This document shows, piece after piece, positions 1-64,000 of a DNA stretch of 64,000 nucleotides. Origin of the DNA: Halobium salinum (GTDB taxonomy: Archaea > Halobacteriota > Halobacteria > Halobacteriales > Haloferacaceae); contig NZ_JAODIW010000006.1 in assembly GCF_026586625.1 (NCBI RefSeq), positions 1,091,061 to 1,155,060 of the forward strand, given 5' to 3'. The position numbers and the translations under genes are program-made. How positions within the stretch are numbered: the stretch's first letter is position 1; each line of letters begins with the position of its first letter. Under the pieces are notes generated by a model. The model was not told the DNA's origin and made no database searches. It was given only the letters and a program-made list of their open reading frames with translations.

Positions 1-594
1 CCCGACGCGCTGTTCACCCTCCGGCGCACCCTGCTCGAGTATCTCGACCGCTTCCCCAAGCGTGACGCCCCGTCGCCCCTCGTCGCCTTCTTCCGGCCCG
101 ACCCCGAGGTGACGACCGAGGCGGACTACCACGAGCGCCTCTGGAACGTCCTCGAGTTCCTCCACGTCCACGACCCCGAGCCGTGGCCGGCGGACATCCC
201 GACCGACCCCGACGACTCGCGCTGGGAGTTCTGCTTCGCCGGGACGCCGATGTTCCCGACCTGTCGGGCGCCGTTCTACGACGCTCGGATGAGTCGGTAC
301 TGCCCGGTCGGCCTCGAAATCACGTTCCAACCGCGGGCGCTGTTCGACGGCATCACGGCCGACACCGAAGCGGGCCAGCACGCCCGCGAGGTCATCCAGT
401 CCCGCATTGAGGCCTACGACGCGGTCTGTCCCCACGCCGACATCGGTGACTGGGGCGTCGATGGCGACCGCGAGTGGCCGCAGTACCTCCTCTCGGGGGA
501 CCCCGACCAGGCGCCCGACGAGTGTCCGCTGCGGGTGACCCGCCAACACCCGAAGGCGACCGTCCCCGAGCAGTGGGCGGTCTTGGGGGACTGA
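1..594 (+). CDS. YqcI/YcgG-family protein, 5'-truncated
   Basis: The reading frame is open from base 1 with no start visible before it, so the gene begins upstream of the window; about 197 codons are present. The segment FCFAGTPMFPTCRAPFY followed by CPVGLEITFQPR resembles the core of the YqcI/YcgG family. That family's biochemical role is not established. Cysteines and the SRYCPVG segment suggest a cytoplasmic domain rather than a membrane protein. The next gene starts 3 bases after the stop, so the two are probably co-transcribed. The family assignment is from memory of the motif. An internal GTG at 109 could be mistaken for the start, but the upstream codons continue the same protein. Confidence 0.7.
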   Translation, partial: PDALFTLRRTLLEYLDRFPKRDAPSPLVAFFRPDPEVTTEADYHERLWNVLEFLHVHDPEPWPADIPTDPDDSRWEFCFAGTPMFPTCRAPFYDARMSRYCPVGLEITFQPRALFDGITADTEAGQHAREVIQSRIEAYDAVCPHADIGDWGVDGDREWPQYLLSGDPDQAPDECPLRVTRQHPKATVPEQWAVLGD

Positions 595-597
595 GGC

Positions 598-1209
598 GTG
601 GCGGATTCGAGCGCGGGTTCGGAGGCGACGACGCCGAACGCGGACGACCTCGACCTCCCACCCGACGCCGCGCTCGTCCTCGTCGACTTCCAGGTCGGCT
701 TCGACGACGCCGTCTGGGGCGAGCGCAACAATCCCGACGCAGAGAGCCGCGCCGCCGACCTCCTCGTCGGATGGCGCGAGTCCGGCCGGCCGGTCGTCCA
801 CGTTCGCCACGACTCACAGGAGGCCGACTCGCCGCTCCGCGGCGACGGGCCGGGATTCGACTGGAAGCCGGGACTGGAGCCGGAGGAGGACGAACACACC
901 GTCGTCAAGCGGGTGAACGGCGCGTTCGCCGGGACCGGTCTGGAGGAGTGGCTGACCGGGCGCGGCGTGGGGACGCTCGTCGTCTGCGGGCTGACGACCG
1001 ACCACTGCGTGTCGACGACGACGCGGATGGCCGAGAACCGGGGGTTCGACGTGGTGCTCGTCTCGGACGCGACGGCGACGTTCGCCCGCGAGGGGCCGGG
1101 CGACGTGTCGTTGACGGCGGAGGAGAATCACCGCGCCGCGCTGGCGCACCTGTACCGAGAGTTCGCGGATGTTTGGGAGTCTTCCGTGGTGGTGGACGCG
1201 CTGGAGTGA
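598..1209 (+). CDS. Isochorismatase-family cysteine hydrolase (nicotinamidase-like)
   Basis: 203 residues from a GTG start 3 bases after the previous stop. The isochorismatase fold is recognised from [11 protein letters not shown] (catalytic Asp), a Lys in VVKRVNGAF and the nucleophile region [14 protein letters not shown], giving the Asp-Lys-Cys triad of this superfamily. Members hydrolyse nicotinamide, isochorismate or related amides; the substrate here cannot be chosen from sequence, though nicotinamidase in NAD salvage is a reasonable guess. It is a soluble cytoplasmic enzyme. A GC-rich hairpin follows about 20 bases after the stop. It converges on the ribosomal-protein operon. Confidence 0.85.
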
Positions 1210-1228
1210 GCCGGGAGTAGGGAGCCGT

Positions 1229-1247
1229 GCGGGACCGAAGGTCCCGC
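1229..1247 (+). terminator. GC hairpin after the hydrolase gene
   Basis: An 8-bp perfect inverted repeat (GCGGGACC / GGTCCCGC) with a GAA loop lies 20 bases after the stop of the hydrolase gene. There is no long T run after it. It may stop transcription or be part of a REP-like block that continues to about 1530. Confidence 0.4.
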
Positions 1248-1675
1248 TTGCAGCCGGCGGCACCGTCGTCGGCGACGCCAGTGGCTGAGTCGCGGCGGCG
1301 CGCGCCGACGCGACCTCTGTGTCGCGTCGGCTCTCGCGCGAAGGACCGCGGCCGCTCCCGTGGCGGCCGTCCGGAGGCTGGGGAGGTGTGAGGCTGTGCT
1401 GTAGGTGGGACTTCGAAAGGGGCCGTCGTCTCGGCGGTAGCTGACGAAGCAAGCACCGGAGGCGAACGAACGGAGTGAGTGAGCCGAGGCGCACAGCGAG
1501 TCAGAACCGCCGAGACGGCGGGGGCTTTCGTCAATTCGTCCGGAAACTGTAGCTCGCTCTACTCTCGGTTTGCTAGACACGAACGCACTCGGAGTCGATA
1601 CTACCAGGGTCGAAGTCACACGACCGACCCGGTCGTGAACGGAGCGGCGACGCTCACGAAGCGTACTTCGCGTGA
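1248..1675. other. Intergenic, REP-like GC-rich block, no gene
   Basis: This space separates two convergent transcription units. It holds short GC-rich inverted repeats and a GAACGGAGTGAGTGAGCC word at about 1468-1485. A similar word, GAGCGAACGAAGTGAGCG, recurs near 52850, and GCGAACGAAGTGAGCG near 15930. All reading frames across it are arginine-rich shadows. I see no gene. Confidence 0.6.
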
Positions 1676-1721
1676 CCAAAATCCGAAAACGGCGAAACGA
1701 CGGTGAAGGGAAAAGGCCGGC
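1676..1721 (-). terminator. Probable terminator of the ribosomal-protein operon
   Basis: Read on the minus strand, the 45 bases after the rpl15 TAA contain several T tracts (CCTTTTCCCTT, then GTTTTCGGATTTT). This pattern is typical of haloarchaeal transcript ends. No stable stem is evident. Confidence 0.4.
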
Positions 1722-2222
1722 TTACTCGTCCGACTCGTCGTCGTCCTCGTCGGACGCCGCCATCCGCTCCGCGCGCTCCTCGCCGCGCTCGGAGAGCTCC
1801 GCGCTGCCGCCCGCGTCCTCGATGAGTTCGCGGGCGCGGTCGGTGAACGCGTCGGCGACGACGTGCAGCTCCTGGCGGACCTGCCCGCCGGCGAGCACCT
1901 TCACCACGTCGGCGTCGTAGGCGTCCTCGACGACATCGCGGGCGTCGAGACGGTAGCCGTCACCCTCCTCCTCGGCGAGACCGTCGGCGGCGTACAGCGC
2001 CGCGTCCTCGTCGAGCTTCTGCACGCGCACCTCGAGGACGTCCTCCTGGGCGTCCTCGGGGCGCTTGAACCCGTGCTTCTCACGGGAGGGGTAGTTGTGC
2101 ATCTCGTGCTTGTCGCGGCCCGCCTTCCCGCGACCGCCGCGGTTTCCGGCGCCGCGCCGGTTCTTGTGCGTGCCGCCGCCGTGCGTGCGCGAGCCGCGCT
2201 GGCGTCGCTTCTTGTCCGTCAT
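1722..2222 (-). CDS. rpl15: Large-subunit ribosomal protein uL15
   Basis: 166 residues. The glycine- and arginine-rich N-terminus (GGGTHKNRRGAGNRGG) is the uL15 hallmark, and the acidic C-terminal tail is typical of salt-adapted homologues. uL15 binds 23S rRNA in the large subunit. The ATG overlaps the rpl30 stop as ATGA, which implies translational coupling and settles the start over longer upstream extensions in the same frame. It is the last gene of the operon. The secY gene that commonly follows rpl15 in archaea is not downstream here. Confidence 0.97.
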   Translation of the reverse strand: MTDKKRRQRGSRTHGGGTHKNRRGAGNRGGRGKAGRDKHEMHNYPSREKHGFKRPEDAQEDVLEVRVQKLDEDAALYAADGLAEEEGDGYRLDARDVVEDAYDADVVKVLAGGQVRQELHVVADAFTDRARELIEDAGGSAELSERGEERAERMAASDEDDDESDE

Positions 2223-2683
2223 CGCATGTCCTCCAGGAGTTCGTCGATCTGCTCGGTCGTGTGCTTCCCGAGCTGACCGCCCTCCTTGGTCGGGTGCTTG
2301 ATGCCACGGTGCCCGCCGCGCGGCGGGTGGAGGCGGAGCGCAGGCGAGAGCCCCTGCTCCTTGAGGTGCGTCTCCTCGGCGTGGATGGCCTCGGCGAGCG
2401 CCTCGAAGGAGTCGTACTCCGTGTTGTCGGCGAGCCACTGCTCGTCGACGGCCTCCTTCCCCTGGAGGGGTTCGGCGCGCTTCGCGAGCAGGGTGGCGAC
2501 CGTCTCCACTGAGGGTTCGCCGTAGGCGACGTGGTCGTTGACCTTCGTCACCATCCCGGTGTACGTGTCGCTCTCGGGGATGAACACGCAGTGGTTCACG
2601 TTGTGGATGTTGAGCATCTTCAGCGTGTCGCGCTTGTCCTGCGGCAGGTCCTTCTCGCCGCGGAGCTGCACGACCGCTTTCAT
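2219..2683 (-). CDS. rpl30: Large-subunit ribosomal protein uL30
   Basis: 154 residues, the long archaeal/eukaryotic form. The start [18 protein letters not shown] and the following [10 protein letters not shown] segment identify uL30. It overlaps rps5 upstream and rpl15 downstream by 4 bases each, so translation of the three genes is probably coupled. It is a structural protein of the 50S subunit. Confidence 0.97.
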
Positions 2684-3324
2684 CGCTCCACCTCGCGGCG
2701 CTTCTCGCGGGCCCGTCGGGGCATCCGCGACTGCGAGGCGTTGGTCAGCGCGTTGTAGGTCGCCTTCGCGAGGTTGACCGTTGTACGCGTGTTCCCGTTG
2801 GACTGCGTCCAGGCGTCCTGCACGCCGGCGAGTTCGAGGATGTTACGGACGGTCGGCGCCGCCGCGAGCCCCAGTCCCTGCGGGGCGGGGATGATCTCGA
2901 CGGTGACCGAGCCGGCCTTCCCCTCGGCCTTCCGGGTGAGGGAGTTGACGCCGCCGGGGCGGTCCTCCCACGAACCGGAGCCGCGGTCCACGGAGATGAT
3001 GTTCAGCTTGGCGACGTTGATGGCCTTCTGGATGGCCGAGCCGACCTGGTCGTCGCGAGCCTCGGCGTAGCCGAGGAACCCGTCCCGGTTGCCCACCGCA
3101 CAGACACACCGGAACTTCACGCGCCGACCGGAGTCGGTCATGCGCTGGACCATGTTGATGTCCAGCACCTCGTCGTCCAGTCCGGGGAGGAGCTGGTCGA
3201 CGATCTCGGACTCCTTCAGTGGCAGGCCCGAGTCGAGGGCCTGCTGCATGTCGGTGATGTCGCCGTCCTGTACCTTGCGGCCGAGCCGCGTGCGCGGCTC
3301 CCAGCCGTTGTTGTTTCGGCTCAT
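2680..3324 (-). CDS. rps5: Small-subunit ribosomal protein uS5
   Basis: 214 residues. The archaeal S5 signature is visible as [19 protein letters not shown], then [13 protein letters not shown] and the glycine-rich FLGYAEA loop of the double-stranded-RNA-binding-like domain. uS5 helps maintain decoding accuracy and mRNA unwinding at the entry channel. It overlaps rpl18 upstream by 4 bases (ATGA) and rpl30 downstream by 4 bases. Confidence 0.97.
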
Positions 3325-3878
3325 GAGTCGTCCTCCTGCAGTCGACCGAGCACGTCGTCGAAGTGCTCGGGCAGTTCGGTGGCGTCGAACTCCCCGCCGT
3401 AGAGCGGCTCGTCGAGCTGCTCTGCGTACTCGGCGATGTGCTCGCCGCGGTTACGCGACCAGTCCGCCAGCACGCTCTCGTTGTGGGGAATCTCGAGCCC
3501 CGCGTCGATTGCGCCTTCCTGTACTGCGAACGCTTTGCTTCCCGGCGTCGCCGTGTTGAGACCGATGTCGAGGACCGCCTCCTCGAGGCCGGCCTCGACC
3601 GCGCGCGTGCCGGCGAGGTAGCCCGTCAGGTACGCTGCGGGGAGGTTCGCGGTCGGCGCCTCCCAGCCGTACTCCGACAGGTCCTCGCTGGTCGCGGCGG
3701 CGTGAATCTCGTCGCCGTTCGGACCGGGTGTCGCCAGCTGCGCCCTGACGTGCTTGTTCGACAGGCGCGCGACGAGGCGCGGCTTGCCGGATTTCAGCAG
3801 GCGCAACCTCTGATGGTAGTCGGTCCGAACCTCGCGACGGCGACGCATCGGGACGCGGTATCGTGGTCCTGTTGCCAT
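3321..3878 (-). CDS. rpl18: Large-subunit ribosomal protein uL18
   Basis: 185 residues, the archaeal-length form. The N-terminus [18 protein letters not shown] and the [17 protein letters not shown] segment identify uL18, the 5S rRNA-binding protein of the central protuberance. The ATG lies one base after the rpl19e stop. Confidence 0.97.
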
Positions 3879-3879
3879 T

Positions 3880-4341
3880 TTACTCGTCCTCCAGCGTGAT
3901 GCCGTAGTTGTTCCGGATGTACGCTTCGAGCCGGTCCACGCTGTCGAACTCCCCGCCGGACGCCTTGTTGTACAGCGTTCTGTACTGGGTCCGGTCGAGG
4001 GGTCCGTCGTCGCGGAGCTCCTTGAGGCGAGCCCGCTGGGCGCGGATTCGGCTGATCCATTCGTCCTTCGAGTTCTGGCGGCCGCCGGACTTCCCCTTGC
4101 GGGAGCCCGGGCCCTTCCGGTGGCCGTAGGCGCGCTTCTCGTTGCGCTCGCGGGCGCGACCGCGGGAGTTCCCCTTGGCCTCCTCGGCCCGGATGGTCCC
4201 CTGGTCGACCAGCTCGCGAACGTCCTCGCGCGTGATGGCCTCGGCGATCTCCGCCTGAGCCTCGGGGTCGAACCAGACGCTGTTCTTCCCGACGTCGAGG
4301 ATGTCGGCGGCCATTCGCTTCTGTGCCTTCAGGTCAGTCAT
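3880..4341 (-). CDS. rpl19e: Large-subunit ribosomal protein eL19
   Basis: 153 residues. The start [17 protein letters not shown] and the basic linker [11 protein letters not shown] are diagnostic of eL19, an archaeal/eukaryotic protein that bridges subunits. The ATG overlaps the rpl32e stop by 4 bases. Confidence 0.97.
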
Positions 4342-5273
4342 CCGTCGACCTCCACTTCGACGTAGGTCGGGTTGAGGACGCGAATCTCGCGGTCCTCACA
4401 CTCGTCCTCGATACGCTCGCGCTTGCGACCGCCGACGCCGCTGGCGATACGGACCGCCTGCGTGTCGGGGTCGACGCCCTCGAGGTCGTTCGTGTTGTGC
4501 ACACGGACCTCCTCGAAGCCGCTCGGGTGCAGACCACGGGCGGCCGTCGGCGAGCGGAAGCCCGCCTCGACCGTGTCGCCCTTCCCCTTGATGCCGCGGC
4601 GCTGCTTCGAGAGCTGACCGCGGGGGCGGCGCCACGAGGTCGGGACGCGCTTTTTCTTGTGGTAGTCCTGCCGGTTGAACTGCGGCGTGGACTCCCGGTG
4701 CTTCTGGCCGAGTGCACGAGCCGTCTCGTCGTCGAGTTCGGGCGTCTTGTCGGCGTGTCCGCGGGGACGCAGTTCCGTCTCCACGTCCTCCTCGGGCTCC
4801 TCGGGTTCGCCCTCGTCTTCGACTTCGGCCTCGGTCTCGTCCTCCTCGCGGACTTCGAGCCCGCCGACGTCCGCCTTGATACGGGCGGCGAGGGCGTTAC
4901 CGATGCCCTCGACGTCGGCCAGCTCGGACTGGCTCGCGGCCTTGACGTCCTCGACGGACTCGTAGCCGGCCTCGCGCAGCGCGTCGGCCTTCGACGGGCC
5001 GACACCGCTGATGTCCTCGAGGTCCTCGGGACCCTCGTCTTCGTCCTCGTCGACGACGACTTCCTCGTCCTCGTCGAGCTCCGACTCGACGCCCGACAGC
5101 TGGGCGACGATGTCGGCGGCGAGGGCCTCGCTGATACCCTCGACCTCGGTCAGCTCCTCGGCCGTGGCCTCGCGCAGGTCGTCGACCGATTCGTAGCCGG
5201 CGTCCGCGAGCGCCTCGGCCTTGGAGGGACCGACGCCGTCGATGTCAGTTACGTTCTCGATGTCGTCAGCCAT
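4338..5273 (-). CDS. rpl32e: Large-subunit ribosomal protein eL32 with duplicated HhH extension
   Basis: 311 residues. The C-terminal half carries the eL32 core ([21 protein letters not shown], read as two adjoining segments, then a basic 23S rRNA-binding region). The N-terminal extension contains two successive helix-hairpin-helix units. Residues about 8-58 read [20 protein letters not shown] and onward; residues about 85-140 repeat the pattern as [21 protein letters not shown] highly acidic linker separates them. Haloarchaeal eL32 is normally known with one such extension and about 240 residues, so a tandem duplication is likely. It overlaps rpl6 (TGA/ATG) and rpl19e. Confidence 0.95.
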
Positions 5274-5845
5274 CAGGCCTCACCTGCCTTCGTGGGTTTC
5301 TGGGTGATGTACACGCCGTCCTGGAAGACGCGGGTGTCTTTGCCCTTGACGCGCGTGAGCTGTTCGATGTCGGCGGCGGTCTGGCCCACGTCCTCCTTGC
5401 TCGGACCGGAGAGCGTGAGCTCCTCGCCGTCGACCTGGACCTGCGTGTCCCCGCGGACGGTCGTCCGGCGGTCGGCCTTCTCGCCGAGGAAGTTCGAGAT
5501 GACGACTTCGTCGCCCTCGACGTCGACCTGCATCGGGAAGTGGTTGTAGAACACTTCCATCTCGTACTCCCAACCGTCGGTGACGCCGTGGAAGGCGTTC
5601 CGGATGTGGGAGGCGAAGGTGCCGAGCGTCGCGTTCGTCTTGGCGTCGGTCTCGGGCGAGGAGACGACGACCGCGTCGACGGTCTCGCCGTCCTCGCTCT
5701 CGGTCTCTGCTACGTCCACCGAGACGTTCGGGAACCAGAGCCGTCGCGTGACGGACCCGTTCGGCCCCTCCACCGTCAGGTCGAAGTGGTCGACCTCGGC
5801 GGACACGTCCTCGGGGATCTCGATTTCGATTCGGTTCTCTGACAT
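5273..5845 (-). CDS. rpl6: Large-subunit ribosomal protein uL6
   Basis: 190 residues. The archaeal L6 pattern is seen at [21 protein letters not shown], in the [20 protein letters not shown] helix and in the VYNHFPM-like stretch [18 protein letters not shown] chose the ATG at 5845, two bases after the rps8 stop, because the longer open frame upstream would run through rps8. uL6 lies near the factor-binding stalk base. Confidence 0.96.
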
Positions 5846-5847
5846 GG

Positions 5848-6240
5848 TCAGTATACGTATGCGATGACCTGGCCACCGATGCCCTGGTCGCGGGCCTCGT
5901 AGTGGCTCATGACGCCGTGGCTGGTCGTGACGACGAGTGCCCCGTAGTCGCGGGCGGGGAGGAACCGCTTCTCCCACTTCTCGAAGTCGTTCGCGCCCGC
6001 CGAGTAGCGGGGCTTGACCGCGCCGCATCGATTGATGGCGCCGGTCAGTTCGACCTCGAACTTCCCCGACTTGCCGTCTTCGACGAACTCGAAGCCGTCG
6101 ATGTACCCGCGGTCGTAGAAGACCTCGAGGACGGAGCCGATGATGTTCGAGGCGGGCTCTACCGTGTGCGTCAGGTGGCCGACGCTCTCGGCGTTGTCGA
6201 CGCCGGAGAGCGCGCCACTGAGTGGGTCGTTTTCCGCCAT
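5848..6240 (-). CDS. rps8: Small-subunit ribosomal protein uS8
   Basis: 130 residues, the normal archaeal length. The C-terminal [20 protein letters not shown] segment is the S8 16S rRNA-binding signature. The start is the ATG two bases after the rps14 stop; the upstream continuation of the frame overlaps rps14 and is rejected. Confidence 0.96.
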
Positions 6241-6242
6241 GG

Positions 6243-6440
6243 TTATCGGTACTTCTTGAAGCCCATCGAGCGGGCGACCTCGCGGAAGCACTGCCGGCAG
6301 AGGTTGATGTCGTACTTCCCGACGAGCCCCTGCTTGCGGCCACAGCGCCGGCACTCGTTCTGATTGCCGGTGCGTCGGCCCGTGTGCTCCCCCGTCACGT
6401 CGCCGTCCGGGGTCTGTTCGTCGTGCTGGCTCTCGCTCAT
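6243..6440 (-). CDS. rps14: Small-subunit ribosomal protein uS14, zinc-binding type
   Basis: 65 residues. Two CxxC pairs (CRRC and CRQC) form the zinc site of the C+ type S14, followed by the conserved [13 protein letters not shown] end. It carries an acidic N-terminal extension of roughly 20 residues, as is common in halophiles. It overlaps rpl5 by 4 bases. Confidence 0.96.
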
Positions 6441-6961
6441 TCGTCTACCTCCACGTCGAAGTTCGCCTCGAGGTAGGCGACCGCGTCGTCCACGGTCAGC
6501 TTGTGCCCCGAGGGGATGGAACGGGTCACCTTGTCGCGCTTGGCGACGCGGTAGCCCGGCCGGACCAGGTTCACCGTCACGTCGAGCCCGTAGATGCCGA
6601 CGTTCGGGTCGTACTCCTGGCTCGGGAACTCGGTGTGCTCCTCGACGCCGAACGAGAAGTTGCCCGCGTCGTCGAACTGCGAGCGCTTCAGGTCCGTCAG
6701 CGGGAGCGCCGTCTCGAGGAACTCCTCGGCGGTGTCGCCGCGCAGGGTCACCTTCGCGCCGACGGGAGTCCCCCGCCGGACGCCGAAGTCCTGTCCGGCG
6801 CGCCCGGACTGGGTCCGGACGCTCTCCTGACCGGTGACCGCTTCGAGGATGTCCTCGGCCTTGGCGAGCTCGCGCCCACCTTCGCCGACGCCCATGTGGA
6901 CGACGACCTTCTCGACGGTGGGTTCGCGCATCTCGTTGTCGAACTCGGAGTCGGCGCTCAT
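6437..6961 (-). CDS. rpl5: Large-subunit ribosomal protein uL5
   Basis: 174 residues. [19 protein letters not shown] and the [16 protein letters not shown] segment are typical of archaeal uL5, which binds 5S rRNA and contacts P-site tRNA. It overlaps rps4e upstream and rps14 downstream by 4 bases each. Confidence 0.97.
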
Positions 6962-7749
6962 TCCTCAGTCACCTCGTCCTCGTCCTCGCTTTCGTCCGCC
7001 GCCTCGATGCGGGAGTCGTCGTCGGTGTCGGTCGTCGTGACCGCGTCCTCCTCGTCGCCGACGAAGTTCTCGTCGATGACGACGAGGTACTCCTCGACGG
7101 TCTCGAAGCCGTCGCCCTCGTCCTGGGAGACGGAGACGGTGTTCGACCCGGAGCCGGGCGTCACCCTGATCTCGTCGAGCGTGCCGACCTTGCCCGCGTG
7201 GGCGCCGTCGACGGCCGTGACGAGCGCGCCCTCCTCGTAGACGAAGTGGGCGACGACGTCCTTCGACTCGGAGTCGACGACGAGCGAGTCGCCGCCGGCG
7301 TACTCGGCGTCGTCGTCGACGACGAGCGTCGTCCCGTCGTGCAGCGAGAGCTGGACGTCCCCGCCGGGGACGTTGCGCTTGCCGACGACCTTCCCGAGAC
7401 GGGACTCCGCGTCGCCCTCGTCGATGGGGGTCAGCGCGAGCCGACCGCCCTCGTCGGGGAAGACGCGGTAGTACTCGCCGCGCTCGGTGAACGCGATGAT
7501 GTCGAACATGCCGATGGGACGGCGGTGGTCCGACACGGCGTCGCCGTTGACGAGCACGGTGCCCTGATTCAGCGCGTAGCGCGCTTCCTTGACGGAGTCG
7601 ACGTAGCCGAGCACGTCCCGCAGGACGATGACCAGCGGGACGCCGGCCTCACCGTGCGGGCCCGCGCCCGCCTTGACGGTGAACGTCTCCTCCTTCCGTT
7701 CGACCGGCCAGGAGTTCGGTACCGAGAGTCGCTTCTGGTGTTTCGTCAT
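6958..7749 (-). CDS. rps4e: Small-subunit ribosomal protein eS4
   Basis: 263 residues. The eS4 architecture is clear: the basic N-terminus [19 protein letters not shown], an S4-like RNA-binding segment near residues 40-90 ([20 protein letters not shown]), then KOW-like and C-terminal domains and an acidic tail. It is an archaeal/eukaryotic protein of the 30S subunit. It overlaps rpl24 and rpl5 by 4 bases each. Confidence 0.96.
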
Positions 7750-8117
7750 TCGTCACCCTCCGTGTCAGAGTCGGATTCGAGACGGGCCTCGCGGCGCTCG
7801 TCTTCGAGGTCCAGCTCGACGACGCGGACGTTCGAGGCGTCCAGCGGCCGGAGAACCTCCTCCCCGTCCGCCTTCTCGACGACGACGTCTTCGACTCGGA
7901 TGACCTCGTCCGTGAGGTCGACCTCGGCCACCTCGGCCTCGGTGCCGGCGAAGTCGCCGCGGAGCACCTCGACGGTGTCGCCCGCGTTGACACGCACGTT
8001 CCGGCGCCCGTACTCGTCGCGGAGTTCGGGCGACAGCGGTGCACGGACCTGCTTCTGGCGCTCGTGCAGCGGCGCGTCGCGTCGCTGGTTTCGCTGTTTG
8101 CGTGGTTGTCGCGTCAT
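7746..8117 (-). CDS. rpl24: Large-subunit ribosomal protein uL24
   Basis: 123 residues starting [20 protein letters not shown]. The KOW motif ([20 protein letters not shown]) and the upstream [12 protein letters not shown] are characteristic. uL24 is an early assembly factor of the large subunit near the exit tunnel. The ATG overlaps the rpl14 stop, which fixes the start. Confidence 0.96.
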
Positions 8118-8512
8118 ACGATCATCGTGGCGGTGCTTGCGATGCTCCCGAAGCGCTCGGCGACCTCGCGTGCGATGGGGCCCTTGATCTCCGTGCCGCG
8201 GGGCTCCTGCATGTCGTCGATGAGGACGGCCGCGTTGTCCTCGAACTTGAGGCGAGTGCCGTCGGGGCGGCGGATGGACTTGCGCTGGCGAACGACGACG
8301 GCCTCGAGGACCTGTCGTCGCATCTCCGGCGTGCCCTTGGTGACCGAGACGGTCACCTTGTCGCCGATCCCGGCTTTGGGGTGTCGGTTCTTCGTCCCGG
8401 AGTAGCCGGCGACGCTGATAACCTTCAGCTGCCGGGCTCCGGTGTTGTCGGCGCACGTGACGAGCGAGCCCTTCTCGAGGCCCTGGGTGACGTCGGCCTT
8501 GAGAGCCTCCAT
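8114..8512 (-). CDS. rpl14: Large-subunit ribosomal protein uL14
   Basis: 132 residues. [20 protein letters not shown] and the later [14 protein letters not shown] segment are the canonical uL14 signatures at the subunit interface. The ATG shares one base with the rps17 stop (TGATG). Confidence 0.97.
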
Positions 8513-8952
8513 CAGTTACCCTCCGGGCTCCGTTCGTCGGAAGCCCCCTCGGTCACGTTGCCGGTGGTCTCTTCGACCGCCTCGTCGGCGTGCTGGCTCG
8601 GGTCGACGGACTCGACCAGGTCGGCCGGGTCCGCGGACTCCAGCTTCTCGACGACGACGTGCGATTTCGTCTTCGAGAGCGGTCGGGTCTCAACTATCTG
8701 GACCGTGTCGCCGCGGTTCAGCTCGAGGCACGGCGGTGCGTGAGCTGGGACGCGGGAACGACGTTTCATGTATCGGTCGTACTTCGGCACGAACACGTCG
8801 TACTCGCGTTCGACGACCACGGTCTTCTCCATGTCAGTGGAGGCGACGGTGCCCTCGAGCGTCTGCCCTCGCACGGCGAGCGAGCCGTGGAACGGGCAGT
8901 CCGCGTCGGAGCAGGTCTCCTCCGGTTCCGGTACGTTCAGTCCTATCGCCAT
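8512..8952 (-). CDS. rps17: Small-subunit ribosomal protein uS17 with acidic tail
   Basis: 146 residues. The OB-fold core is visible as [18 protein letters not shown] and [18 protein letters not shown]. An N-terminal [10 protein letters not shown] segment resembles the archaeal S17 leader. The last 35-40 residues are a polar acidic tail ([17 protein letters not shown]) that makes it longer than usual. It overlaps rnp1 upstream by 10 bases. Confidence 0.95.
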
Positions 8953-9485
8953 CTGGAATCACCTGTGGTTTCGGTGCGATGAGCGGGTCGTGAGAGCAGT
9001 GTTACCCCATCCACCGTAACGTAGACCGTATCCTGGCGGTCACGCGACGCGGAATCGGCGTCGCGCGAGCCCTCGTGGGTCGAGCCAGACTGCCCGGGGC
9101 GGACCCCGGGAGTTTCCGACCCCCGTTTGGACACGGACCCGGAGGCCTTGCGGCGCTCCGCGGCTTCATCTGTGGCTGTCGGCGCGTCGACCCGGTCCGC
9201 CTCCGTGGCGGCTCCCGGGCCGTCGCCGGCCGTTTCGGACGCCGACCGTGTGTCGGCGCCGTGTTCGAACCCGAGCGCGTCGTCATCGACGAGCTCGAAC
9301 TCGAACGCCGTCCCCCGCTTGGGGACCTGACGGACCCGAGTCCCGTCGTCGAGATGCAGCGTCTGCTGGGTCTCGACGACGACACGGCCGGCTACCCCGA
9401 CGAGGTCGGGGTTGTCGGCGTCGACCACCCGCGCGGAGAGGCCGTTGAGTTCGTGTCGCGTGAGGGTCTCGGGTGTCAGGCTCAT
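8943..9485 (-). CDS. rnp1: RNase P protein component 1 (Rpp29/Pop4) with long insert
   Basis: 180 residues. The Rpp29 barrel is recognisable as [20 protein letters not shown], then [18 protein letters not shown] and [14 protein letters not shown]. The closing strand [17 protein letters not shown] appears only at residues 154-170. Between them, about residues 66-152 are a low-complexity polar stretch rich in S, T, G, D, E and R. Family members lack such a long insert. The protein is a subunit of the RNase P holoenzyme that trims pre-tRNA 5' ends. Its place between rpl29 and rps17 is conserved in archaea. Confidence 0.93.
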
Positions 9486-9492
9486 CGTGGTG

Positions 9493-9705
9493 TTACTCGT
9501 CGTTGAAGTCGCCTTCTTCGCGCTGAATCGTCTTGATTCGGGCGACCGTCCGCTTCAGTTCGCCGATGCGACCCGGGTTCTCCGGGGCGCCACCGGCCGC
9601 CTGCACGGCCTTCGCGTTGAGGATTTCCGTCTCCATCTCCTCGAGTTCCGCCTCTCGCTCGGCGGGCGTCATGTCGCGGATCTCCTCGGTGTGGAGGATG
9701 GCCAT
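9493..9705 (-). CDS. rpl29: Large-subunit ribosomal protein uL29
   Basis: 70 residues, a helical hairpin near the exit tunnel. [18 protein letters not shown] and the [15 protein letters not shown] segment match uL29. The ATG shares one base with the rps3 stop (TAATG). Confidence 0.96.
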
Positions 9706-10784
9706 TATTCGTCGTCCTCCGTGTCGGCCGCCGCGGAGCCGTCGGTCGACTCCTCCTCGTCGGCGTCGACGTCGACGTCGGCGTCCTCCTCACCCTCCAT
9801 CTCGGCGACGAGGTCGGCAGCCTCCTGCTCGACCTCCTCGTCGATGTCGGCCTCGTCGGCCTCGGGCGTGGTCTCTTCGACCTCGGACTCGTCGGCGCCG
9901 GCCTCGTCGAGGTCGGGTTCGTCCTCCTCGACGTCGCCGGTTGCCTCCGGAGCCTCCTGCGGTTCCGGCTCGGCGGACTCGCTGCGGGAGGCGACGTCGC
10001 CGGTCTCCTCGATGACCTCCTCGACGACGTCCTCGTCGATGACCTCCTCCGCGGACTCCTCGCCCGCGTGCTCGCCGGGCACGTCGTCGGCGTCCTCGCC
10101 CTCGTCGGGGAGCTTCTCGTCGTCGGGCTCCTCGAGTAGACCCTCGACACCCTCGCTGGGCTCGACCTGCTCGACGGCCTCGACCTCGGCGTCCTCGGCG
10201 ACGGCGAAGTCGTCGGGCAGCTGCGCACCCGGCGGGATGATCTTCACCGTGACGCCGATGGTGCCGAGCTTCATCACGGCGACGCCCTGGCCCGTGTCCA
10301 CGACGGACTCGGCGGGCTCGCCGTTGTGCTTGATGTAGCCGCGGTTGAACTTCTCGTCGCGCGAGCGGGCGCCCGTGACCTTGCCGTTGAGCTTGATCTC
10401 GGCGCCGAGCGCGCCGGCGTCCATGATGCGGTCGATGGTCGTGTGACCCGCCTTGCGGAAGTACCAGCCGCGCTCGAGCGCGTTGGCGAGGCGGTCGGCG
10501 ACGATGCGGGCGTTCAGGTCCGGCTCGTCGACCTCCTGTACGTCGATCTGTGGGTCATCGAGGTCGAATCGCTCCTCGAGCTCGCGGGTGACCTTCCGAA
10601 TGTTCTTCCCACCTTTCCCGATGACCATCCCGGGTTTCTCGGCCTTGAGCACGATCTGCGTGCCCATCGGCGTCTTGGCGACGTCCATGCCGCCGTAGCC
10701 GGCTCGGCCGAGTTCGCTGGCGAAGAACTCGTCGATCTGCGAGCGCTGGAGCCCGTTCTCGATGAACTGGTGTTCGTCTGCCAT
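9705..10784 (-). CDS. rps3: Small-subunit ribosomal protein uS3 with long acidic tail
   Basis: 359 residues. The KH domain ([18 protein letters not shown]) and the C-terminal S3 domain ([20 protein letters not shown], then [14 protein letters not shown]) end near residue 191. The remaining 168 residues are almost only E, D, A, V, P and S. Haloarchaeal uS3 commonly has an acidic extension, but this one is nearly as long as the folded part. uS3 lines the mRNA entry channel. The stop overlaps the rpl29 ATG by one base. Confidence 0.96.
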
Positions 10785-11248
10785 TATTCGGCGTCCTCCT
10801 CTGCGATGATTATCTCGACGTCACAGAGCGTCGTGTTCCACGGGTCGGCGCGACCGAACGCGCGCGGCTGTCGACCCATGCGCTCGCCCACCTTGTGGGG
10901 AGCGACGTGTGCGATGACCATGGACTCGCCGTCGAACCCCTGCTCGTCGGCGTTGTTCGAGACGTTCTCGAGCAGTTTGAGGAAGTCCTCGCTGGCCTTC
11001 TCGGGGTAGCGTCCGGCGTCCCAGCCGTCGATGTCCGAGCGGTGACCGACCCCGGAGTTGTGCTGCTTGAACGGCACCGACTGCTTCTCGTCGACGACGT
11101 CCTGCAGGTACGCCTCGGCCTCGGCGACCGTCTTGCCCTTGATGGCCTTCGCGATGGCCTTGCTGTGCTTCAGGCTGATGGGCCGCTCCCGGAGCATGGC
11201 TTTCGCCGTCGTGTCGGGGTCGGCCTCGACGCTGTAGTTGATTCCCAT
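10784..11248 (-). CDS. rpl22: Large-subunit ribosomal protein uL22
   Basis: 154 residues. MLRERPISLKHSKAIAKAIKG and the C-terminal RADPWNTTLCDVEIII are the archaeal uL22 pattern; the QPRAFGRA segment corresponds to the exit-tunnel loop. It starts 4 bases after rps19 and shares one base with the rps3 start. Confidence 0.97.
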   Translation of the reverse strand: MGINYSVEADPDTTAKAMLRERPISLKHSKAIAKAIKGKTVAEAEAYLQDVVDEKQSVPFKQHNSGVGHRSDIDGWDAGRYPEKASEDFLKLLENVSNNADEQGFDGESMVIAHVAPHKVGERMGRQPRAFGRADPWNTTLCDVEIIIAEEDAE

Positions 11249-11252
11249 GGTG

Positions 11253-11675
11253 TTACTTGAGGGGCACGAACTTCGAGGACCGGGTCGCGCCGATGCCGGC
11301 CTGGCCGTGCGAGACGGACTTGCGCGTCAACTGGAACTCGCCCAGGTAGTGTCCGATCATCTCGGGCTCGATGCGGACGCGCTCGAACGACTGGCCCGTG
11401 TAGATGGCGAACGTCTTGTCGACGAACGCCGGAAGCACCGGCATGTCGCGCAGGTGCGTCCGAATCGGGTTGTTCGCGGACTCCTCCGCGTCGAGTCGCT
11501 CGGCCTTCTCGATGAGCTTCTCGTGCTCCTGGGTGAGGCCTCGCTGGATGGTTCGCCGCTGGCGAGCGGGCAGCAGTTCGGCGACCTCGTCGACGTCCAT
11601 CTCCTGCAGTTCGTCGAGCGTGTGACCGCGGTAGGTGAACTCACCTTCGCGGCCGGTTCGGTACTCCTGACTCAT
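11253..11675 (-). CDS. rps19: Small-subunit ribosomal protein uS19
   Basis: 140 residues. The signature [20 protein letters not shown] followed by [20 protein letters not shown] identifies uS19 of the 30S head. The ATG overlaps the rpl2 stop as ATGA. Confidence 0.97.
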
Positions 11676-12406
11676 TGTTTGTTACCTCCTTTGCCGCCGC
11701 GGCCCGTGCGCCGCGAGGCGATGTCTCCGACCTTGCGTCCCGGCGGGGCGTCCCGCGAGACGGACTTGGGCTTGCCGGGGTGCTGTCGGCCGCCGCCACC
11801 GAACGGGTGGTCGACGGCGTTCATGGCGACACCGCGGACGCGCGGGTACTTCGTCCCGCGAGCCTTCATCTTGTGGTACTTGTTGCCGGCCTTGACGAAC
11901 GGCTTCTCCGTCCGACCGCCGCCGGCGACCACGCCGATGGTGGCGCGACACTGCGGGTTGAGGCGCTTGACCTCGCCGCTGGGCAGCTTCACGACCGCGA
12001 CGCGGCGGTCGTGAGAGAGCAGCTGCGCCGAGACGCCCGAGGCGCGGGCGAACTTGCCGCCGTCGCCGGGCTGGCGCTCGACGTTACACACCGGAACCCC
12101 CTCGGGAATCTCCGCGAGCGGGAGCGTGTTGCCGGGCTTGATTTCGGCGGAGACGCCGACCTGCAGTCGGTCGCCGACGCCGACGCCCTCCGGGGCGAGC
12201 ACGAGGCGCTGGTCCCCGTCCTCGAACTGGACGGCCGCGAGCGGCGCGCTGCGTGCGGGGTCGTGCTCGATGTCGACGACCTCGCCCGCGACGGTGTCCG
12301 ACTCCTCGGCCTTCTTGTGCGTGAGCTCTGCTTTGTATCGGTGCGACGGGGCGCGGAAGGTGGAGCCCCCGCGACCACGTCGCTGTCCCTGAATTCGTCG
12401 TCCCAT
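11672..12406 (-). CDS. rpl2: Large-subunit ribosomal protein uL2
   Basis: 244 residues. [20 protein letters not shown] at the start and the catalytic-centre-proximal [19 protein letters not shown] near the C-terminus are diagnostic. uL2 is needed for subunit association and peptidyl transfer. The start is the ATG two bases after the rpl23 stop; the longer open frame upstream runs over rpl23 and is rejected. Confidence 0.97.
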
Positions 12407-12408
12407 TG

Positions 12409-12660
12409 TCAGAACACCCCGATGCGCGAGGCGATCTCCTGTGCGTCGTCGTCCTCGCTCAGCGTGAGCGTCGCCTTCTTTCTCCCCTGCGGGGTCACCT
12501 GCGTGTTGAGCTTGACGACGGACACGTCGTAGCGGGACTCGACTTCCTCTTTGATCTCGGGCTTGTGCGCGTCGAGGTCGACCATGAACTGGAGCTTGTT
12601 GTCGAAGTCCATCTGGTTCATCGCCTTCTCGGTGACCAGCGGGTGCTCGATGACGCTCAT
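12409..12660 (-). CDS. rpl23: Large-subunit ribosomal protein uL23
   Basis: 83 residues. [19 protein letters not shown] and the FMVDLDAHKPEIKEEVE segment match uL23 at the tunnel exit, where chaperones and SRP dock. A strong Shine-Dalgarno-like GGAGGTGA lies 6 bases before the ATG. That ribosome-binding site sits inside a 21-codon micro-ORF whose stop codon overlaps this start. Confidence 0.97.
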   Translation of the reverse strand: MSVIEHPLVTEKAMNQMDFDNKLQFMVDLDAHKPEIKEEVESRYDVSVVKLNTQVTPQGRKKATLTLSEDDDAQEIASRIGVF

Positions 12661-12722
12661 CGGCTCTCACCTCCGGTGAGAACGATGAGGTCGTCGTACG
12701 CACCGCGTGCGACGGAACTCAT
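12657..12722 (-). CDS. 21-codon micro-ORF between rpl4 and rpl23
   Basis: The ATG overlaps the rpl4 stop as ATGA. The frame reads [20 protein letters not shown] plus a final Arg and stops at a TGA that overlaps the rpl23 ATG (CGATGA). It therefore fills exactly the only sizeable gap in the whole operon (58 bases). No family is recognised. It could be a real micropeptide, a coupling ORF that carries ribosomes from rpl4 to rpl23, or an accidental frame. The overlaps at both ends argue against pure chance but do not show that the peptide is stable. Confidence 0.5.
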
Positions 12723-13465
12723 CGGTCGGCCACCTCCTCGACTGCGCTCTCGGTCCACACCGTCAGGCGGCCGGCGTGCGTGCCGGGCGCCAGGTCCTCG
12801 GCGTTCACGTCGCTCGCGGTGGCGACGTCGACGCCCGCCAGGTTGCGGGCGGCCTTCGACGGCTCGCCGCTCGTGACGAACAGGACCGAGGTCGGGCGCG
12901 TGTACTTCCGTCCGCGGGTCTTCCCGCGGCCGGCCCGAATTCGGCGGTTCTCGTCGGCGTGCTCGACGTCCTGGTGGATGCCGACGGCTTCGAGGAACGA
13001 GACGACCTCCTTGGTCTTCACGAGGTCCTCGAAGTCGTCGCTGACGACGAGCGGGAGCGCGAGGTCGTCGTCGAAGCGGTGACCGCGTTCGGCGACGAGT
13101 TCGGCGTCCGTCGTGGCCGCGATGGCCGAGCGGACGGCGAGCTTGCGCTCCTTCTTGTTCACTTTCTTCCCCCAGTCCTTCTCGGCTTTCGGCGGGTGGG
13201 CCTTGCGGCCACCCACGGTTTGCGGGACGCGGCGACCCTGCCCGTTCTCACGGGGGACGTGGGCCATGCCGCGACCGGAGCCGAGGGACTCTGCGGGCGT
13301 CCGCATGCCCGCGTAGGGGTCGGCGCCGTACTTCTGCTTCCGGTTTGCCTGGGCGGCGACGACGGCTCGCTCGATGAGGTCCGGCCGGTAGGCCGTCTCG
13401 AATACCTCGGGCAGGTCGAGCGTGCCCGCGTCCTCGCCGTCCAGGTCTCGAATGTTCGCTTCCAT
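12719..13465 (-). CDS. rpl4: Large-subunit ribosomal protein uL4
   Basis: 248 residues. The tunnel loop appears as [20 protein letters not shown] and [19 protein letters not shown], followed by [19 protein letters not shown]. These are the standard archaeal uL4 features. It starts 3 bases after the rpl3 stop. uL4 is an rRNA-binding assembly protein. Confidence 0.97.
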
Positions 13466-13468
13466 GAG

Positions 13469-14485
13469 TTATCCCTGGTTCGAGGCGGTGGAGACGTAGC
13501 GCACCTCGGGGTCGAGGCGCGGCTGGTCGTTCGGCCGGATGGCCGGGCGGAACCGCAGGAGCCGCTTGTCGGGGCCGGGCAGCGAGCCCTTCACGAGCGC
13601 GTACGGGCCGTCGACGACACCGTAATCGACGAAGCCGCCGTCGACGGAGGCTTCGTCGTCGTCGCCGACGTCGATGAGGCGCTTGTTGAGCTCGGTGCGC
13701 TGGTGGTAGCCCGTCTGGCCCTGCTGGGGGACGGTCGAGCGCACGCGGGAGGGGTTCCACGGGCCGAGGTTACCGATTCGGCGCCGCCACCCCTGGCGGG
13801 CGTGCTTACCCTTCCGCTTCTGGACGCCCCAGCGCTTGACGGGGCCCTGGGTGCCCTTCCCCTTCGTGATGCCGCTGACGTCGAGGTACTCGCCGGGGCG
13901 GAACACGTCCTCCATGGCGTGTTCGCCGCCCTCGGAAACGAGGTCGAGTGCGAAGTCGGCGCGCTCGGAGAGCGAGCCGCCGCCGACGCGAGTCTCCATC
14001 ACGTCGGGTTTCTTCTTCGGCACGTTCACGACGTCGGAGGGGACGGTGTGCGTGACGACGCGCAGGTCCGAGACGCGTCCGTCGTCGATGAGCGAGCGCA
14101 GCTCGTCCGCGTCGTCGTCGAACGTGTCCTCCTCCGGCAGGCTGAGCGTCCGGTCGAGCTCCTCGTGGAACTCGGACGTCCAGACCTCGGTGAGCGGTTT
14201 CTTTCCATACGGCGTCTCTTCGTAGGCTCGGAGCGCGACGGCGCGCATCGGCGGGGTCTCGACGACCGTGACGGGCACCGACTCCTCCATCCCCTCGCGC
14301 GGGGAGTTGGACTCGTCGTTGACCATCACGACGTGGGTCATCCCGGCCTTGTAGCCGGCGAACCCCTGCAGTGCGGGCGACCCGTCGTCGTCGGGCCACG
14401 AACGGATTCGTGGCACCTCACTGGCCGCTCGCGTACGCGGGCCGAAGCCCAGCGAGCCTTTTCGTGGTCTGCTTGGTTGTGGCAT
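13469..14485 (-). CDS. rpl3: Large-subunit ribosomal protein uL3
   Basis: 338 residues, the normal archaeal length. MPQPSRPRKGSLGFGPRTRA, LQGFAGYKAGMTHVV and the C-terminal GSLPGPDKRLLRFRPAIR are typical. uL3 reaches into the peptidyl-transferase centre. It starts 4 bases after the SPOUT gene stop, so both probably share one mRNA. Confidence 0.97.
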   Translation of the reverse strand: MPQPSRPRKGSLGFGPRTRAASEVPRIRSWPDDDGSPALQGFAGYKAGMTHVVMVNDESNSPREGMEESVPVTVVETPPMRAVALRAYEETPYGKKPLTEVWTSEFHEELDRTLSLPEEDTFDDDADELRSLIDDGRVSDLRVVTHTVPSDVVNVPKKKPDVMETRVGGGSLSERADFALDLVSEGGEHAMEDVFRPGEYLDVSGITKGKGTQGPVKRWGVQKRKGKHARQGWRRRIGNLGPWNPSRVRSTVPQQGQTGYHQRTELNKRLIDVGDDDEASVDGGFVDYGVVDGPYALVKGSLPGPDKRLLRFRPAIRPNDQPRLDPEVRYVSTASNQG

Positions 14486-14489
14486 GTGA

Positions 14490-15383
14490 TCACTCCGTGA
14501 GTGTGAGGCAGGCGAGGGAGGCGAACAGAGCCTCTTCCGTTCGCACGACCTCGCTGCCTTGCCGCGGAATCGTATTCAGCCAGAGGTCGAACCCCGGATC
14601 GGCAACGGGTTCGACTCCGCCGGGTCCGGGGGAGTCCTTCCCCCCGGCGCCGGCGGCGGTCCCGGCAGCGGCGCCGACGTCGTCGACGTCGATGCCGAGG
14701 ATGTCCGGCAGTCCTCGACCGGGGGCGCCGAAGGCGACGGTCATCCCGTCTGCCTCGACGTCCCGGGTCAGGTCTCCCAGCCACGGGACGGTGAGCGGCT
14801 GTCCGTGTCGCGACGTCGCGATGCGGACGCCGGCGTCCCTGCGGCCGAGGACTTCCGTGAGGTCCGTCCGTTCGACGACGTACCCCGGCTGGGGCTCGTC
14901 GACGAGGCGGGCACGGACCGGTTCTCGCGAAGAGATCCTGACGGTGACGCGCTCCCCCTCCGAGGGCTCCATTCCGTCCGGAGCGTGGAGGGAGATCGGG
15001 TGTTGCAGTCCGCAAGTGACCCGAACGCGGCCTTCAGGTCCGACCTCGGTCACGATTCCCTGTGTTAACGACTCCGACCCGTCGGGGGCAGAGCCGGTCT
15101 GTGACGCGACGCGCAGGGGCGGTAGCACGCCGGCGTACTCCAGTTCGTCGCGAACGTCCCACGCCTCCTGACGGAGGTGTGGGGGCGTCGCGGCGTACCG
15201 GAGCACGGTGACGACGAAGCCTTCACCCCAGCGGCGCTCCCCCGTTCGATCAGGGAAGACGACGACCCGGTCCGCGTTGAATATCGTCGCCGCGCGGGCG
15301 ACGTAGCCGACCTTGCGAGTTGCCTCGCGTTTGTCTTCGGCCTCGCGGACGAGCGAGGACGGGATGCACACGGTGTGTGTCAT
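14490..15383 (-). CDS. SPOUT-class RNA methyltransferase (DUF171-like)
   Basis: 297 residues. The N-terminal strand TVCIPSSLVREAEDKREATR, the HLRQEAWDVRDELEYAGVLPPLR segment (two adjoining parts) and the C-terminal DLWLNTIPRQGSEVVRTEEA match the archaeal putative RNA uridine methyltransferase family of the SPOUT superfamily. The knotted C-terminal domain would bind S-adenosylmethionine. A Gly/Ala/Pro-rich loop lies at about residues 232-255. The gene commonly precedes rpl3 in archaea, suggesting rRNA modification linked to ribosome assembly; the exact target is not shown by the sequence. Confidence 0.85.
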   Translation of the reverse strand: MTHTVCIPSSLVREAEDKREATRKVGYVARAATIFNADRVVVFPDRTGERRWGEGFVVTVLRYAATPPHLRQEAWDVRDELEYAGVLPPLRVASQTGSAPDGSESLTQGIVTEVGPEGRVRVTCGLQHPISLHAPDGMEPSEGERVTVRISSREPVRARLVDEPQPGYVVERTDLTEVLGRRDAGVRIATSRHGQPLTVPWLGDLTRDVEADGMTVAFGAPGRGLPDILGIDVDDVGAAAGTAAGAGGKDSPGPGGVEPVADPGFDLWLNTIPRQGSEVVRTEEALFASLACLTLTE

Positions 15384-15437
15384 GGCCCTCGTAGGGTCGC
15401 CGCGCCACTAGACTGTGACGATGATTCCCGATACGCG

Positions 15438-15446
15438 CCTAAAAGG
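15438..15446 (-). promoter_or_regulatory. TATA-like box of the ribosomal-protein operon
   Basis: CCTTTTAGG on the minus strand lies 55 bases before the SPOUT start, which predicts a transcript with a leader of about 30 nt. It is the only good TATA-like element between the tRNA and the operon on this strand. Confidence 0.45.
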
Positions 15447-15566
15447 GTAGCGAAACGATGGCGGGCTGAGAGGGCGTCACACCCACGGCGACCGGGGTTT
15501 CGTGCGTCGCCATCTCGTGGGAGGAACCCCCACGTCGTCCCCCGATTTTGGGGAGATTCCGGAACG

Positions 15567-15575
15567 CTTAATAAC
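15567..15575 (+). promoter_or_regulatory. TATA-like box of tRNA-Gly
   Basis: CTTAATAAC lies about 40 bases before the first base of the mature tRNA, the right distance for transcription starting in a short leader. Confidence 0.55.
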
Positions 15576-15614
15576 GGTCCGGCACTCAGCATGAAATGCG
15601 CAGAACGCGTGAAC

Positions 15615-15685
15615 GCGCTGGTAGTGTAGTGGTATCACGTGACCTTGCCATGGTCACAACCTGGGTTCAAATCCCAGCCAGCGCA
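15615..15685 (+). tRNA. tRNA-Gly (anticodon GCC)
   Basis: A 71-nt cloverleaf. The acceptor stem is GCGCTGG paired with CCAGCGC and the discriminator is A. The anticodon arm GTGACC-TTGCCAT-GGTCAC gives anticodon GCC. The T arm is CTGGG-TTCAAAT-CCCAG. CCA is not encoded. There is no intron. The last part of the gene is copied twice downstream. Confidence 0.97.
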
Positions 15686-15981
15686 CTTCTACAGGACTCA
15701 CACACCAAGCGGCGCGTCTGGTCGCGCCGCGACGTGCCCGAGTCCGCTGTATGCGGAACGCTGTGATTTGAACCAGAGAGTGCAGCCAGCCAAGCGAGCG
15801 AAACGACCGTGGTTCAAATCCCAGCCAGCGCACTTCTGACGAAGCTACCCCACGAGCGACCGCCGTGCGTGTCGCTCGCCCGCGGTACGAGTCGAAGTCG
15901 GACCGAAGGGATTCGAAACAGGGAGCGACGCGAACGAAGTGAGCGGAGCGACCGTGGTTCGAATCCAAGCCGGCGCACTTC
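15664..15981 (+). repeat. Direct repeats of the tRNA-Gly 3' end
   Basis: The T-arm/acceptor segment GGTTCAAATCCCAGCCAGCG continuing into CACTTCT occurs in the tRNA (from 15664) and again at about 15811-15837. A degenerate version with GGTTCGAATCCAAGCCGGCG lies at about 15956-15981. The two extra copies are preceded by a matching CGACCGTGGTTC context. tRNA 3' ends are common integration sites, so these may be att-like scars or decayed tRNA copies. Confidence 0.75.
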
Positions 15982-17545
15982 CTCGCCCGACTCCGGGGAG
16001 GTCGGTTCGAGGAGTGCTACGAGGCGCTCGAACGGTTGTCGGCGAATTCGACGAGTGGTCACTTCGCGAGGTAATGTCGGCGGTCACACCGATGCGCGAG
16101 TACGACACCTTCGCCCGCCAGTCGCGCAACACGAAGTGTTCCTCGTCGAACGCGGGTTTGGAAGGAGCCGACCGGCGAACACGGCGGCTGGGTCGGCGTC
16201 GGTTCGACCTCCTCGCGCTCGGTTTCGCGCGGGCGCAAAGAAGGAATGTGAACCGCCGCCCGGGTCTGGGCGGCGGTCGACGGAGGTTCGGGTCTGTTCG
16301 ATTCGAGAAGGGTGTAGTACGCGCCCTTCGACCATGACAAGCGCCGCGGAGTCGTGATGGACGGAGTCCGCGGCGGAACGCGGAGAGCCCCGAAGACCGG
16401 TCGATACGACCGCACGGGGCCCGTCGTCGCTCTCGTTTCGATTGGCGTGCTGTTCTTCGCATCTCTACCGAACCTCCCTCAGTATTTAGCGTTTGTCCTG
16501 AGTCGTCGCTATACACCTAGAACACCTTTGATTCGAAGAAGACTTTCGAGACGTTCGGCACGCAATCGCTCGAGTAAGTGGTAGATGTTGAAGGAACGGA
16601 TGTGGTGTCTATCGGCGAACGGAAACCCGTGGTCGCGTGAGGCCCCCCTCGCAGTGCTCTCGTACCGTTCGACGAGTCACGAGAGGAGCATCCGACCCGT
16701 TCGAACCGGCGATGGGTGGGGCCGTCGCTCGGGACTCGGTGTCGCTCTCTCGAGAGAGTCGCACGTCGCCGCTCCACGAGTCCGGACACGAGTGAGCCGA
16801 TTTGCATTCCGGTCGGAATCGAGTGACGACGTGCGCGTTCGTAGCTAAGAAAAGTTCCTACATGAGCGTGCCGCTTGTTATGACAAGTGATGGGAGCCCC
16901 GGAATGGGGGGCTCCCGAGTGGAACGCGGCTCAGACGTTCCGACCGGAATGCACAACCGTTCGCACCCGTGTCAGGTGAACTCGAACGGTATCCGAAACG
17001 ACGCGCACCGGGCAGAAGTAGCTACTGGCTACGACGATACCCCCCGGGCGACGAGCCGGGGTAACGACGAGAGTGCCGGCGGACCCTCCGACCTGCTGGC
17101 TCGCCCCAGTCCACCGTCGGACTCGCCGGTCGAGTGCTTGTCGCGACGGTGACCCCGGGGATGACGACACCGTTCCGTTCGGCTCGGACGGCACGGCGAC
17201 ACCGTCGACACCGCCGACGGCGCCGCTGACGACGCGGACCGACTGCCCGGACCGGTCGCTCCGGTATATACCTGCAACAATCGTATGGGTCACACCGTCG
17301 GCCTTGCACGTGCCGGCATCGGCGGGTCGGCCGGACGGGCAGTCGCACCCTCGGGAGGCGTCGACGGGACGCCGCCCGAGCGGGCGCGAACCGGAATGCG
17401 TGCGGTGCGGCACGCCATCCGACCCTTGAACTCGTGGTTCGTGCCGAACCGCACCGAAAACTGCGTGAGATACGTCGATAAGTCTGATGGGCGCCGTTGC
17501 AGGCCCCCCATGATATACCATGGTAGCGTGCCGAAAGGGAGAGAC
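15982..17545. other. Long intergenic region, no confident gene
   Basis: About 1.5 kb in which every long frame is arginine-rich with no recognisable domain and no coding-like bias. The stretch 16440-16620 is visibly more A+T-rich than its surroundings. A 9-bp hairpin is at 16892-16916, and a CCCCGGGCGACGAGCCGGGG-like stem lies near 17041. One frame at 16354-16584 has a single hydrophobic segment but no support. It may be decayed integrated DNA next to the tRNA. Confidence 0.6.
16892..16916. terminator. Isolated GC hairpin
   Basis: GGGAGCCCC and GGGGCTCCC form a perfect 9-bp stem with a 7-base loop. No T run follows on either strand and no gene clearly ends here, so a terminator role is only a guess. 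Confidence 0.25.
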
Positions 17546-17851
17546 TCAGCCCTCGTCGATTCCGTAACCGAGCGTGTCCGCGGTCTCGATTCGGGCGATG
17601 TCGTCGCGCGCACAGAGCGACCCGACTCCCTCCTGTGGGATGGAGACGAGGAGCGCGCCGAAGGGGAGCGGTCGCTCCACCGTACCACCGAGGTCGGCGA
17701 CGGCCGCCGCGACCGCGTCGTCGGCGTCGGCGGTGTCCTCGGTACCGTCGGCGCCGTCGGTTGGCTCGGCCGTAGGCTCGACGACCAGCGCGACCGACTC
17801 GCCGTCACGTGGCTCGTCGCGCATCCGCCGGACGGGGTGAGAGAGGTACAC
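17546..17851 (-). CDS. Conserved-looking small haloarchaeal protein
   Basis: 101 residues from a GTG start (VYLSHPVRRMRDEPRDGESV); an in-frame ATG at 17824 would give 92 residues. The protein has an acidic linker rich in D, E, A and T at about residues 28-45, then AVADLGGTVERPLPFGALLV and a C-terminal GVGSLCARDDIARIETADTL. The alternation of short hydrophobic strands and helices suggests a small compact alpha/beta domain. No function recognised. It lies 97 bases downstream of the zinc-ribbon gene on the same strand. Confidence 0.6.
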   Translation of the reverse strand: MYLSHPVRRMRDEPRDGESVALVVEPTAEPTDGADGTEDTADADDAVAAAVADLGGTVERPLPFGALLVSIPQEGVGSLCARDDIARIETADTLGYGIDEG

Positions 17852-17948
17852 GTCACTGGTGAGGCGAGCGTGGCTCAAGAGCGGTGTGGTACGGGCGCGG
17901 TGTCGACCGGCGCCGACGACCGGTGCCACGCGGTTGCGACGGCCCCGG

Positions 17949-18227
17949 TCAGTCCTCGGTGTAGTAGTAGAGGTGTTCCCGCGGCGAGCCACAGTCCGCA
18001 CATGCGGTCGGGAACGCCTCGAGGTCGCCCGTCGCGCCGCAGTCGAGACAGCGCCAGACGAGGAACGCCTCGCCGAACCCCTGCTGGGGGAGGCGTTCGT
18101 GTCTGAGCGAAACCCCCCGAGGGATGGCGCCCGCGGAGGTGTGGTCGCTGGTGAGCGTCGTCCTCGACGGCCGCGCGGACGCTCGGAGCCGTCGGTCGGT
18201 TCGGGGTGGTAGAGACTGTGAAGACAC
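17949..18227 (-). CDS. Small rubredoxin-like zinc-ribbon protein (DUF7130-like)
   Basis: 92 residues from a GTG start. The C-terminal half FGEAFLVWRCLDCGATGDLE, followed by CADCGSPREHLYYYTED, matches a haloarchaeal rubredoxin-like family with two CxxC knuckles for one metal. The first about 38 residues are arginine- and serine-rich and do not look like the usual N-terminal strand domain of the family, so the start or an early frameshift is uncertain. A TTATGTTC element about 28 bases upstream supports transcription starting at this codon. Redox or metal-binding role inferred only. Confidence 0.65.
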   Translation of the reverse strand: MSSQSLPPRTDRRLRASARPSRTTLTSDHTSAGAIPRGVSLRHERLPQQGFGEAFLVWRCLDCGATGDLEAFPTACADCGSPREHLYYYTED

Positions 18228-18305
18228 GTGTATACGACGCGCTGTGAGAACATAACCCCCGCTTCTGGGGTTCCGACAGGTCGGACGGGTCGGCGGACGA
18301 CGGCT

Positions 18306-19379
18306 CTATTCGCTGGGACTCCGTTCGCTACTCCGCCGTCCGCGGTCGTCCCGAGGAACCCACCGGAGTTCGAGGCCGAGTCCGGGGTCGCCGACGCCAT
18401 CGAGCGCGGAGTCGGTGTCGGTCGCGACCCGCTGGGGCGGCGGGAGCGTCACCGACTCGCCGTCGACGCTGACCGTCAGCGCTCGGCCGCGGCCGAGCAG
18501 GCCGTCGAGGTCACCGAGGCTCCTGACGAGCATCGCCCGGTCGGCACGGTCTGGTTCGGGTGTCGGCCGATGAGTCCCGATGACCGGCTCGATGTTCACG
18601 TCGGCGCTGCGGTTCGTCAGCACCGCGTTGACGACGACGCCGAGCAGGAGTACGAGCCCGCTGACGTACAGCCACGTCAGCAGGACGAGAATCCCGGCGA
18701 TGGCGCTGCTGCCGGGGTCGCGGGTGGCGACGTAGACCCGGAACAGCGACTCCAGGGCGGTGAGACCCGCTCCCGTGAACAGCGCGCCGGGGAGTACCTC
18801 GACGACCGACAGCTCCGTGTCGGGGAAAATGTAGAACATCGGTAGGAACGTCAGCGTCAGCCCGACGGCGAGCCCCAGTCGACGCAGGAGCCACGGGAGG
18901 AGGCCGTCGCCGGCGGGGAGCATCGACTGGAGCACCGAGGCGAGGACGATGGCGAACGCGAAGGTGACGAGGACGACGACGCCGTCGACGAGTTGGTCGG
19001 CGAAGGTGTTCTCGGCCTCGGTCTCGTACACGTCCGAGAACGCGGTGTCGAGCCCCCGGAAGATGCGGAGCGTCCCCCAGACGAGGAGGGCGCCGCCGAC
19101 CAGCGTGAGACCGCTGTCGGCGCTCTCGAGTTCGGCGAGGAGGAGGTCTCTCGCCCCCGGCGTGACCATCGCGGCGACCACGTCGAGAAACTGCGCCTGT
19201 AACGGCTCACTGCCGACGGTCGAGACGACTGTCAACACGAGCACGAACAGGGGCAGCAGCGAGACGAACGCGTGATAGGCGACGCTGCCCGCGAGGAACG
19301 TCACCTTCTCCGCGCGCGCCTCGAAGACGACGGCCCGTCCGACCTCGAGGGCGCGCTCGACCCGTGGACTCGGATTCAT
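18306..19379 (-). CDS. YihY/BrkB-family membrane protein
   Basis: 357 residues. The family core is seen in VTFLAGSVAYHAFVSLLPLF (first membrane helix), GGALLVWGTLRIFRGLDTAF, then further helices to about residue 265 ending in LLLGVVVNAVLTNRSAD. I count about six membrane segments, with a polar, arginine- and proline-rich cytoplasmic tail of about 90 residues. The family was once called ribonuclease BN, but a nuclease activity is not supported; its real function is uncertain. A shorter paralogue lies at 54300-55085. Confidence 0.85.
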   Translation of the reverse strand: MNPSPRVERALEVGRAVVFEARAEKVTFLAGSVAYHAFVSLLPLFVLVLTVVSTVGSEPLQAQFLDVVAAMVTPGARDLLLAELESADSGLTLVGGALLVWGTLRIFRGLDTAFSDVYETEAENTFADQLVDGVVVLVTFAFAIVLASVLQSMLPAGDGLLPWLLRRLGLAVGLTLTFLPMFYIFPDTELSVVEVLPGALFTGAGLTALESLFRVYVATRDPGSSAIAGILVLLTWLYVSGLVLLLGVVVNAVLTNRSADVNIEPVIGTHRPTPEPDRADRAMLVRSLGDLDGLLGRGRALTVSVDGESVTLPPPQRVATDTDSALDGVGDPGLGLELRWVPRDDRGRRSSERSPSE

Positions 19380-19500
19380 CTACTCCTGCGTTCCCCCCGT
19401 TGCTTGAAAAACAGGCCCGTCCGTATCCGTCCGTCTCCATCGGACACTCCTCGTCCCGACGAGTCGGTGAGCTTATGCGCCCCCGCCGGAGGCGTGATGT

Positions 19501-19695
19501 GTGCGCGGCGTTCGCCTCATGCTGTTCGGAGTCGCGGTCGTCCTCGTGAGCGGCTTCTATCTGGTGAGCGCGGTCGTCGCGGGACGAACTGGTGGTCCGG
19601 CACAGACACCCATCACGTGGGGACTGTTCCTCGGACTCGTCATCTGTCTCCTCGGCGTTTTCGTCGGCGATGGGAGTGGCAAGTCGAGCGAGTAA
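19501..19695 (+). CDS. Small two-helix membrane protein
   Basis: 64 residues from a GTG start. Two hydrophobic segments, LMLFGVAVVLVSGFYLVSAV and ITWGLFLGLVICLLGVFVGD, are joined by a short polar turn. A TTATGC element about 30 bases upstream fits a leaderless transcript. It is divergent from the BrkB gene. No function recognised. Confidence 0.7.
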   Translation: MRGVRLMLFGVAVVLVSGFYLVSAVVAGRTGGPAQTPITWGLFLGLVICLLGVFVGDGSGKSSE

Positions 19696-19746
19696 CTCGT
19701 TCGGACGACCCACAGAGTTAGGCGCGTTCGCGTCGACCTGCTCCCC

Positions 19747-20061
19747 ATGACTGTCATCGCACTACTCTCCGTCGCACCGGTCAGGGAGGGAAGCATGGCC
19801 GGGGAGGTCGCGAAGGCCGTCGCCGCCCTCGACGCCTTCGACGTGTCCTACGAGACCAACCCGATGGGGACCGTCGTCGAGGCCGACGACGCCGACGAGC
19901 TGTTCGCCGCCGCCGCGGCCGCCCACCGTGCCGTCGACGGCGACCGCGTCAGTACGTTCCTGAAGGTCGACGACAAGCGGACGGACGACCGTTCGGCGAG
20001 GGAGAAAGTCGACGCCGTCGAACGCGAACTCGGCCGGCCGGCGAAGCGTGAGCGCGAGTGA
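19747..20061 (+). CDS. MTH1187-family thiamine-binding protein
   Basis: 104 residues. TVIALLSVAPVREGSMAGEV and the SYETNPMGTVVEAD segment are the signature of the MTH1187/YkoF-like ferredoxin-fold family, which binds thiamine or its hydroxymethylpyrimidine part. It is a small soluble protein, usually forming tetramers. No thiamine biosynthesis or transport gene is adjacent. The last 30 residues are highly charged. Confidence 0.88.
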   Translation: MTVIALLSVAPVREGSMAGEVAKAVAALDAFDVSYETNPMGTVVEADDADELFAAAAAAHRAVDGDRVSTFLKVDDKRTDDRSAREKVDAVERELGRPAKRERE

Positions 20062-20093
20062 GGCGGCGCACCCGACGAAGCGGACCCGCCGTT

Positions 20094-20498
20094 TCACAGA
20101 ATCTGCCGGAGGAAGGAGAACCACTCGCGGTGGCTCTCGACCGCCGCGTCCCGCATCTCGTCTTCCAAGTCGACCGGCTCGAGGGTCGACAGCGCATTGA
20201 GCGCGCGGTCGATGCCGTGGATGCTGTCGACCAGTCGGCGGCCCTCCTCGACCGAGAGCTCCTCGCGCTCGGTTCGCTGGTAGCGCCGGAGCCGCTCGCG
20301 ACGGAGTTCCCGCTTCGTCTCCTCGACTTCCTCTTCGAGGTCGTCGGGGACGACCTCGTGGCGCTTCGCCTCGAAGACGAACTCCCGGAGGGCGAGCGAC
20401 TCGCCCTGGACCGTGACTCGTTCGGGGACCGCCTTTCCGACCGTCGCCCCCGGCCGGTCCACCTCGTCGAGCAACTGCCGTCGGTCGGCGTCGTTCAC
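20094..20498 (-). CDS. DUF5788-like helical protein
   Basis: 134 residues from a GTG start. The protein is almost entirely helical and charged: DRRQLLDEVDRPGATVGKAV, a small VPERVTVQGESLALREFVFE segment, then a long coiled-coil-like region (LEEEVEETKRELRRERLRRY) and the conserved GIDRALNALSTLEPVDLE. I recognise it as a haloarchaeal conserved protein of the DUF5788 type; function unknown. The GTG overlaps the stop of a 37-residue upstream ORF (GTGA), so the two are probably translated together. Confidence 0.75.
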   Translation of the reverse strand: MNDADRRQLLDEVDRPGATVGKAVPERVTVQGESLALREFVFEAKRHEVVPDDLEEEVEETKRELRRERLRRYQRTEREELSVEEGRRLVDSIHGIDRALNALSTLEPVDLEDEMRDAAVESHREWFSFLRQIL

Positions 20499-20608
20499 TC
20501 GTCACCCCGCTCCGCACGCGACTCGGCCTCGACGAACCGGCGGTCGGGTTCGTAGCTCCTGGCGATTCGTTCGACCGTCGGGGCGGCGCGTGGTCGCCGT
20601 GGTGCCAT
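20495..20608 (-). CDS. 37-residue ORF coupled to the DUF5788-like gene
   Basis: ATG at 20608; the frame reads MAPRRPRAAPTVERIARSYE and ends with RFVEAESRAERGDE before a TGA that overlaps the next gene's GTG start. An in-frame stop two codons upstream of the ATG fixes the start. The C-terminal two thirds looks like an amphipathic helix. It is too short for ordinary gene finders, and no family is recognised. A competing 37-residue frame in another register ends 4 bases earlier but is less protein-like. Confidence 0.5.
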   Translation of the reverse strand: MAPRRPRAAPTVERIARSYEPDRRFVEAESRAERGDE

Positions 20609-20716
20609 CGGTCATCGGTTCGGCGGGGGAGAGGATAGTCGCTCGGAGCAGGCGAATTCTCCAATGTAGTTGACGCTTCTCGGAACGTTTTCCGTCGGGC
20701 CGCCCGGGGACGACGT

Positions 20717-21646
20717 ATGGCCGACCCCCCGGACCGCTCAGACCGCCCGGACCACGCTACGAGCGCCGACCGCGCCGACCGGTCCGAGGGTGGGTCGTCG
20801 GACCCCTCGACCGACGTGTTCGAACTCGTGAGCGACCCGACGCGACTGGCGGTCCTCCGAGAGCTGGTCGACGCCGTCTACGAGACGCCGCGCGAGCCGT
20901 GGGTGTCGTACTCGGACCTGCGCGACCGGGTCGGCGCCCCCGACAAGGGGAACTTCAACTACCACCTCGGCCGGCTGGACGGGCTCGTGGAGAACGGGTC
21001 GGACGGCTACGCGGTCACGCCGGTCGGACGGGCGGTCGTCGTCGCCGTCGCCGCCGGCGTCTTCGACGAGGACTGGACGTGGGGCCCGGTCGACGTCCCG
21101 GGCGAGTGTCGCTTCTGTGGCGACTCGCTCCGGCTTCGGTACACCGACGGCCGTCTCGGTCTCGGCTGTGGCGACGCGGACCACGAGTTGCTCCTCCCCT
21201 CGTCGCCGAGTCTGGTGGCGGGCTGCAGCGGCGAGGAGGCGCTCTCACGCGTCGGGCTGGTGATGGCCCAGGAGGCCGAACTGGTGCGGGAGGGCGTCTG
21301 CCCCGACTGTGAGGGCCAAGTCGACGGCGAGATTCGACGCCACGAGACCGACCCGGATGCCCACGGCTACCACTTCGCGGCCGAGTGTGACCGCTGTGGC
21401 TTCCTCGGCGGGTACACGGTCGGCGCGCTGGTCCGCCGGCTCCCGGTGACGACGGCGTTCCTCCACGAGCGCGGCGCCGACCTCGGCTCGACGCCGTTCT
21501 GGACGGTCGACTTCTGCCGGCCGGGCCACGAGGTGGTCGTCGGGGAACGACCGCTCCGACTGCGAATCGACGTCGAACGCGAGGGGGAGACGCTCTCGGT
21601 GACGCTGAACCGGGAGGGGTCCGTCGTCGAAGTCGACGAGCCGTGA
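20717..21646 (+). CDS. Winged-helix regulator with zinc-ribbon C-terminal region (DUF7351-like)
   Basis: 309 residues. The ArsR-type winged helix is at about residues 34-105 (FELVSDPTRLAVLRELVDAV and DKGNFNYHLGRLDGLVENG). The C-terminal region has cysteine pairs CRFC, CPDC and CDRC, and the motif TPFWTVDFCRPGHEVV. Together these match the haloarchaeal two-part regulator family in which a DNA-binding domain is joined to a zinc-binding sensor. It is a paralogue of the gene at 30372-31271. The signal is unknown. A Gly/Asp/Arg-rich N-terminal tail of about 30 residues precedes the HTH. Confidence 0.85.
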   Translation: MADPPDRSDRPDHATSADRADRSEGGSSDPSTDVFELVSDPTRLAVLRELVDAVYETPREPWVSYSDLRDRVGAPDKGNFNYHLGRLDGLVENGSDGYAVTPVGRAVVVAVAAGVFDEDWTWGPVDVPGECRFCGDSLRLRYTDGRLGLGCGDADHELLLPSSPSLVAGCSGEEALSRVGLVMAQEAELVREGVCPDCEGQVDGEIRRHETDPDAHGYHFAAECDRCGFLGGYTVGALVRRLPVTTAFLHERGADLGSTPFWTVDFCRPGHEVVVGERPLRLRIDVEREGETLSVTLNREGSVVEVDEP

Positions 21647-21742
21647 CGACCCGCGACGAGCCGCCACGACCTGCGACGAGCCGCCACGAACCGAGCAGGT
21701 CGGCCGTCGACGACGTCGCCCCCAACCCCGGCCACGATTCCC

Positions 21743-22006
21743 TCAGCCGTAGTGGTTCTCCACGTAATCGATTATCTCCTCGCTCCCGTAGTGGCTCTCG
21801 CCGCGGGCGTGGTCGACGAGGAACGGGATTTCGTCCTCGCCGCCGAGTTCTAAGAGCTCCTCGTAGGTCTGTTCGTTCAGCACGTCGCCGCCCTCGTCGC
21901 CGGGGAGTCGCGGGTTGTGGACCACGTAGGAGAGCCCGAGGTGGGTCAGTGCCTCGCGTACGTCCGCCGAGTGGGGACAGGACTCGGCCTGGTAGAGTTC
22001 GAGCAC
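21743..22006 (-). CDS. Glutaredoxin/GST-N-terminal-fold protein
   Basis: 87 residues. MLELYQAESCPHSADVREAL has the thioredoxin-fold first strand and a single-cysteine CPHS site at the active-site position. EIPFLVDHARGESHYGSEEI contains the cis-proline and the glutathione-site-like GS-E motif. It probably acts as a monothiol redox protein in the cytoplasm; haloarchaea use gamma-glutamylcysteine rather than glutathione, so the thiol partner is open. Confidence 0.85.
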   Translation of the reverse strand: MLELYQAESCPHSADVREALTHLGLSYVVHNPRLPGDEGGDVLNEQTYEELLELGGEDEIPFLVDHARGESHYGSEEIIDYVENHYG

Positions 22007-22128
22007 GGGTAGAGAGACGCCTGCCGAGGATATGGGTCCGACGGCTCCCGCGACGCTCTCGCCGTCCCGCGCGTCCGAAGCGCGCCCGCACTGACAAACC
22101 CTTTCCCCGAGAACGCCGAAGCCCGCGT

Positions 22129-23061
22129 ATGGACAGCATCAACCGGATGGCCATCGAACTCGTCGACGAGGCGCTCGACTTCGTCGACGAACTCGGCATC
22201 GCCGCCTACGAACTCGATTCGGGGGCGACGGTGCTCGACTTCGGCGTCGAGGCCGCGGGCGGGATGGAGGCGGGACTGCTCCTCGCGGAGATTCAGACGG
22301 CGGGGTTGGCGACCATCCAGACCCGGATGGACGAAATCGGCGGTGCGACGGTTCCCCACGTCGAACTGTCGACTGACCACCCCGGCGTGGTGCTCCTCTG
22401 CTCGCAGAAGGCCGGCTGGGAGCTCTCCATCGACGGCTACGAGGGGCTCGGGGGCGGCCCCGCCCGCGCACTCGTCGGCGAGGAGACCGACTTCGAGCGC
22501 GTCGGCTACTACGACGAGTTCGACCTGACCGTCCTCTCCGTCGAGGGCGAGAGCCTGCCCGGCGACGCCGTCGCCGAACACGTCGCCGAGCGGACGGGTG
22601 TCGAACCCTCCGCCGTCTTCCTCCCGGCCTACGCCACGGGGAGCCTCTGTGGGAGCGTCGCCACCGCCGCGCGCGCCTGCGAACTCGCCGTCTTCCGGCT
22701 CTCCGAACTGGGGTACGACCCGAACGACGTCATCTCCGCACAGGGGTCCGCCCCGGTCGCCCCCGTCAGCTACGACGAGGCGACGGCGATGGGTCGCACC
22801 AACGACGCGCTCGCCTACGGCGGGCGGGTGTACCTCCACGTCGCGGAGGAGTTCGACCGCTTCGACGAGCTCCCCTCCAGTGCGGCCGAGGAGTACGGCA
22901 CGCCGTTCGAGCAGATATTCGAGGACGCCGACTGGGACTTCTACGAGGTCGACGAGTCGGTGTTCGCCCCGGCGCAGGTCACCGTCGACGTGGCCGACGG
23001 CCCGACACATGTCCTCGGCGAGCCGAGCGAGACGCTCCTGAAGCAGTCGTTCGGGTTCTGA
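22129..23061 (+). CDS. mch: Methenyl-tetrahydromethanopterin cyclohydrolase
   Basis: 310 residues, the normal family length. MDSINRMAIELVDEALDFVD, the VELSTDHPGVVLLCSQKAGW segment and the FLPAYATGSLCGSVATAARA region are characteristic of Mch. The enzyme interconverts methenyl and formyl pterin C1 units in the cytoplasm. Haloarchaea are not methanogens and use it in one-carbon metabolism. The gene at 23078 follows after 16 bases and is probably in the same operon. Confidence 0.95.
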   Translation: MDSINRMAIELVDEALDFVDELGIAAYELDSGATVLDFGVEAAGGMEAGLLLAEIQTAGLATIQTRMDEIGGATVPHVELSTDHPGVVLLCSQKAGWELSIDGYEGLGGGPARALVGEETDFERVGYYDEFDLTVLSVEGESLPGDAVAEHVAERTGVEPSAVFLPAYATGSLCGSVATAARACELAVFRLSELGYDPNDVISAQGSAPVAPVSYDEATAMGRTNDALAYGGRVYLHVAEEFDRFDELPSSAAEEYGTPFEQIFEDADWDFYEVDESVFAPAQVTVDVADGPTHVLGEPSETLLKQSFGF

Positions 23062-23077
23062 CCCCGGAGAAACCGAG

Positions 23078-23632
23078 ATGCGACTGAAACCCGTCCCGCC
23101 TGCGCCCGAGAGCCTAGAGTTCGTGGCCGACGCCCAGCGCGCCGTTCCGCTCGTCCCCGGCGACGAGGACGACTGCTGTGCCCGGCTCGTGCGTCGGCTC
23201 GACCTGCCCAGCCGCGACGTGGCTCGCGAGTGGCTCACCTTCCTCCGCGCGCTGGGGCTGGCCGAGGAGACCGCCTCGGGGTTCCGGCGGACCGACGCCG
23301 AGGCCGACCTCCAACGCCTGCGGACGGCGTTCCGCGAGCGAGTCTACCTCGCGGACGACGTGCTCGACGCGCTTTCGGGGAGTGAGGAGGTGCGGGGAGA
23401 CGACACCGAACCGGGAGCCACCGCCGAAGAGACCTTCGAGCGCGTCCGCGACCGCGTACCCGAGTGGGAACGGAGCCGCCGTCGCGACTGGGAAGCGTTC
23501 TGGCGCGAAGGGGTCGAGCGGCGACTGGCGTGGGCCGCGCTGTTGGGACTGGTCGACGTCGTCGCCGACGGGGTTGGCCCGGGGGACGACGCGGAGCGCC
23601 GCTATCGACCCGTCGAAGTCACGACAGGGTAG
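23078..23632 (+). CDS. Haloarchaeal conserved helical protein downstream of mch
   Basis: 184 residues. A GGAG ribosome-binding-like sequence precedes the ATG. Residues about 30-70 (CCARLVRRLDLPSRDVAREW and LGLAEETASGFRRTD) look like a winged-helix-like domain. A charged linker follows, and then RRLAWAALLGLVDVVADGV. I recognise no named family. Its coupling with mch suggests a partner or a co-regulated protein, but no role can be claimed. Confidence 0.75.
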   Translation: MRLKPVPPAPESLEFVADAQRAVPLVPGDEDDCCARLVRRLDLPSRDVAREWLTFLRALGLAEETASGFRRTDAEADLQRLRTAFRERVYLADDVLDALSGSEEVRGDDTEPGATAEETFERVRDRVPEWERSRRRDWEAFWREGVERRLAWAALLGLVDVVADGVGPGDDAERRYRPVEVTTG

Positions 23633-23758
23633 CGAACCGACCGCGTCGGGAGAGGTGGGACGCCGTCGACGACGCCCGAGTCGCGATGACGGGACTCGGA
23701 CGCGGTAACCCCCAGCCTCGGGCCGAGCGATAGACCGCCCCGTCCTCCCGTGTACGCC

Positions 23759-25375
23759 TCACTCCGTGTGCACGTCGACGACGGTGCCGACGCCCTTGCT
23801 CCGACCTTCGCGGAAGACGAACTTCTGACCCGGCTCGACGAGGTACGGCCGGAACTTGAACCGGACCGTCGTCGTCCCGGTGTCGCCCGGGAGGAGGCGC
23901 CCGCCCTCGGGTTCGAAGACGGCGGCCTCGCTCACCGTTTCGAGGTGGACGACCGGCTCGTACCCGGTGCCGATGCGGGTCGGGTGGTTGAGCACCATCA
24001 CCTCCGCCTCGAACGAGCGGACGGGCTGGGGTTCCGCGTCCCGCGGAACGAGCACCATCCCGCGCTCTATCTCCTCTTCCTTGACGCCCTTGAGCGCGAT
24101 GCCGACGATGCGGCCGGCCTGCGCCCGGTCGACGCGGTGGTAGTGCATCTCGATGGAACGCACCTCCACCTCGCGGAAGCTCCCGTCGGCCATCGGCCCG
24201 AGCAGGAGCTCGTCGCCGGCCTCGACGGTCCCCGAGTTGACGGTGCCGGAGGCGACGGCGCCGACGCCGGTGACGGAGTAGCTACGGTCGACGTACATCC
24301 GGAACTCGCCGCCGGCGTCGGTCGTCTTCGGGAGGAGTTCGAACAGGTGGTCGAGGTCGTCGAGCCCCTCACCCGTCACCGCACTGGTCCGCAGGATGGG
24401 GACGACCGACTCGCTTATCTCGTCGACCGCGGCCTCGACGCCGTGGCGCTCGACCCGGAGCGGCGTCTTCCCCACGTCGCGCAGGAGTCGCTCGACCTCG
24501 CGCTCGACCTCCTCGGCGCGCTCCTCGCTCACCGCGTCGACCTTCGTGATGGCGACCATCGTCGGCAGGTCGGTCGCGAGCAGGATGCCGAGATGCTCTC
24601 GGGTCGTCCGCGTCGGCCCGTCGTCGGCGGCGACGACGAGCAGGCCGTAGTCGAGCTTCTGTCCCACGAGGCCCCGAATCGTCGTGCGGAGCCATGGCTC
24701 GTGGCCGACCGTGTCGACGAATGAGACGAGTCGGTCGGAGCTCTCGACGATGCGGGCGCGGTCGGACTTCCGGTGGGGGTTGTCCATGTGGACCGGGCCG
24801 TTCGCGTCGAAGCCGTAGACGGCGTACGAGAGGTCCGCCGAGAGCCCCCGCTCTATCTCGTGAGGTTGGACGTCGAGGAACCCCCGGGTGGCGCCGTTGC
24901 CGTCGTCTCGCTCGCCGGTGACGAGCGAGCCGACGAGCGTCGACTTCCCGTGGTCGACGTGGCCCGCGGTGCCGACGACGATGTGCTCGTCGTCGGTCTC
25001 CAGGATGGCGCCCTCGCGGACGGTGGCGACGCCGACCAACCCCTTCTCGGCGCCGTCGCCGTCGCCGACGCCCCACGTCTCCACGTCCTCGATGTGGGCG
25101 CCGGCCTCCTCGGCGAGCAGCGAGAGGACGTCGAGGGACTCGGAGAAGGCGTCGGGGGAGATGCCGGCGATGCCGCCGTCGTCGGTGACGCCGACGACGT
25201 AGGTGGCCTCCCCGTCACCCGACAGCACCCGGTGACGGAGCTGGGCCGCGAGGCTCTCCATCCGACCGCTCGCGAGGTGGACCTCCCGCGAGAGCCGTTC
25301 TTTGAACTCCACGTGTCCGCCCTCCTCCTCTCCGAGCTCGAGGGCCTCGTCCAGCGCGGCCCGGTCGGCACTCAT
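23759..25375 (-). CDS. GTPBP1-type translational GTPase
   Basis: 538 residues from the ATG at 25375. The GTPase domain starts at about residue 130: G1 GTAGHVDHGKSTL, G3 DTVGHEPW and G4 TKVD are visible, followed by EF-Tu-like beta-barrel domains (SYSVTGVGAVASGTVNSG and onwards). An N-terminal HVEFKERLSREVHLASGRME domain and VGVTDDGGIAGI match GTPBP1/GTPBP2-like proteins of archaea, proposed to act in ribosome rescue or RNA turnover. A clear TATA box 23-29 bases before the ATG supports a leaderless mRNA and rejects an in-frame ATG further upstream at 25429. Confidence 0.88.
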   Translation of the reverse strand: MSADRAALDEALELGEEEGGHVEFKERLSREVHLASGRMESLAAQLRHRVLSGDGEATYVVGVTDDGGIAGISPDAFSESLDVLSLLAEEAGAHIEDVETWGVGDGDGAEKGLVGVATVREGAILETDDEHIVVGTAGHVDHGKSTLVGSLVTGERDDGNGATRGFLDVQPHEIERGLSADLSYAVYGFDANGPVHMDNPHRKSDRARIVESSDRLVSFVDTVGHEPWLRTTIRGLVGQKLDYGLLVVAADDGPTRTTREHLGILLATDLPTMVAITKVDAVSEERAEEVEREVERLLRDVGKTPLRVERHGVEAAVDEISESVVPILRTSAVTGEGLDDLDHLFELLPKTTDAGGEFRMYVDRSYSVTGVGAVASGTVNSGTVEAGDELLLGPMADGSFREVEVRSIEMHYHRVDRAQAGRIVGIALKGVKEEEIERGMVLVPRDAEPQPVRSFEAEVMVLNHPTRIGTGYEPVVHLETVSEAAVFEPEGGRLLPGDTGTTTVRFKFRPYLVEPGQKFVFREGRSKGVGTVVDVHTE

Positions 25376-25397
25376 GGGGGTTCGTTGGGGATGACCT

Positions 25398-25404
25398 TTT
25401 ATAT
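25398..25404 (-). promoter_or_regulatory. TATA box of the GTPBP1-like gene
   Basis: On the minus strand the sequence reads GGGATATAAAAGG, a textbook archaeal TATA element. It ends about 23 bases before the ATG at 25375, so transcription should begin at or next to the start codon. Confidence 0.7.
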
Positions 25405-25629
25405 CCCTTTTCGTGCCGGGCGTTCCCATGACACGGGACCGAATCGGTCGACTCCGGAGCGCTCGTGAGCCGTTCGACGGGCGGCGGTGAGGGCGGGGTA
25501 GGTCGCGGCGGCGGTCGGCCGCCGTCGAACGCGACGGCCGACACGCGGCGTCGACTACGCCTCCGCCGCACGACGCCGGGTCGTCTCGTGGCCCGAAACG
25601 CCTACCTTCTCGGTCGCGTGCGTACGCCC

Positions 25630-26358
25630 ATGAGTTCGGACGACGGGGGGCCGGGCGACTCGACGCGTCGAGGCCTCCTCGCGCGGTCAGCGGCGCTCGC
25701 CGTCACCGGGGGGTTAGCAGGCTGTTCCTCGGGGACGAACGACGGCGGTACGACCGGGGCGGGCACCGACGGAGGGGAGACCTCGTCGACCACCGCGGGA
25801 GCCGCGGCGACCGAGGAGACGGGAACGGGGACGACAGATAGCGAGTCGACTGCCGCGACCGAAGCCGCCGCGGAGAACGCGACGGCGGCCGACGACTCGG
25901 CGTCCAGGAACGAAACCGCGACCGGCACCACGACGACAGCGGGCCCGACGGTCGTCGAGTTGGGTGCGACGGTACAGGGGTGGCGCGGCCGACAGCCCGA
26001 GTCGCTCAGGGGTCAGACGAACCCGACGTTCCGAATGCGACCCGGAGAGACGTACGAAATCAGGTGGCTCAACCTCGACGGCCAGCCTCACCAGTTCGTC
26101 CTCGTCGACCCCGAAGGGACGGCCCTCGACACCTCCGAGCCCGCGAGGGAGAAGGGAGCCACTCGCGTCCTCCGGGTCGAAGCGACCGAACGGATGGCCA
26201 GCTACCGCTGTAAGTTCCACCCACAGGCGATGCAAGGGTCCGTCCTGACGGGCCCGCCGGGGACCAGTGGTCGGGAAGAGACGCCGCGGAACGGGACCGA
26301 AGCCGGGAACGAATCGACGAACCAGACTGCCTTCGACACGGGAGCAACGAGCTACTGA
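25630..26358 (+). CDS. Secreted cupredoxin-domain lipoprotein
   Basis: 242 residues. The N-terminus has a twin-arginine (TRRGLLARS), a hydrophobic core and a lipobox LAGC at about residue 34, so it is probably a Tat-exported lipoprotein anchored outside the membrane. A long S/T/G/A/D/E-rich spacer (about residues 35-105) follows. The cupredoxin domain shows the type-1 copper ligands: His in DGQPHQFVLVD, then Cys, His and Met in YRCKFHPQAMQG. It likely carries electrons at the cell surface. The start is the ATG at 25630, after which the signal peptide reads naturally. Confidence 0.85.
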   Translation: MSSDDGGPGDSTRRGLLARSAALAVTGGLAGCSSGTNDGGTTGAGTDGGETSSTTAGAAATEETGTGTTDSESTAATEAAAENATAADDSASRNETATGTTTTAGPTVVELGATVQGWRGRQPESLRGQTNPTFRMRPGETYEIRWLNLDGQPHQFVLVDPEGTALDTSEPAREKGATRVLRVEATERMASYRCKFHPQAMQGSVLTGPPGTSGREETPRNGTEAGNESTNQTAFDTGATSY

Positions 26359-26394
26359 GAGCGACCGTCCGCGCGGTCGACGGGAAAGGCTCGG

Positions 26395-26958
26395 TCAGTC
26401 GGTGAGCCGCTCGTAGGCGCGGTTCACGCGCTTGAACGACTCCTCGTCGCCCGACTCGGTGTCCGGGTGGACCTCCTTCACCTTCGAACGGTAGGCGCGC
26501 TTGACGGCCGCTTGGTCGGCGTCGGTGTCGAGGCCGAGGGTTCGGTAGGCCTCCGCCCGCGAGGGACCCGACCGTTCCCTGACACCGCCGCGGGCACGCC
26601 GACGGTTGGCGTTCGCCCGACGCCGGCGACCGTCACCCCCGGGACCGGTGGGACCACCGACTCCACCCGGACCGCCACGGAACCGGGAGCCGACGCCGGC
26701 CGCGTCGCGTGCCGCCTCGCGTCGGGCGCCGGCGCCGAACCCCGAGTGGCGCTCGCGGTCGAACCCCCGTTCGCGCCGTCGACGGGCGCGCTTCTGAAGC
26801 CGACCGGTGGCCTGGTACCAGAGGAAGTAGGTCGTCGCACCGAACGGGAGCGAGAGCAGGAGCAGGAAAGGGTTGTACGCGAGCCCCGTCACGACGAACG
26901 TGACCGTGAGGCCGGCGAACACCGAGGCGAGTCCCAGTAGCAGGCGGTCCCGGTCCAC
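26395..26958 (-). CDS. Membrane-anchored J-domain protein
   Basis: 187 residues from the GTG at 26958. Two hydrophobic segments lie near the N-terminus (LLLGLASVFAGLTVTFVVTG and FLLLLSLPFGATTYFLWYQA), followed by an arginine/glycine-rich linker. The C-terminal J domain starts at AEAYRTLGLDTDADQAAVKR and has the required HPD in KEVHPDTESG. Such proteins recruit DnaK-type chaperones to the membrane face. The frame is open further upstream, but those residues are not protein-like. It converges on the cupredoxin gene. Confidence 0.85.
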   Translation of the reverse strand: MDRDRLLLGLASVFAGLTVTFVVTGLAYNPFLLLLSLPFGATTYFLWYQATGRLQKRARRRRERGFDRERHSGFGAGARREAARDAAGVGSRFRGGPGGVGGPTGPGGDGRRRRANANRRRARGGVRERSGPSRAEAYRTLGLDTDADQAAVKRAYRSKVKEVHPDTESGDEESFKRVNRAYERLTD

Positions 26959-27195
26959 ACCCCGGCTATGGACCCGACCGACGTAAGGCTCACGTCCCGT
27001 CGGGACCGGCAGTCGACAGTCAGTCGGCGGCCCGTCCGTGGTCGACGGTCGGTGACCGGTCCGCGGTCGGACGGTCGGCGGTGACCGGCCGGCGACCGCC
27101 GCCTCGGACCTTCGCCGCCGACGTACGGTCCCGTATTCCGAACGTTTCGGCGTCTTGGCCCCTGCACTCAAGTGGCGCCGGGCCGTTTCACGGGT

Positions 27196-27372
27196 ATGAG
27201 TTTCAGTGGCGTCTGTCAGGTCTGTGAGAGCGCGGAAGCCGACTACGCGTGCGAGCAGTGCGGCGCGTTCGTCTGTACCTCACACTTCGACCGGAAGTCC
27301 CGTCGCTGTGGGGACTGTCGGCCGAGTCCCCGCGGCGGCGGGGGCGCCGAACCCGACGTGGGGATGCAGTAA
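27196..27372 (+). CDS. HIT-type zinc-finger microprotein
   Basis: 58 residues. Two zinc knuckles are seen as CQVCESAEADYACEQC, then CTSHFDRKSRRCGDC, the layout of a HIT-type or B-box-like finger binding two zinc ions. A glycine-rich tail follows. The start ATG at 27196 places the first cysteine near residue 7; an upstream in-frame start is possible. Likely a small RNA- or protein-binding adaptor; the partner is unknown. Confidence 0.75.
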   Translation: MSFSGVCQVCESAEADYACEQCGAFVCTSHFDRKSRRCGDCRPSPRGGGGAEPDVGMQ

Positions 27373-27514
27373 CGCGACCGCCGGCGGCCCCTCCCCTCGG
27401 CGTCAGTGGCGCCGCCCACCCGCCGTCCTCGCCGCCGAACGCGCGTCACGGACTCCGGCCCCGGCCCGCACAGCCCGCCGCAACAGGGATGCCGCCGCGG
27501 CACGTTCTCGACAC

Positions 27515-27610
27515 ATGGCAGAGACGTACGTGTGTGAGAACTGCGGTCGGTCGTTCCCCGACGAGACTACCCTCCGAGACCACGTCTACAGCGTCGGGCT
27601 TGTGTACTGA
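27515..27610 (+). CDS. 31-residue C2H2-like zinc-finger microprotein
   Basis: MAETYVCENCGRSFPDETTL and a final LRDHVYSVGLVY make one CxxC...H finger. The second histidine of a classical C2H2 finger is missing before the stop at 27608, so it is either a truncated finger or a minimal microprotein. The full frame around it continues an arginine-rich shadow upstream, so only the ATG at 27515 is supported. Haloarchaea have many such microproteins, some affecting motility, biofilm or stress, but no role can be assigned. Confidence 0.6.
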   Translation: MAETYVCENCGRSFPDETTLRDHVYSVGLVY

Positions 27611-27696
27611 GGCTTCACGCGTTTGCTAGCCGTAGATATCTGGCTGAGGTCGGATTTCGCCGCTACAGCTAATCCGCCTCCTCGCCTCCAGTAGGT

Positions 27697-28368
27697 ATGA
27701 CCGTTATCGCCGAGATTACCATCCCGTCGGAGGAGTTCGACTTGGGGCGGGTCACACAAACCACCGAGGACCTCCGCATCGAACTCGAGCGGGTCGTTCC
27801 GATGGGAGAGGGCGTGATGCCCTTCTTCTGGGCGACCGGTGGCACCCCCGACGACTTCGACGCCTTCGAGCGCCACGTTCGCGAGAACGAACTGGTCGAG
27901 GACCTCAGCGCGCTGGCCCGTGTCGACGACCGGGTGCTCTACCAGGTGGTGTGGGGCGACATCGCCGAGAGCCTCACGACCGTGCTCGCGAGGTGTCACG
28001 CGACCATCCTCGAAGCCCGGGGGAACGGCCACTGGTTCTTCCGACTCCGATTCCGCGACCACAAGGGGTTGACCGAGTTTCACAACCTCGCTACCGAGGC
28101 GGACATCGGCTTCCACGTGGAGCGCATCTACACCGTCGACGAGGAGTACGGCGCGAAGTACAACCTCGACCTCACGCCCGAACAGCAGGAGGCCATCCTG
28201 CTCGCCGTCGAATCGGGCTACTTCGGCGTCCCGCGCGGGGCCACCCTCGACGACATCGCCGACGAACTGGGCATCAGCTCGCAGGCCGCCTCCGAGCGCG
28301 TCCGCCGTGGTGCCGACACCGTCCTCCGCAAGGTACTGCTGAAACGGTCTGCGGCGGACTTCGAGTGA
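27697..28368 (+). CDS. HTH_10 (bacterio-opsin-activator type) regulator
   Basis: 223 residues. The N-terminal ITIPSEEFDLGRVTQTTEDL and VERIYTVDEEYGAKYNLD segments are the domain that accompanies HTH_10 in small Bat-type regulators. The C-terminal HTH is clear: LTPEQQEAILLAVESGYFGV followed by ADELGISSQAASERVRRG. It is one of four paralogues in the window (47140, 47830 and 49055 are the others). The ligand is unknown. A TATA-like element is not obvious in the preceding 90 bases. Confidence 0.92.
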   Translation: MTVIAEITIPSEEFDLGRVTQTTEDLRIELERVVPMGEGVMPFFWATGGTPDDFDAFERHVRENELVEDLSALARVDDRVLYQVVWGDIAESLTTVLARCHATILEARGNGHWFFRLRFRDHKGLTEFHNLATEADIGFHVERIYTVDEEYGAKYNLDLTPEQQEAILLAVESGYFGVPRGATLDDIADELGISSQAASERVRRGADTVLRKVLLKRSAADFE

Positions 28369-28473
28369 GGGAACTCGGTGGGGGTGGGCCCGATTGGCCC
28401 GTCGGCGCTCCTGTAGAGACACGACCCGACGAACCACCCCAACACTCATAGCCACGCACGAGCTGTCAGTAGT

Positions 28474-28737
28474 ATGAGACTGAGCGACCGCCTGCTCTAC
28501 TCGAAGACCCTCCGCCGCGTCAGCGACTTCATCGACGAGCACTGGGTGGTTCGCTGGTTCGTACTCCCCATCCTCTTCATGGGACTGCTCGTGCTGGGGA
28601 TGGCGTACCCCATCTACGGAGCCGTCCCGGCGCTCGAACTCGTGGGCGTATTCCTCGCCGTCTGCTACGCCGTCGTGCTCGCTGGCCTCCTGGTCGGACG
28701 CGTCGTAGGCGGCGTCGTCAAACGCCGCCGCGCGTAG
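28474..28737 (+). CDS. Small two-helix membrane protein
   Basis: 87 residues. Hydrophobic segments WFVLPILFMGLLVLGMAYPI and LVGVFLAVCYAVVLAGLLVG flank a short proline-containing loop, and the C-terminus is KRRRA, so positive charge lies inside. The N-terminal 30 residues are amphipathic. No family named. Confidence 0.7.
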   Translation: MRLSDRLLYSKTLRRVSDFIDEHWVVRWFVLPILFMGLLVLGMAYPIYGAVPALELVGVFLAVCYAVVLAGLLVGRVVGGVVKRRRA

Positions 28738-28766
28738 CAGGATGCCGGTTCGGTATCGAACTTCCT

Positions 28767-29570
28767 TCAGCCGCTTCGGTACTGGTTCAACCGAGCCTTC
28801 AGTCGCTTCGCCGCCTGTCCTGCCGCCCTGTCGAAGGTCTCACCCTCGCCGGCGAAGATGATGCCCCGCGAGGAGTTGACGAGGCCGGTCCCGTCCGCGA
28901 GACCGTGCTCGACGGCCGCCTCGGCGTCGCCGCCCTGTGCGCCGACCCCCGGAACGAGGAAGGGGAGGTCGGGGACGAGTTCGCGCACCCGTTCGAGCTC
29001 CTCGGGCGCCGTCGCGCCGACGACGAGCCCGACGTTCCCGTTCGCGTTCCAGAGGTCGGCGAGGGCGGCGACGCGCTCGTACAGCGGCTCCCCCGAGGCG
29101 AGTTCCAGGTCCTGCAGGTCCGAGCCGCCGGGGTTGGAGGTGCGACAGAGGACGAACACGCCCTTGTCTTCACGGGAGAGAAAGGGGTCGAGCGAGTCGC
29201 GGCCGAGGTAGGGGTTCGCCGTGATGGCGTCCACGTCGTCGAGCAGCTTCGCGTACTGACGGGCCGTGTTCCCGATGTCGCCGCGCTTGGCGTCGAGGAG
29301 GACGGGCACGTCCTTCCCGTGGGCGTACGCGACCGTCTCGCGGAGCGCCCGCCACCCGTCGGGGTCCTCGTAGAAGGCGGCGTTGGGCTTGTAGCAGGCC
29401 GCGTGTTCGTGCGTCGCGTCGATGATGCGCCGGTTGAACGCCCACCGGGGGAGGTCGTGTTCTCGGAGGTGCTCGGGCAGGCGGGCCGGGTCCGGGTCGA
29501 GGCCGACGGAGACGACGCTGTCGACGCGGTCGATGCGCTCGCGAAGCCGGGCGAAGAACGGCGCTGTCAT
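28767..29570 (-). CDS. pyrF: Orotidine 5'-phosphate decarboxylase
   Basis: 267 residues from the ATG at 29570. The family signature is DAKRGDIGNTARQYAKLL (catalytic DxKxxD), with VGLDPDPARLPEHL at the N-terminus and LVVGATAPEELERVRELVPD and LVPGVGAQGGDAEAAV near the phosphate site. It is the long PyrF type. It converts OMP to UMP in pyrimidine synthesis. The open frame upstream of the ATG is not protein-like and is rejected. No other pyrimidine gene is adjacent. Confidence 0.95.
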   Translation of the reverse strand: MTAPFFARLRERIDRVDSVVSVGLDPDPARLPEHLREHDLPRWAFNRRIIDATHEHAACYKPNAAFYEDPDGWRALRETVAYAHGKDVPVLLDAKRGDIGNTARQYAKLLDDVDAITANPYLGRDSLDPFLSREDKGVFVLCRTSNPGGSDLQDLELASGEPLYERVAALADLWNANGNVGLVVGATAPEELERVRELVPDLPFLVPGVGAQGGDAEAAVEHGLADGTGLVNSSRGIIFAGEGETFDRAAGQAAKRLKARLNQYRSG

Positions 29571-29940
29571 CCCCGGGTGTGGGGAGCGGGGGGAGTTAGC
29601 GGTTCCCCTCCCCGCCGGCCGGCCCGACCGACGTATCCGGAACCGTGATACAGAACGCGGACGAAACGTCACGTTGTCCGAACGTTCCACGTATATGGGG
29701 GAGAGACAATTCTTCGTTACTGAGTGTTCGACGGAACATAATCAAGAGGTGTCCGCCTACAGCAGTAGATGGGCCTCGCCCCCGAGACACCGCCTCGCCC
29801 ACGTGCCGACCCGACCGAAACCACACGCACGGTGCCACACGGGCTCGGGCGGTGGCCGGGCCGAACGACGTCGTCTTCTCGCGGTCCGTTCGTCCGCCAG
29901 TCCACGACCTCACAGGTAGCGAGGCGTCGAATCCGAACGG
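29571..29940. other. Intergenic region upstream of pyrF, no gene
   Basis: A 370-bp gap between the pyrF start and the stop of the TatA-like gene. The middle contains AT-rich words (CCATATACG on the minus strand at about 29690, ACATAATCAAG on the plus strand at about 29738) that could be promoter elements for pyrF. No coding region is supported. Confidence 0.5.
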
Positions 29941-30258
29941 TCAGCGGACTCCGTCCGCCGTGTTCTCCCCGCCGTCGCGGTCGGTGCCGCCCTCCGAGTC
30001 GGCGGTGACGTCGGCGTCGTCGGTCCCGTCGTCGGCGCCGGCACGACCCTCGCCGTCGACTCCGGATTCGTCCTCGACACCGGTCTCACGCTCCAGCTCG
30101 GCGACGCGCGCTTCCAGGTCGTCGACGCGTCCGTCGTCTTCTCCTCCGCGTTCCGTGTACCGGAGGACCGCGACGACTGCGAGGACGACTGGTCCGAACA
30201 GCACCAGCAGGACGAGGAGGACGACGAGTAGCTCCGGACCGCCCGGGACCTGTAACAT
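29941..30258 (-). CDS. TatA-like small membrane protein with coiled coil
   Basis: 105 residues from the ATG at 30258. GGPELLVVLLVLLVLFGPVV gives one membrane helix in a TatA-like context (GGPELL), followed by RYTERGGEDDGRVDDLEARV, a short coiled coil, and an acidic G/D/E/A tail. Databases often name such proteins TatA, but the amphipathic helix of true TatA is not present, so a transport role is doubtful. Confidence 0.65.
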   Translation of the reverse strand: MLQVPGGPELLVVLLVLLVLFGPVVLAVVAVLRYTERGGEDDGRVDDLEARVAELERETGVEDESGVDGEGRAGADDGTDDADVTADSEGGTDRDGGENTADGVR

Positions 30259-30352
30259 GGGCGACGGTGCTTCCGGCGGCGGGAAGTAGCTACCGGCTCG
30301 GTCGGTCAGCCAGGACCGGCCCCCGTCGCTCGACGCAACGATTTTGTGGGGC

Positions 30353-30367
30353 GGTAGACAATCTACC
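30353..30367 (+). promoter_or_regulatory. Inverted repeat before the winged-helix gene
   Basis: GGTAGA-CAA-TCTACC is a perfect 6-bp inverted repeat with a 3-base spacer, ending 4 bases before the ATG at 30372. A CGATTTTG TATA-like element lies about 30 bases upstream of the ATG, so the repeat sits between the TATA box and the transcription start. This is where a repressor would act; autoregulation by the gene product is an inference. Confidence 0.5.
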
Positions 30368-30371
30368 ACAC

Positions 30372-31271
30372 ATGAGTCACCAGGCCGAGAGCGACTCGGT
30401 GGCCCCACCGAAGTCGGCGGGGCTCGCGCCGTCCGAAGCGTTCGCCCTCCTCGGCAACGAGACCCGCATCGAAATCCTCCAGGCGCTCCTCGACGCCGGC
30501 GGCGACGAGGGGCCGGTCCCCTTCTCGGAGCTGTACGACCGCGTCAGCGTCGACGACAGCGCCCACTTCAACTACCACCTGAAGAAACTCACCGACCACT
30601 TCGTCCGACGCACCGACGAGGGCTACGAGTTCCAGTACCCCGGCTGGAAGGTCGTCCGGTCGGTGTTCGCCGGGACGTTCAACGAGGTGGCCCAACTCGA
30701 CCCGTTCCCGACCGAGGGGTCCTGCTTCGACTGCGGCGGCGACCTGGAAGCGTGGTACCTCGACGAGCACCTCACCATCGCCTGCGCGGACTGTGACACC
30801 CCACACGTCTCCTACCCGTTCCCGCCGGGCGGCCTGGACGACCGCACGCCCGAGGAGTTGCTACAGGCGTTCCACCACCACGTCCGCCACCACTACTGTC
30901 TCGCCGCCGACGGCGTCTGTCCGGAGTGCATGGGGAAGATGGAGACGACCATCACGAACTGCCCCGAGTGCGACTTGCCCGGACTCGACGTGCAGGTGAG
31001 CCACGTCTGTCAGCGCTGTAACAACCGGCTCCACTCGGCGGTCGGGCTGAACCTGCTCGACAACGCCGACGTGATGACGTTCCACGCCGAACGCGGCGTC
31101 GACCTCTCGACCCAGCCGTTCTGGACGTTCGACTGGTGTGTGAGCGACGAGCGGACGACGGTGCTCGAAGCGAACCCGATGGAGGTCCGCCTCGATATCC
31201 CCTGTGACGGCGACACGCTCTCCGTGCGGCTCGACGAGTCGCTCACCGTGCTGGAAGTCGAGCGGGCCTGA
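30372..31271 (+). CDS. Winged-helix regulator with zinc-ribbon C-terminal region (DUF7351-like)
   Basis: 299 residues. The ArsR-type helix-turn-helix is at about residues 20-95 (AFALLGNETRIEILQALLDA and DDSAHFNYHLKKLTDHF). Cysteine pairs CFDC, CADC, CPEC (twice) and CQRC mark the zinc-binding C-terminal part, which ends in STQPFWTFDWCVSDERTTVL. It is the paralogue of the gene at 20717. The regulated genes and ligand are unknown; the inverted repeat at its own start suggests autoregulation. Confidence 0.87.
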   Translation: MSHQAESDSVAPPKSAGLAPSEAFALLGNETRIEILQALLDAGGDEGPVPFSELYDRVSVDDSAHFNYHLKKLTDHFVRRTDEGYEFQYPGWKVVRSVFAGTFNEVAQLDPFPTEGSCFDCGGDLEAWYLDEHLTIACADCDTPHVSYPFPPGGLDDRTPEELLQAFHHHVRHHYCLAADGVCPECMGKMETTITNCPECDLPGLDVQVSHVCQRCNNRLHSAVGLNLLDNADVMTFHAERGVDLSTQPFWTFDWCVSDERTTVLEANPMEVRLDIPCDGDTLSVRLDESLTVLEVERA

Positions 31272-31346
31272 ACCCCCACCCGACTCGTGCGGTCGATGAC
31301 GCAACGGCGATAACGGCTACGTATCCCCACCACGAACTCCGAGTAG

Positions 31347-32201
31347 ATGAGCGATGCATCCCCCGAAGCGGGGTCGGACGGCCCACCGGAGGAAGTCGGG
31401 CCACCGATGACCGACGGGTCGGGTATGACGACGCAGACTGACAAGGGAACCATCCTCGAACAGCTGATAGACCAGGGGTTCGAAGAGACCGAGCGCAGCT
31501 CGCTGGGGCTGGCGTTGTCGGGGCTCTCGGCCGGTCTCGACATCGGGTTCGGACCCCTGCTCATGGTGGCGGTGTACACCCTCGTCAGCGAACCGTGGGG
31601 CGAGCCGCTGACGACGCTGTTCGTCGCCAACGCGTACGCCGTCGGCTTCATCTTCGTCGTTCTGGGCCGCTCGGAGCTGTTCACCGAGCACACGACGCTC
31701 GCGGCACTTCCCGTCATCGACGGCCGGTCCTCCATCAGCGGTCTCGCCCGCCTCTGGGCGCTGGTGTACGCCGGCAACATCGTCGGCGGCGCAATCTTCG
31801 CCGTCCCGGCGGTGCTGTTCGCGCCGGACTACGGGATTGCCACCCCCAACGCGTTCGTCCACCTCGGGGACACCCTGCTCGGATACGGCAACACCGAGTT
31901 CTTCTTCGCCGCCATCCTCGCCGGCTGGATGATGGGACTGCTCGCGTGGCTGCTGTCGGCGGCACAGGAGACGCTCAGCCGCATCGTCTTCGTCTGGGTC
32001 GTGACGGCCGCAATCGGGCTCCTCCACCTGCCCCACTCCATCGCGGGCAACGTGGAGATAATCATGGCCGTCCTCGCCGGGCCGAAGTACGGCCTCGTCG
32101 ACTACGTCGTCTTCCTCGGCCTGTCGACCGCCGGCAACGCCGTCGGCGGGGTCGTCTTCGTGGCGCTGCTCAAGTACGGCCACATCGCGGTGTCGCGCTG
32201 A
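31347..32201 (+). CDS. Formate/nitrite transporter (FNT) family channel
   Basis: 284 residues. A polar N-terminal tail of about 55 residues is followed by six membrane segments. GFEETERSSLGLALSGLSAG and LFVANAYAVGFIFVVLGRSE carry the FNT pattern, and ELFTEHTTLAALPVIDGR and GNIVGGAIFAVPAVLF are typical of the YfdC-like branch. FNT proteins conduct small monovalent anions such as formate, nitrite, lactate or hydrosulfide; the substrate cannot be read from sequence. A TACGTATCC element about 25 bases before the ATG fits a short or absent leader. Confidence 0.88.
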   Translation: MSDASPEAGSDGPPEEVGPPMTDGSGMTTQTDKGTILEQLIDQGFEETERSSLGLALSGLSAGLDIGFGPLLMVAVYTLVSEPWGEPLTTLFVANAYAVGFIFVVLGRSELFTEHTTLAALPVIDGRSSISGLARLWALVYAGNIVGGAIFAVPAVLFAPDYGIATPNAFVHLGDTLLGYGNTEFFFAAILAGWMMGLLAWLLSAAQETLSRIVFVWVVTAAIGLLHLPHSIAGNVEIIMAVLAGPKYGLVDYVVFLGLSTAGNAVGGVVFVALLKYGHIAVSR

Positions 32202-32249
32202 GCTGCGACCCGTCGCGGGAGACGCTCGAAACCGGTGTCGGTGGCCGGT

Positions 32250-32268
32250 GGACTCCGGAAGGGAGTCC
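32250..32268 (+). promoter_or_regulatory. Inverted repeat abutting the pdxS TATA box
   Basis: GGACTCC-GGAAG-GGAGTCC is a perfect 7-bp inverted repeat. The TATA-like GTTAAGT begins on the next base (32269) and lies 23-29 bases before the pdxS ATG. The repeat therefore overlaps the BRE position, where a bound regulator would affect TFB recruitment. Confidence 0.45.
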
Positions 32269-32297
32269 GTTAAGTGCGTCCACACCAAGGCTCGGAT

Positions 32298-33206
32298 ATG
32301 CCAGAGGAGACCGACTTGGAGGACCTGCGGCGGGGAACCGACCTCGTCAAGCGCGGGTTCGCACAGATGCAGAAGGGCGGGGTCATCATGGACGTCGTCA
32401 CCCCCGAGCAGGCCCGAATCGCCGAGGACGCGGGCGCGGTCGCCGTCATGGCCCTCGAGGCGGTCCCGGCCGACATCCGCAAGCGCGGCGGGGTCGCTCG
32501 GATGCCCGACCCGGCACAGGTCGAGGCGATAATCGACGAGGTTTCCATCCCCGTGATGGGGAAGGCTCGCATCGGCCACCACACCGAGGCCCAGATTCTG
32601 GAGGCCATCGGCGTCGACATGGTCGACGAGAGCGAGGTGCTCACGCCCGCCGACGACGCCTACCACATCGACAAGCGCGAGTTCACCTCGCCGTTCGTCT
32701 GTGGCGCACGGAACCTCGGCGAGGCGCTCCGGCGCATCGACGAGGGCGCCGCCATGATTCGCACCAAGGGCGAGGCCGGCACGGGCGACGTGAACCAGGC
32801 CGTCCACCACCAGCGCACCATCAAGAGCGCCATCCGAAAGCTCGTCGGGATGAACCACGAGGAGCGCGAGGCGTGGGCACGGAAGCACGAGGCGCCCGCC
32901 GACCTCGTCCACGAGACCCACGAGATGGGCCGTCTTCCCGTGGTGAACTTCGCCGCCGGCGGCATCGCCACCCCGGCGGACGCCGCGCTGATGATGCACC
33001 ACGAGTGTGACGGCATCTTCGTCGGCTCCGGCATCTTCGGCGCCGAGGACCCCGAGCGGATGGGCGAAGCCATCGTCGAGGCCGTCAACAACTGGGACGA
33101 CCCCGAGCGCCTCGCCGACATCGCCGCCGGCATCGGCAAGGGGATGAAAGGCGAGTCCAACACCGGTATGGCCGACGAGGACAAACTGCAGGGCCGCGGG
33201 GTTTAG
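32298..33206 (+). CDS. pdxS: Pyridoxal 5'-phosphate synthase, PdxS subunit
   Basis: 302 residues, the family length. The TIM barrel shows [20 protein letters not shown], the active-site strand [20 protein letters not shown] (Schiff-base lysine), and [17 protein letters not shown] with the phosphate-binding GSGIFG. PdxS builds PLP from ribose 5-phosphate, glyceraldehyde 3-phosphate and ammonia delivered by the glutaminase PdxT. No pdxT gene is adjacent. The ATG at 32298 is preferred to an in-frame ATG at 32274 because of the TATA spacing. Confidence 0.96.
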
Positions 33207-33213
33207 CAACGAC

Positions 33214-33268
33214 CTTTTTCACCGGGGGACTCGGCCGGCTTCGCCGGCCTCGACCCCCGGCCAAAAAG
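33214..33268. terminator. Bidirectional terminator hairpin after pdxS
   Basis: Two 26-base arms around a TTC loop pair at 20 positions (CTTTTTCACCGGGGG and onwards against CCCCCGGCCAAAAAG). The outer part is a T5/A5 pair on each side, so RNA from either strand has a GC stem followed by U residues. It lies 8 bases after the pdxS stop and faces the convergent uspA-like gene. Confidence 0.7.
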
Positions 33269-33389
33269 CTCGGCGAAAAAGGCCACTCGCTCGGGCCTGA
33301 CGGCCCTCGCTCGCGGTAGAACACGGATACAGCCCCTCAGCACTCCCACCGCTACCGCGTCCGCACCCGCCACCGCCACCGCGACGACC

Positions 33390-33845
33390 TTACTCCTCGT
33401 CCTCGCCGAGCAGCACCGTCACCGGCCCCTCGAAGTTGAGCAGGGCGCGCTGGGTCAAGTCGCCGAAGAGGGCCTTCCCGGTCGGGGAGCGGCGTTGGCC
33501 GGAGAGGAACAGGTGGTCACACTCGCGCTCCTCGGCGACGCCGAGGATGCGGTCGACCTCGTCGCCGACGGTGCCGACGACGTCGAAGGTGACGTTCATC
33601 CCGTCGAACGCCTCCTGTGCCAGCTGGCGTGCCTCCCGCTCGGCCTCGTCCTCGGCCTGGTCGAGCGAGTAGTCGGCGCTCCCGTCGATGGACTCGACGG
33701 CCGTCCGGGTCTCGCCGTACGCCGACTGCGGCGTGATCGATAGCAACACCAGTTCGGCCTCGGTCCCGGCGGCGAACTGCCCGGCCTCGCGCATGATGCG
33801 CTGTCCGCGGTCTGTCGGGGTGACGACGACCAGTCCTCGTTGCAT
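33390..33845 (-). CDS. Universal stress protein (UspA family)
   Basis: 151 residues. The alpha/beta fold begins GLVVVTPTDRGQRIMREAGQ and the ATP-binding end shows ECDHLFLSGQRRSPTGKALF followed by TQRALLNFEGPVTVLL. The usual GxxG(9)GS motif is modified to GQRRSPTGKALFGD, so nucleotide binding is not certain. It lies 75 bases downstream of thrB on the same strand and may share its transcript. Confidence 0.88.
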   Translation of the reverse strand: MQRGLVVVTPTDRGQRIMREAGQFAAGTEAELVLLSITPQSAYGETRTAVESIDGSADYSLDQAEDEAEREARQLAQEAFDGMNVTFDVVGTVGDEVDRILGVAEERECDHLFLSGQRRSPTGKALFGDLTQRALLNFEGPVTVLLGEDEE

Positions 33846-33920
33846 GGAGCCGAAGTCATCATCGACCGTGAAAAACCGTTCGAAACCGAGCGACTGCGGG
33901 GGGTCGTCGCCGTCGCCGAC

Positions 33921-34805
33921 TTACTCCCGAGCGACGACCTCGGCGCCGCGGCCGATTTCGGTCTGGTAGACGCGGCCGGTAACGCCCTCCTCGGCGAACG
34001 CCTCCAACATCGTCGCGCCGATTCGCCGCCGGTCGCCCGGGTGACAGGCGGCCAGGACGCTCGGGCCGGCACCGGAGACGGTGACGCCCGTCGCCCCCGC
34101 GTCGAGGGCTGCCTCGCGCACCCCATCGTAGCCGGTGATGAGGTCCGCTCTGGCGGGCGTGACGACCGTGTCGTGCATCCCCTCGCCGACGAGGTCGGGG
34201 TCGTCTCGGCACATCCCCATCGTGAGGGTGGCCGCCCGACCGACGGTGTGGACCACGTCGTCCATCGCGGCCGTCTCGGGCACGACCCGGCGGGCGTCGC
34301 GCGTCGAGACGGCGATTTCCGGGAGACAGGCGACGAGCGGGACGCTCGCGTCGACGGCGTGGACGTCGCCCTCGACGGCGACGGTGAATCCTCCCAGGAG
34401 GGCGGGCGCGACGTTGTCGACGTGGGCCTCGCCGGAGACGACGGCCTCGCCCTCGCCGGCGATGGGGACGAGCGCCGAGCGCGAGAGTCCGCGGTCGTAC
34501 AGTTCGTTGAGCGCGAGGGCGGCGCCGGCGGCGCTGGCGGCGGAGGAGCCGAGTCCGGAGGCGGGACGGACTCCCTTGTCGATCTCGATGTGGGCGGGGG
34601 CGTCGAGTGCCTCCGCGACGGCGCCGACGGTGTTCTTCTTCGGGTCCTCGGGGATGTACTGGGCGCCGGCGCCCGTCACCTCGATGGTGGTCTCCTCGGC
34701 ACGGGAGACGCGGACGAAGTCGGCCGGCCGGTCGAGGGCCACTCCGAAGACGTCGAACCCGCTCCCGAGGTTCGCGCTGGTCGCCGGGGCCCGGACCGTG
34801 ATCAT
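33921..34805 (-). CDS. thrB: Homoserine kinase
   Basis: 294 residues. The GHMP-kinase phosphate-binding loop is GLGSSAASAAGAALALNE; the N-terminus VRAPATSANLGSGFDVFGVA and the C-terminal TGVTVSGAGPSVLAACH complete the family pattern. It phosphorylates homoserine for threonine synthesis. The length and the ANLGSGFD motif favour ThrB over mevalonate or shikimate kinase. No other threonine gene is adjacent. Confidence 0.95.
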   Translation of the reverse strand: MITVRAPATSANLGSGFDVFGVALDRPADFVRVSRAEETTIEVTGAGAQYIPEDPKKNTVGAVAEALDAPAHIEIDKGVRPASGLGSSAASAAGAALALNELYDRGLSRSALVPIAGEGEAVVSGEAHVDNVAPALLGGFTVAVEGDVHAVDASVPLVACLPEIAVSTRDARRVVPETAAMDDVVHTVGRAATLTMGMCRDDPDLVGEGMHDTVVTPARADLITGYDGVREAALDAGATGVTVSGAGPSVLAACHPGDRRRIGATMLEAFAEEGVTGRVYQTEIGRGAEVVARE

Positions 34806-34919
34806 GCTCTCACTTCCGCGAGTCTCCGGAAAACGCTTGCGTTCGCCGCGGTTCGTGCGGCGACACGGCGCCGAGTTTCGCGACTGTCCCGGCGGCTCGC
34901 CGGGGCTCCGCTCGGGCGG

Positions 34920-35168
34920 TCAGTCGCCCATGACGAACAGCATGGGGCCGACGACGACCAGCGCGATACCGAGGAAGAGGTAGTGCGCCGGGGCGAGTGA
35001 CTGCGGCGTCAGGAGGAATATCACGCCGAAGAGGACGCTGTTGATGGCGACCGCCTTCACCGACTTCAGCGGGAGGAGTGCGAGCGTCGTGAGGACGAAT
35101 CCGAGGAGCAGCGCCTGCCCCACGTTGTAGTTGAGCAGGAAACTGTCGATGACCTGTAACGGGAGCAT
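34920..35168 (-). CDS. Small membrane protein, three predicted helices
   Basis: 82 residues. Hydrophobic segments are ALLLGFVLTTLALLPLKSV, AVAINSVLFGVIFLLTP and YLFLGIALVVVGPMLFVMGD. The protein is conserved in appearance, with a short N-terminal MLPLQVIDSFLLNYNVGQ. No function recognised. Confidence 0.75.
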   Translation of the reverse strand: MLPLQVIDSFLLNYNVGQALLLGFVLTTLALLPLKSVKAVAINSVLFGVIFLLTPQSLAPAHYLFLGIALVVVGPMLFVMGD

Positions 35169-35274
35169 TCGTTGTCCTAACTCGCCCCGAATCCCGCTTT
35201 AAAGTTCCGCTCTGTCGTTCGCCTCGTCGGTCCGTCGCTGCCGGCGCCAAAACACGAATCACGCGCCGACGCCG

Positions 35275-35493
35275 TCACTCCTCGGTCGGACCGGTGATAT
35301 CGAGCGGCCGAACCCAGCCGTACCAGAGTACGAACACCATCCCGCCGTAGCCGAGCACGAAGACGATTCGGCCCACGCCGTTGTAGCCGAGTTCGCCGAG
35401 GAACCGCCGAAGGATACCCGTTCCCGCGATACCGACGAACAGCACGAGGGCCGCGAGGAGGGCGTCCCGCGGCAGCCAGTCGGGTGTGTTCAT
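35275..35493 (-). CDS. Small two-helix membrane protein
   Basis: 72 residues. ALLAALVLFVGIAGTGILRR and RIVFVLGYGGMVFVLWYGWV are two membrane segments joined by a short loop (FLGELGYNGVG). The two small membrane proteins here are on the same strand, 106 bases apart. No family named. Confidence 0.7.
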   Translation of the reverse strand: MNTPDWLPRDALLAALVLFVGIAGTGILRRFLGELGYNGVGRIVFVLGYGGMVFVLWYGWVRPLDITGPTEE

Positions 35494-35654
35494 GTCGGCC
35501 CCTCGGTGACGGATGGCCCTGAATGGCTCGGTTCGGCTCCGGGTCGAGTCGCTCGAGTCGCTCCCACCCGACCGAATCGGCGGCGACGCTGGACAGTGTC
35601 ACCGCCTCACGCGCCACCCGGAACGATTTAACGGGCCGCGTCGTCGCCCCCGTC

Positions 35655-36890
35655 ATGGAGTACCGTCCCATCCCCGACGACCACCGCGACGCCTTCGGTC
35701 GGCTCCTCCGCTACGCCTTCCGCCCGCAGGCCGGCCCGCCGGACGAGGAGGACGAGGAGGACCGCCCGGAGCATCCGGACATCTACCACCCCCGCGCGCT
35801 GTACGATGTCGACTCCGGGGCCCCGGACGACGACCTCGACGCCGACGACATGGTCGTCGTCTGTGCGTACTACGACTTCTCCCTCCGCGTCCGAGGCGAG
35901 TTTCACCGCGTCGGCGGCGTGTCGGCCGTCGCCTCGCCGCCCGAGATTCGACGGCAGGGCCACGTCGGCCGACTGCTTCGCGAGCTCCACGAGGAGCTCC
36001 GCGAGGAGGGAGTCGCCCTCGCCGCCCTCTGGCCGTTCAAGTACTCGTTCTATCGGCGGTACGGGTACGCGACGGCGACGGAGTACGCGCACGCCGAAAT
36101 CGCGCCGGACGAACTGAGCGCCGTCGTCGCCGACCCGGCCGGTCGGTTCCGACGGGTCGACCCCGACGACTGGGCGGACCTCGCGGCGGTGTACGAGGCG
36201 TGGGGCCCCGACTCGCTCGCCATGGACCGCACGGAGGGGTACTGGCGCCATCGGGTCCTGACAGGGTGGCAGGAGGACCCGTACGTCTACCTCTGGGAGG
36301 ACGACGACGGGGAGCCGCGGGCCTACGCCGTCTACCGGGTGCAGGACGGCGACGACGACGGTCGCACCCTCCAGGTGTGGGAGTTCGCACACGCCGACGA
36401 CGAGGGTCGGAGACAGCTGTATCGGTTCCTCCGCGACCACGACTCGCAGGTCGAGACCGTGACGTTCGCTGGGCCGACGGAGACGTACCTGCTGGAGACG
36501 TTGGAGGACCCCCGGGCCGCGGAGTTGGAGTTCAGACCGGGTCCGATGGTCCGCGTCGTCGACCTCGAAGCCGCCGTCGCCGACCTCTCGTTTCCCGCCG
36601 ACGCCGAGGGGTCGGTCGTCCTCGCCGTCGACGACGACCACCTCCCGTGGAACGACGGCCGGTTCGAGCTTTCGGTCGCCGGCGGCGGAGGGACCTGCGA
36701 GCCGACCGACGCCGAGGCCGACGTGGAACTCGACGTGGGTGCCCTCTCCCAACTCGTCGCCGGCTTCCTCTCGGTCGACCGACTGGAGACCTACGGCGAC
36801 CTGACGGTCGTCTCCGAGACCGGCGCCGAGACGTTGGCCGCGATGTTCCCCCCCGAGGAGCCGGCGCCGTTCCTGCGGGAGGGGTTCTAG
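35655..36890 (+). CDS. Eis-type GNAT N-acetyltransferase
   Basis: 411 residues from the ATG at 35655. The GNAT core shows GVSAVASPPEIRRQGHVGRL (acetyl-CoA pyrophosphate loop, with RRQGHVG) and PFKYSFYRRYGYATATEYA. The second GNAT-like half and a C-terminal sterol-carrier-like domain (FELSVAGGGGTCEPTDAEAD, then LSQLVAGFLSVDRLETYGDL) match the three-domain Eis family. In bacteria Eis acetylates several amines; the substrate here is unknown. A D/E-rich loop at about residues 30-45 is typical of halophilic proteins. Confidence 0.88.
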   Translation: MEYRPIPDDHRDAFGRLLRYAFRPQAGPPDEEDEEDRPEHPDIYHPRALYDVDSGAPDDDLDADDMVVVCAYYDFSLRVRGEFHRVGGVSAVASPPEIRRQGHVGRLLRELHEELREEGVALAALWPFKYSFYRRYGYATATEYAHAEIAPDELSAVVADPAGRFRRVDPDDWADLAAVYEAWGPDSLAMDRTEGYWRHRVLTGWQEDPYVYLWEDDDGEPRAYAVYRVQDGDDDGRTLQVWEFAHADDEGRRQLYRFLRDHDSQVETVTFAGPTETYLLETLEDPRAAELEFRPGPMVRVVDLEAAVADLSFPADAEGSVVLAVDDDHLPWNDGRFELSVAGGGGTCEPTDAEADVELDVGALSQLVAGFLSVDRLETYGDLTVVSETGAETLAAMFPPEEPAPFLREGF

Positions 36891-37058
36891 CCCCGAGCGG
36901 TCGCGACACGAGCGCCTCTGTGGCGCGAGTACTCGCCACCGCGGAGGTGTTCTAGCTCGGAGCGGCCACGACCGCGGCGCTCCGGCACCTGTCGGTGTAC
37001 CGCGCCGTCCGCCGGCCTCGTCGGATAGCCTTTTGTCACGTGCGCCGCCAGTGAGGAC

Positions 37059-38075
37059 GTGTTCGACCTCCTCGCACTCGTTCTCTTCACCGCCCTCGGG
37101 ACGGGGTTCGCCTGGAAGGGGAGCGAACTCCTCGTCGCCGCCTCCGACGCGCTGGGCGAGCGCTACGGCGTCCCACCGGTCGTCCAAGGGGCGGTCATCG
37201 CCGCGGCGGGGTCGAGCTTCCCGGAGTTCGCGAGCACCGTCATCGCCGTCTCCCAGTACGGAACGTTCGAACTGGGACTGGGCGCCGTTCTCGGCTCCGG
37301 CGTCTACAACATCCTCGTCATCCCCGCCGTCGCGACGCTGAGCCGCGGCGGGGCGCTCTCCGCGAACCGCGACCTCGTCTACAAGGAGGCGCAGTTCTAC
37401 CTCATCTCGCTCGCCACCCTGTTGCTCGTGCTGTCGCTCGGCGTCATCTACTTCCCGGTCTCCTCGACGACGACGGCCCTCGACGGGCGGCTGACCCCAC
37501 TTCTCGCCCTCCTGCTCGTCGGGCTGTACGGGCTCTACATCTTCATCCAGTACGCCGACGCGGTCGAGTACGTCCCGGAGATACCCACGACCGACGTGGG
37601 GGGTCGCCCGTGGCTCACACTTCTCGCCTCGCTCGCGCTCGTCGTGGTCGGCGCCGAACTGCTCGTCCGGGCGGCCGTCGGCTTCGGCGCGTTCTTCGAC
37701 ACCCCGGACGTGCTCTGGGGGCTCACCGTGGTCGCCGCCGGGACGAGCCTCCCCGACACGTTCGTCAGCGTCGTCGCCGCGCGCTCCGGCGGGGACTCGC
37801 TCAGCCTCGCCAACGTGCTCGGGAGCAACGTGTTCGCGCTCCTCATCGCCCTCCCCGCCGGCGTACTCGCCGCCGGGGGCGTCCCCATCGACTTCGCCGC
37901 CGTCGTCCCGCTGCTGGGCTTTCTCGTCGCCGCGAGCGTCGTCTTCTTCGCCGCGCTCCGGACCGACCTCTCGCTGGCCCGCTGGGAGGCGTACCTTCTG
38001 CTCGGCATGTACGGGCTGTTCATCGCGTGGCTGGTCGCGGAAGCCGTCGGGGTGACGCGGCTGTTGGCGGGGTGA
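37059..38075 (+). CDS. CaCA-family sodium/calcium exchanger-like antiporter
   Basis: 338 residues from a GTG start. The two alpha-repeats are visible: IAAAGSSFPEFASTVIAVSQ with LGAVLGSGVYNILVIPAV, and TVVAAGTSLPDTFVSVVAAR with SLANVLGSNVFALLIALPAG. The conserved acidic residues in SFPEF and SLPDT are present. It has about ten membrane helices in the inner membrane and exchanges Na+ for Ca2+ or a related cation. It is monocistronic as far as can be seen. Confidence 0.92.
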   Translation: MFDLLALVLFTALGTGFAWKGSELLVAASDALGERYGVPPVVQGAVIAAAGSSFPEFASTVIAVSQYGTFELGLGAVLGSGVYNILVIPAVATLSRGGALSANRDLVYKEAQFYLISLATLLLVLSLGVIYFPVSSTTTALDGRLTPLLALLLVGLYGLYIFIQYADAVEYVPEIPTTDVGGRPWLTLLASLALVVVGAELLVRAAVGFGAFFDTPDVLWGLTVVAAGTSLPDTFVSVVAARSGGDSLSLANVLGSNVFALLIALPAGVLAAGGVPIDFAAVVPLLGFLVAASVVFFAALRTDLSLARWEAYLLLGMYGLFIAWLVAEAVGVTRLLAG

Positions 38076-38093
38076 GACGGCGCGTCCGGGCCG

Positions 38094-39014
38094 TCAGTCG
38101 GCCGTGTCGGTTCCCTCGAAGCCATCCTCCAGTCTCGGTCCCGACCCCGGTTCCACACCGAACGTCGGCGACTGCGGGTCGACGTCGGCGAGAAAGCGGA
38201 CCGTCGTGAACGCGAGCGTGAGCGAGACCGGCGCGGTCGCGACCGCCCCGAACAGGACGCCGGCGACGCCGAGGCCGACCACGACCGGCGTGGCGACGAT
38301 CGAGAGCGCGACGACGAGGACGCAGTAGCCGACGGCGAAGCGGAGGTACGGCCCCCCGTCCGTCGCCAGTTCGTAGCTCCCGCGGAGCGCGTCGAGGAGC
38401 CCCGCCCCCCGAAGCACCACGAGGAACGGCGCGGCGTAGAACAGGTAGGCCAGGGCGAAGAAAACGGGGACGGCGAGGACGACGAGGAGGTAGCCCGCGC
38501 CGAACCCGCCCGCCCCGAGCAGGAACAGCGCCGGAACCAGCAGAGCGAGCTGCAGCGCGAGCACGGCGAGTGCGTAGAGGAACAGCGGGACGAAGTGTCG
38601 GCGGACGCCCTCGACGAACTCGTATCGCCCGGTCGCCAGCACCGTCCTCACGCTCCCGAGGTAGCCGGCGGCGAGCGCCGCAGTCACGGCCGCGTACAGC
38701 GGTGTAACGACGAGGACGACCCCGAGGAGGCCGAGCGCAGCACCGACCTCCGACCCCGGACCGACGCCGACGGGGAGACCGGTATCGGCCGTCGCCCCCC
38801 GAACCGGGACGTTCACGAACTGCCAGAGGCCGACGACGGGGCCCGGAAGGCCGAACCGAACGCCGAGCCGAACCCCGTCGAACGCCGCGACCGTCGCGAT
38901 GTCATCGAACTGGAGGAGCGAGACGACGAACGGAACGAGCGCGAGCGGGAGGTTCGACGCCGCGCGCTCCCAACCGTCCTCGAGGCGCTCGGCGAAGGAG
39001 GGCATCACCGACAC
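38094..39014 (-). CDS. Polytopic haloarchaeal membrane protein
   Basis: 306 residues; the ATG three codons further in (39005) is an equally good start. About six to eight hydrophobic stretches are seen, for example VVTPLYAAVTAALAAGYLGS, LFLYALAVLALQLALLVPAL, VLAVPVFFALAYLFYAAPFL and VGLGVAGVLFGAVATAPVSL. LVVLRGAGLLDALRGSYELA is a recurring haloarchaeal motif. This resembles a DUF-type membrane family of unknown role. It is convergent with the antiporter gene. Confidence 0.75.
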   Translation of the reverse strand: MSVMPSFAERLEDGWERAASNLPLALVPFVVSLLQFDDIATVAAFDGVRLGVRFGLPGPVVGLWQFVNVPVRGATADTGLPVGVGPGSEVGAALGLLGVVLVVTPLYAAVTAALAAGYLGSVRTVLATGRYEFVEGVRRHFVPLFLYALAVLALQLALLVPALFLLGAGGFGAGYLLVVLAVPVFFALAYLFYAAPFLVVLRGAGLLDALRGSYELATDGGPYLRFAVGYCVLVVALSIVATPVVVGLGVAGVLFGAVATAPVSLTLAFTTVRFLADVDPQSPTFGVEPGSGPRLEDGFEGTDTAD

Positions 39015-39155
39015 CTCGGCGGTGCGCGCGTCGAGTAGCAGGACGGTTGCAGTATCGATTCCGCTCGGCGACCGGGGACCGCGTGGAGGGCAGTCATGCC
39101 CGGTACGTTCTCTCGAATTGATAAATAGCCGTCGTCTCCGCGGGCGCTCGGGGCC

Positions 39156-40886
39156 TCAATCCCTGCCGACCGCGACCCACACCGGACCGGCCCACGCGGC
39201 CCCGCCGTCGACCTGTTCGACGCGGACGTAGTAGGCGTCGGCGTCGCTCCCGCGCGCGTCGTCCCAGGCCATCCCCTCGACCGGGTCGTCGTCGGTCCAC
39301 GACGCCTCGCAGGTGAACCCGGAGAGCGTCACCGTGTCGCGGCCGCCGTCGGCCGCACTCACGGGCGGGGCGGCCCACTGCTTCTCGCCGCTCGCCGACT
39401 CCGGCTCCCACGTCCGCCAGGGTTCGGCGTTCTTCACGACCGTGACCGAGTCGAGCGGCGCGTCGCCGGCGACCTCGACCGTCACCTCCCGTTCGGCGGT
39501 CGGGTCGTCGACGACGGCCGTGCTCTCCGCCTCTCCGACGCCGACGCCGTCGACCGTGAACTCGACGAGGGTCCGGTTGGGCTGGGTCGTCCCGTACACC
39601 CGTCGGGAGCGCAACGCGTCGAAGACGGCCTCGCGGGTGAGTTCGGGCGCGCGAATCGCGACCAGCCCGCCGGGGTAGCTCTGTTCGTCCCACACCCGCC
39701 AGACGTTGCTCCAGCCGAGTCCGGCCTGGACCCAATCGTGGAGGCTCGGCAGGTGCGGCCGGGTGTGGATGAGCGAGTGGCCGGGGTGTGGGCCGTGGTA
39801 GTCCGCCGAGGCCATCATCCCGACGCGGTAGCCCATCCGGAGGGCGTCCTGCACGTAGTGGCCGGGCTCGTCGACCTCCCCCTGGCCCATCCGGAGGGGG
39901 AACCGGTTCCCCTCCCGGCCGGGGCGCTCGCTCGACCCCCACTGGGAGTACACTTCGACGAGCGGGGCCACCTCGTCGTCGTAGTCGACCGCCGAGAAGT
40001 CGAAGGGGTACATCGACTCCGCGGGGTGGTGCGGAATCGCGAGCGCCTCGCCCGACCCGTCGTCGTTGAACGCCCGGAGGCGCGCGAACAGCTTCTCGTA
40101 GGTGTCGGTGTCGGCGTCGAGGGAGTCAAAGAGCGTCGCGTCCGCGGGGTCGTCGAAGTAGACGTTGACGTGGCCGCCCTGGTTCGGCTGTTTGGTCCAC
40201 TCGTAGGCCATCAGGGAGACGAACTCGCCGGGGTCGTTCGCGGCCTCGACGGCCTCGCGCGTCCGGTCGAAGTACCGCCGGTGCATCCGCTTTCGCTGCG
40301 TGCTCGGCGGGATGAAGAAGCCCATCGTGTCGTGGTCGGTGTAGGCGACCACATCGAGGTTCATCACCTCACGCCCGAACGCGAGGCCGCGCTCGGGGGT
40401 GCCGGTGCCGTCCGACAGCGCCGAGTGGAGGTGGAGGTCCCCCCAGTAGGTCCGGTACTCCGGGTCGGCGTCGCGCGGATGGACGCGTACGGGGTTCGTC
40501 ACGAACCGGCGACCGGTTTCCCGGTGGTCGAGGACGAGGTACTGGACGCCCGGGGTGTGAAACTCGACCGCGTCGACGCGGACGAGGCCGCCGTTCGGCG
40601 GGTCGAACGACACCGTCTCGGGGAGGATCGCCTCCGGGTCGGTGGACGCGAGCCCGAAAGTCCCCTCGAAGTCGGAGAGCAGGCGCTCACACTGGTCCCA
40701 CGCCTGCACGGAGAGCGAGACGGCCGCTCCGGCGTCGGCGTCCGCGGGGAGGACCGCGTGGACTCGTTCGAAGCGGGCGTCGCGGTTCGCAACCAGCTCG
40801 CGCGGCGAGGGCGCTCGGTCGGCGAACACCTTCGCCGTCTCCGTGGCCTTCACCACCGGACCGAGGCTCGCGGGGAGTTCCGCCAT
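39156..40886 (-). CDS. PHP-domain/DUF3604-type metal-dependent hydrolase
   Basis: 576 residues. The PHP metal site starts TYWGDLHLHSALSDGTGTP and continues with VVAYTDHDTMGFF; EWTKQPNQGGHVNVYF and MMASADYHGPHPGHSLI supply further histidines and aspartates. A 120-residue region before the PHP domain and a C-terminal beta-rich domain (TVVKNAEPWRTWEP) complete the DUF3604 layout. It is probably cytoplasmic, as no signal peptide is seen. A phosphoesterase activity is inferred only from the domain. Confidence 0.85.
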   Translation of the reverse strand: MAELPASLGPVVKATETAKVFADRAPSPRELVANRDARFERVHAVLPADADAGAAVSLSVQAWDQCERLLSDFEGTFGLASTDPEAILPETVSFDPPNGGLVRVDAVEFHTPGVQYLVLDHRETGRRFVTNPVRVHPRDADPEYRTYWGDLHLHSALSDGTGTPERGLAFGREVMNLDVVAYTDHDTMGFFIPPSTQRKRMHRRYFDRTREAVEAANDPGEFVSLMAYEWTKQPNQGGHVNVYFDDPADATLFDSLDADTDTYEKLFARLRAFNDDGSGEALAIPHHPAESMYPFDFSAVDYDDEVAPLVEVYSQWGSSERPGREGNRFPLRMGQGEVDEPGHYVQDALRMGYRVGMMASADYHGPHPGHSLIHTRPHLPSLHDWVQAGLGWSNVWRVWDEQSYPGGLVAIRAPELTREAVFDALRSRRVYGTTQPNRTLVEFTVDGVGVGEAESTAVVDDPTAEREVTVEVAGDAPLDSVTVVKNAEPWRTWEPESASGEKQWAAPPVSAADGGRDTVTLSGFTCEASWTDDDPVEGMAWDDARGSDADAYYVRVEQVDGGAAWAGPVWVAVGRD

Positions 40887-41118
40887 CGGTCGAAGCGACG
40901 CGGGAGAGCTATTTGTGCCTGTTGCCAGCTCGCACTGCGATACCCGACAGCGAACCGAACGTTTGGCCGGCGGTGGTGCGTAGCGCGGCGACCGGCCTAC
41001 GCTGTTCGACGCGGTCTGTGAATCGTCCGACGAGAGCGTCGGCTCGTGGAAGGACCGTCGTCGACGACGAGGTCTTCGCCGAGGCGACAGCCGGGACGCT
41101 CGGCCCGTCCGTCGACGG

Positions 41119-41442
41119 CTAGCGCTCTTCGACCGCGTACCCGTGCTCCCGGAGCAGGTCCGGGACGCGGGCGACGTGGTTCCCCTGGAGTTCGATGGTG
41201 TCGCCCTCGACCGTCCCCCCGCAGGCGAGCGACCGCTTGAGCGAGGAGGCGAGTTCCCGGAGGTCCTCGCCGTCCTCGAACCCCTCGATTATCGTCATCG
41301 CCTTCCCGTACCGTCGGGTGTCGGTTCTGACCGTGAGCACCTCCTCGCTCCGCCGGAGGTCGTCCTCGATGCCGAGGTCGTCCGGGAGGCCTGTCACCTT
41401 GCTGAAATCGTCTGCCACGACCGCTGTACGCTCTCCGGACAT
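41119..41442 (-). CDS. eIF1/SUI1-family translation factor
   Basis: 107 residues. The SUI1 fold is seen in YGKAMTIIEGFEDGEDLREL, then SSLKRSLACGGTVEGDTIELQ and HVARVPDLLREHGY. It belongs to the archaeal eIF1-like group and should bind the 30S P-site region to check start-codon selection. Haloarchaea often have more than one SUI1 protein, so this may be a paralogue. It lies 676 bases left of the start of the large secreted protein gene, whose coding region it follows on the same strand orientation, but the spacing is only 58 bases from that gene's stop. Confidence 0.88.
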   Translation of the reverse strand: MSGERTAVVADDFSKVTGLPDDLGIEDDLRRSEEVLTVRTDTRRYGKAMTIIEGFEDGEDLRELASSLKRSLACGGTVEGDTIELQGNHVARVPDLLREHGYAVEER

Positions 41443-41500
41443 ATGACGTGCACTGACGGAACGGAGACCAAAGAAATCGGACGGGTGGTCGACGGCGACG

Positions 41501-43324
41501 CTACAGGCGCATCGGTGCGAGTGCCGCGGTCTCGTTCCCGTCGGCCGCCTCGACGGTCACCTCGGCGTCGTCGGCGACGGCCTCGCCGGACTCGTCCTCG
41601 TAGGGCGTGTCCTCGGTGCCGTCACTGGTGAGGAAGTCCAACTCCTGGTTGTCGTTAGTGTCCATGTGGAGCTGAGCGGTGTAGCTGCCCGAGTCGTTCT
41701 CGTCGAGCGGTTCGAGCAGGGCTACGGAGACGTTCTCACTGGTGCCGTTCTCGAGGTACTCGGTGGCGCCGACCACGTCACCCGACTCGTTGAGAATCGC
41801 GATGAAGCCGCCCTCGGGGAGGGTAGCGTTGGCGACGACGACCGACTCGCCGGTCGTGTTCTGGTCCTCGAAGGTCACCGAGGCGTTCTCGGGTTCGGGC
41901 TCGGTCACGTCGGCTTCGACGGTGACGTTCGCGCTGTCAGCGACGGCGGTTCCGTTCTCGTCGAGATAGGGCGTGTCCTCGGTGCCGTTGCTGGTGAGGA
42001 AGTCGAGTTCCTGGTTGTCGTTGGTGTCCTCGTGGAGCTGTGCGGTGTAGACGCCCGAGTCGTTCTCGTCCAACGGTGTCAGAAGTGAGACGGTGACGTT
42101 CTCGCTGGTACCGTTCTCGAGGTAGTCGGTCGCACCGACCACGTCACCCGACTCGTTGAGGACAGCGATGAAGCCGCCCTCGGGGAGGGTGGCGTTGGCG
42201 ACGGTGACCGACTCGCCGGTCGTGTTCTGGTCCTCGAAACTCACCGAGGCGTTCTCGGGTTCGGGTTCGGTCACGTTGGCTTCGACGGTCACTTCGGCGT
42301 CGTCGGCGACGGCCTCGTTAGCCTCGTCGAGGTACGGGGTGTCCTCGGTGCCGTTGCTGGTGAGGAAGTCCAACTCCTGGTTGTCGTTGGTGTCCATGTG
42401 GAGTTGGGCCGTGTAGGTGCCCGAGTCGTTCTCGTCGAGGGGCGTCAGGAAGGGAACGGAGACGTTCTCGCTGGTGCCGTTCTCGAGGTACTCGGTGGCG
42501 CCGACCACGTCACCCGACTCGTTGAGGACGGCGATGAAGCCACCCTCGGGGAGGGTAGCGTTGGCGACGACGACCGATTCGCCGGTCGTGTTCTGGTCCT
42601 CGAAGGTCACCGAGGCGTTCTGGGTCGGGGGCTCGGGTTCGGTGGCGTTCTCGACGGTAATCTCGGCGACTAACCCGTCGCTGTGGGTGAACACGCTGTG
42701 GACGTAGTCGCCGGGTTCGGTGTCGTTCGTGTCGAACGTGAAGTTCACCTCGGCGGACTCGCCTTCGGCGAGCGTGAGGTCGGTGTCGTTCACCACGTCG
42801 CCGTCGAAGCGGTAGTCGACGCGCTGGGTGGTCTCGAAGTCGTTCGGGTTGGTCACGACGGCGCTCACCTCGACGGGGTCGCCGGCGGTGACGTTGGCGG
42901 GCGCCGAGACGCTCTCGACGGCGTAGGACTCGGCGACCTCGACGGCGGTGACTTCACCCTCGTCCTGGGTGTAGACGCCGAGGAAGTTCGTGCCGAGCGG
43001 GAGCGACGTCGCCGAGACGTTGTACTCGACGGTCACGTTCTCGCCCGCCGGCAGCGTCACGGAGAGCCGCGAGAGGACCACACCGCCGGAGCGGAGGGCG
43101 ACCTCCTGTGTCGACGTGGCGTCGTTCGGGTTGGAGACGACGGCTGTCACGGTGAAGTCCGCCTCCGGTGTGACGAGGTCGGGGGCGGTCGCGTCGTCCA
43201 CGGCGAACGACTGGGTCTCGGCGTCCTGTTGGGCGAAGACGCCGGTCGGTACTGCGAGTGCGAGCGAGACGGCGACGACGACGACCGTCGCGACCGTCAA
43301 CGCTCCGAACTGTCTGGGGTGCAT
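41501..43324 (-). CDS. Secreted protein with CARDB-like domains and three DUF7282-like repeats
   Basis: 607 residues from the ATG at 43324, giving a normal signal peptide (ALTVATVVVVAVSLALAVPT, cleavage near FAQ). An ATG at 43366 would add 14 residues; a CTTATC element at about 43386 is compatible with either. Residues about 40-135 and 136-225 look like two CARDB-type beta sandwiches. Three units at about 236-349, 358-470 and 479-592 begin with ASVTFEDQNTTGESV and contain LPEGGFIAVLNESGDVVGAT and QLHMDTNDNQELDFLTS. NxS/T sequons are very frequent, so it is probably N-glycosylated. There is no C-terminal membrane anchor. Confidence 0.87.
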   Translation of the reverse strand: MHPRQFGALTVATVVVVAVSLALAVPTGVFAQQDAETQSFAVDDATAPDLVTPEADFTVTAVVSNPNDATSTQEVALRSGGVVLSRLSVTLPAGENVTVEYNVSATSLPLGTNFLGVYTQDEGEVTAVEVAESYAVESVSAPANVTAGDPVEVSAVVTNPNDFETTQRVDYRFDGDVVNDTDLTLAEGESAEVNFTFDTNDTEPGDYVHSVFTHSDGLVAEITVENATEPEPPTQNASVTFEDQNTTGESVVVANATLPEGGFIAVLNESGDVVGATEYLENGTSENVSVPFLTPLDENDSGTYTAQLHMDTNDNQELDFLTSNGTEDTPYLDEANEAVADDAEVTVEANVTEPEPENASVSFEDQNTTGESVTVANATLPEGGFIAVLNESGDVVGATDYLENGTSENVTVSLLTPLDENDSGVYTAQLHEDTNDNQELDFLTSNGTEDTPYLDENGTAVADSANVTVEADVTEPEPENASVTFEDQNTTGESVVVANATLPEGGFIAILNESGDVVGATEYLENGTSENVSVALLEPLDENDSGSYTAQLHMDTNDNQELDFLTSDGTEDTPYEDESGEAVADDAEVTVEAADGNETAALAPMRL

Positions 43325-43702
43325 GGTTGGGGGTGGTGTGTGGGTGGTTGCCGTACTGCGCACCATAGAAGCGTTCTCGGCGAAGATAAGGCGTCTAGAC
43401 AGTTCTCCCCAGTTCGCCGGAACAACTGTGTGGCAAGTTCTTCTTTCGTATGGGGTTGAAATGGCAAGCTCTACTTACCGGATGGAAGCCCTACCTTGGA
43501 ATGTGGAAGCCCCGTCTTGGGGCGTCGGAACGCCCAGTTACCCCTGAGCGTCCGCGGACTCGGACCGTCGCGTCGGAGAGGAGGTGGGCGCGAGAGCGCC
43601 GGGGTGCAGTAGCCGACCCGACTCGAACCGACTCGAACCAACTCGACCGACTCGAACCGACTCGGTCCATCTTTTTCCCCTCCCCCGTCGTCGCCTCCGC
43701 AA
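43325..43702. other. Divergent intergenic region with 10-bp tandem repeats
   Basis: A 378-bp gap between two divergent genes. It holds AT-richer words on the left (promoter side of the secreted protein) and on the right GACTCGAACC-type units at 43620-43668: five near-copies of about 10 bp. A T5 run (CATCTTTTTCCCC) follows 5 bases after the repeats. No gene. Confidence 0.6.
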
Positions 43703-45142
43703 ATGCGCTACGTCGAGGTGCTCGTCGACGACGCCCACGAGTCCGCGGTCCGAGACGTGCTCGACGAGGAGGGCGTCGACCACGTCCGCGGCGGCGGGGA
43801 CGACGGCACCGTGCTTCTCCGCTTTCCGCTCCCGCCCGAGGCCGTCGAGTCGGTGTTGGGAGCGCTCCACGAGGTCGGCCTCCCCGACGAGGGGTACACG
43901 GTCGTCACGAGCGCCGAGTCGGTGACGACGCCGAACTTCGGCGCGCTCCAGGACCGCTTCGCCCGGGAGGAAGACGAGGAGACCATCGCCTACGACGAGA
44001 TGCGCACGAAGGCCCTCGAAGCCCGGCTCACGCGACGGGCGTTCTCCCTGCTCGCGCTCTGCTCGACGGTCATCGCGACGGTGGGGCTCCTGCGTGACTC
44101 CGCGCTCGCGGTCGCCGGCGCGATGGTGGTGTCGCCGTTCGTCGGCGCCATCCTCGCGACGAATATCGGCCTGCTCACCGACGACCGCGACGTGGCGCTC
44201 GACGGCGTCGTCTCGCAACTGCTGGGGACCGTCGTCGCCGTCCTCGGCGCCGCCGCCCTCACGGCCGGACTCCGGGCGGTCTACGTCGTTCCGCCGCGGA
44301 CGAACGTCTCCGAAATCGCACAGGTGTCCGCCATCACGTCGCCGACGCTCCCGGCGCTCCTCCTCGCGCTCGCCGCCGGCGCGGCGGGGGCGCTCGCGCT
44401 CGCGACCGCCCTCCCGGTCGCGCTCGCCGGCGTCGCCATCGCCATCGCGCTCATCCCCGCGGCCGCCGCGGTGGGTGTCGGCGTCGCCCTCGGCGAGCCC
44501 ACGGTCGCGGTCGGGGCGCTCACCCTGCTCGCGATGAACGTCGTCACCATCAACCTCGGCGTCCTGCTCACCCTCCGGGGGCTCGGCTACCGGAGCCGGA
44601 ACCCGTCGGGACTCCCCGTCCCGGACTCGTCGCGGGCGGCGCTCACGCTCCTGTTCGTCGGCTTGGTCGCCGTCGCGTTCGTCGTCGGGGCGGCAGTGCC
44701 GACCTACGAACAGGTGCGCCTCGAGCGGACGGTCAACGGCGCGGTCGCGGAGACGCTCGCCGAGGAGCGCTACGGGGAGCTCTCGCTCGTCACCGTCGAG
44801 TTGGGGTACGGCGGCGGCCCGTTCGTGGACGCCACCTCGACGGCGACGGTGACGCTCGCGCGGACGACCGACCAACCGTACCCGGCGCTGGCGAGGACGA
44901 TCGAAGAGCGGGTCGGCCGGCGGTCGGACCGGCACGTCGAGGTGCGGGTGAAGTTCGTCGACTACAGGCCGGCTGACGGCGAGGAGCCGTCCGGGGATAC
45001 GGCGCCGGTCGAGGGAGTGCCGTCGACCGGCGCGATGGGCGCGAGGACGAACGCGGCGGGAGAAGCGCAGACGACGCGGCGAGGTCGACCGACGGTCAGT
45101 ACCGGCGGTTCGACAGCGGTGTCGGAAGCGGCACCGACCTGA
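43703..45142 (+). CDS. TIGR00341/DUF389-family membrane protein
   Basis: 479 residues. The N-terminal ferredoxin-like domain (RYVEVLVDDAHESAVRDVLD and onward) is followed by the membrane core: LLALCSTVIATVGLLRDSAL, GAMVVSPFVGAILATNIGLL, then LALAAGAAGALALATALPVA and IALIPAAAAVGVGVALGEPT. TIGR00341 proteins are widespread and uncharacterised. A hydrophilic C-terminal region of about 120 residues follows. The 3' end overlaps the convergent EamA gene by 47 bases. Confidence 0.88.
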   Translation: MRYVEVLVDDAHESAVRDVLDEEGVDHVRGGGDDGTVLLRFPLPPEAVESVLGALHEVGLPDEGYTVVTSAESVTTPNFGALQDRFAREEDEETIAYDEMRTKALEARLTRRAFSLLALCSTVIATVGLLRDSALAVAGAMVVSPFVGAILATNIGLLTDDRDVALDGVVSQLLGTVVAVLGAAALTAGLRAVYVVPPRTNVSEIAQVSAITSPTLPALLLALAAGAAGALALATALPVALAGVAIAIALIPAAAAVGVGVALGEPTVAVGALTLLAMNVVTINLGVLLTLRGLGYRSRNPSGLPVPDSSRAALTLLFVGLVAVAFVVGAAVPTYEQVRLERTVNGAVAETLAEERYGELSLVTVELGYGGGPFVDATSTATVTLARTTDQPYPALARTIEERVGRRSDRHVEVRVKFVDYRPADGEEPSGDTAPVEGVPSTGAMGARTNAAGEAQTTRRGRPTVSTGGSTAVSEAAPT

Positions 45143-46052
45143 GGAACCGACCGACGGCGCGGTGTTTCAGGAGGGCGAAGCCGGCGAAGATGGCGACGAA
45201 ACCCGCGAGCGTCGACGCCGCGACGAGGTGGCCGAGCAGGAGCCAACTCATCGCCGTCGCGACGACGGGTTCGAGGTAGCCGACGAGGTTGATCTCCGTC
45301 GCGCCGACCCGCGAGAGCAGCTCGAAGTAGATGAGGAAGGCGACGACGCCCGAGACGAGGGTGAGATAGACCAGCGAGAACACGGCGGTGTCGGTCCAGT
45401 GGATGGCCGACATCGACTCCCCGCGGACGAGCGAGACGACCCAGAGCACGCCGCTACCGAGCAGCATCCCCCACCCCTCCAGCGCGCGGAGCGGCATCTC
45501 GGCGTCGAACGCGCGGGTGAGCACCGCGCCGACGGCGAAGGAGGCGGCGCCGAGGAGGACGAGGCCGAGCCCGCCGACGCTCGACGACAGCATCGAGGTC
45601 GCGCCGGGGTTGGCGACGACGGCGACACCGACGAAGCCGGCGACGAGGCCGGCGACGCCGAGGCGGTCGAGATGCTCCTCGACGAACAGCGGTGCGGCGA
45701 AGGCGGCCGTCAGGACCGGCGACAACGAGACGACGACGGAGGCGACCGCGCCGGACACCTGCAGTTCGCCGAGGTACAGCAGCGCGTGGTACCCGGCGAT
45801 GACGAAGGTCCCGACGGTCGCGACGGCGAGCAGGTCGTTCTTCGTGCGCGGCAGTGGGTCGTCGACCGTCGCGACGGCGTAGGCGAGGACGATGGCCCCG
45901 GCGGCGCCGTAGCGGATGGCCGCGAACAGCACCGGCGGGAAGAACTCCAGCCCGACTTCGATGGCGACGAACGACGTCCCCCAGAACAGTGCGAGCAGTG
46001 CGAACAGCACCGGGATCCGTGAGAGGTTTGTCCAATTCAGTTGCGAGCGCAT
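45096..46052 (-). CDS. EamA/DMT-family transporter
   Basis: 318 residues with about ten membrane helices in two EamA repeats. Repeat one starts LFALLALFWGTSFVAIEVGL with LAVATVGTFVIAGYHALLYL and ends GVAVVANPGA; repeat two includes GLGLVLLGAASFAVGAVLTR and VVSGVVAFLIYFELLSRVGA. Typical substrates are metabolites or amino acids for export. An AATTTAACAA element lies about 35 bases before the ATG. It is divergent from the Lrp-type regulator at 46405, a layout in which an Lrp protein often controls a neighbouring exporter. Confidence 0.9.
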   Translation of the reverse strand: MRSQLNWTNLSRIPVLFALLALFWGTSFVAIEVGLEFFPPVLFAAIRYGAAGAIVLAYAVATVDDPLPRTKNDLLAVATVGTFVIAGYHALLYLGELQVSGAVASVVVSLSPVLTAAFAAPLFVEEHLDRLGVAGLVAGFVGVAVVANPGATSMLSSSVGGLGLVLLGAASFAVGAVLTRAFDAEMPLRALEGWGMLLGSGVLWVVSLVRGESMSAIHWTDTAVFSLVYLTLVSGVVAFLIYFELLSRVGATEINLVGYLEPVVATAMSWLLLGHLVAASTLAGFVAIFAGFALLKHRAVGRFLRSVPLPTPLSNRRY

Positions 46053-46344
46053 GGTTCTCAGTTCAGCGCTAATCGCCTCACGTTGTTAAATTCTTCTACA
46101 ACGAGTCCGGCTTTGATTGGATAGAACATTAGGTATTCGCACCAGTGTTGCACTCCTCACTCGCCGAACGCGGACCGTTCTGATAACTAACAGTACGGCG
46201 CCCCGGTCGAGTCGCCGGCGGACCCGGACGGACCGGCCGAGCCGCCGTACCGACGCAACCGGCGGGCACGTTCCCGCCCGCCCGTGGGCGGACGTCTTCG
46301 ACGGCTCCGGGGGCACGTCGAACCACGTGTCGACTTCGGCGGCG
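46053..46344. other. Intergenic region between DMT transporter and Lrp gene
   Basis: About 290 bp, AT-rich at the transporter side (TTGTTAAATTCTTC at about 46084), GC-rich in the middle. No gene is supported; the plus-strand frame that starts at 46117 is an upstream extension of the Lrp gene and lacks protein-like composition. Confidence 0.5.
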
Positions 46345-46367
46345 CGAGTCGAACCCGATTCGACTCG
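46345..46367 (+). promoter_or_regulatory. 23-bp palindromic operator candidate before the Lrp gene
   Basis: CGAGTCGAA-CCCGA-TTCGACTCG is a perfect 9-bp inverted repeat with a 5-base centre. A TATA-like AACAATTAAC follows at 46371-46380, 25-34 bases before the ATG. The palindrome therefore lies directly upstream of the TATA box, over the BRE. Lrp/AsnC proteins bind partly palindromic sites of about this size; autoregulation is an inference. Confidence 0.6.
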
Positions 46368-46404
46368 GGTAACAATTAACACGCCACACGCGGACGGTAG
46401 AACG

Positions 46405-46890
46405 ATGGACGAACGCGACGTCCGCCTCCTGAAGGCCATCTCTGACCTGGGCACCGGCAGTCCGGAGAAGCTCCACGAGCGCACCGGCATTCCGGTGTCG
46501 ACGATTCATTACCGACTCAACAATCTCCGCGAGGAGGGAATCATCACCAACGACCTGTACGACGTGGACCTCGAGAAGGCCGGCCTCGGCGTGACGGTCA
46601 TCGTCGAGGTGCTCGCCGACTACCAGGGCTCCTACGAGGACGTGGGCAACAAGATTCTCGCCATCGAGGGCGTCACGCAGGCGTTCTTCACGATGGGGGA
46701 GACGGACTTCATCGTCATCGCCCGGCTCCCGAACGCGGACGCCGTCGAACGGCTCATCTCGGACTTCGAGACCATTCCCGAGGTCGACCGCACGAACTCG
46801 ACGTTCGCGGTGTCGACGCTCCGGGACTCTCCCCGGGCGCTCGGGAGCTACTCGCTCGAGACGTTGGAGACCGAACTGACCGAGGAGTGA
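46405..46890 (+). CDS. Lrp/AsnC-family transcriptional regulator
   Basis: 161 residues. The N-terminal HTH is DERDVRLLKAISDLGTGSPE with TGIPVSTIHYRLNNLREEG. The RAM/AsnC effector domain follows (VTVIVEVLADYQGSYEDVGN and TMGETDFIVIARLPNADAVE). It probably binds an amino acid or similar small molecule and forms oligomers. The ATG at 46405 is preferred because of the TATA element and palindrome just upstream and because the upstream frame is not protein-like. The divergent EamA transporter is a plausible target. Confidence 0.93.
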   Translation: MDERDVRLLKAISDLGTGSPEKLHERTGIPVSTIHYRLNNLREEGIITNDLYDVDLEKAGLGVTVIVEVLADYQGSYEDVGNKILAIEGVTQAFFTMGETDFIVIARLPNADAVERLISDFETIPEVDRTNSTFAVSTLRDSPRALGSYSLETLETELTEE

Positions 46891-47139
46891 GACTGCGAGG
46901 GCGTCGCCGGGTCACGCCGCTCGACGGTGCCCTCGGGCCGTTTCGGCGTCACCACCGAATCGCGTCGGCAAGCGATTCGGCGAACCACACCGGGGCCGAG
47001 CCGGCACCGCAGAGCGGCCCGTCCGCGTCCGGAGCGACCCTCTGATGAATGGGTCTCGACGCGGGAGTACATAAACTACCTCACATCTCAAGCTGTCCAT
47101 TATCACGATTCGACGAGACGGTCCATCTACTCACAGCGT

Positions 47140-47796
47140 ATGCCAGTCGTTACTGACATCTCTCTCTCCGGCGACTCGTTCCCGCTCGGTCATCTCCTCG
47201 AACTCGACGACTCTTTCACCGTCGAGTTCGAGCGGCTGGTCCCCACCGGGAACGCCGTGCTCCCCTTCTTCTGGGTTCCTGCCGGGTCCGTAGACGCCGC
47301 CGTCGAGGCGTTGGACGACCGTTCGTTGGTCGCGTCGGTCGAGGTTCTGACCGAAGTCGAGAACCGGGCGCTCCTGCAGGTCGAGTGGACCGACGCGGTG
47401 AACGGCGTCGTCGACGCCCTGCTCGAGACGGACGGCGCTATCGTCAGCGGGAAGGCCGTCCGTGGGAGCTGGAAGTTCCGGCTCCGCTTTCCCGACCACT
47501 ACCAGCTCCGGCAGTTCACCGCCCTGTGTACGGAGAGCGACGTCGCATTCGACGTAGAGGGCGTCTACAACCCGCACCCACCGGGAGACGAGAGCCGCCT
47601 CACCAGCGTTCAGTGGGACACCCTGATGGCGGCCCACGAGAAGGGGTACTTCGAGGTGCCACGCCGCGCGACGCTTTCGGACCTCGCAGCCGAGTTCGAC
47701 GTGAGCGAGCAGGCGATATCCCAGCGCCTCCGCCGTGCGATGAACGTCGTGGTCGCCGGGTTGGCGTTCGGCGAGTCGGACGCTCCCGGGGCCTGA
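47140..47796 (+). CDS. HTH_10 (Bat-type) regulator
   Basis: 218 residues from the ATG at 47140. The N-terminal half (TDISLSGDSFPLGHLLELDD, FRLRFPDHYQLRQFTALCTE) and the C-terminal HTH_10 (LTSVQWDTLMAAHEKGYFEV and AAEFDVSEQAISQRLRRAM) match small Bat-type regulators. It is closest by eye to the 49055 gene, with shared VYNPH and LTxVQWxTLxAAH words. An AT-rich GTACATAAACTACC element lies about 70 bases upstream. The regulon is unknown. Confidence 0.92.
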   Translation: MPVVTDISLSGDSFPLGHLLELDDSFTVEFERLVPTGNAVLPFFWVPAGSVDAAVEALDDRSLVASVEVLTEVENRALLQVEWTDAVNGVVDALLETDGAIVSGKAVRGSWKFRLRFPDHYQLRQFTALCTESDVAFDVEGVYNPHPPGDESRLTSVQWDTLMAAHEKGYFEVPRRATLSDLAAEFDVSEQAISQRLRRAMNVVVAGLAFGESDAPGA

Positions 47797-47829
47797 GCGC
47801 CGACGGCCGAGGGGACCCGGCCGCGTGAG

Positions 47830-48468
47830 TCACTGGTCTATCATCGTCTCGTAGACGAGCGAGGCCAGCCCCCGGCGGAGACGCTGGGAGAAGGCGTTGT
47901 CGCTGATGTCGAACGTCTTCGCGAGTTCGCCGATGGTCGTCCCGCGCGGGATGTCGAAGTACCCCCGTTCGTAGGCGGCCACCAGCGCCTCGTGCTGTTC
48001 TGAGGACATCGGGTTCCCCTCGTGCGGGTAATGCGGGTTGTACACCCGGCGGACCAGCACCGGGATGTCCTTCGTACTGCACTGGTCGCGGAAGTCGCCG
48101 AGTTCGTCGTGGCTGTGGAACTGAAGGCGGAACTCCCACCCCTCACCGATGCTCTCTCCCTCGAGCATTCGCGCCCGAGTCTCGATGAGGGTCTGGACGA
48201 ACTCGTCGGCGTCGAGGGTCCACCGGACCTCGAACAGCTGTCGCTTCCCGTCGTCGGTGAGAGACTGAACGCTCTCGGTGAGCGGTGAGCGCTGAAGCGT
48301 GGCGACGATTTCGTCCTCGTCGCCGTTCGAGACCCAGAACAGCGGGATGATGGAGTCGTAGATGGGGACGATGCGTTCGAGTTCGACGTGGATATCAGGG
48401 ATTTCGTCCAGCAGACTACCCAGTTCGAACGCGTTCGCGGGAATCGTGATATCGACGATGGGAATCAT
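47830..48468 (-). CDS. HTH_10 (Bat-type) regulator
   Basis: 212 residues from the ATG at 48468; the frame upstream is rejected as not protein-like. VDITIPANAFELGSLLDEIP begins the accessory domain, VYNPHYPHEGNPMSSEQHEA starts the HTH_10 region and AKTFDISDNAFSQRLRRG is the recognition part. It converges on the 47140 gene with only 33 bases between stops and diverges from the 49055 gene across a 586-bp gap that carries a TTACATGTAA palindrome about 100 bases upstream of this start. Confidence 0.92.
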   Translation of the reverse strand: MIPIVDITIPANAFELGSLLDEIPDIHVELERIVPIYDSIIPLFWVSNGDEDEIVATLQRSPLTESVQSLTDDGKRQLFEVRWTLDADEFVQTLIETRARMLEGESIGEGWEFRLQFHSHDELGDFRDQCSTKDIPVLVRRVYNPHYPHEGNPMSSEQHEALVAAYERGYFDIPRGTTIGELAKTFDISDNAFSQRLRRGLASLVYETMIDQ

Positions 48469-49054
48469 GTCGGGCGCTCCGTCTCGAACTAGTCGTTCAC
48501 GACCTGCGGTCCGAACGCGTGGTTCTCGAGTAAACCTTCGACTCCCAGAGACAAATACACATCCGTTACATGTAAACCGAGCGTGAGCCTCCGTCGCGGA
48601 GGCCGTTGCCGTCCCCTCCTGTGAAGAGCGTTCGAACGACAAGGGAGGCTGCGTCTCCACCGCCGGCATCGGCCTCCTCGGTGGCCCGTTCGCTCTCGGG
48701 GGTGCTCCGCCTTCGAGTTCGAAGTCCGGTCGGACCGTGACCGCTCTGTCCACCGTAGAGACACGAGCGAGTCCCCGGCGTCGATCGATTCGCCCCGCGA
48801 GCGACGCCCGTCCCGCGAGCGACGCCCGTCCCGCGAGCGACGTCCGTCTCGTGCTCCCGACTCGCGACCGTCGTCCTGCAGTCGACCGCCGTCATCGGGT
48901 CGCCGCCGCGGGTCCGGTCGAGGACCGTCGGCGGCGAAGCCCCAGCGACGAATCTTATAAACAGGGCGTTGTGATGTAAACCCGGACTTCGACACTAAAG
49001 GCACCTACTTTACGTATTGATATCGTATCGTGAATCACGAAGGGGGGAGTCCTA
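48469..49054. other. Divergent intergenic region between two HTH_10 genes
   Basis: No gene is supported. A TTACATGTAA palindrome is at 48566-48575, and its right half extends to ATGTAAACC (48570-48578). The same nonamer recurs at 48974-48982 in front of the plus-strand gene. A TATA-like CTTATAAAC is at about 48953-48962. An 18-bp unit is repeated three times at 48795-48848. Confidence 0.65.
48795..48848 (+). repeat. Three tandem copies of an 18-bp unit
   Basis: The unit CCGCGAGCGACGCCCGTC occurs three times without gaps; the third copy has a single T for C change. It lies in the divergent intergenic region and encodes nothing recognisable. Array length 54 bp. Such arrays can vary between strains. 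Confidence 0.85.
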
Positions 49055-49699
49055 ATGCCAGTCATCATCGACGTCGCGCTTCCGGGGGACTCGTTCGCGC
49101 TGAGCGGACTGCTCGCGGAGCACCCGGACATCCACATCGAAATCGAACGGCTGGTACCACTCGGGGACCAGGTTCTCCCGTTCTTCTGGGTCTCGGACGG
49201 CTCGGACGAACACATCGAGGAGGCGCTGATAACGCAGTCCATCGTCGAGTCGGTCACCCGACTGACGGAAGTCGACGACCGGCATCTGTACCAAGTCACT
49301 TGGAACAGCAATGTCAACGGTCTCGTCGACGCGCTGATGGACACGGGCGGCGTCATCCTCGAGGGACAGGGTCAGTCCGGCCGGTGGGAGCTCCGGCTCC
49401 GGTTTCCCGACCACGAACGGCTCCGGAGGTTCAGCGAAATCTGCACCGACGAGGAGATATCGACGGAGGTGAAGGGCGTGTACAACCCCCACGTCCCGTC
49501 GCCGGAGGAACGCCTCACGCCCGTCCAGTGGGAGACGCTCACGGCCGCCCACCGACTCGGCTACTTCGAGGTCCCCCGCCGGGTGACGCTCACCGACCTC
49601 GCCGAGCGCTTCGACGTGAGCGAGCAGGCGGTCTCCCAGCGACTTCGACGGGCCATGAACGCCCTCGTCGGCGGGCTGACGTTCGAACGACCGACCTGA
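49055..49699 (+). CDS. HTH_10 (Bat-type) regulator
   Basis: 214 residues. IIDVALPGDSFALSGLLAEH starts the accessory domain, LRLRFPDHERLRRFSEIC is its second half, and VYNPHVPSPEERLTPVQWET leads into the HTH_10 domain with AERFDVSEQAVSQRLRRAM. It starts at the ATG 13 bases after a GGGGGGAG stretch that may serve as a ribosome-binding site. It shares the upstream ATGTAAACC word with the 47830 gene. Confidence 0.93.
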   Translation: MPVIIDVALPGDSFALSGLLAEHPDIHIEIERLVPLGDQVLPFFWVSDGSDEHIEEALITQSIVESVTRLTEVDDRHLYQVTWNSNVNGLVDALMDTGGVILEGQGQSGRWELRLRFPDHERLRRFSEICTDEEISTEVKGVYNPHVPSPEERLTPVQWETLTAAHRLGYFEVPRRVTLTDLAERFDVSEQAVSQRLRRAMNALVGGLTFERPT

Positions 49700-50010
49700 C
49701 CGTGGCGACGCCGTTCCGCTCGACTGAGGTCAACGATAATCACCCCACGTATCGGCGTCTCCTCCCACCCGACTTCCGAGAAGCAGTCGCGACGAAATGG
49801 CTCTACGTGTGCCGTCCTGCGGACCGGGTCCGGGGTATGCGTCGGCCTCGACTCCCGTCCGACAGGCTCACCTCGGTCTCCCGTACACACAGAATCCGAA
49901 GTTACGTCTCCGACCCGAACAGGCCGGGTGACGGCCGTCGTTTCCATCGCCGTGCGGCCGTCGGTGGGCGAGCGTTCCGACGCCCGCCCCGGTCGTCGGC
50001 ACCGCCTGAC
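49700..50010. other. Intergenic region, no gene seen
   Basis: About 310 bp following the last HTH_10 gene. The frames are arginine- and proline-rich shadows. The CACCCCACGTATCGGCGTC region near 49740 has no clear stem. I find nothing here to annotate. Confidence 0.5.
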
Positions 50011-50073
50011 GGACCCGCACCGGCGTGCTCGAAGCCGGAATGCCAAGCGCTCGTCGCACGCCGGTGCGGGTCC
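50011..50073. repeat. 18-bp perfect inverted repeat
   Basis: GGACCCGCACCGGCGTGC (50011-50028) and GCACGCCGGTGCGGGTCC (50056-50073) pair perfectly over 18 bp with a 27-base loop. It is the longest perfect stem I found in this window. No open reading frame of note surrounds it. It may be a structured RNA, a bidirectional terminator, or the remains of a mobile element. Confidence 0.75.
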
Positions 50074-50364
50074 CTGTCGCGTCGTTCCTCCCTCTTCGAA
50101 GCGGGGTCGCTCTCTTCGGTCCGCCGTCGAGTCGGTGACCCAGCGAGGACTCGGCCGTAGGTGGGTCGCTTGGATGCGCTTCGACGAGCGCGGACCCGAC
50201 GGCGGACACCTGTGACTACTCGCTTCGGAAGTATAGGAGTCTGCGTTGAGAACCGTGAGTGGTTTATGAGGCGCGGTCGGCCGCTCGGAGAGACCTCTTC
50301 GACTTCCATCCTCCAGGTCAGGTAGTCGACGGGTTTATTCGTCGATACGTCCGTCACCGGAACG
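50074..50364. other. Intergenic region upstream of the secreted/membrane pair
   Basis: About 290 bp. The last 100 bases contain GGTTTATGAG and GGGTTTATTC words that could be TATA elements for the 50365 gene. No coding support. Confidence 0.5.
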
Positions 50365-50856
50365 ATGTGGACCGGAGCGAGAGCGACACTGGTCGTGTTC
50401 CTGGCGGTAGCCCTCGTGAGCGGGCCGCTCGTTTCGGGTCTCGACTTCACCACGTCGTCCGACGCCGGCCCGGTCGATGCCGTCGGCGACGGTCGCGTGG
50501 CGGCCGGGTCCGTGACTCTCTCCGGCGAGACGGCGTCCCTCGACCAGGGGCGGTACGGGTCGGGTGCGTACTACCTCGACGCCCCTTCCGCGACGGTCGC
50601 CGTCGAGTCGGTGTCCGGGTCGCCGATGCTCGGCTACCGACTCCGGATTTCCGACCTGGGGTACGCCGGGAGCACCGTCGCGTTCCTCTCGCCGGAGGAC
50701 ACGGGGACGACGACGCTGGAACTCGACCGGAAACCCTTCGCGCCCGAGCGTGTCGAGGGGAGTGCCTTCCGGGGTGAGGTGACGGTGTTCGTCCGCGCCG
50801 ACGGCACGGAGCGGGTGCTGTACGAGAGAGTGGTCGAGGTGGAGGTAGAGGCGTGA
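50365..50856 (+). CDS. Small secreted protein coupled to a polytopic membrane protein
   Basis: 163 residues. RATLVVFLAVALVSGPLVSG is a signal peptide or a single anchor. The rest is beta-rich and has no cysteine: GSGAYYLDAPSATVAVESVS, GYRLRISDLGYAGSTVAFLS and GEVTVFVRADGTERVLYERV. No family is recognised. The TGA overlaps the GTG of the next gene (GTGA), so both are translated together. The N-terminal context suggests an extracellular or membrane-proximal beta domain. Confidence 0.75.
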   Translation: MWTGARATLVVFLAVALVSGPLVSGLDFTTSSDAGPVDAVGDGRVAAGSVTLSGETASLDQGRYGSGAYYLDAPSATVAVESVSGSPMLGYRLRISDLGYAGSTVAFLSPEDTGTTTLELDRKPFAPERVEGSAFRGEVTVFVRADGTERVLYERVVEVEVEA

Positions 50857-52667
50857 CGGAGGTGGAACAGGAGTCGGACGGCCGACTGGCCGGTCTCCGG
50901 CGTTCGCTGTTCGGTGACGGCCTCGGCGAGGCGCTGTTCGCCGGACTCCTGTTCGTCTTCGGGGTGTACTGGGCCGTCGGGGTGTTCATCACCGACACGT
51001 ACACCGTCGCGAACACGCTCGTCGGCGTCGCCGACGGCCACCTGTACGTCGACCGAATCGAGTACGGGCCGGAGTCGGCTGTGACGCCGGGGATGAACGT
51101 CGTCGACGGGCGGCTGTACGGTCGGAACTACGGGACCGTCTTCGCCGCCCTCCCCGTGCTCTACGTGCTTCGGGCCGTCGGGGCCGTGGCCGACCTCCGG
51201 CTCGTCCTCGTAGGACTCTGGGCCGCTACCGCGCTCTGGACGGGGGTCGCCGCCGGACGGGCGCTCGGTCGTCGTCGACTCGGGGACCGGGTCGGCGCCG
51301 CAGTGGCGCTCCTCGCGTTCGGTGTCAACCTCCCGTTCGCCGCCGACTTCGACCCGTCGACCCTCGCGCTCGTCAGCCTCCAGATGGCGACGATGGTCGC
51401 GGCCGCCCTCGTCGGCGTCCTGCTCTATCGACTCCTGACCCGAACGTACGACCGACGGACCGGGTTCGCCGCCGGCGTCGCCGGCGCCCTCTGCACCCCG
51501 GTCGGGTTCTGGGCCTCGATTCCGAAGCGTCACGCCTTCGTCGCCGCGCTCGTCCTCGCGACGCTGTACTGTTTTCACCGGAGTCGGGAGGGGATGGACG
51601 AAGGCGGCGCTCCCGACGCTCGGTTCCGGGCCGGTGCCTACGCCGTCGTCGCGCTGACCACGACCGTCCACGCCGCGATTGCGCTGTTGCTCTGCTGTTC
51701 GCTGCTGGTCGCGGACGTCGGGACACACCGCGAGGTCGACCGCCGGACGGTCGTCACCGTCGGCGGGGCGTTCCTGCTCGCCCTCGGCCCCTTCCTCGTC
51801 CTGAACACGGCCATCAGCGGGAACCCGATTCGACCCCCGCGGATGCTTCCGCGGTTCGACGGCGAGCTAGCGACCGGTGGTGGAGCCGTGGTTGGTGACT
51901 CGGGCTCACACGTGTCGCTCGCGACCCTCCTCCTCGGTCAGCTCGAATCCATCGTCCGCCGGCTGGTCGGCTACCTCGTTCGGAGTCTGGGTGTGTTCGT
52001 CGACCCCGGACGGCTGTACGAGATTTTCGTCCGCGGCGGGTACAACGCCGAGCTCGCGGCCGAGGACGGCGGCGAGGCGGTGCGCCTCTCCGTACTCGAG
52101 TCGATGCCGTTGCTCGCCGGGCTGGCGGCCGTCCCGTCCCTGCTCGGTGAGTGGCGACGGGGCCGCACGCTGAGGTTCACCCCGACCGACCTGCTCGCAG
52201 GCACCTACACACTCCTTCTCTGTCTGCTCTACCTGCAGGCTCTGCCGCTTCACGCGATGGTGACGGTGCGGTATCTGGCTTCTGTCATGCCGCTCGCCGT
52301 GTACGCCCTCGCTCGGCTGTCGGTCGTCCGTCGCTGCCTCGACCACGGCTGGACGCTCGGGTTGAGCTACCTCGGGACGGTGTTGGTCGGCGGACAGCTG
52401 TTCGTCCTTACGTCGGTGGCGTCGGGAATGTCCGTCGGCGAATCGGTGCAGTTGCACGCGCTCGTGAACCTCGTCGGTGCGGGGGTGCTTGCGATGTGGG
52501 TGCTCTCCGCTCGAATGCGGGGCGACGACTGGACCCGCGTCGGGGCCGTCGGCCTCGGTGTCTGTGGCGGGCTGACGACCGCGTTCGTGCTGGTGAGTCG
52601 CGTGCTGTACTTCCCGTTCGGCGAGCTCGCGATTCCTGTCGTGCAGGCGTTTAGTAGTCTGCTCTGA
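50853..52667 (+). CDS. Large polytopic membrane protein (possible glycosyltransferase-like)
   Basis: 604 residues from a GTG that overlaps the previous stop. About twelve membrane segments are seen, such as EALFAGLLFVFGVYWAVGVF, PFVLNTAISGNPIRPPRMLP before a long loop, and LLSYLGTVLVGGQLFVLTS-like helices near the end. The overall pattern (N-terminal helix, extracytoplasmic loop, NP-rich loop after helix eight or so) resembles ArnT/PMT-type dolichol-phosphate sugar transferases, but no catalytic DD motif is clear, so this is only a guess. The tight coupling with the secreted protein points to a shared function at the surface. Confidence 0.75.
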   Translation: MTEVEQESDGRLAGLRRSLFGDGLGEALFAGLLFVFGVYWAVGVFITDTYTVANTLVGVADGHLYVDRIEYGPESAVTPGMNVVDGRLYGRNYGTVFAALPVLYVLRAVGAVADLRLVLVGLWAATALWTGVAAGRALGRRRLGDRVGAAVALLAFGVNLPFAADFDPSTLALVSLQMATMVAAALVGVLLYRLLTRTYDRRTGFAAGVAGALCTPVGFWASIPKRHAFVAALVLATLYCFHRSREGMDEGGAPDARFRAGAYAVVALTTTVHAAIALLLCCSLLVADVGTHREVDRRTVVTVGGAFLLALGPFLVLNTAISGNPIRPPRMLPRFDGELATGGGAVVGDSGSHVSLATLLLGQLESIVRRLVGYLVRSLGVFVDPGRLYEIFVRGGYNAELAAEDGGEAVRLSVLESMPLLAGLAAVPSLLGEWRRGRTLRFTPTDLLAGTYTLLLCLLYLQALPLHAMVTVRYLASVMPLAVYALARLSVVRRCLDHGWTLGLSYLGTVLVGGQLFVLTSVASGMSVGESVQLHALVNLVGAGVLAMWVLSARMRGDDWTRVGAVGLGVCGGLTTAFVLVSRVLYFPFGELAIPVVQAFSSLL

Positions 52668-53086
52668 GGAGTCCTTTCGGACCGGACGGACGCTCTGGTG
52701 TCTTTCTCTCTTCGCTGGACCCCATCCCTAGAGTAACGCCTCACCTGTCAGAGAGTGAGCGACGTGAACCCAGTGACCACCACGGGTGGGGCTCCGGAAG
52801 GGGCCGGCCTCTCGGCGAACGCGGGCGCCGTAAGCACCACAGGGAGCGAACGAAGTGAGCGACCGAGGAGCGTGCTCGAGAAGCGCCGACGGCGCTTCTT
52901 GGTATCCAGCGAGAGCTTCGCTCTCGCGCGACAGCGAGCCCCCGGAGCCGAGAGGCCGAGGGCTTCCGTACGCAGTCACGTCGTCGGTTCTGGTTGGCCA
53001 CGCAGTTCGGACGTGGCGGTCCTCAAAATAGGGTAGCGCTGTTGCTAATCGGCGTTGCGTCGAAAGAAAATCGCTGGGTCGAGAGC
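52668..53086. other. Intergenic REP-like block with two triloop hairpins
   Basis: No gene. A perfect 9-bp hairpin AGAAGCGCC-GAC-GGCGCTTCT is at 52879-52899, followed by an 8-bp hairpin GCGAGAGC-TTC-GCTCTCGC at 52909-52927. The word GAGCGAACGAAGTGAGCGACCGAGG lies just before. The block resembles the one at 1229-1530. It may separate the convergent transcripts of the membrane protein and the pilin. Confidence 0.65.
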
Positions 53087-53494
53087 TTACTCGATCTGGT
53101 ACGAGGCGATGATGGACTCCTTACCGCTGGAGCCCGTATAGACGACCTGCAGCTCGTCGCCCGAAACCCCCGTCACAGTATGCTTGTTTCCTGCACCGAT
53201 AGTAGAGCCGTCAGTGTACTGCTCTCCATCAGCGACTGCCGTACCATCAACACGAATCTCGAGGTCAGCGCCCTCGATCTTGTCGCCACCGTCGTGGCTA
53301 ATGGTCACGTCGCTTCCAGCCTGGTCAAACGAGAACGACGCCTGCGGCGCACTCGGCCCGACCTGCTCACCGAGACCGAGGACGAACGTCCCGATCACAG
53401 CGGCCAGGATGACCGTAATCGCTACCATCAGAATCACACCGATGACGGGGCTGACTGCCCTGTCGTCGCCTGCGAACAGTTTCTTGAATTCCAT
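53087..53494 (-). CDS. PilA-type archaeal pilin
   Basis: 135 residues from the ATG at 53494. The class III signal is AGDDRAVSPVIGVILMVAIT: basic n-region MEFKKLF, prepilin-peptidase site before the hydrophobic helix, then AVIGTFVLGLGEQVGPSAP. The mature part is beta-rich and acidic (ISHDGGDKIEGADLEIRVDG). Haloarchaeal PilA-type pilins form adhesion pili. No pilus assembly gene is adjacent, so this is an orphan pilin. An in-frame ATG upstream at 53581 is rejected because the signal sequence would be lost in a longer N-terminus. Confidence 0.9.
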   Translation of the reverse strand: MEFKKLFAGDDRAVSPVIGVILMVAITVILAAVIGTFVLGLGEQVGPSAPQASFSFDQAGSDVTISHDGGDKIEGADLEIRVDGTAVADGEQYTDGSTIGAGNKHTVTGVSGDELQVVYTGSSGKESIIASYQIE

Positions 53495-53534
53495 GTGTTG
53501 TTGTCTCCCTGACCCACCAGGTGTCGGAGGTTCG

Positions 53535-53567
53535 CGCCCGGACAGAGGCACCGAGAGCGTCCGGGCG
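53535..53567 (-). promoter_or_regulatory. Hairpin in the pilin 5' leader
   Basis: CGCCCGGAC and GTCCGGGCG form a perfect 9-bp stem with a 15-base loop, lying 41-73 bases before the pilin ATG. With the TATA box at 53635-53643 the leader would be about 115 nt, long for a haloarchaeal gene, and this stem would be in it. Confidence 0.5.
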
Positions 53568-53634
53568 GAGGCGAACGTCACCTCCCCTTCCCACTCCGTC
53601 GCTGATGTGTCTGTTTTAGCAGAATGTCTGTCTG

Positions 53635-53643
53635 CTATAAAAG
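53635..53643 (-). promoter_or_regulatory. TATA box of the pilin gene
   Basis: On the minus strand the sequence reads CTTTTATAG in an AT-rich context, followed by another T-rich stretch. It is the best TATA element upstream of the pilin; it is 140 bases from the ATG. Confidence 0.55.
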
Positions 53644-54299
53644 ATTGGTGCGTAATGTAGGAAAATTAACTATTAGTCGTAATCGTGCTTTTTAGGACTC
53701 ATATGTCCAAAATTCAGCGCCTCGGCTCGTGTACGATGTCCGGTTCGTCGTGATTCTTCAGGCGAAATTATCATTTCTGATATTTTTACCGGCGCGAGAC
53801 AGGAAGGTGCGTGACGGACCATAGGGTGTCGAGGGGAGAGGCCGGTGAACGAACGCACACCTCCATCGTGAAACACATCTACGACGACGCTACGTCGCCG
53901 GGGATGGCCTGGGTGTGGCTCGGCGGTCCACCGTCCCTCTCGGGTGGGTGTCGTGTCGCGCAGACGCTCCGACCCCACGCTGTCGTTCGGTTCGGTCCCG
54001 TCTCGTCCGGACGATTGGGTGCTCCGGAGCGCTCCCCAATTCACACTATATTTCCGGTGAAACCGCCCGCCCACCCGAGTGGCGAACATCGGTGGCACAC
54101 CGGGCCGAAGCGGCATCCGAGTTGCGGGCCCACTTTCGCGGTTGTCCGCCCGCGGCGCTCGTCGCGGCCACCGCCGTCGGCGCGTACCCGAGGAATCGGC
54201 GTCGGGAACACGGCCGATACGCCGGAACGGCGCCACGACCTCCGACCGGTACGACAAGTCCCGGTTTACACATCGCCGTTCCCCCCTCGACGACCCGCA
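53644..54299. other. Intergenic, AT-rich near the pilin promoter, no gene
   Basis: About 655 bp. The first 150 bases are unusually AT-rich for this genome (GAAAATTAACTATTAGTCG, then GAAATTATCATTTCTGATAT). A short TATCA-TTTC-TGATA stem at about 53769-53782 with a T5 run could terminate a plus-strand transcript. The rest is GC-rich and carries only shadow frames. Confidence 0.5.
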
Positions 54300-55085
54300 T
54301 CACGTTGGCGGGAGCCGCTCCCAGTCGGTGGTCCGCACAGCGTTGACGACGAGTCCCGCCATCAGGACGACTGCGGCGATGTACGTCGTCGTGAGGATGA
54401 TGACGATACCGCTGACGACGCCGTATATCGCGTACTGTGCCGCGTTCGCGGTGTAGAACTGAATTCCGGCGTGGAGAACGGTCCAGCCGGACGCGGCGGT
54501 GAGTGCGCCCGGGAGAGCCTCCCGGGGAGAGACTACGACCCGCGAGGGCACGTAGTAAAGCGGGAGCAGCGCTCCCGTGAGGACGAGCAGGAGCAAGCCG
54601 AACCCGACGAGCGTCTCGAGGAGCCCGACGGAGGAGACGGAGAGCGCGACACTCTGGGCGAAGATAGCGAGGATGGCGACCGACAGCGCCCCGAGGACCA
54701 CCCCACCGTCGCGCACCTGTGTCGAGAGCGGCTGCTCGACGGCGCCCTCGACGCGTTCGACCACCGTGAGGAAGCCGACGGCGACGTTCGCTCCACCCCA
54801 GGCGATGGCACCGACGGAGAGGACCATCGCCCCGGTTCGGCCCGAAGCGGTCGTCAGCGCTTGGTAGAGAAGCTGCTGGGTCTCCGGTGTCACGAACCGT
54901 GCCGACCCCGTGTACACCTCGAAGGCGAACCGTCGCCCGAGGAGGGCGACCACGAGCAACAGCAACGGGACGAACGAGAGGAACGCGTAGTACGCGATTG
55001 CCGCCGCCGGATACTTGATGTCCTGTTCGTACAGCACCCCGACGACGGTCTTCGTCGCGTCCAGTGCCCCGGCCAGTCGCGCCAT
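54300..55085 (-). CDS. YihY/BrkB-family membrane protein, short form
   Basis: 261 residues from the ATG at 55085. KYPAAAIAYYAFLSFVPLLL is the BrkB first helix, VGAIAWGGANVAVGFLTVVE the second, and IVIILTTTYIAAVVLMAGLV the last; about six membrane helices in total. It lacks the 90-residue tail of the other copy at 18306. The function of the family is unknown. It is divergent from the ABC exporter at 55623. Confidence 0.85.
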   Translation of the reverse strand: MARLAGALDATKTVVGVLYEQDIKYPAAAIAYYAFLSFVPLLLLVVALLGRRFAFEVYTGSARFVTPETQQLLYQALTTASGRTGAMVLSVGAIAWGGANVAVGFLTVVERVEGAVEQPLSTQVRDGGVVLGALSVAILAIFAQSVALSVSSVGLLETLVGFGLLLLVLTGALLPLYYVPSRVVVSPREALPGALTAASGWTVLHAGIQFYTANAAQYAIYGVVSGIVIILTTTYIAAVVLMAGLVVNAVRTTDWERLPPT

Positions 55086-55622
55086 GTATCTCCTCCGGTG
55101 CGCGGTGTGAACTCTGTTACGACCGGCGGTGGAAGTGTGACCGCAGCCCAGCACGTGATTCCCGGACGTGGTGCTTCGCTCCGGACACGAGCTCGCGCCC
55201 GGACCGGACAGACCACTCGAATTCACTCTGCGGGAGGGGTGTCCCGTGCAGCGAGCGCGCGTCGAATTAGGTGACGTGTCCCTAGGGGACGTCTGTCGAT
55301 CGTTGTCGTCGATTCACGACCGGCTCGCAGCACAGCACCGAACCCCTCGAGGAATCTCCTCCCAGCCCGTAGTAACAACGCTCGTTTGGCTTCCAGGATG
55401 CCCTCGTCGTGGCCGAGTCGAGTGACCGCCTCGGACGACGCTCTCGGTGGCGTTCCCCTCGGATTGACGTGCAGGGAGCGAAGTCGCCAACGATGGTTGT
55501 ACGGGCTCGTCGCGGACGCGACGACGGCCAGCACATCTCGAAGCGAAGCCCCGTCGACCTGAGGGGACCGGTCGCTTGCTGCAGTCCCGGGATACTTGCG
55601 TCTGCACCCGATACGACGAGTG
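55086..55622. other. Divergent intergenic region, no gene
   Basis: 537 bp between the BrkB gene and the ABC exporter. A GTCCC-TAG-GGGAC palindrome is at 55278-55290. I see no coding frame that competes with noise. The ABC gene promoter may be the GATACTTGCG region at about 55589. Confidence 0.5.
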
Positions 55623-57623
55623 ATGCCGGACGACCACGGTGGCCTCGAACACGTTCGAGACAACGTCGACGGCCACTCGATGGTGAGCCTCCTCTCGTAC
55701 GCTCGCACCTACTGGATTCGACTGACGCTCGGCGTGGCTGCCGCATTCCTCACCCGCTTCGCTCGACTCGTTCCGCCGGTCGTCGTCGCGGCCGCGATCG
55801 ACCGCGCCATCAGGGGGTCCGGCGAGGCCGGGCTCCTGACCGATATCGGGCTTCTCTCCCCCGGGCAAATCTCCGGACAGGCGGCACGGCTCGCGGTGCT
55901 CGAACAGCTCGTCGGCATCGCCGTTCTCGCGTACCTCGTTCGGTCCGTCACGCGGTTCGCCTCGCGATACCTCCTGCAGTCGACCGCCCAGAAGGTGCAA
56001 CGTGACCTCCGGAACGACACCTACGACCACATCCAGCACCTCTCGATGGATTTCTTCGTCGACCACCAGACGGGCGGGCTGATGTCCGTCCTCAACAGCG
56101 ACATCAACCGCCTCGAGCAGTTTCTCAACACGGAGTTCCGACAGCTCATCCGCGTGTTCGCGACCGTCGGCGGCATCGCGGTCATCCTGTGGACGTACTC
56201 GCCGAAACTCGCCGCGGTCGCGCTCGCGCCCGTGCCGATAATCGGGCTCGCGAGCGGTCGGTTCCTCGACCGTATCGAACCCCGATACAAATCGATTCGG
56301 GAGACTGTTTCGCGACTGAACACGCGCCTCGAGAACAACCTCGGCGGCGCAGCCGTCATCAAGGCCTTCGACCGCTACGAATTCGAACGGGAGCGAGTCG
56401 CCCGCCAGAGCGAGGCCTACCACGACGAGAAGATCGCTGCTCTCCGCATCCGTCGTGGGTTCTTCGCCGCCCTCAGATTGCTCACCGGCGTCGTCTTCGT
56501 ACTCGTCCTCTACATCGGCGGGACGGACATCATCAGCGGGTCGCCCGGCGAGAACGGTGCACTGACGCTGGGTGGGTTCGCGCTCTTTTTCCTCCTGCTT
56601 CGCCGCCTCTACTCCCCGATGCGTCGAATCGGGAAATCGGCGAACAAGTACCAACTCGCCAAGGCGAGCGCCGAACGGGTGTTTGGACTGCTCGGACGAG
56701 AGCCAACCATCACGAGTCCCACCGCGGCACACAGTCCGGACGACATCGAGGGCCGTGTCGAGTTCGACGACGTGACGTTCTCGTATGGGGAGCGCGAGCC
56801 GGTGCTTCAGGACGTCTCGCTCGCGGTGGACGCCGGTGACACCGTCGGCCTCGCGGGGCCGACGGGTGCCGGGAAATCGACCCTGCTGAAGCTCATCGCC
56901 CGGTTCCACGACGTCGACGGGAGCGGCGCTCCCGTTCGCCAATCGGAATCGTCCGGCGATTCCGACGACGTAGACGAGGGCTCGGTTCAGGTCGACGGTA
57001 CCGACGTCCGCGAGTACGACCTCCAGGCACTCCGCGACGAGATCGCCATCGTCGAGCAGGACCCGTATCTCTTCTCGGGGACCGTCGCCGAGAACATCGC
57101 CTACGGCGACCGCACCACGCTCGACGCCGAGTGGAACAGAGACAGCGATGCCGGCGAGCGCGACAGTCCCGCTCCGAGCGGCGACTCGACCCGTGAACGC
57201 GTGGTTTCGGTCGCGAAGGCGGCAGCGGCAGACCGATTCATCCGGGAGCTCCCCGACGGGTACGACACGCGCGTCGGCGAACGGGGCGTGAAGCTCTCCG
57301 GCGGGCAGCGCCAGCGTCTCGCGATTGCCCGCGCCCTCCTGAACGATCCGGCGATCATCATCTTCGACGAAGCGACCTCGGACGTAGACACGGAGACAGA
57401 GGAACTCATCCAGGAGAGTTTGGAGCGACTGGTCGAAGAGCGGACCGCCTTCATCATCGCACATCGGCTCTCGACCATTCGAGACGCCGACGAAATCGTC
57501 GTTCTGGACGACGGCCGAGTCGCCGAACAGGGCTCACACGACGACCTCGTCACGGCCGATGGGATCTACGCGGACCTCTGGCGTGGACAGGCCGATACCG
57601 AAGTGGTGCCGGCTGACGACTGA
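55623..57623 (+). CDS. ABC exporter, fused membrane and ATPase domains
   Basis: 666 residues from the ATG at 55623 (an in-frame ATG nine codons upstream is possible). Six membrane helices lie in residues about 25-345, with the STAQKVQRDLRNDTYDHIQH coupling helix. The nucleotide-binding domain shows Walker A GPTGAGKST, a Q-loop, the signature LSGGQRQRLAIARAL, Walker B IIIFDEATS and the H-loop IAHRLSTI. An acidic insertion follows Walker A. It exports lipids, peptides or drugs; the substrate is unknown. It may act as a homodimer since the partner half is not encoded nearby. Confidence 0.95.
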   Translation: MPDDHGGLEHVRDNVDGHSMVSLLSYARTYWIRLTLGVAAAFLTRFARLVPPVVVAAAIDRAIRGSGEAGLLTDIGLLSPGQISGQAARLAVLEQLVGIAVLAYLVRSVTRFASRYLLQSTAQKVQRDLRNDTYDHIQHLSMDFFVDHQTGGLMSVLNSDINRLEQFLNTEFRQLIRVFATVGGIAVILWTYSPKLAAVALAPVPIIGLASGRFLDRIEPRYKSIRETVSRLNTRLENNLGGAAVIKAFDRYEFERERVARQSEAYHDEKIAALRIRRGFFAALRLLTGVVFVLVLYIGGTDIISGSPGENGALTLGGFALFFLLLRRLYSPMRRIGKSANKYQLAKASAERVFGLLGREPTITSPTAAHSPDDIEGRVEFDDVTFSYGEREPVLQDVSLAVDAGDTVGLAGPTGAGKSTLLKLIARFHDVDGSGAPVRQSESSGDSDDVDEGSVQVDGTDVREYDLQALRDEIAIVEQDPYLFSGTVAENIAYGDRTTLDAEWNRDSDAGERDSPAPSGDSTRERVVSVAKAAAADRFIRELPDGYDTRVGERGVKLSGGQRQRLAIARALLNDPAIIIFDEATSDVDTETEELIQESLERLVEERTAFIIAHRLSTIRDADEIVVLDDGRVAEQGSHDDLVTADGIYADLWRGQADTEVVPADD

Positions 57624-57977
57624 CTCCCCGGTCCGTGAGTTCGCCGAACAGAGAGGGAGTTCGATGCGCGGCTCCCGTTCAGTGTCGTCTGTACTAATCC
57701 ACTACCAGGGCCCCGACCGTTCTTCTAGCGTTTCGTGAAAATCATGTTGCTCTGCTGACCAAATCGTATTGGGGTCGATGCTTTGGATACGTGAAATACA
57801 TTTTCCGATGCGGTACTCGGAGCGATCTGGGTGCCGCTGGCATTCCGGCTGACCACCGGCTATCCGTCGTCACGTCTGAACTGCGCGAGGGGGGGACGCC
57901 GAGTCGCCTGCCCCGGCCCCGGCAGGCGGCTTTCGACAGGCCGTCGAAGGGGACAGGACGGCTACACCACTACTCAT
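57624..57977. other. Intergenic, start of a more A+T-rich segment
   Basis: About 350 bp between convergent genes. It contains AT-rich words (GTGAAATACATTTTCCG at about 57789) and a CGCCTGCC-CCGGCCCC-GGCAGGCG stem at about 57905-57930. No gene. Composition shifts from here to the right end. Confidence 0.5.
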
Positions 57978-58514
57978 TCACTCCAACGCCGCTCGTGCGT
58001 TCTCGACCCACCAGCCGACATCCTTGTACGCAGTCGGCCAACTCGTGAGGAGTCGGTCCTCGACACGCGCCAGTTCCGAGGCCGACCAGAACCGAGCGGC
58101 AGCGACTTCGTTGTCCGCCTTTGGGGTGCCACGCACATCTGTAACGTCGACCGCGTAGGCCAGCACCGTCTTGTGGGTCGTCCCGAACTTGGCGAACGAC
58201 CGGACGTCGAAGAGCACGAGGTCGTCGGGGTTCACGGTGAGGGTCGTCTCCTCCTTTAGTTCACGCGCACCTGCTTCGTCGGGGTTCTCGCCGGCTTCGA
58301 CCATCCCACCCGGCGTCCCCCACAGGTCAGCATCAGGGGAGTCCACTTTCACGAGGAGAATCGACTCCCCATCGAGGACCGCAAGGCGTGTGGTCGGAAT
58401 CGGATTGTAAAAGACGGCATCATCGCAGGCCGCACAGTAGTGAGTCGTCGGCGGATCAACAGGGGAGAGTGCTTCGCCGCAGTAGGGACAGAACTCCGGT
58501 GGTCTGTTGACCAT
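57978..58514 (-). CDS. NUDIX hydrolase with N-terminal zinc ribbon
   Basis: 178 residues. The zinc ribbon CPYCGEAL...CAACD (four cysteines) precedes a NUDIX fold whose box is GGMVEAGENPDEAGARELKEETTL, with the GxxxxxE and RELxEE residues present (the usual final Gly is Thr). The layout resembles the ADP-ribose or NADH-type NUDIX group. It hydrolyses a nucleoside diphosphate linked to another group; the substrate is not predicted. A TATA-like CTATACTT is about 28 bases upstream of the ATG. Confidence 0.9.
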   Translation of the reverse strand: MVNRPPEFCPYCGEALSPVDPPTTHYCAACDDAVFYNPIPTTRLAVLDGESILLVKVDSPDADLWGTPGGMVEAGENPDEAGARELKEETTLTVNPDDLVLFDVRSFAKFGTTHKTVLAYAVDVTDVRGTPKADNEVAAARFWSASELARVEDRLLTSWPTAYKDVGWWVENARAALE

Positions 58515-58686
58515 GCCTAGACGTCGGATAATAGGAAGTATAGTTCTCTCGGTGGGACCAAGTTCGCTCTTCTCAGTGGGGTATGTAGCTGTCTAGCGCT
58601 CAATTTGGTATGTGTGGCATGCTCGCTGTGTGTAACGGATTCAACCCACCCACTCCAGTATCTCTCTCCATTCGGCCGGCGTGAGA

Positions 58687-58889
58687 GAGTAGCTTTCTCA
58701 CGTTCTTCGTTTCAGCGGACCAAGGTGGGTCGGCCAACTGATCGTGAAGGGAGTGGGTTTCTCACGTTCTCAGGTAGAGCAACCCACCCGATTGCCGATT
58801 GAGGGAGAGTACATTTCTCACGTTCTGCATCGCAGCAGACGGCATCGTCGGTCGATTGATTGTGGAGAGGGGGAGTAGGTTTCTCACGT
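58687..58889 (+). repeat. Four direct origin repeats (ORB-like) upstream of orc1
   Basis: A 17-bp core, GAGTRnnTTTCTCACGT, occurs at 58687-58703, 58751-58767, 58807-58823 and 58873-58889, all in the same orientation. Three copies continue with TCT. Each unit is partly palindromic (GTGAGA ... TCTCAC in the first). The spacer sequences also resemble one another between copies 1 and 3. They lie just upstream of the orc1/cdc6 gene and look like initiator-binding boxes. Confidence 0.85.
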
Positions 58890-59030
58890 AACTGTAGAGA
58901 AGAGAGTCTATGCCGTGCGTGAATCGGACCTCTGTCAGACCATAATATCTCTACTCATATCGGCAACCCCAGAGTCTCCCCCATCCAGTTGGTGTGTGAC
59001 TTACAACGTCAGAAATCCACTCCCACACCC

Positions 59031-59039
59031 ATATATAAA
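59031..59039 (+). promoter_or_regulatory. TATA box of orc1
   Basis: ATATATAAA lies about 75 bases before the orc1 ATG, so the transcript would carry a leader of about 50 nt. The surrounding sequence is AT-rich. Confidence 0.6.
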
Positions 59040-59113
59040 CAAGCACAACGTGGGAAACGTTAGAAAGCCACCCTTATGTACTGTTGTGCTGAAGGCTGCT
59101 GTAGACCCCAGTA

Positions 59114-60322
59114 ATGGCCGCGCTATTCGAGGACGTCGAAGACAACATCTTCAGAAACCGGGATGTACTTACTGAAGACTACCAGCCCGAGGATATCTAC
59201 AATCGTGAAGGGGAGATAGAGAAATACGAAGAGACGTTACAACCCGTTGTAAAAGGGCAATCTCCTCGCGATATCATCACGTACGGAAATACAGGTGTCG
59301 GAAAAACCGTCGTAACCAAACACGTTCTTGGTGAGCTCGAGCGTGTGATGAAAGAGCGTGGCCAGGAAGACGAACTTCACGTCGTCCATCACAACTGCAA
59401 TAGCAACACCGTATTCAGCGTAGTGCGTGCGTTGGTGAACGAACTGCGTGGGCCGAACGAAGCGGAGTTTCCACGACGTGGTCTCTCCGTCGCAGACGCC
59501 TTCGACGCGCTATACGAGAAGATCGACGAGATGGGTGGCCGGTTCGTCTTCGCCTTCGACGAGATCGATCACGTAGCGGACTCAGATACGCTGCTGTACG
59601 AACTCACCCGTGCAAAGAGTGTGGGGAACATCACCAACGAGGAGAGTGCCATTACCGTCATCGGCATCAGCAACGACCTGAATTTCCACAATAACCTCGG
59701 AGCAAAGGTCGCAGGAGCGCTCAAAGAGCGCGAAATCGTCTTCGAGCCATACGACGCACTTGACCTCCAGAAGATCCTGAACAAGCGGGCTACAGAGGCA
59801 TTATTTGAGGATGCCTACGACGAAGGGGTCATCCAACTCTGTGCAGCTTTTGGTGCACAAGACAAGGGCGATGCACGACAGGGAATCGATATTCTTCGAG
59901 AAGCAGGCGAGATCGCAGACAGGAGTGGACATGCTGTTATCACGACAGCGGACGTTGAAGCGGCGAAAGAGCGGGTGGAGCGAGGGAGAGTTCGCAAAAA
60001 CATGCGAACCCTAACCGAGCAGGCCAAGATGGTTCTCACAGCGACCGCGTATCTGGATATCAACGATCGTACCCCCGCCCGCACAGACGATATCTTCGAC
60101 GCGTACAACACCATCACGGAGAAAATTACTGACTTCAGTCAGTTAACCACCAAGAAGAGCATCAACAATCACTTGAACGACCTGTCGATGATGGGCTTTC
60201 TCATCAAATATGAGCGTAACGAGGGCCGTGCTGGTGGGACGTACAACGAGTACAAATGTGACTACGATGCTGAGGCTGTAATCGAGACTATCTCAGACGA
60301 GTTTGGTATCGATATCGAGTAG
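59114..60322 (+). CDS. Orc1/Cdc6-type replication initiator
   Basis: 402 residues. The AAA+ domain has Walker A GNTGVGKTVV, Walker B FVFAFDEIDH, and sensor 1 (VIGISNDLNF). The C-terminal winged helix follows after about residue 310 (LTTKKSINNHLNDLSMMGFL). It binds origin repeats and loads the MCM helicase. More A+T-rich codons than in neighbouring genes suggest acquisition with its origin. Haloarchaea carry several orc1 genes; which paralogue this is cannot be told. Confidence 0.93.
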   Translation: MAALFEDVEDNIFRNRDVLTEDYQPEDIYNREGEIEKYEETLQPVVKGQSPRDIITYGNTGVGKTVVTKHVLGELERVMKERGQEDELHVVHHNCNSNTVFSVVRALVNELRGPNEAEFPRRGLSVADAFDALYEKIDEMGGRFVFAFDEIDHVADSDTLLYELTRAKSVGNITNEESAITVIGISNDLNFHNNLGAKVAGALKEREIVFEPYDALDLQKILNKRATEALFEDAYDEGVIQLCAAFGAQDKGDARQGIDILREAGEIADRSGHAVITTADVEAAKERVERGRVRKNMRTLTEQAKMVLTATAYLDINDRTPARTDDIFDAYNTITEKITDFSQLTTKKSINNHLNDLSMMGFLIKYERNEGRAGGTYNEYKCDYDAEAVIETISDEFGIDIE

Positions 60323-60376
60323 CTGCCGATGTGTCTCGTCGGAGCAATATACTCCACTCAGGGAGATGGTCTACTG

Positions 60377-61885
60377 TCACTCCTCGAAAACTAACGTCTT
60401 CACTACGACGGGTACGGTGTCGTCATCAGAGATAGGCTCGCCAACGTCGATATAGGTGCCCTGCTCGACGGACAGTTCGTCGAGAACAACTACGGGCCGA
60501 GAGGACTCTTGCCCCCGCCGAATCGACTGGGCGAGTGCTTTCCCACAGTTCTGGGCGAGCAGGAGCAAGATCGGACCCGTGTACGGGGCGTTGTCGTACG
60601 CGGTGACGATTCCCTCGGCGAGGGCTTCGATTCGGTCGTACGTCAGTTCCCCGATATCCTCGAACGCAAGAAAGAACCACTCCTCGCTGGCCTTCTCGGC
60701 GGCTCCGGGGTCAGCATCGTCACCATAGAAAGCGATGCCCTGCTCGACGTAGTCTCGGATCTCTTCACTGAGAGCGTTGCTCTCGCCGGGTGGGCCATCC
60801 TCGTTGCCCGCCCGGCGACGCACAGTATCGGCGGCCGGAAGCAGGGGCACCGAGAGCACGGGAACGTTCCGGAGTGGGAGCACCTGTGCGTTGAGACCGA
60901 CCGTCCGCCCACTAAGGCGGGTGGTCGCAGTCCCCGTTCCAACCACCGTTGCCCGAATGTCTTCGGACGGCTCGAGTCGCGGCCAGTCGCTGAGACGGTC
61001 GTGGTCCCGGATAGCTCTCGCGAGCGCGACGCCGATGTCGCCGTAGGCGCTACGGTTGACGGTGCCGTCAGTCGGGGTCGAGACGAGCGACCCCACGCCG
61101 CCGGTAAACGCCACCACATCGAGGTCGACCCGCTCGTCGGGCAGTTCGCCGATTGCCAGTTCGGCGAGCGGGTCGGGGTACGGAGGACCAGTGAGTAAAT
61201 CCGCGAGACAGTCGGCCATCGACTCCCCGAGGCGGTCGAGTTTCTCTGCAGTGAGGTCGTCGCCGACTGCAAGCGTCATGTCGAGGTGGTCAAGTAGCGG
61301 TCGGAGCGTCTCGGCGACTCCCTGCACGGTTCCGTCGTCGACCTCGACGAGGCGGCCGCCGATTCGACAGCATCGCGTCTCCCGGACTGCGTCGCCGTCG
61401 AAGATCGCGATGTTGGTCGTGCCGCCACCGACATCGATGTTGGCGACCGTCGCGTTCTCGCGGTTGGCGTAGGCTGCGGCCCCGGATCCTCGACCGGCAA
61501 GGACTGCCTCTAAGTGCGCGCCTGCGGTCTCGACGACGAACTCGCCTAACTCAAGGGCCAGCTCGCTGACCAGCGCTGCGGCGTTAGACCGCCGTGCGGT
61601 CTCACCCGTAACGATCACCGCACCGGTGTCGATCTCTGCTCGGGAGACGCCAGCGCGTTCGAGCTCCTCCTCGACGATTGCTGCCACACCGGCGGCATCG
61701 ATCGTCTCTGCGTCAATCAGCGGCGTCTCGTGAATCTCACCGCGGAAGAGAATCTTCCGGTCGGTGATCGCCAATTTGCCGGCGCTGCCCGGACCGGTCG
61801 AGGCGACCCGAAGCCGGCTCAGGATCACCTGCGTCGTCGTGGTTCCGACGTCTATCCCGACGCTCGTCAGCAGATCCTCGCTCAT
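60377..61885 (-). CDS. eutA: Ethanolamine ammonia-lyase reactivating factor EutA
   Basis: 502 residues. The ASKHA ATPase core is visible: VGIDVGTTTTQVILSRLRVA near residue 8 (phosphate-1 loop), NIDVGGGTTNIAIFDGD (phosphate-2) and the ITDRKILFRGEIHETPLIDA segment. EutA uses ATP to exchange damaged cobalamin on ethanolamine ammonia-lyase. The gene starts 33 bases after the eutC stop and completes the three-gene unit eutB-eutC-eutA on the minus strand. Confidence 0.9.
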   Translation of the reverse strand: MSEDLLTSVGIDVGTTTTQVILSRLRVASTGPGSAGKLAITDRKILFRGEIHETPLIDAETIDAAGVAAIVEEELERAGVSRAEIDTGAVIVTGETARRSNAAALVSELALELGEFVVETAGAHLEAVLAGRGSGAAAYANRENATVANIDVGGGTTNIAIFDGDAVRETRCCRIGGRLVEVDDGTVQGVAETLRPLLDHLDMTLAVGDDLTAEKLDRLGESMADCLADLLTGPPYPDPLAELAIGELPDERVDLDVVAFTGGVGSLVSTPTDGTVNRSAYGDIGVALARAIRDHDRLSDWPRLEPSEDIRATVVGTGTATTRLSGRTVGLNAQVLPLRNVPVLSVPLLPAADTVRRRAGNEDGPPGESNALSEEIRDYVEQGIAFYGDDADPGAAEKASEEWFFLAFEDIGELTYDRIEALAEGIVTAYDNAPYTGPILLLLAQNCGKALAQSIRRGQESSRPVVVLDELSVEQGTYIDVGEPISDDDTVPVVVKTLVFEE

Positions 61886-61918
61886 TGGCTCGTTACTACC
61901 ATTTCGGGACGAAAGCGT

Positions 61919-62701
61919 TCAGCCTTTCTGGAACTCCCGGTCGCCCTCGGAGAGGTCTAGTCCGCTGGCCTCCTGTTCGACCATTGCTGCCAGCATATCG
62001 GCGATTTTCGCACCGGCCTCGACCGGCGGTAGACCGCCAGCGTGGATGTTCGAGATGACCGACTTCTTCGCCGTTGGGGCACCGCGTTTGGGGCCGTAAA
62101 CCATGTACGCACTCAGGCTCTCGGCAGTTCGCAGGCCGGGGCGCTCGCCGATTAAGTTGACACAACACTCAGCGTCCAGTTCCTCGCCGATGGCGTCCAT
62201 CACATCGACCCGCCCGAACTCGACGAAGACGGGTGTGCCCACCGACAGCCCACGTTCGTCGAGTTCGTCGATGAGCGCCGGCAACAGGTCCGGGATGTTC
62301 GCTTCGATCGCAGTCGAACTCAGCCCGTCGGTGATAATCACCTGGACGTCCGGGTGTTGCTGACACTGTGTGTGGAGGTACTCGACAGTCTCTTCGGGGA
62401 TCTCCGCACCGAGGTCCGGCCGAGCGAGGTACTGGTCTTTGTCCTCGACCAGCGTCCGAACCTTCACGAGATCGAGGTCTTCGACGAAGGCGTCGCTGAC
62501 GGTCGTCAGGACCGCGTCGCGGGCGCGGCCGTGGTCTGCTTGGAAGGTGAGCATCGTCTCCGTTCGTGGGCGCGGACCGGCCCTCCCGACACCGAGTCGG
62601 GAGGGGTTGCGCGATACGATGCGTTCGAGTCCGTTTTCGTCGGGGCTGTCTCCAGCCTCGTTACGCCCCGTGGGTGTGTCGTCAATTGGAGTCATGGTCA
62701 T
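61919..62701 (-). CDS. eutC: Ethanolamine ammonia-lyase light chain EutC
   Basis: 260 residues from an ATG that overlaps the eutB stop (ATGA). The cobalamin-binding light chain shows ERIVSRNPSRLGVGRAGPRP near the start, then LTFQADHGRARDAVLTTVSD, IITDGLSSTAIEANIPDLLP and LIGERPGLRTAESLSAYMVY. It forms the deaminase with EutB, converting ethanolamine to acetaldehyde and ammonia using adenosylcobalamin. A second ATG two codons further in is possible; the overlap supports the first one. Confidence 0.92.
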   Translation of the reverse strand: MTMTPIDDTPTGRNEAGDSPDENGLERIVSRNPSRLGVGRAGPRPRTETMLTFQADHGRARDAVLTTVSDAFVEDLDLVKVRTLVEDKDQYLARPDLGAEIPEETVEYLHTQCQQHPDVQVIITDGLSSTAIEANIPDLLPALIDELDERGLSVGTPVFVEFGRVDVMDAIGEELDAECCVNLIGERPGLRTAESLSAYMVYGPKRGAPTAKKSVISNIHAGGLPPVEAGAKIADMLAAMVEQEASGLDLSEGDREFQKG

Positions 62702-64000
62702 GTGAAGATGGTCGGATCGCCCGCACGGTCGGTCAGCGTGCCGTCGTGCCAGATGTCCATCTCTTCGAGCCACGTTCGGAATTCGGGTGCTGGACCGAGG
62801 TCGAAAATCTCCCACAGCGCTGCGGCGTCGTGGTAACTATTGGATTGGTAGTTCAGCATGACATCGTCGCCCATCGGCACTGTAATGAAATAGTTTGCAC
62901 CGGCGGCACTCAGGAGGACGGCGAGGTTCTCGATGTCGTTCTGGTCGGCGTCGATGTGGTTGGTGTAGCAGGCGTCGATTCCCATCGAGATGCCGTGGAG
63001 TTGCCCCATGAACACGTCCTCGAGCCCGGCCCGGATTACCTGACGACCGTCATACAGGTATTCGGGGCCGATGAACCCGACGACGGTGTTGACGATGAAC
63101 GGGTCGTACCGTTTCGCTAGCCCATAACAACGCGCCTCCAGCGTGAGCTGGTCGACGCCCTCGTGTGCGTCGCCCGAGAGCTCTGCGCCCTGCCCCGTCT
63201 CGAAGTACATCACGTTCGGTCCACTGGACGTACAGCGGCGCTCGGCGAGGTCGTGAGCCTCGTCGAGCAGCTCGACGTCGATGCCGAACTCGTCGTTGCC
63301 AACCTGAGTCCCGGCCAAACTTTGGAAGATTAGATCCGCCGGCGCGCCGTCCCGGATGGCGTTCATCTGCGTTGTTACATGCGCAAGACAGCAGTTCTGG
63401 GTCGGAATCCCCCACTCCTCGATAAACTCGTGTGTCCCCTCTAGAATGCGCGTCGTCGTGCCCACGTTGTCCTCGACGGGGTTGATGCCGATGACTGCGT
63501 CACCGACACCATACGACAGACCTTCTCGCGTCGAGTCGAGGATCCGGTCGACGTCGTCCGCCGGGTCGTTCGGCTGCAGTCTGAACGACAGCGTCCCCTC
63601 GGTGCCGATGGTGTTGTTACAGCGCGCAGTCACCTCCATCTTCGAGGTGACCAACACGAGATCCATGTTCGACATGATCTTCGTGACAGCCGCGATCATC
63701 TCGCTCGTCAGTCCGGAACGGATTGCGCGAACCTCCCGGTCGGTTGTCGATGAGTCGACGAGAAATTCGCGCAAATCGGCGACTGTCCAGTCTCGGATCC
63801 GCTCGTAAATCGGCTCTCGGACCGCATCCTGGATGACTCTCGTCACCTCGTCTTCGTCGTAGGGAACTACTGGATTCTCACGCAGTCTCTCGAGGGTCGT
63901 TTGGCTCAGCGCACGCTTTGCAGCGACGCGCTCGGCATCTGAGTCCGCCGCGAGGTTCGCAAGCTCGTCCCCCGTCTTTGGCTCGTTAGCCTTCGCGAGG
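62698..64000 (-). CDS. eutB: Ethanolamine ammonia-lyase heavy chain EutB, truncated at the window edge
   Basis: About 434 codons are present; the frame is open to base 64000, so the N-terminus lies outside. The visible N-terminal end reads ANEPKTGDELANLAADSDAE, as in EutB. The barrel shows IGINPVEDN, SLAGTQVGNDEFGIDVELLD and GQLHGISMGIDACYTNHIDA, conserved around the substrate and cofactor sites. EutB carries the active site of ethanolamine ammonia-lyase. Its operon context with eutC and eutA is a clear ethanolamine catabolism unit. Confidence 0.93.
   Translation of the reverse strand, partial: LAKANEPKTGDELANLAADSDAERVAAKRALSQTTLERLRENPVVPYDEDEVTRVIQDAVREPIYERIRDWTVADLREFLVDSSTTDREVRAIRSGLTSEMIAAVTKIMSNMDLVLVTSKMEVTARCNNTIGTEGTLSFRLQPNDPADDVDRILDSTREGLSYGVGDAVIGINPVEDNVGTTTRILEGTHEFIEEWGIPTQNCCLAHVTTQMNAIRDGAPADLIFQSLAGTQVGNDEFGIDVELLDEAHDLAERRCTSSGPNVMYFETGQGAELSGDAHEGVDQLTLEARCYGLAKRYDPFIVNTVVGFIGPEYLYDGRQVIRAGLEDVFMGQLHGISMGIDACYTNHIDADQNDIENLAVLLSAAGANYFITVPMGDDVMLNYQSNSYHDAAALWEIFDLGPAPEFRTWLEEMDIWHDGTLTDRAGDPTIFT

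Follow-up and report, generated by a model that had tools for sequence, protein, structure and literature searches.

The 21-codon reading frame found between rpl4 and rpl23 in Halobium salinum is probably a copy of an element that is dispersed through the Halobacteria, appears to be mobile and is made tolerable by a micro-ORF coupling the genes on either side of it. As such it would be a counterpart of the mycobacterial interspersed repetitive units (MIRUs). Homologous copies with two covarying hairpins and a maintained reading frame are present at many gene junctions, and both filled and empty sites, as well as a short flanking repeat, were found.

The rpl4–rpl23 junction

The window (the whole stretch of DNA analysed, 64,000 nt, forward-strand positions 1,091,061–1,155,060 of NZ_JAODIW010000006.1 in the Halobium salinum assembly GCF_026586625.1) includes the coupled genes rpl4 (12719–13465, Pfam PF00573) and, downstream, rpl23 (12409–12660, Pfam PF00276), which, like all window features described here, lie on the reverse strand. 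The 58 nt gap between them is filled by a micro-ORF of 21 codons plus stop (66 nt, 12657–12722), whose ATG at 12722 overlaps the rpl4 TGA and whose TGA at 12657 overlaps the rpl23 ATG, giving ATGA at both ends. The rpl23 Shine-Dalgarno, GGAGGTGA (12667–12674), lies inside it. This arrangement, described in the original prediction, was confirmed from the coordinates. Relative to an empty rpl4–rpl23 junction the inserted segment is 62 nt (12656–12717), its exact ends being ambiguous within a repeated TGAG (left copy 12718–12721, right copy 12656–12659). The sequence GGAGGTGG near the end of rpl4 (12730–12737) is Shine-Dalgarno-like for the micro-ORF and in empty sites precedes rpl23 itself. Elsewhere in the window, a 359-aa frame (9705–10784), by eye rps3, encodes a very long C-terminal extension rich in Asp and Glu.

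The strand has a folding energy of −48.5 kcal/mol (z −3.24), and none of 200 shuffles was as good. Hairpin 1 (element positions 9–31, window 12692–12714) has 9 modelled pairs, one mismatch position and a 3-nt loop, and hairpin 2 (element positions 34–67, window 12656–12689), with 15 pairs and a 3-nt loop, lies over the rpl23 start codon and the Shine-Dalgarno, which occupies its loop and 3′ arm. In hairpin 2, CTCATCG TTCTCACC pairs with GGTGAGAG C CGATGAG, and the internal CTCATCG (12683–12689) is complementary to the CGATGAG found at both ends of the element.

Viewed singly, the frame could be an accident of a random gap. It is short, and given ATGA at both ends its chance was estimated, rather than computed, as about 1 in 3 multiplied by the probability that 20 codons contain no stop, which is only mildly improbable. 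Taken together with its homologues, which share covarying structure and lengths divisible by three (3n), it is, on the sequences compared, far beyond chance, and the probability that we give to an accidental ORF is negligible.

Filled and empty rpl4–rpl23 junctions in relatives

Among 30 L23 loci, taken from a search in which 58 of 60 genomes matched, three contained the insert (the window's own, L026 and L029), as did three of 80 named loci, those of Halegenticoccus tardaugens, H. soli and the MAG QS_9_68_17. At the remaining junctions the end of rpl4 runs directly into an ATGA start, with the upstream stop confirmed in part of the rows. Locus L093 contains Ns, and a blastn search of loci L083 and L097 found no element. 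The view of the micro-ORF as a property of this junction is not supported by these counts, nor by the dozens of other junctions that carry the element. Homologous junctions do differ in length, as had been anticipated for an accidental frame, but the difference is a whole element, present or absent, and does not mark the frame as accidental.

In a tree of the L4, L23 and L2 proteins from 119 loci, which were located by tblastn and assigned by hand to the filled or empty state, the distribution of the two states requires at least 11 changes; the 16 filled rows include ten added because they were matches and two from the same genome, and L020 was dropped. Within the genus of one filled genome (G163) only one of 11 genomes is filled, and the L4–L23–L2 proteins of G163 share 97.0 % and 96.2 % identity with their counterparts in two empty congeners.

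Dispersal through the Halobacteria

When the 66 nt were used as a blastn query against 391 genomes of the class, with no more than two candidates scored in each, full-length relatives turned up at the rpl2–rps19, etfB–etfA and trpB–trpA junctions. At E ≤ 0.1, 326 genomes matched, most of them, in our judgement, by short chance matches. A covariance model built from 28 copies (R1) matched at least 66 of the 391 genomes at E ≤ 0.01, and a broader model of 56 copies (R2) found at least 148 places in at least 101 of the 391 genomes and at least 49 of 86 genera at E ≤ 1e-4. The E-values of the covariance models come from a short calibration, and searches over more than 40 genomes scored 12 candidates per genome, making these counts lower bounds. 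When 16 genomes were searched more deeply, each yielded 3 to 7 matches at E ≤ 1, weak and reverse-strand matches included. The genome of the window has two copies, the one between rpl4 and rpl23 and one between two moeA-like genes (L224), and the 64-kb window has one, the next match (E 0.0057) being the reverse strand of the same copy. In a sample of 392 genomes of the phylum, for which the share outside the order is not given, at least 22 matched at E ≤ 1e-3, all from the family or order of the window.

The proteins encoded downstream of 136 copies fall into 38 clusters, corresponding to approximately 34 gene junctions when four clusters of short frames are left out, and 19 of the 38 clusters are represented by a single copy. 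The junctions include rpl4–rpl23, rpl2–rps19, etfB–etfA, sucC–sucD and trpB–trpA, and Haloferax marinum has a copy at argB–argD. NCBIfam supports the identification of trpBA, argB–argD, leuCD, purSQ, a metE-like pair, the moeA-like pair, lysX–argC, rpl24e–ndk and sucD; the remaining names, including argC–argB, were assigned by eye, and NCBIfam gave no match for the partner of the RPA-like protein in L212 or for the downstream protein of L234. In L258, on a plasmid (NZ_CP024046.1, 93475–95953), nothing is annotated in the 58-nt etfB–etfA gap in the gene table used, which is incomplete and may differ from the original record. A regulator specific to the ribosomal operon was rejected because the same element is found in metabolic operons.

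Both R1 and R2 include the ATGA columns and hence favour matches with such ends. A control model (R3), comprising only the 54 inner positions without the ATGA ends, was run on 39 genomes, 35 of them carriers and four without R2 matches. It gave 48 matches at E ≤ 0.01 and 41 at E ≤ 1e-3, and 40 of the latter are known junction copies, the exception (G375:C1:2359947, L226) being without overlap at its ends. The seven matches between 1e-3 and 0.01 comprise two known junction copies (G244:C1 and G078), two incomplete ones (L196 and L198) and three others (G219:C2, G381:C1:2724622 and G274:C44), and there was no R3 match in the four non-carrier genomes. Since R3 still finds the junction copies, their location is not merely imposed by the model.

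Weak R1 matches (E above 1e-4) lying outside junctions (L197, L199–L201, L204–L206 and L208–L210) were left uncounted and may be chance matches or other repeats. In three of them (L200, L201 and L206), from a genus that includes Haloferax marinum (g28), a repeat with a similar first hairpin (CTTCCGTCGGACGCTTCGCGCCCGACGACG) lies outside gene overlaps and is possibly a non-coupled relative of the element. A further weak R1 match, L207, is by eye coupled through TTGA.

A phage origin was rejected, as a search of 50,697 phage records gave nothing at E ≤ 0.1, and a plasmid origin likewise, as only two of 72,556 plasmid records match, both at etfBA of Natrarchaeobaculum sulfurireducens.

Ends, lengths and reading frames

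In 136 of the 148 places, start/stop overlaps are present at both ends and the length is 3n. The left overlap is ATGA in 119, GTGA in 15 and ATGG in two, while the right overlap is equally divided between ATGA (68) and GTGA (68). Lengths from start to stop range from 57 to 114 nt, the most common being 66 nt (50 copies) and 87 nt (39), followed by 63 (12), 60 (7), 90 and 84 (6 each) and 69 nt (4); 75, 78, 108 and 57 nt were found twice each and 81, 93, 96 and 114 nt once each. When matches with RTGA at both ends were counted without a length filter, 134 of 136 were 3n, the others being 59 and 47 nt. Two of the 136 copies have a stop one codon early, ending in TGATGA or TAATGA with a one-base overlap with the next start, and the others are open throughout. 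In 127 of the 136 a frame of 60 or more codons upstream ends at the junction, and 132 have a frame of this minimum length downstream.

The four clusters with short downstream frames consist of the first members of tandem pairs in L314 and L335, and of L341 and L353, where the short frames may be further copies. In L314 (G341:C9:13325-13458) and L335 (G278:C1:907573-907706), two copies lie head to tail and share an overlap, giving three ATGA in series and a putative natural relay of several reinitiation steps.

The 12 places without the full pattern include four before leuD or argB (L179, L184, L223 and L320) in which the start of the frame is off the modelled place, four without the left overlap (L192, L195, L196 and L243), two without the right overlap (L198 and L358), and two that are not 3n. 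These last, L362 (G318:C2:2363580) and L367 (G354:C1:1793314), have both overlaps and may represent decayed copies or chance matches. At leuC–leuD in one genus (g13; L179, L184 and L237), a longer micro-ORF is seen by eye, running from an upstream TGATG to an LTGGETR-type tail before leuD; that of L179 is a 32-codon frame starting at a TGATG further upstream.

Two covarying hairpins

In an alignment of 28 rows, 27 of them distinct, 92.6 % of the cells pair and compensatory changes occur at 12 of the 24 pairs (38 cells). None of 500 shuffles reached any of the covariation measures, and sliding the partners abolished the signal. Hairpin 1 has compensatory changes at seven of its nine pairs, with 95.9 % of cells paired. 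In a larger alignment of 56 rows, 18 of the 24 pairs show compensatory changes (165 cells), though this alignment was fitted to the model and thus leans towards it. RNAalifold, unaided, returned the same two hairpins with hairpin 2 shortened. Within hairpin 2, the first base of the downstream start takes part in a pair that is U-A in 38 rows, C-G in 10 and another combination in seven, and hence the pairing follows whether the start is ATG or GTG.

Two hairpins within a flanking direct repeat might also be expected of an RNA insert that is spliced or processed out of the mRNA, such as an archaeal bulge-helix-bulge intron, but the conservation of 3n lengths free of earlier stops would be needless in a segment that is removed, and a search of positions 12500–12900 with the Rfam covariance models gave no match up to E = 1. 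We regard this explanation as extremely unlikely.

Peptide sequence and translational coupling

If the micro-ORF encoded a functional micropeptide between rpl4 and rpl23, selection on the peptide would be expected, and it is the case that 134 of 136 copies have no stop before the terminal codon and that the peptides start similarly, for example with MSSV or MTSV. Against this, 43 near pairs, which are not independent, contain 33 synonymous and 144 nonsynonymous single changes, a synonymous share of 0.186 compared with a neutral expectation of 0.272, and no purifying selection on the peptide was found in these pairs. The entropies at the three codon positions are 0.876, 0.875 and 0.745, the third position not being the most variable, and the sequence follows the hairpins. 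Pfam gave no match for the micro-ORF peptide, a weak test at 21 residues. A functional peptide was judged unlikely from the counts in the non-independent near pairs, and with all of this evidence we consider the explanation very unlikely. The frame has been kept, and the peptide looks unselected.

What the frame may preserve is the coupling of the genes. The extracts available from a study of Haloferax volcanii (PMC10666635) indicate that an intergenic distance of 13–14 nt cuts reinitiation and one of 22–23 nt nearly abolishes it, coupling being lost at about 20 nt. Hence, an insert of 58 nt would be expected to uncouple the gene pair if no frame bridged it. The passage of ribosomes from rpl4 through the micro-ORF to rpl23, proposed in the original prediction, fits both this loss and the 3n lengths in 134 of 136 matches, and may well occur.

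A reading in which the element benefits its host also has to be weighed. Hairpin 2 and the micro-ORF would then impose strict coupling on the downstream subunit, or attenuate it, and a useful module, rather than a selfish one, would have been spread by recombination. That the hairpin 2 pair tracks the first base of the downstream start speaks for such translational control, as does the fact that several of the junctions encode partners of one complex. However, subunits of complexes are enriched at short gene overlaps anyway, as stated in the same extracts of PMC10666635, the junctions range over translation, energy metabolism and several biosyntheses, and presence varies among species of a single genus. 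We consider host-beneficial control to be unlikely.

Evidence bearing on mobility

The base following the TGA (N5) is the same at both ends in 121 of the 136 copies, compared with a mean of 56.5 and a maximum of 74 in 1000 shuffles, and with one copy counted per cluster the agreement is 33.4 of 38 against 15.1 in shuffles (maximum 24). The two bases before the ATGA agree moderately between the ends (73 and 71 vs 54.7 and 47.4 shuffled) and N1 slightly (81 vs 68.1). Small excesses are seen at most of the other positions compared (N-5 to N-3 and N6 to N9), being reached by 1 to 33 of the 1000 shuffles, and they probably stem from the relatedness of the copies. In an earlier set of 56 unique copies only N5 and the two bases before the ATGA stood out. 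Seven of those 56 are discordant at N5. By eye, the internal guide matches the left base in L168, L171, L174 and L180, four cases that are unexpected under simple target duplication; it matches the right base in L119 and L121, and neither in L185.

At sucC–sucD in genus g13, four of 30 junctions are filled (39 genomes matched and 30 loci were fetched). Empty sites mostly read CCCAATGAGCATTTTC and filled sites CCCAATGAG...GCGTGAGCATTTTC; hence, the ATG of the empty sites corresponds to GTG in the filled ones. Each filled row has an empty nearest relative. In a tree of 27 rows the filled state requires three changes, not clearly fewer than with shuffled labels (mean 3.9, with 63 of 500 as low). 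The element copies differ at only 2–3 of 90 nt, whereas sucD differs at 30–57 of 270 third positions, indicating that the element is either constrained or was exchanged recently.

Relatedness was examined using 47 copies of 66 nt, compared over 54 inner positions; one rpl4–rpl23 copy (L123_1499) is unlabelled and the means are slightly off. Mean differences per 54 positions are lowest, at 11.8, between copies that share both junction and family; copies sharing only the junction differ by 17.3, those sharing only the family by 17.7, and those sharing neither by 19.6. Some nearest neighbours are at other junctions within families f7 and f12, and in f7 an rpl4–rpl23 copy and an etfBA copy differ at four of the 54 positions. 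The recurrence of the same junctions in different families suits inheritance, or transfer, together with loss as well as it suits fresh insertion.

This recurrence would also be expected if ancient elements at fixed junctions had been inherited vertically and removed by many precise deletions, with the short direct repeats as endpoints. Deletion is favoured by direct repeats combined with hairpins, and the 11 changes in the L4–L23–L2 tree could include many losses. Vertical inheritance is less easily reconciled with the presence of a single copy in 19 of the 38 clusters, with the nearest neighbours found at other junctions, and with the N5 pairs within rpl4–rpl23 alone, which agree as G/G (7), C/C (2) or A/A (2), with C/G in two. 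We judge this history to be distinctly improbable, and an element that moved as DNA appears to fit better.

Proposed mechanism and its implications

In the mechanism that we favour, the element, too short to encode a transposase, lies at RTGA stop/start overlaps within operons, in the same orientation as the genes and with TGAN at both ends. After termination, on the simplest view, the ribosome would proceed from the upstream gene to the micro-ORF and from there to the downstream gene by two successive reinitiations, opening hairpin 2 as it crosses. As hairpin 2 lies over the downstream Shine-Dalgarno and start codon, and may thus block independent initiation, downstream translation would probably depend on ribosomes that cross the micro-ORF. 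The coupling frame would thus allow the element to insert into coupled gene pairs that it would otherwise uncouple. We know of no transposase or autonomous relative of the element. More tentatively, an internal guide may recognise the target overlap by base pairing and also lock the start codon of the downstream gene, a single seven-base segment serving for both, and a structured mobile element of this kind would have reinvented the MIRU strategy independently in the Archaea; this fuller version is possible but rather doubtful.

If the favoured interpretation is correct, insertion into coupled gene pairs without breaking them evolved in the Archaea too, and the covarying hairpins and covered Shine-Dalgarno represent an architecture unfamiliar to us in MIRUs. 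Some of the short unannotated gaps in haloarchaeal operons, including essential ribosomal protein operons, would then be explained as well. The natural pairs of filled and empty sites, some within one genus, offer test beds for reinitiation through a 20-codon relay and for coupling enforced by a hairpin.

Comparison with known systems

Searches of open-licence PMC papers turned up no title describing such an element in haloarchaea. The closest likeness is to the MIRUs, which insert into DTGA sites of operons in the same orientation and can form tandem copies. To our knowledge, MIRUs are without obvious dyad symmetry, whereas the haloarchaeal element has two covarying hairpins, one of them over the downstream Shine-Dalgarno. 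As excerpted, a 2025 review (PMC12548453), which cites Supply et al. (1997) for MIRUs, characterises them as repeats, apparently mobile, whose insertion at start codons places their ORF in −4 nt coupling, which limits the harm. The haloarchaeal element is likewise short and dispersed (at least 148 places in at least 101 of 391 genomes, 38 downstream clusters), its ORF overlaps the flanking stop and start (−4 nt coupling) in 136 of the 148, and it is found at start codons and DTGA-type sites in operon orientation, with TGAN at both ends and with empty as well as filled sites. Tandem copies are present at L314 and L335, and copies are mostly single otherwise. The element thus appears MIRU-like in its working, a likeness judged on description.

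A second parallel is with the IS200/IS605 elements, in which a guide pairs with the cleavage site; the internal segment of the haloarchaeal element that is complementary to its end sequence may resemble such a pairing.

The PATEs of Haloquadratum, according to the available portion of PMC3119063, are transposase-free elements of down to 52 bp with palindromes near both termini, a short targeting sequence at one side and no target duplication. The element described here is also very short and without a transposase, with hairpins 1 and 2 near its termini. In contrast to what that portion describes for PATEs, where a coupling ORF is not mentioned, it carries a coupling micro-ORF, in sense at stop/start overlaps, and TGAN is repeated at both of its ends, though identical target and end sequences could also give this repeat. 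Small mobile intergenic repeats of the RU type (127, 168 and 103 bp) also carry ORFs, as recorded in the accessible part of PMC2759123, but they are enterobacterial, and overlaps with the flanking genes at both ends are not mentioned there. Finally, the ATGA termination–reinitiation described for Haloferax in extracts of PMC10666635 and PMC6728339 involves the same −4 nt overlap as is found at both ends of the micro-ORF, but those native overlaps join ordinary genes, whereas the haloarchaeal element would be an inserted short ORF that creates two successive overlaps.

Follow-up and report, generated by a model that had tools for sequence, protein, structure and literature searches.

A predicted orc1/cdc6-linked replication origin of Halobium salinum with a private box core and altered residues in the initiator recognition helix

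Haloarchaeal origins adjacent to orc/cdc6 genes place the orc gene beside inverted boxes and an AT-rich stretch, and the sequence of the boxes is tied to the neighbouring Orc (Wu et al. 2012, PMC3528665). In that survey candidate boxes had to carry a G-string, about one third of the orc genes remained without a predicted origin, and the origin families (oriC1, oriCa, oriCb, and others) were grouped at an Orc identity of at least 80%. Origin-cdc6 pairing has experimental precedent in Haloarcula hispanica, where the second origin, oriC2, has several boxes and a dedicated cdc6 gene (cdc6E), and the two act specifically as a pair (PMC3936714). The solved structures of archaeal initiators on origin DNA include Aeropyrum pernix Orc1 and Sulfolobus Orc1-1/Orc1-3 (2v1u, 2qby). 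Residues R345 and R346 of the A. pernix protein are listed near DNA (PMC9738581).

The window analysed here, a stretch of 64,000 nucleotides of the Halobium salinum genome, lies on a contig of 1.63 Mb (C11); the genome comprises 4.46 Mb in 14 contigs. The window harbours an orc1/cdc6 initiator gene (59114-60322, + strand) encoding a protein of 402 aa. The open reading frame matched TIGR02928 with 380.8 bits against a cut-off of 181.3, as well as the Pfam families Cdc6_lid and Cdc6_C, and corresponds to a full-length Orc1/Cdc6 with AAA+ and winged-helix domains and adjoining repeats. In the AlphaFold model (mean pLDDT 89) the recognition helix is predicted at residues 347-359 and includes K347 and N351. 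The best PDB matches of the model, 2qby_A and 2v1u_A, are DNA-bound archaeal Orc1 structures with the same fold and domain order. They are the nearest solved structures, with about 33% identity over the structural alignment, and differ in the recognition-helix residues. Window residues 348 and 349 align with R345 and R346 of A. pernix (numbering derived by hand). The closest initiators were 47-49% identical among the genomes searched and 46% among plasmids. In contrast to the published families grouped at 80% or more, no relative above 49% was found in the genomes searched. In the tree, the window protein forms a long branch within a clade of 92 members (support 0.999). Genes for EutA, EutC, and EutB (ethanolamine ammonia-lyase) directly adjoin the orc gene at 60377-63999 on the minus strand.

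A pattern search of the window revealed four exact copies of GAGTRNNTTTCTCACGT upstream of the gene, starting at 58687, 58751, 58807, and 58873, all on the plus strand, with start-to-start spacings of 64, 56, and 66 bp. These correspond to box (ORB) 1 (GAGTAGCTTTCTCACGT, 58687-58703), box 2 (GAGTGGGTTTCTCACGT, 58751-58767), box 3 (GAGTACATTTCTCACGT, 58807-58823), and box 4 (GAGTAGGTTTCTCACGT, 58873-58889). When up to two mismatches were allowed, the window yielded six sites, where 0.14 would be expected; six was not reached in any of 100 shuffles. The two additional sites are degenerate and inverted, on the minus strand: box 5 (GAGTGGATTTCTGACGT, 59006-59022, one mismatch) and box 6 (GGGTGGCTTTCTAACGT, 59057-59073, two mismatches). 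Between the direct and the inverted boxes lies an AT-rich gap of 116 bp (58890-59005), which is a likely unwinding element; its GC content is 49%, whereas segments of 116 bp average 67%, and 1.4% of them are equally low. A TATA-like element, ATATATA (59031-59037, + strand), is located between boxes 5 and 6 upstream of orc, and may serve as part of its promoter.

The earlier note had described four same-orientation copies, 56-66 bp apart, as an iteron-type origin. All four copies are exact, but the two inverted ones had been missed. Since boxes 5 and 6 are present, with boxes 1-4 facing them across the AT-rich gap, the array is re-read as the inverted-box layout canonical for archaeal origins, and the term iteron-type is not supported. 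The relation that the note had drawn between the repeats, the AT-rich stretch, and an Orc1/Cdc6 gene holds, given the 49% GC gap and the TIGR02928 match. Unlike in most relatives, inspection of the flanks of the window orc revealed no good downstream box. Compared by layout rather than by box sequence, the locus also differs in this respect from oriC2 of H. hispanica, which has a restraining ORB-rich region downstream.

Including the window, 142 distinct orc loci were assembled, a sample biased towards relatives of the window. Their boxes share a template composed of a left block, one base, T[T/G]TC, a core of four nucleotides, and a right block (GTTC, GCTTTC or similar). The left block is either AGAGAGTAC, or ACACCCCTC/ACACCAC, which is the G-string when read in GAAA orientation. 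A scan that fixed the left block and T[T/G]TC only, and left the cores outside, detected 645 sites in the 142 loci, against 36-54 in dinucleotide-preserving shuffles and 38 with reversed flanks; this excess is descriptive, since the left-block patterns were picked after viewing the same loci. At least two template boxes were found at 129 of the 142 loci. The sites showed a strong orientation bias, with 324 upstream on the plus strand, 218 downstream on the minus strand, 80 upstream on the minus strand, and 23 downstream on the plus strand. The template is common to chromosomal and plasmid orc loci.

The window boxes fit this template, and the window belongs to the variant with inverted boxes just upstream of the gene, as in loci L079, L080, and L082. 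The window agrees in left block, TTTC, right block, and orientation with orc loci from Haloferacaceae and further haloarchaea whose boxes are of the type GAGAGAGTAC-R-TTTC-GTCT/GTGT (e.g. L037, L057, L080, and L082). The Orc proteins of these loci are 42-49% identical to that of the window; they have GTCT, GTGT or GAGT cores with Q or H at residue 351, whereas the window has TCAC with N351. The proposal of a distinct origin class is not sustained, as many haloarchaeal orc loci have boxes of the same template and the layout is the canonical archaeal one. Judged by its sequence, the locus has the standard layout of haloarchaeal orc1/cdc6-linked origins and is not a new origin class.

In GAAA orientation the window box reads AACGTGAGAAAnnYACTC. 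Its end is pyrimidine-rich, without the run of G that ends haloarchaeal ORBs with a G-string; the G-string is replaced by GAGAGTA, as in many relatives. The box type could be assigned clearly at 118 loci, 67 with a left block of the GAGAGTA type and 51 of the G-string type, a split counted by hand from grouped loci in a sample skewed towards window relatives. The absence of the G-string is thus not private to the window. The contrast drawn by the earlier note with G-rich ORB elements is correct in that the G-rich block is truly absent, but this absence is common to many relatives. These counts suggest that a large group of orc loci can do without the G-string in their boxes, so that origin prediction demanding it would miss such loci; some of the orc genes lacking a predicted origin in PMC3528665 may be of the non-G-string kind. 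Boxes without G-string, or the helix rule presented below, may already be described in the literature.

Across the 142 loci, the core TCAC was seen in the four direct boxes of the window only. The cores of relatives are mainly GTCT (241) and GTGT (137), along with GAGT and CGCT. In an association test, in which each identity cluster contributed a single sequence, the columns of the protein alignment were compared one by one with the initial dinucleotide of the core. Column 351 had the highest rank of all, whether clustering was at 60, 70, or 80% and whether or not the window was included. Shared ancestry touches every column, and for this reason the rank of the column is reported instead of a p-value. 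The pairs of residue 351 and core found were Q with GT, H with GA, R with CG (once with CA), and N with TC, the last in the window alone and thus a single instance. Position 347 ranked third in the main analysis, with K in the window alone. Both positions are within the predicted recognition helix. Additional named loci combine R351 with CGCT or CAGT, and H351 with GAGT (one locus), AAGT-type cores (another), and other cores (two more). Q351 occurs with a GAGT core in L080, L174, and L295, the pHME132 locus of Haloferax mediterranei; L294 is the same locus as L080 and not independent. A strict code of one residue to one core is rejected, since Q351 accompanies GA as well as GT cores. The suggestion that this origin may have its own initiator specificity becomes more plausible, as the initiator is altered at the helix positions that track the box core.

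The genome encodes about ten or more orc genes. Repeats visible beside the others differ from those of the window, with GAACAGCGGAC, TTTCACCGGAAAC, and GAACAAATCGATAGGGG among the examples. A motif search of all contigs revealed no second array of the window motif. Isolated near-matches are present elsewhere, two of them on another contig (C5); these lie inside the coding sequence of another orc, form no array, and were rejected as a second one. A search of 392 genomes from the order recovered the exact 17-bp pattern nowhere else, apart from a single lone site in another genome. The array is confined to the window locus in its own genome and in the 392 genomes; repeats of this kind away from orc genes, which would have spoken against the proposal of the earlier note, were therefore not found as an array. 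A viral connection was discarded: the query yielded no relative encoded on a viral contig, and the three viral matches, each to a single box, are compatible with chance. Haloarcula oriC1 and oriC2 are reported to be linked to an rRNA operon; no such operon was found in the window or within about 20 kb rightward.

GC skew, a weak proxy, was calculated for the whole 1.63-Mb contig; it has a local maximum near the locus that is nothing unusual, and it was set aside as evidence of activity. The global minimum of the cumulative skew is at 828 kb of the contig, with no orc nearby among those found, and could be a terminus or an unannotated origin. From 58000 to 67000, past the right end of the window, the GC content is 53-65% compared with about 69% elsewhere, lowest at the orc gene and just past the right end. 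A stretch of about 80 kb (1440-1520 kb of the contig) has about 50% GC in a contig of 69%, harbours two divergent orc homologues at 1499-1501 kb, and is probably an integrated element. The window of this haloarchaeal genome also possesses a match to Rfam RF03135, the L4-Archaeoglobi ribosomal protein leader, well above the cut-off (14938-15037, minus strand).

We consider it probable that the boxes and gap (58687-59073) and the gene (59114-60322) are a haloarchaeal replicator-initiator pair, self-selective among the orc genes of the genome. Through the winged helix and the AAA+ domain, the Orc1/Cdc6 protein would bind its own six boxes, four direct and two inverted. With direct and inverted boxes opposed across the AT-rich gap, the protein would be positioned for opening this gap and for loading MCM. 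The boxes combine the common ORB template with a private TCAC core, matched by K347 and N351 in the recognition helix. Given the private core and the changed helix residues, we expect self-selectivity of the pair among the ten or so orc genes of the genome. The inverted boxes flanking the TATA-like element may let the protein regulate its own gene. Beyond the observed anatomy, template, core rarity, and residue-core association of the locus, we infer binding, opening, loading, and regulation from family precedent (PMC3936714, PMC4010727, PMC5333045). Counting against this reading are the unexceptional skew maximum, the degeneracy of boxes 5 and 6, the lack of the downstream boxes that most relatives have, the exceptions to the residue-core pairing, and the single occurrence of N with TC. 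A more specific proposal, which we put forward tentatively and at somewhat less than even expectation, is that origin and initiator were naturally rewired to an orthogonal pair within the widespread non-G-string group. In this case changes at one or two helix positions, to K347 and N351, would have shifted the preference to TCAC, and other origins would be neither used nor disturbed.

The locus may instead be a dormant or weak second origin, acquired with foreign DNA, whose boxes and initiator would work in principle but would fire only on a plasmid or after loss of the main origins. Such dormancy is on record in Haloferax mediterranei for origins that have an orc gene and inverted boxes (PMC4595724), and the local GC dip at 58-67 kb, the unexceptional skew change, the degenerate inverted boxes, and the near orc homologues on plasmids agree with such a history. 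On the other hand, the gene is intact, as are the direct boxes, and all four of these retain the private core, which suggests selection. We regard dormancy as possible, leaning towards doubtful. It is compatible with the replicator-initiator reading, and our confidences in the two overlap. Regulation could also be the chief role of the boxes, as an operator for orc or nearby genes, with the protein acting as a transcription regulator rather than as an initiator. Sulfolobus Orc1-2 is such a regulator, with a site containing TTTC (PMC9738581), and boxes 5 and 6 flank the TATA-like element. However, four more boxes lie 225-430 bp from the gene with the AT-rich gap between the arrays, relatives retain boxes on both sides of the gene, and the template fits origin boxes instead of a single promoter element. 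This makes a purely regulatory role unlikely.

The direct repeats near an initiator gene, together with the plasmid homologues of this orc, would also suit an integrated element carrying an iteron origin of the plasmid type, with no relation to chromosomal ORBs. Such origins consist of short, constantly spaced direct iterons bound by a Rep protein. Here the initiator is an Orc1/Cdc6, the boxes are spaced by 56-66 bp with some of them inverted, chromosomal and plasmid orc loci have the template in common, and scans of the window showed no adjacent integrase or tRNA target; we hold this origin type to be very improbable. Chance repeats, to which the lone near-matches elsewhere in the genome might point, including the two inside the orc coding sequence on C5, deserve hardly any credence, as six sites stand against 0.14 expected, the genome lacks a second array, and relatives possess an equivalent array at the equivalent place.

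How cells with multiple Orc1/Cdc6 proteins hold each of them to its own origin is an open question. Across many haloarchaeal pairs, the box core and one residue of the recognition helix covary. As read from the sequences compared, in the Halobium salinum locus both the box core and the matching part of the initiator have changed to a form unseen in 392 related genomes. The locus is the most divergent natural case found, and a test case for the way in which an initiator selects its own origin.
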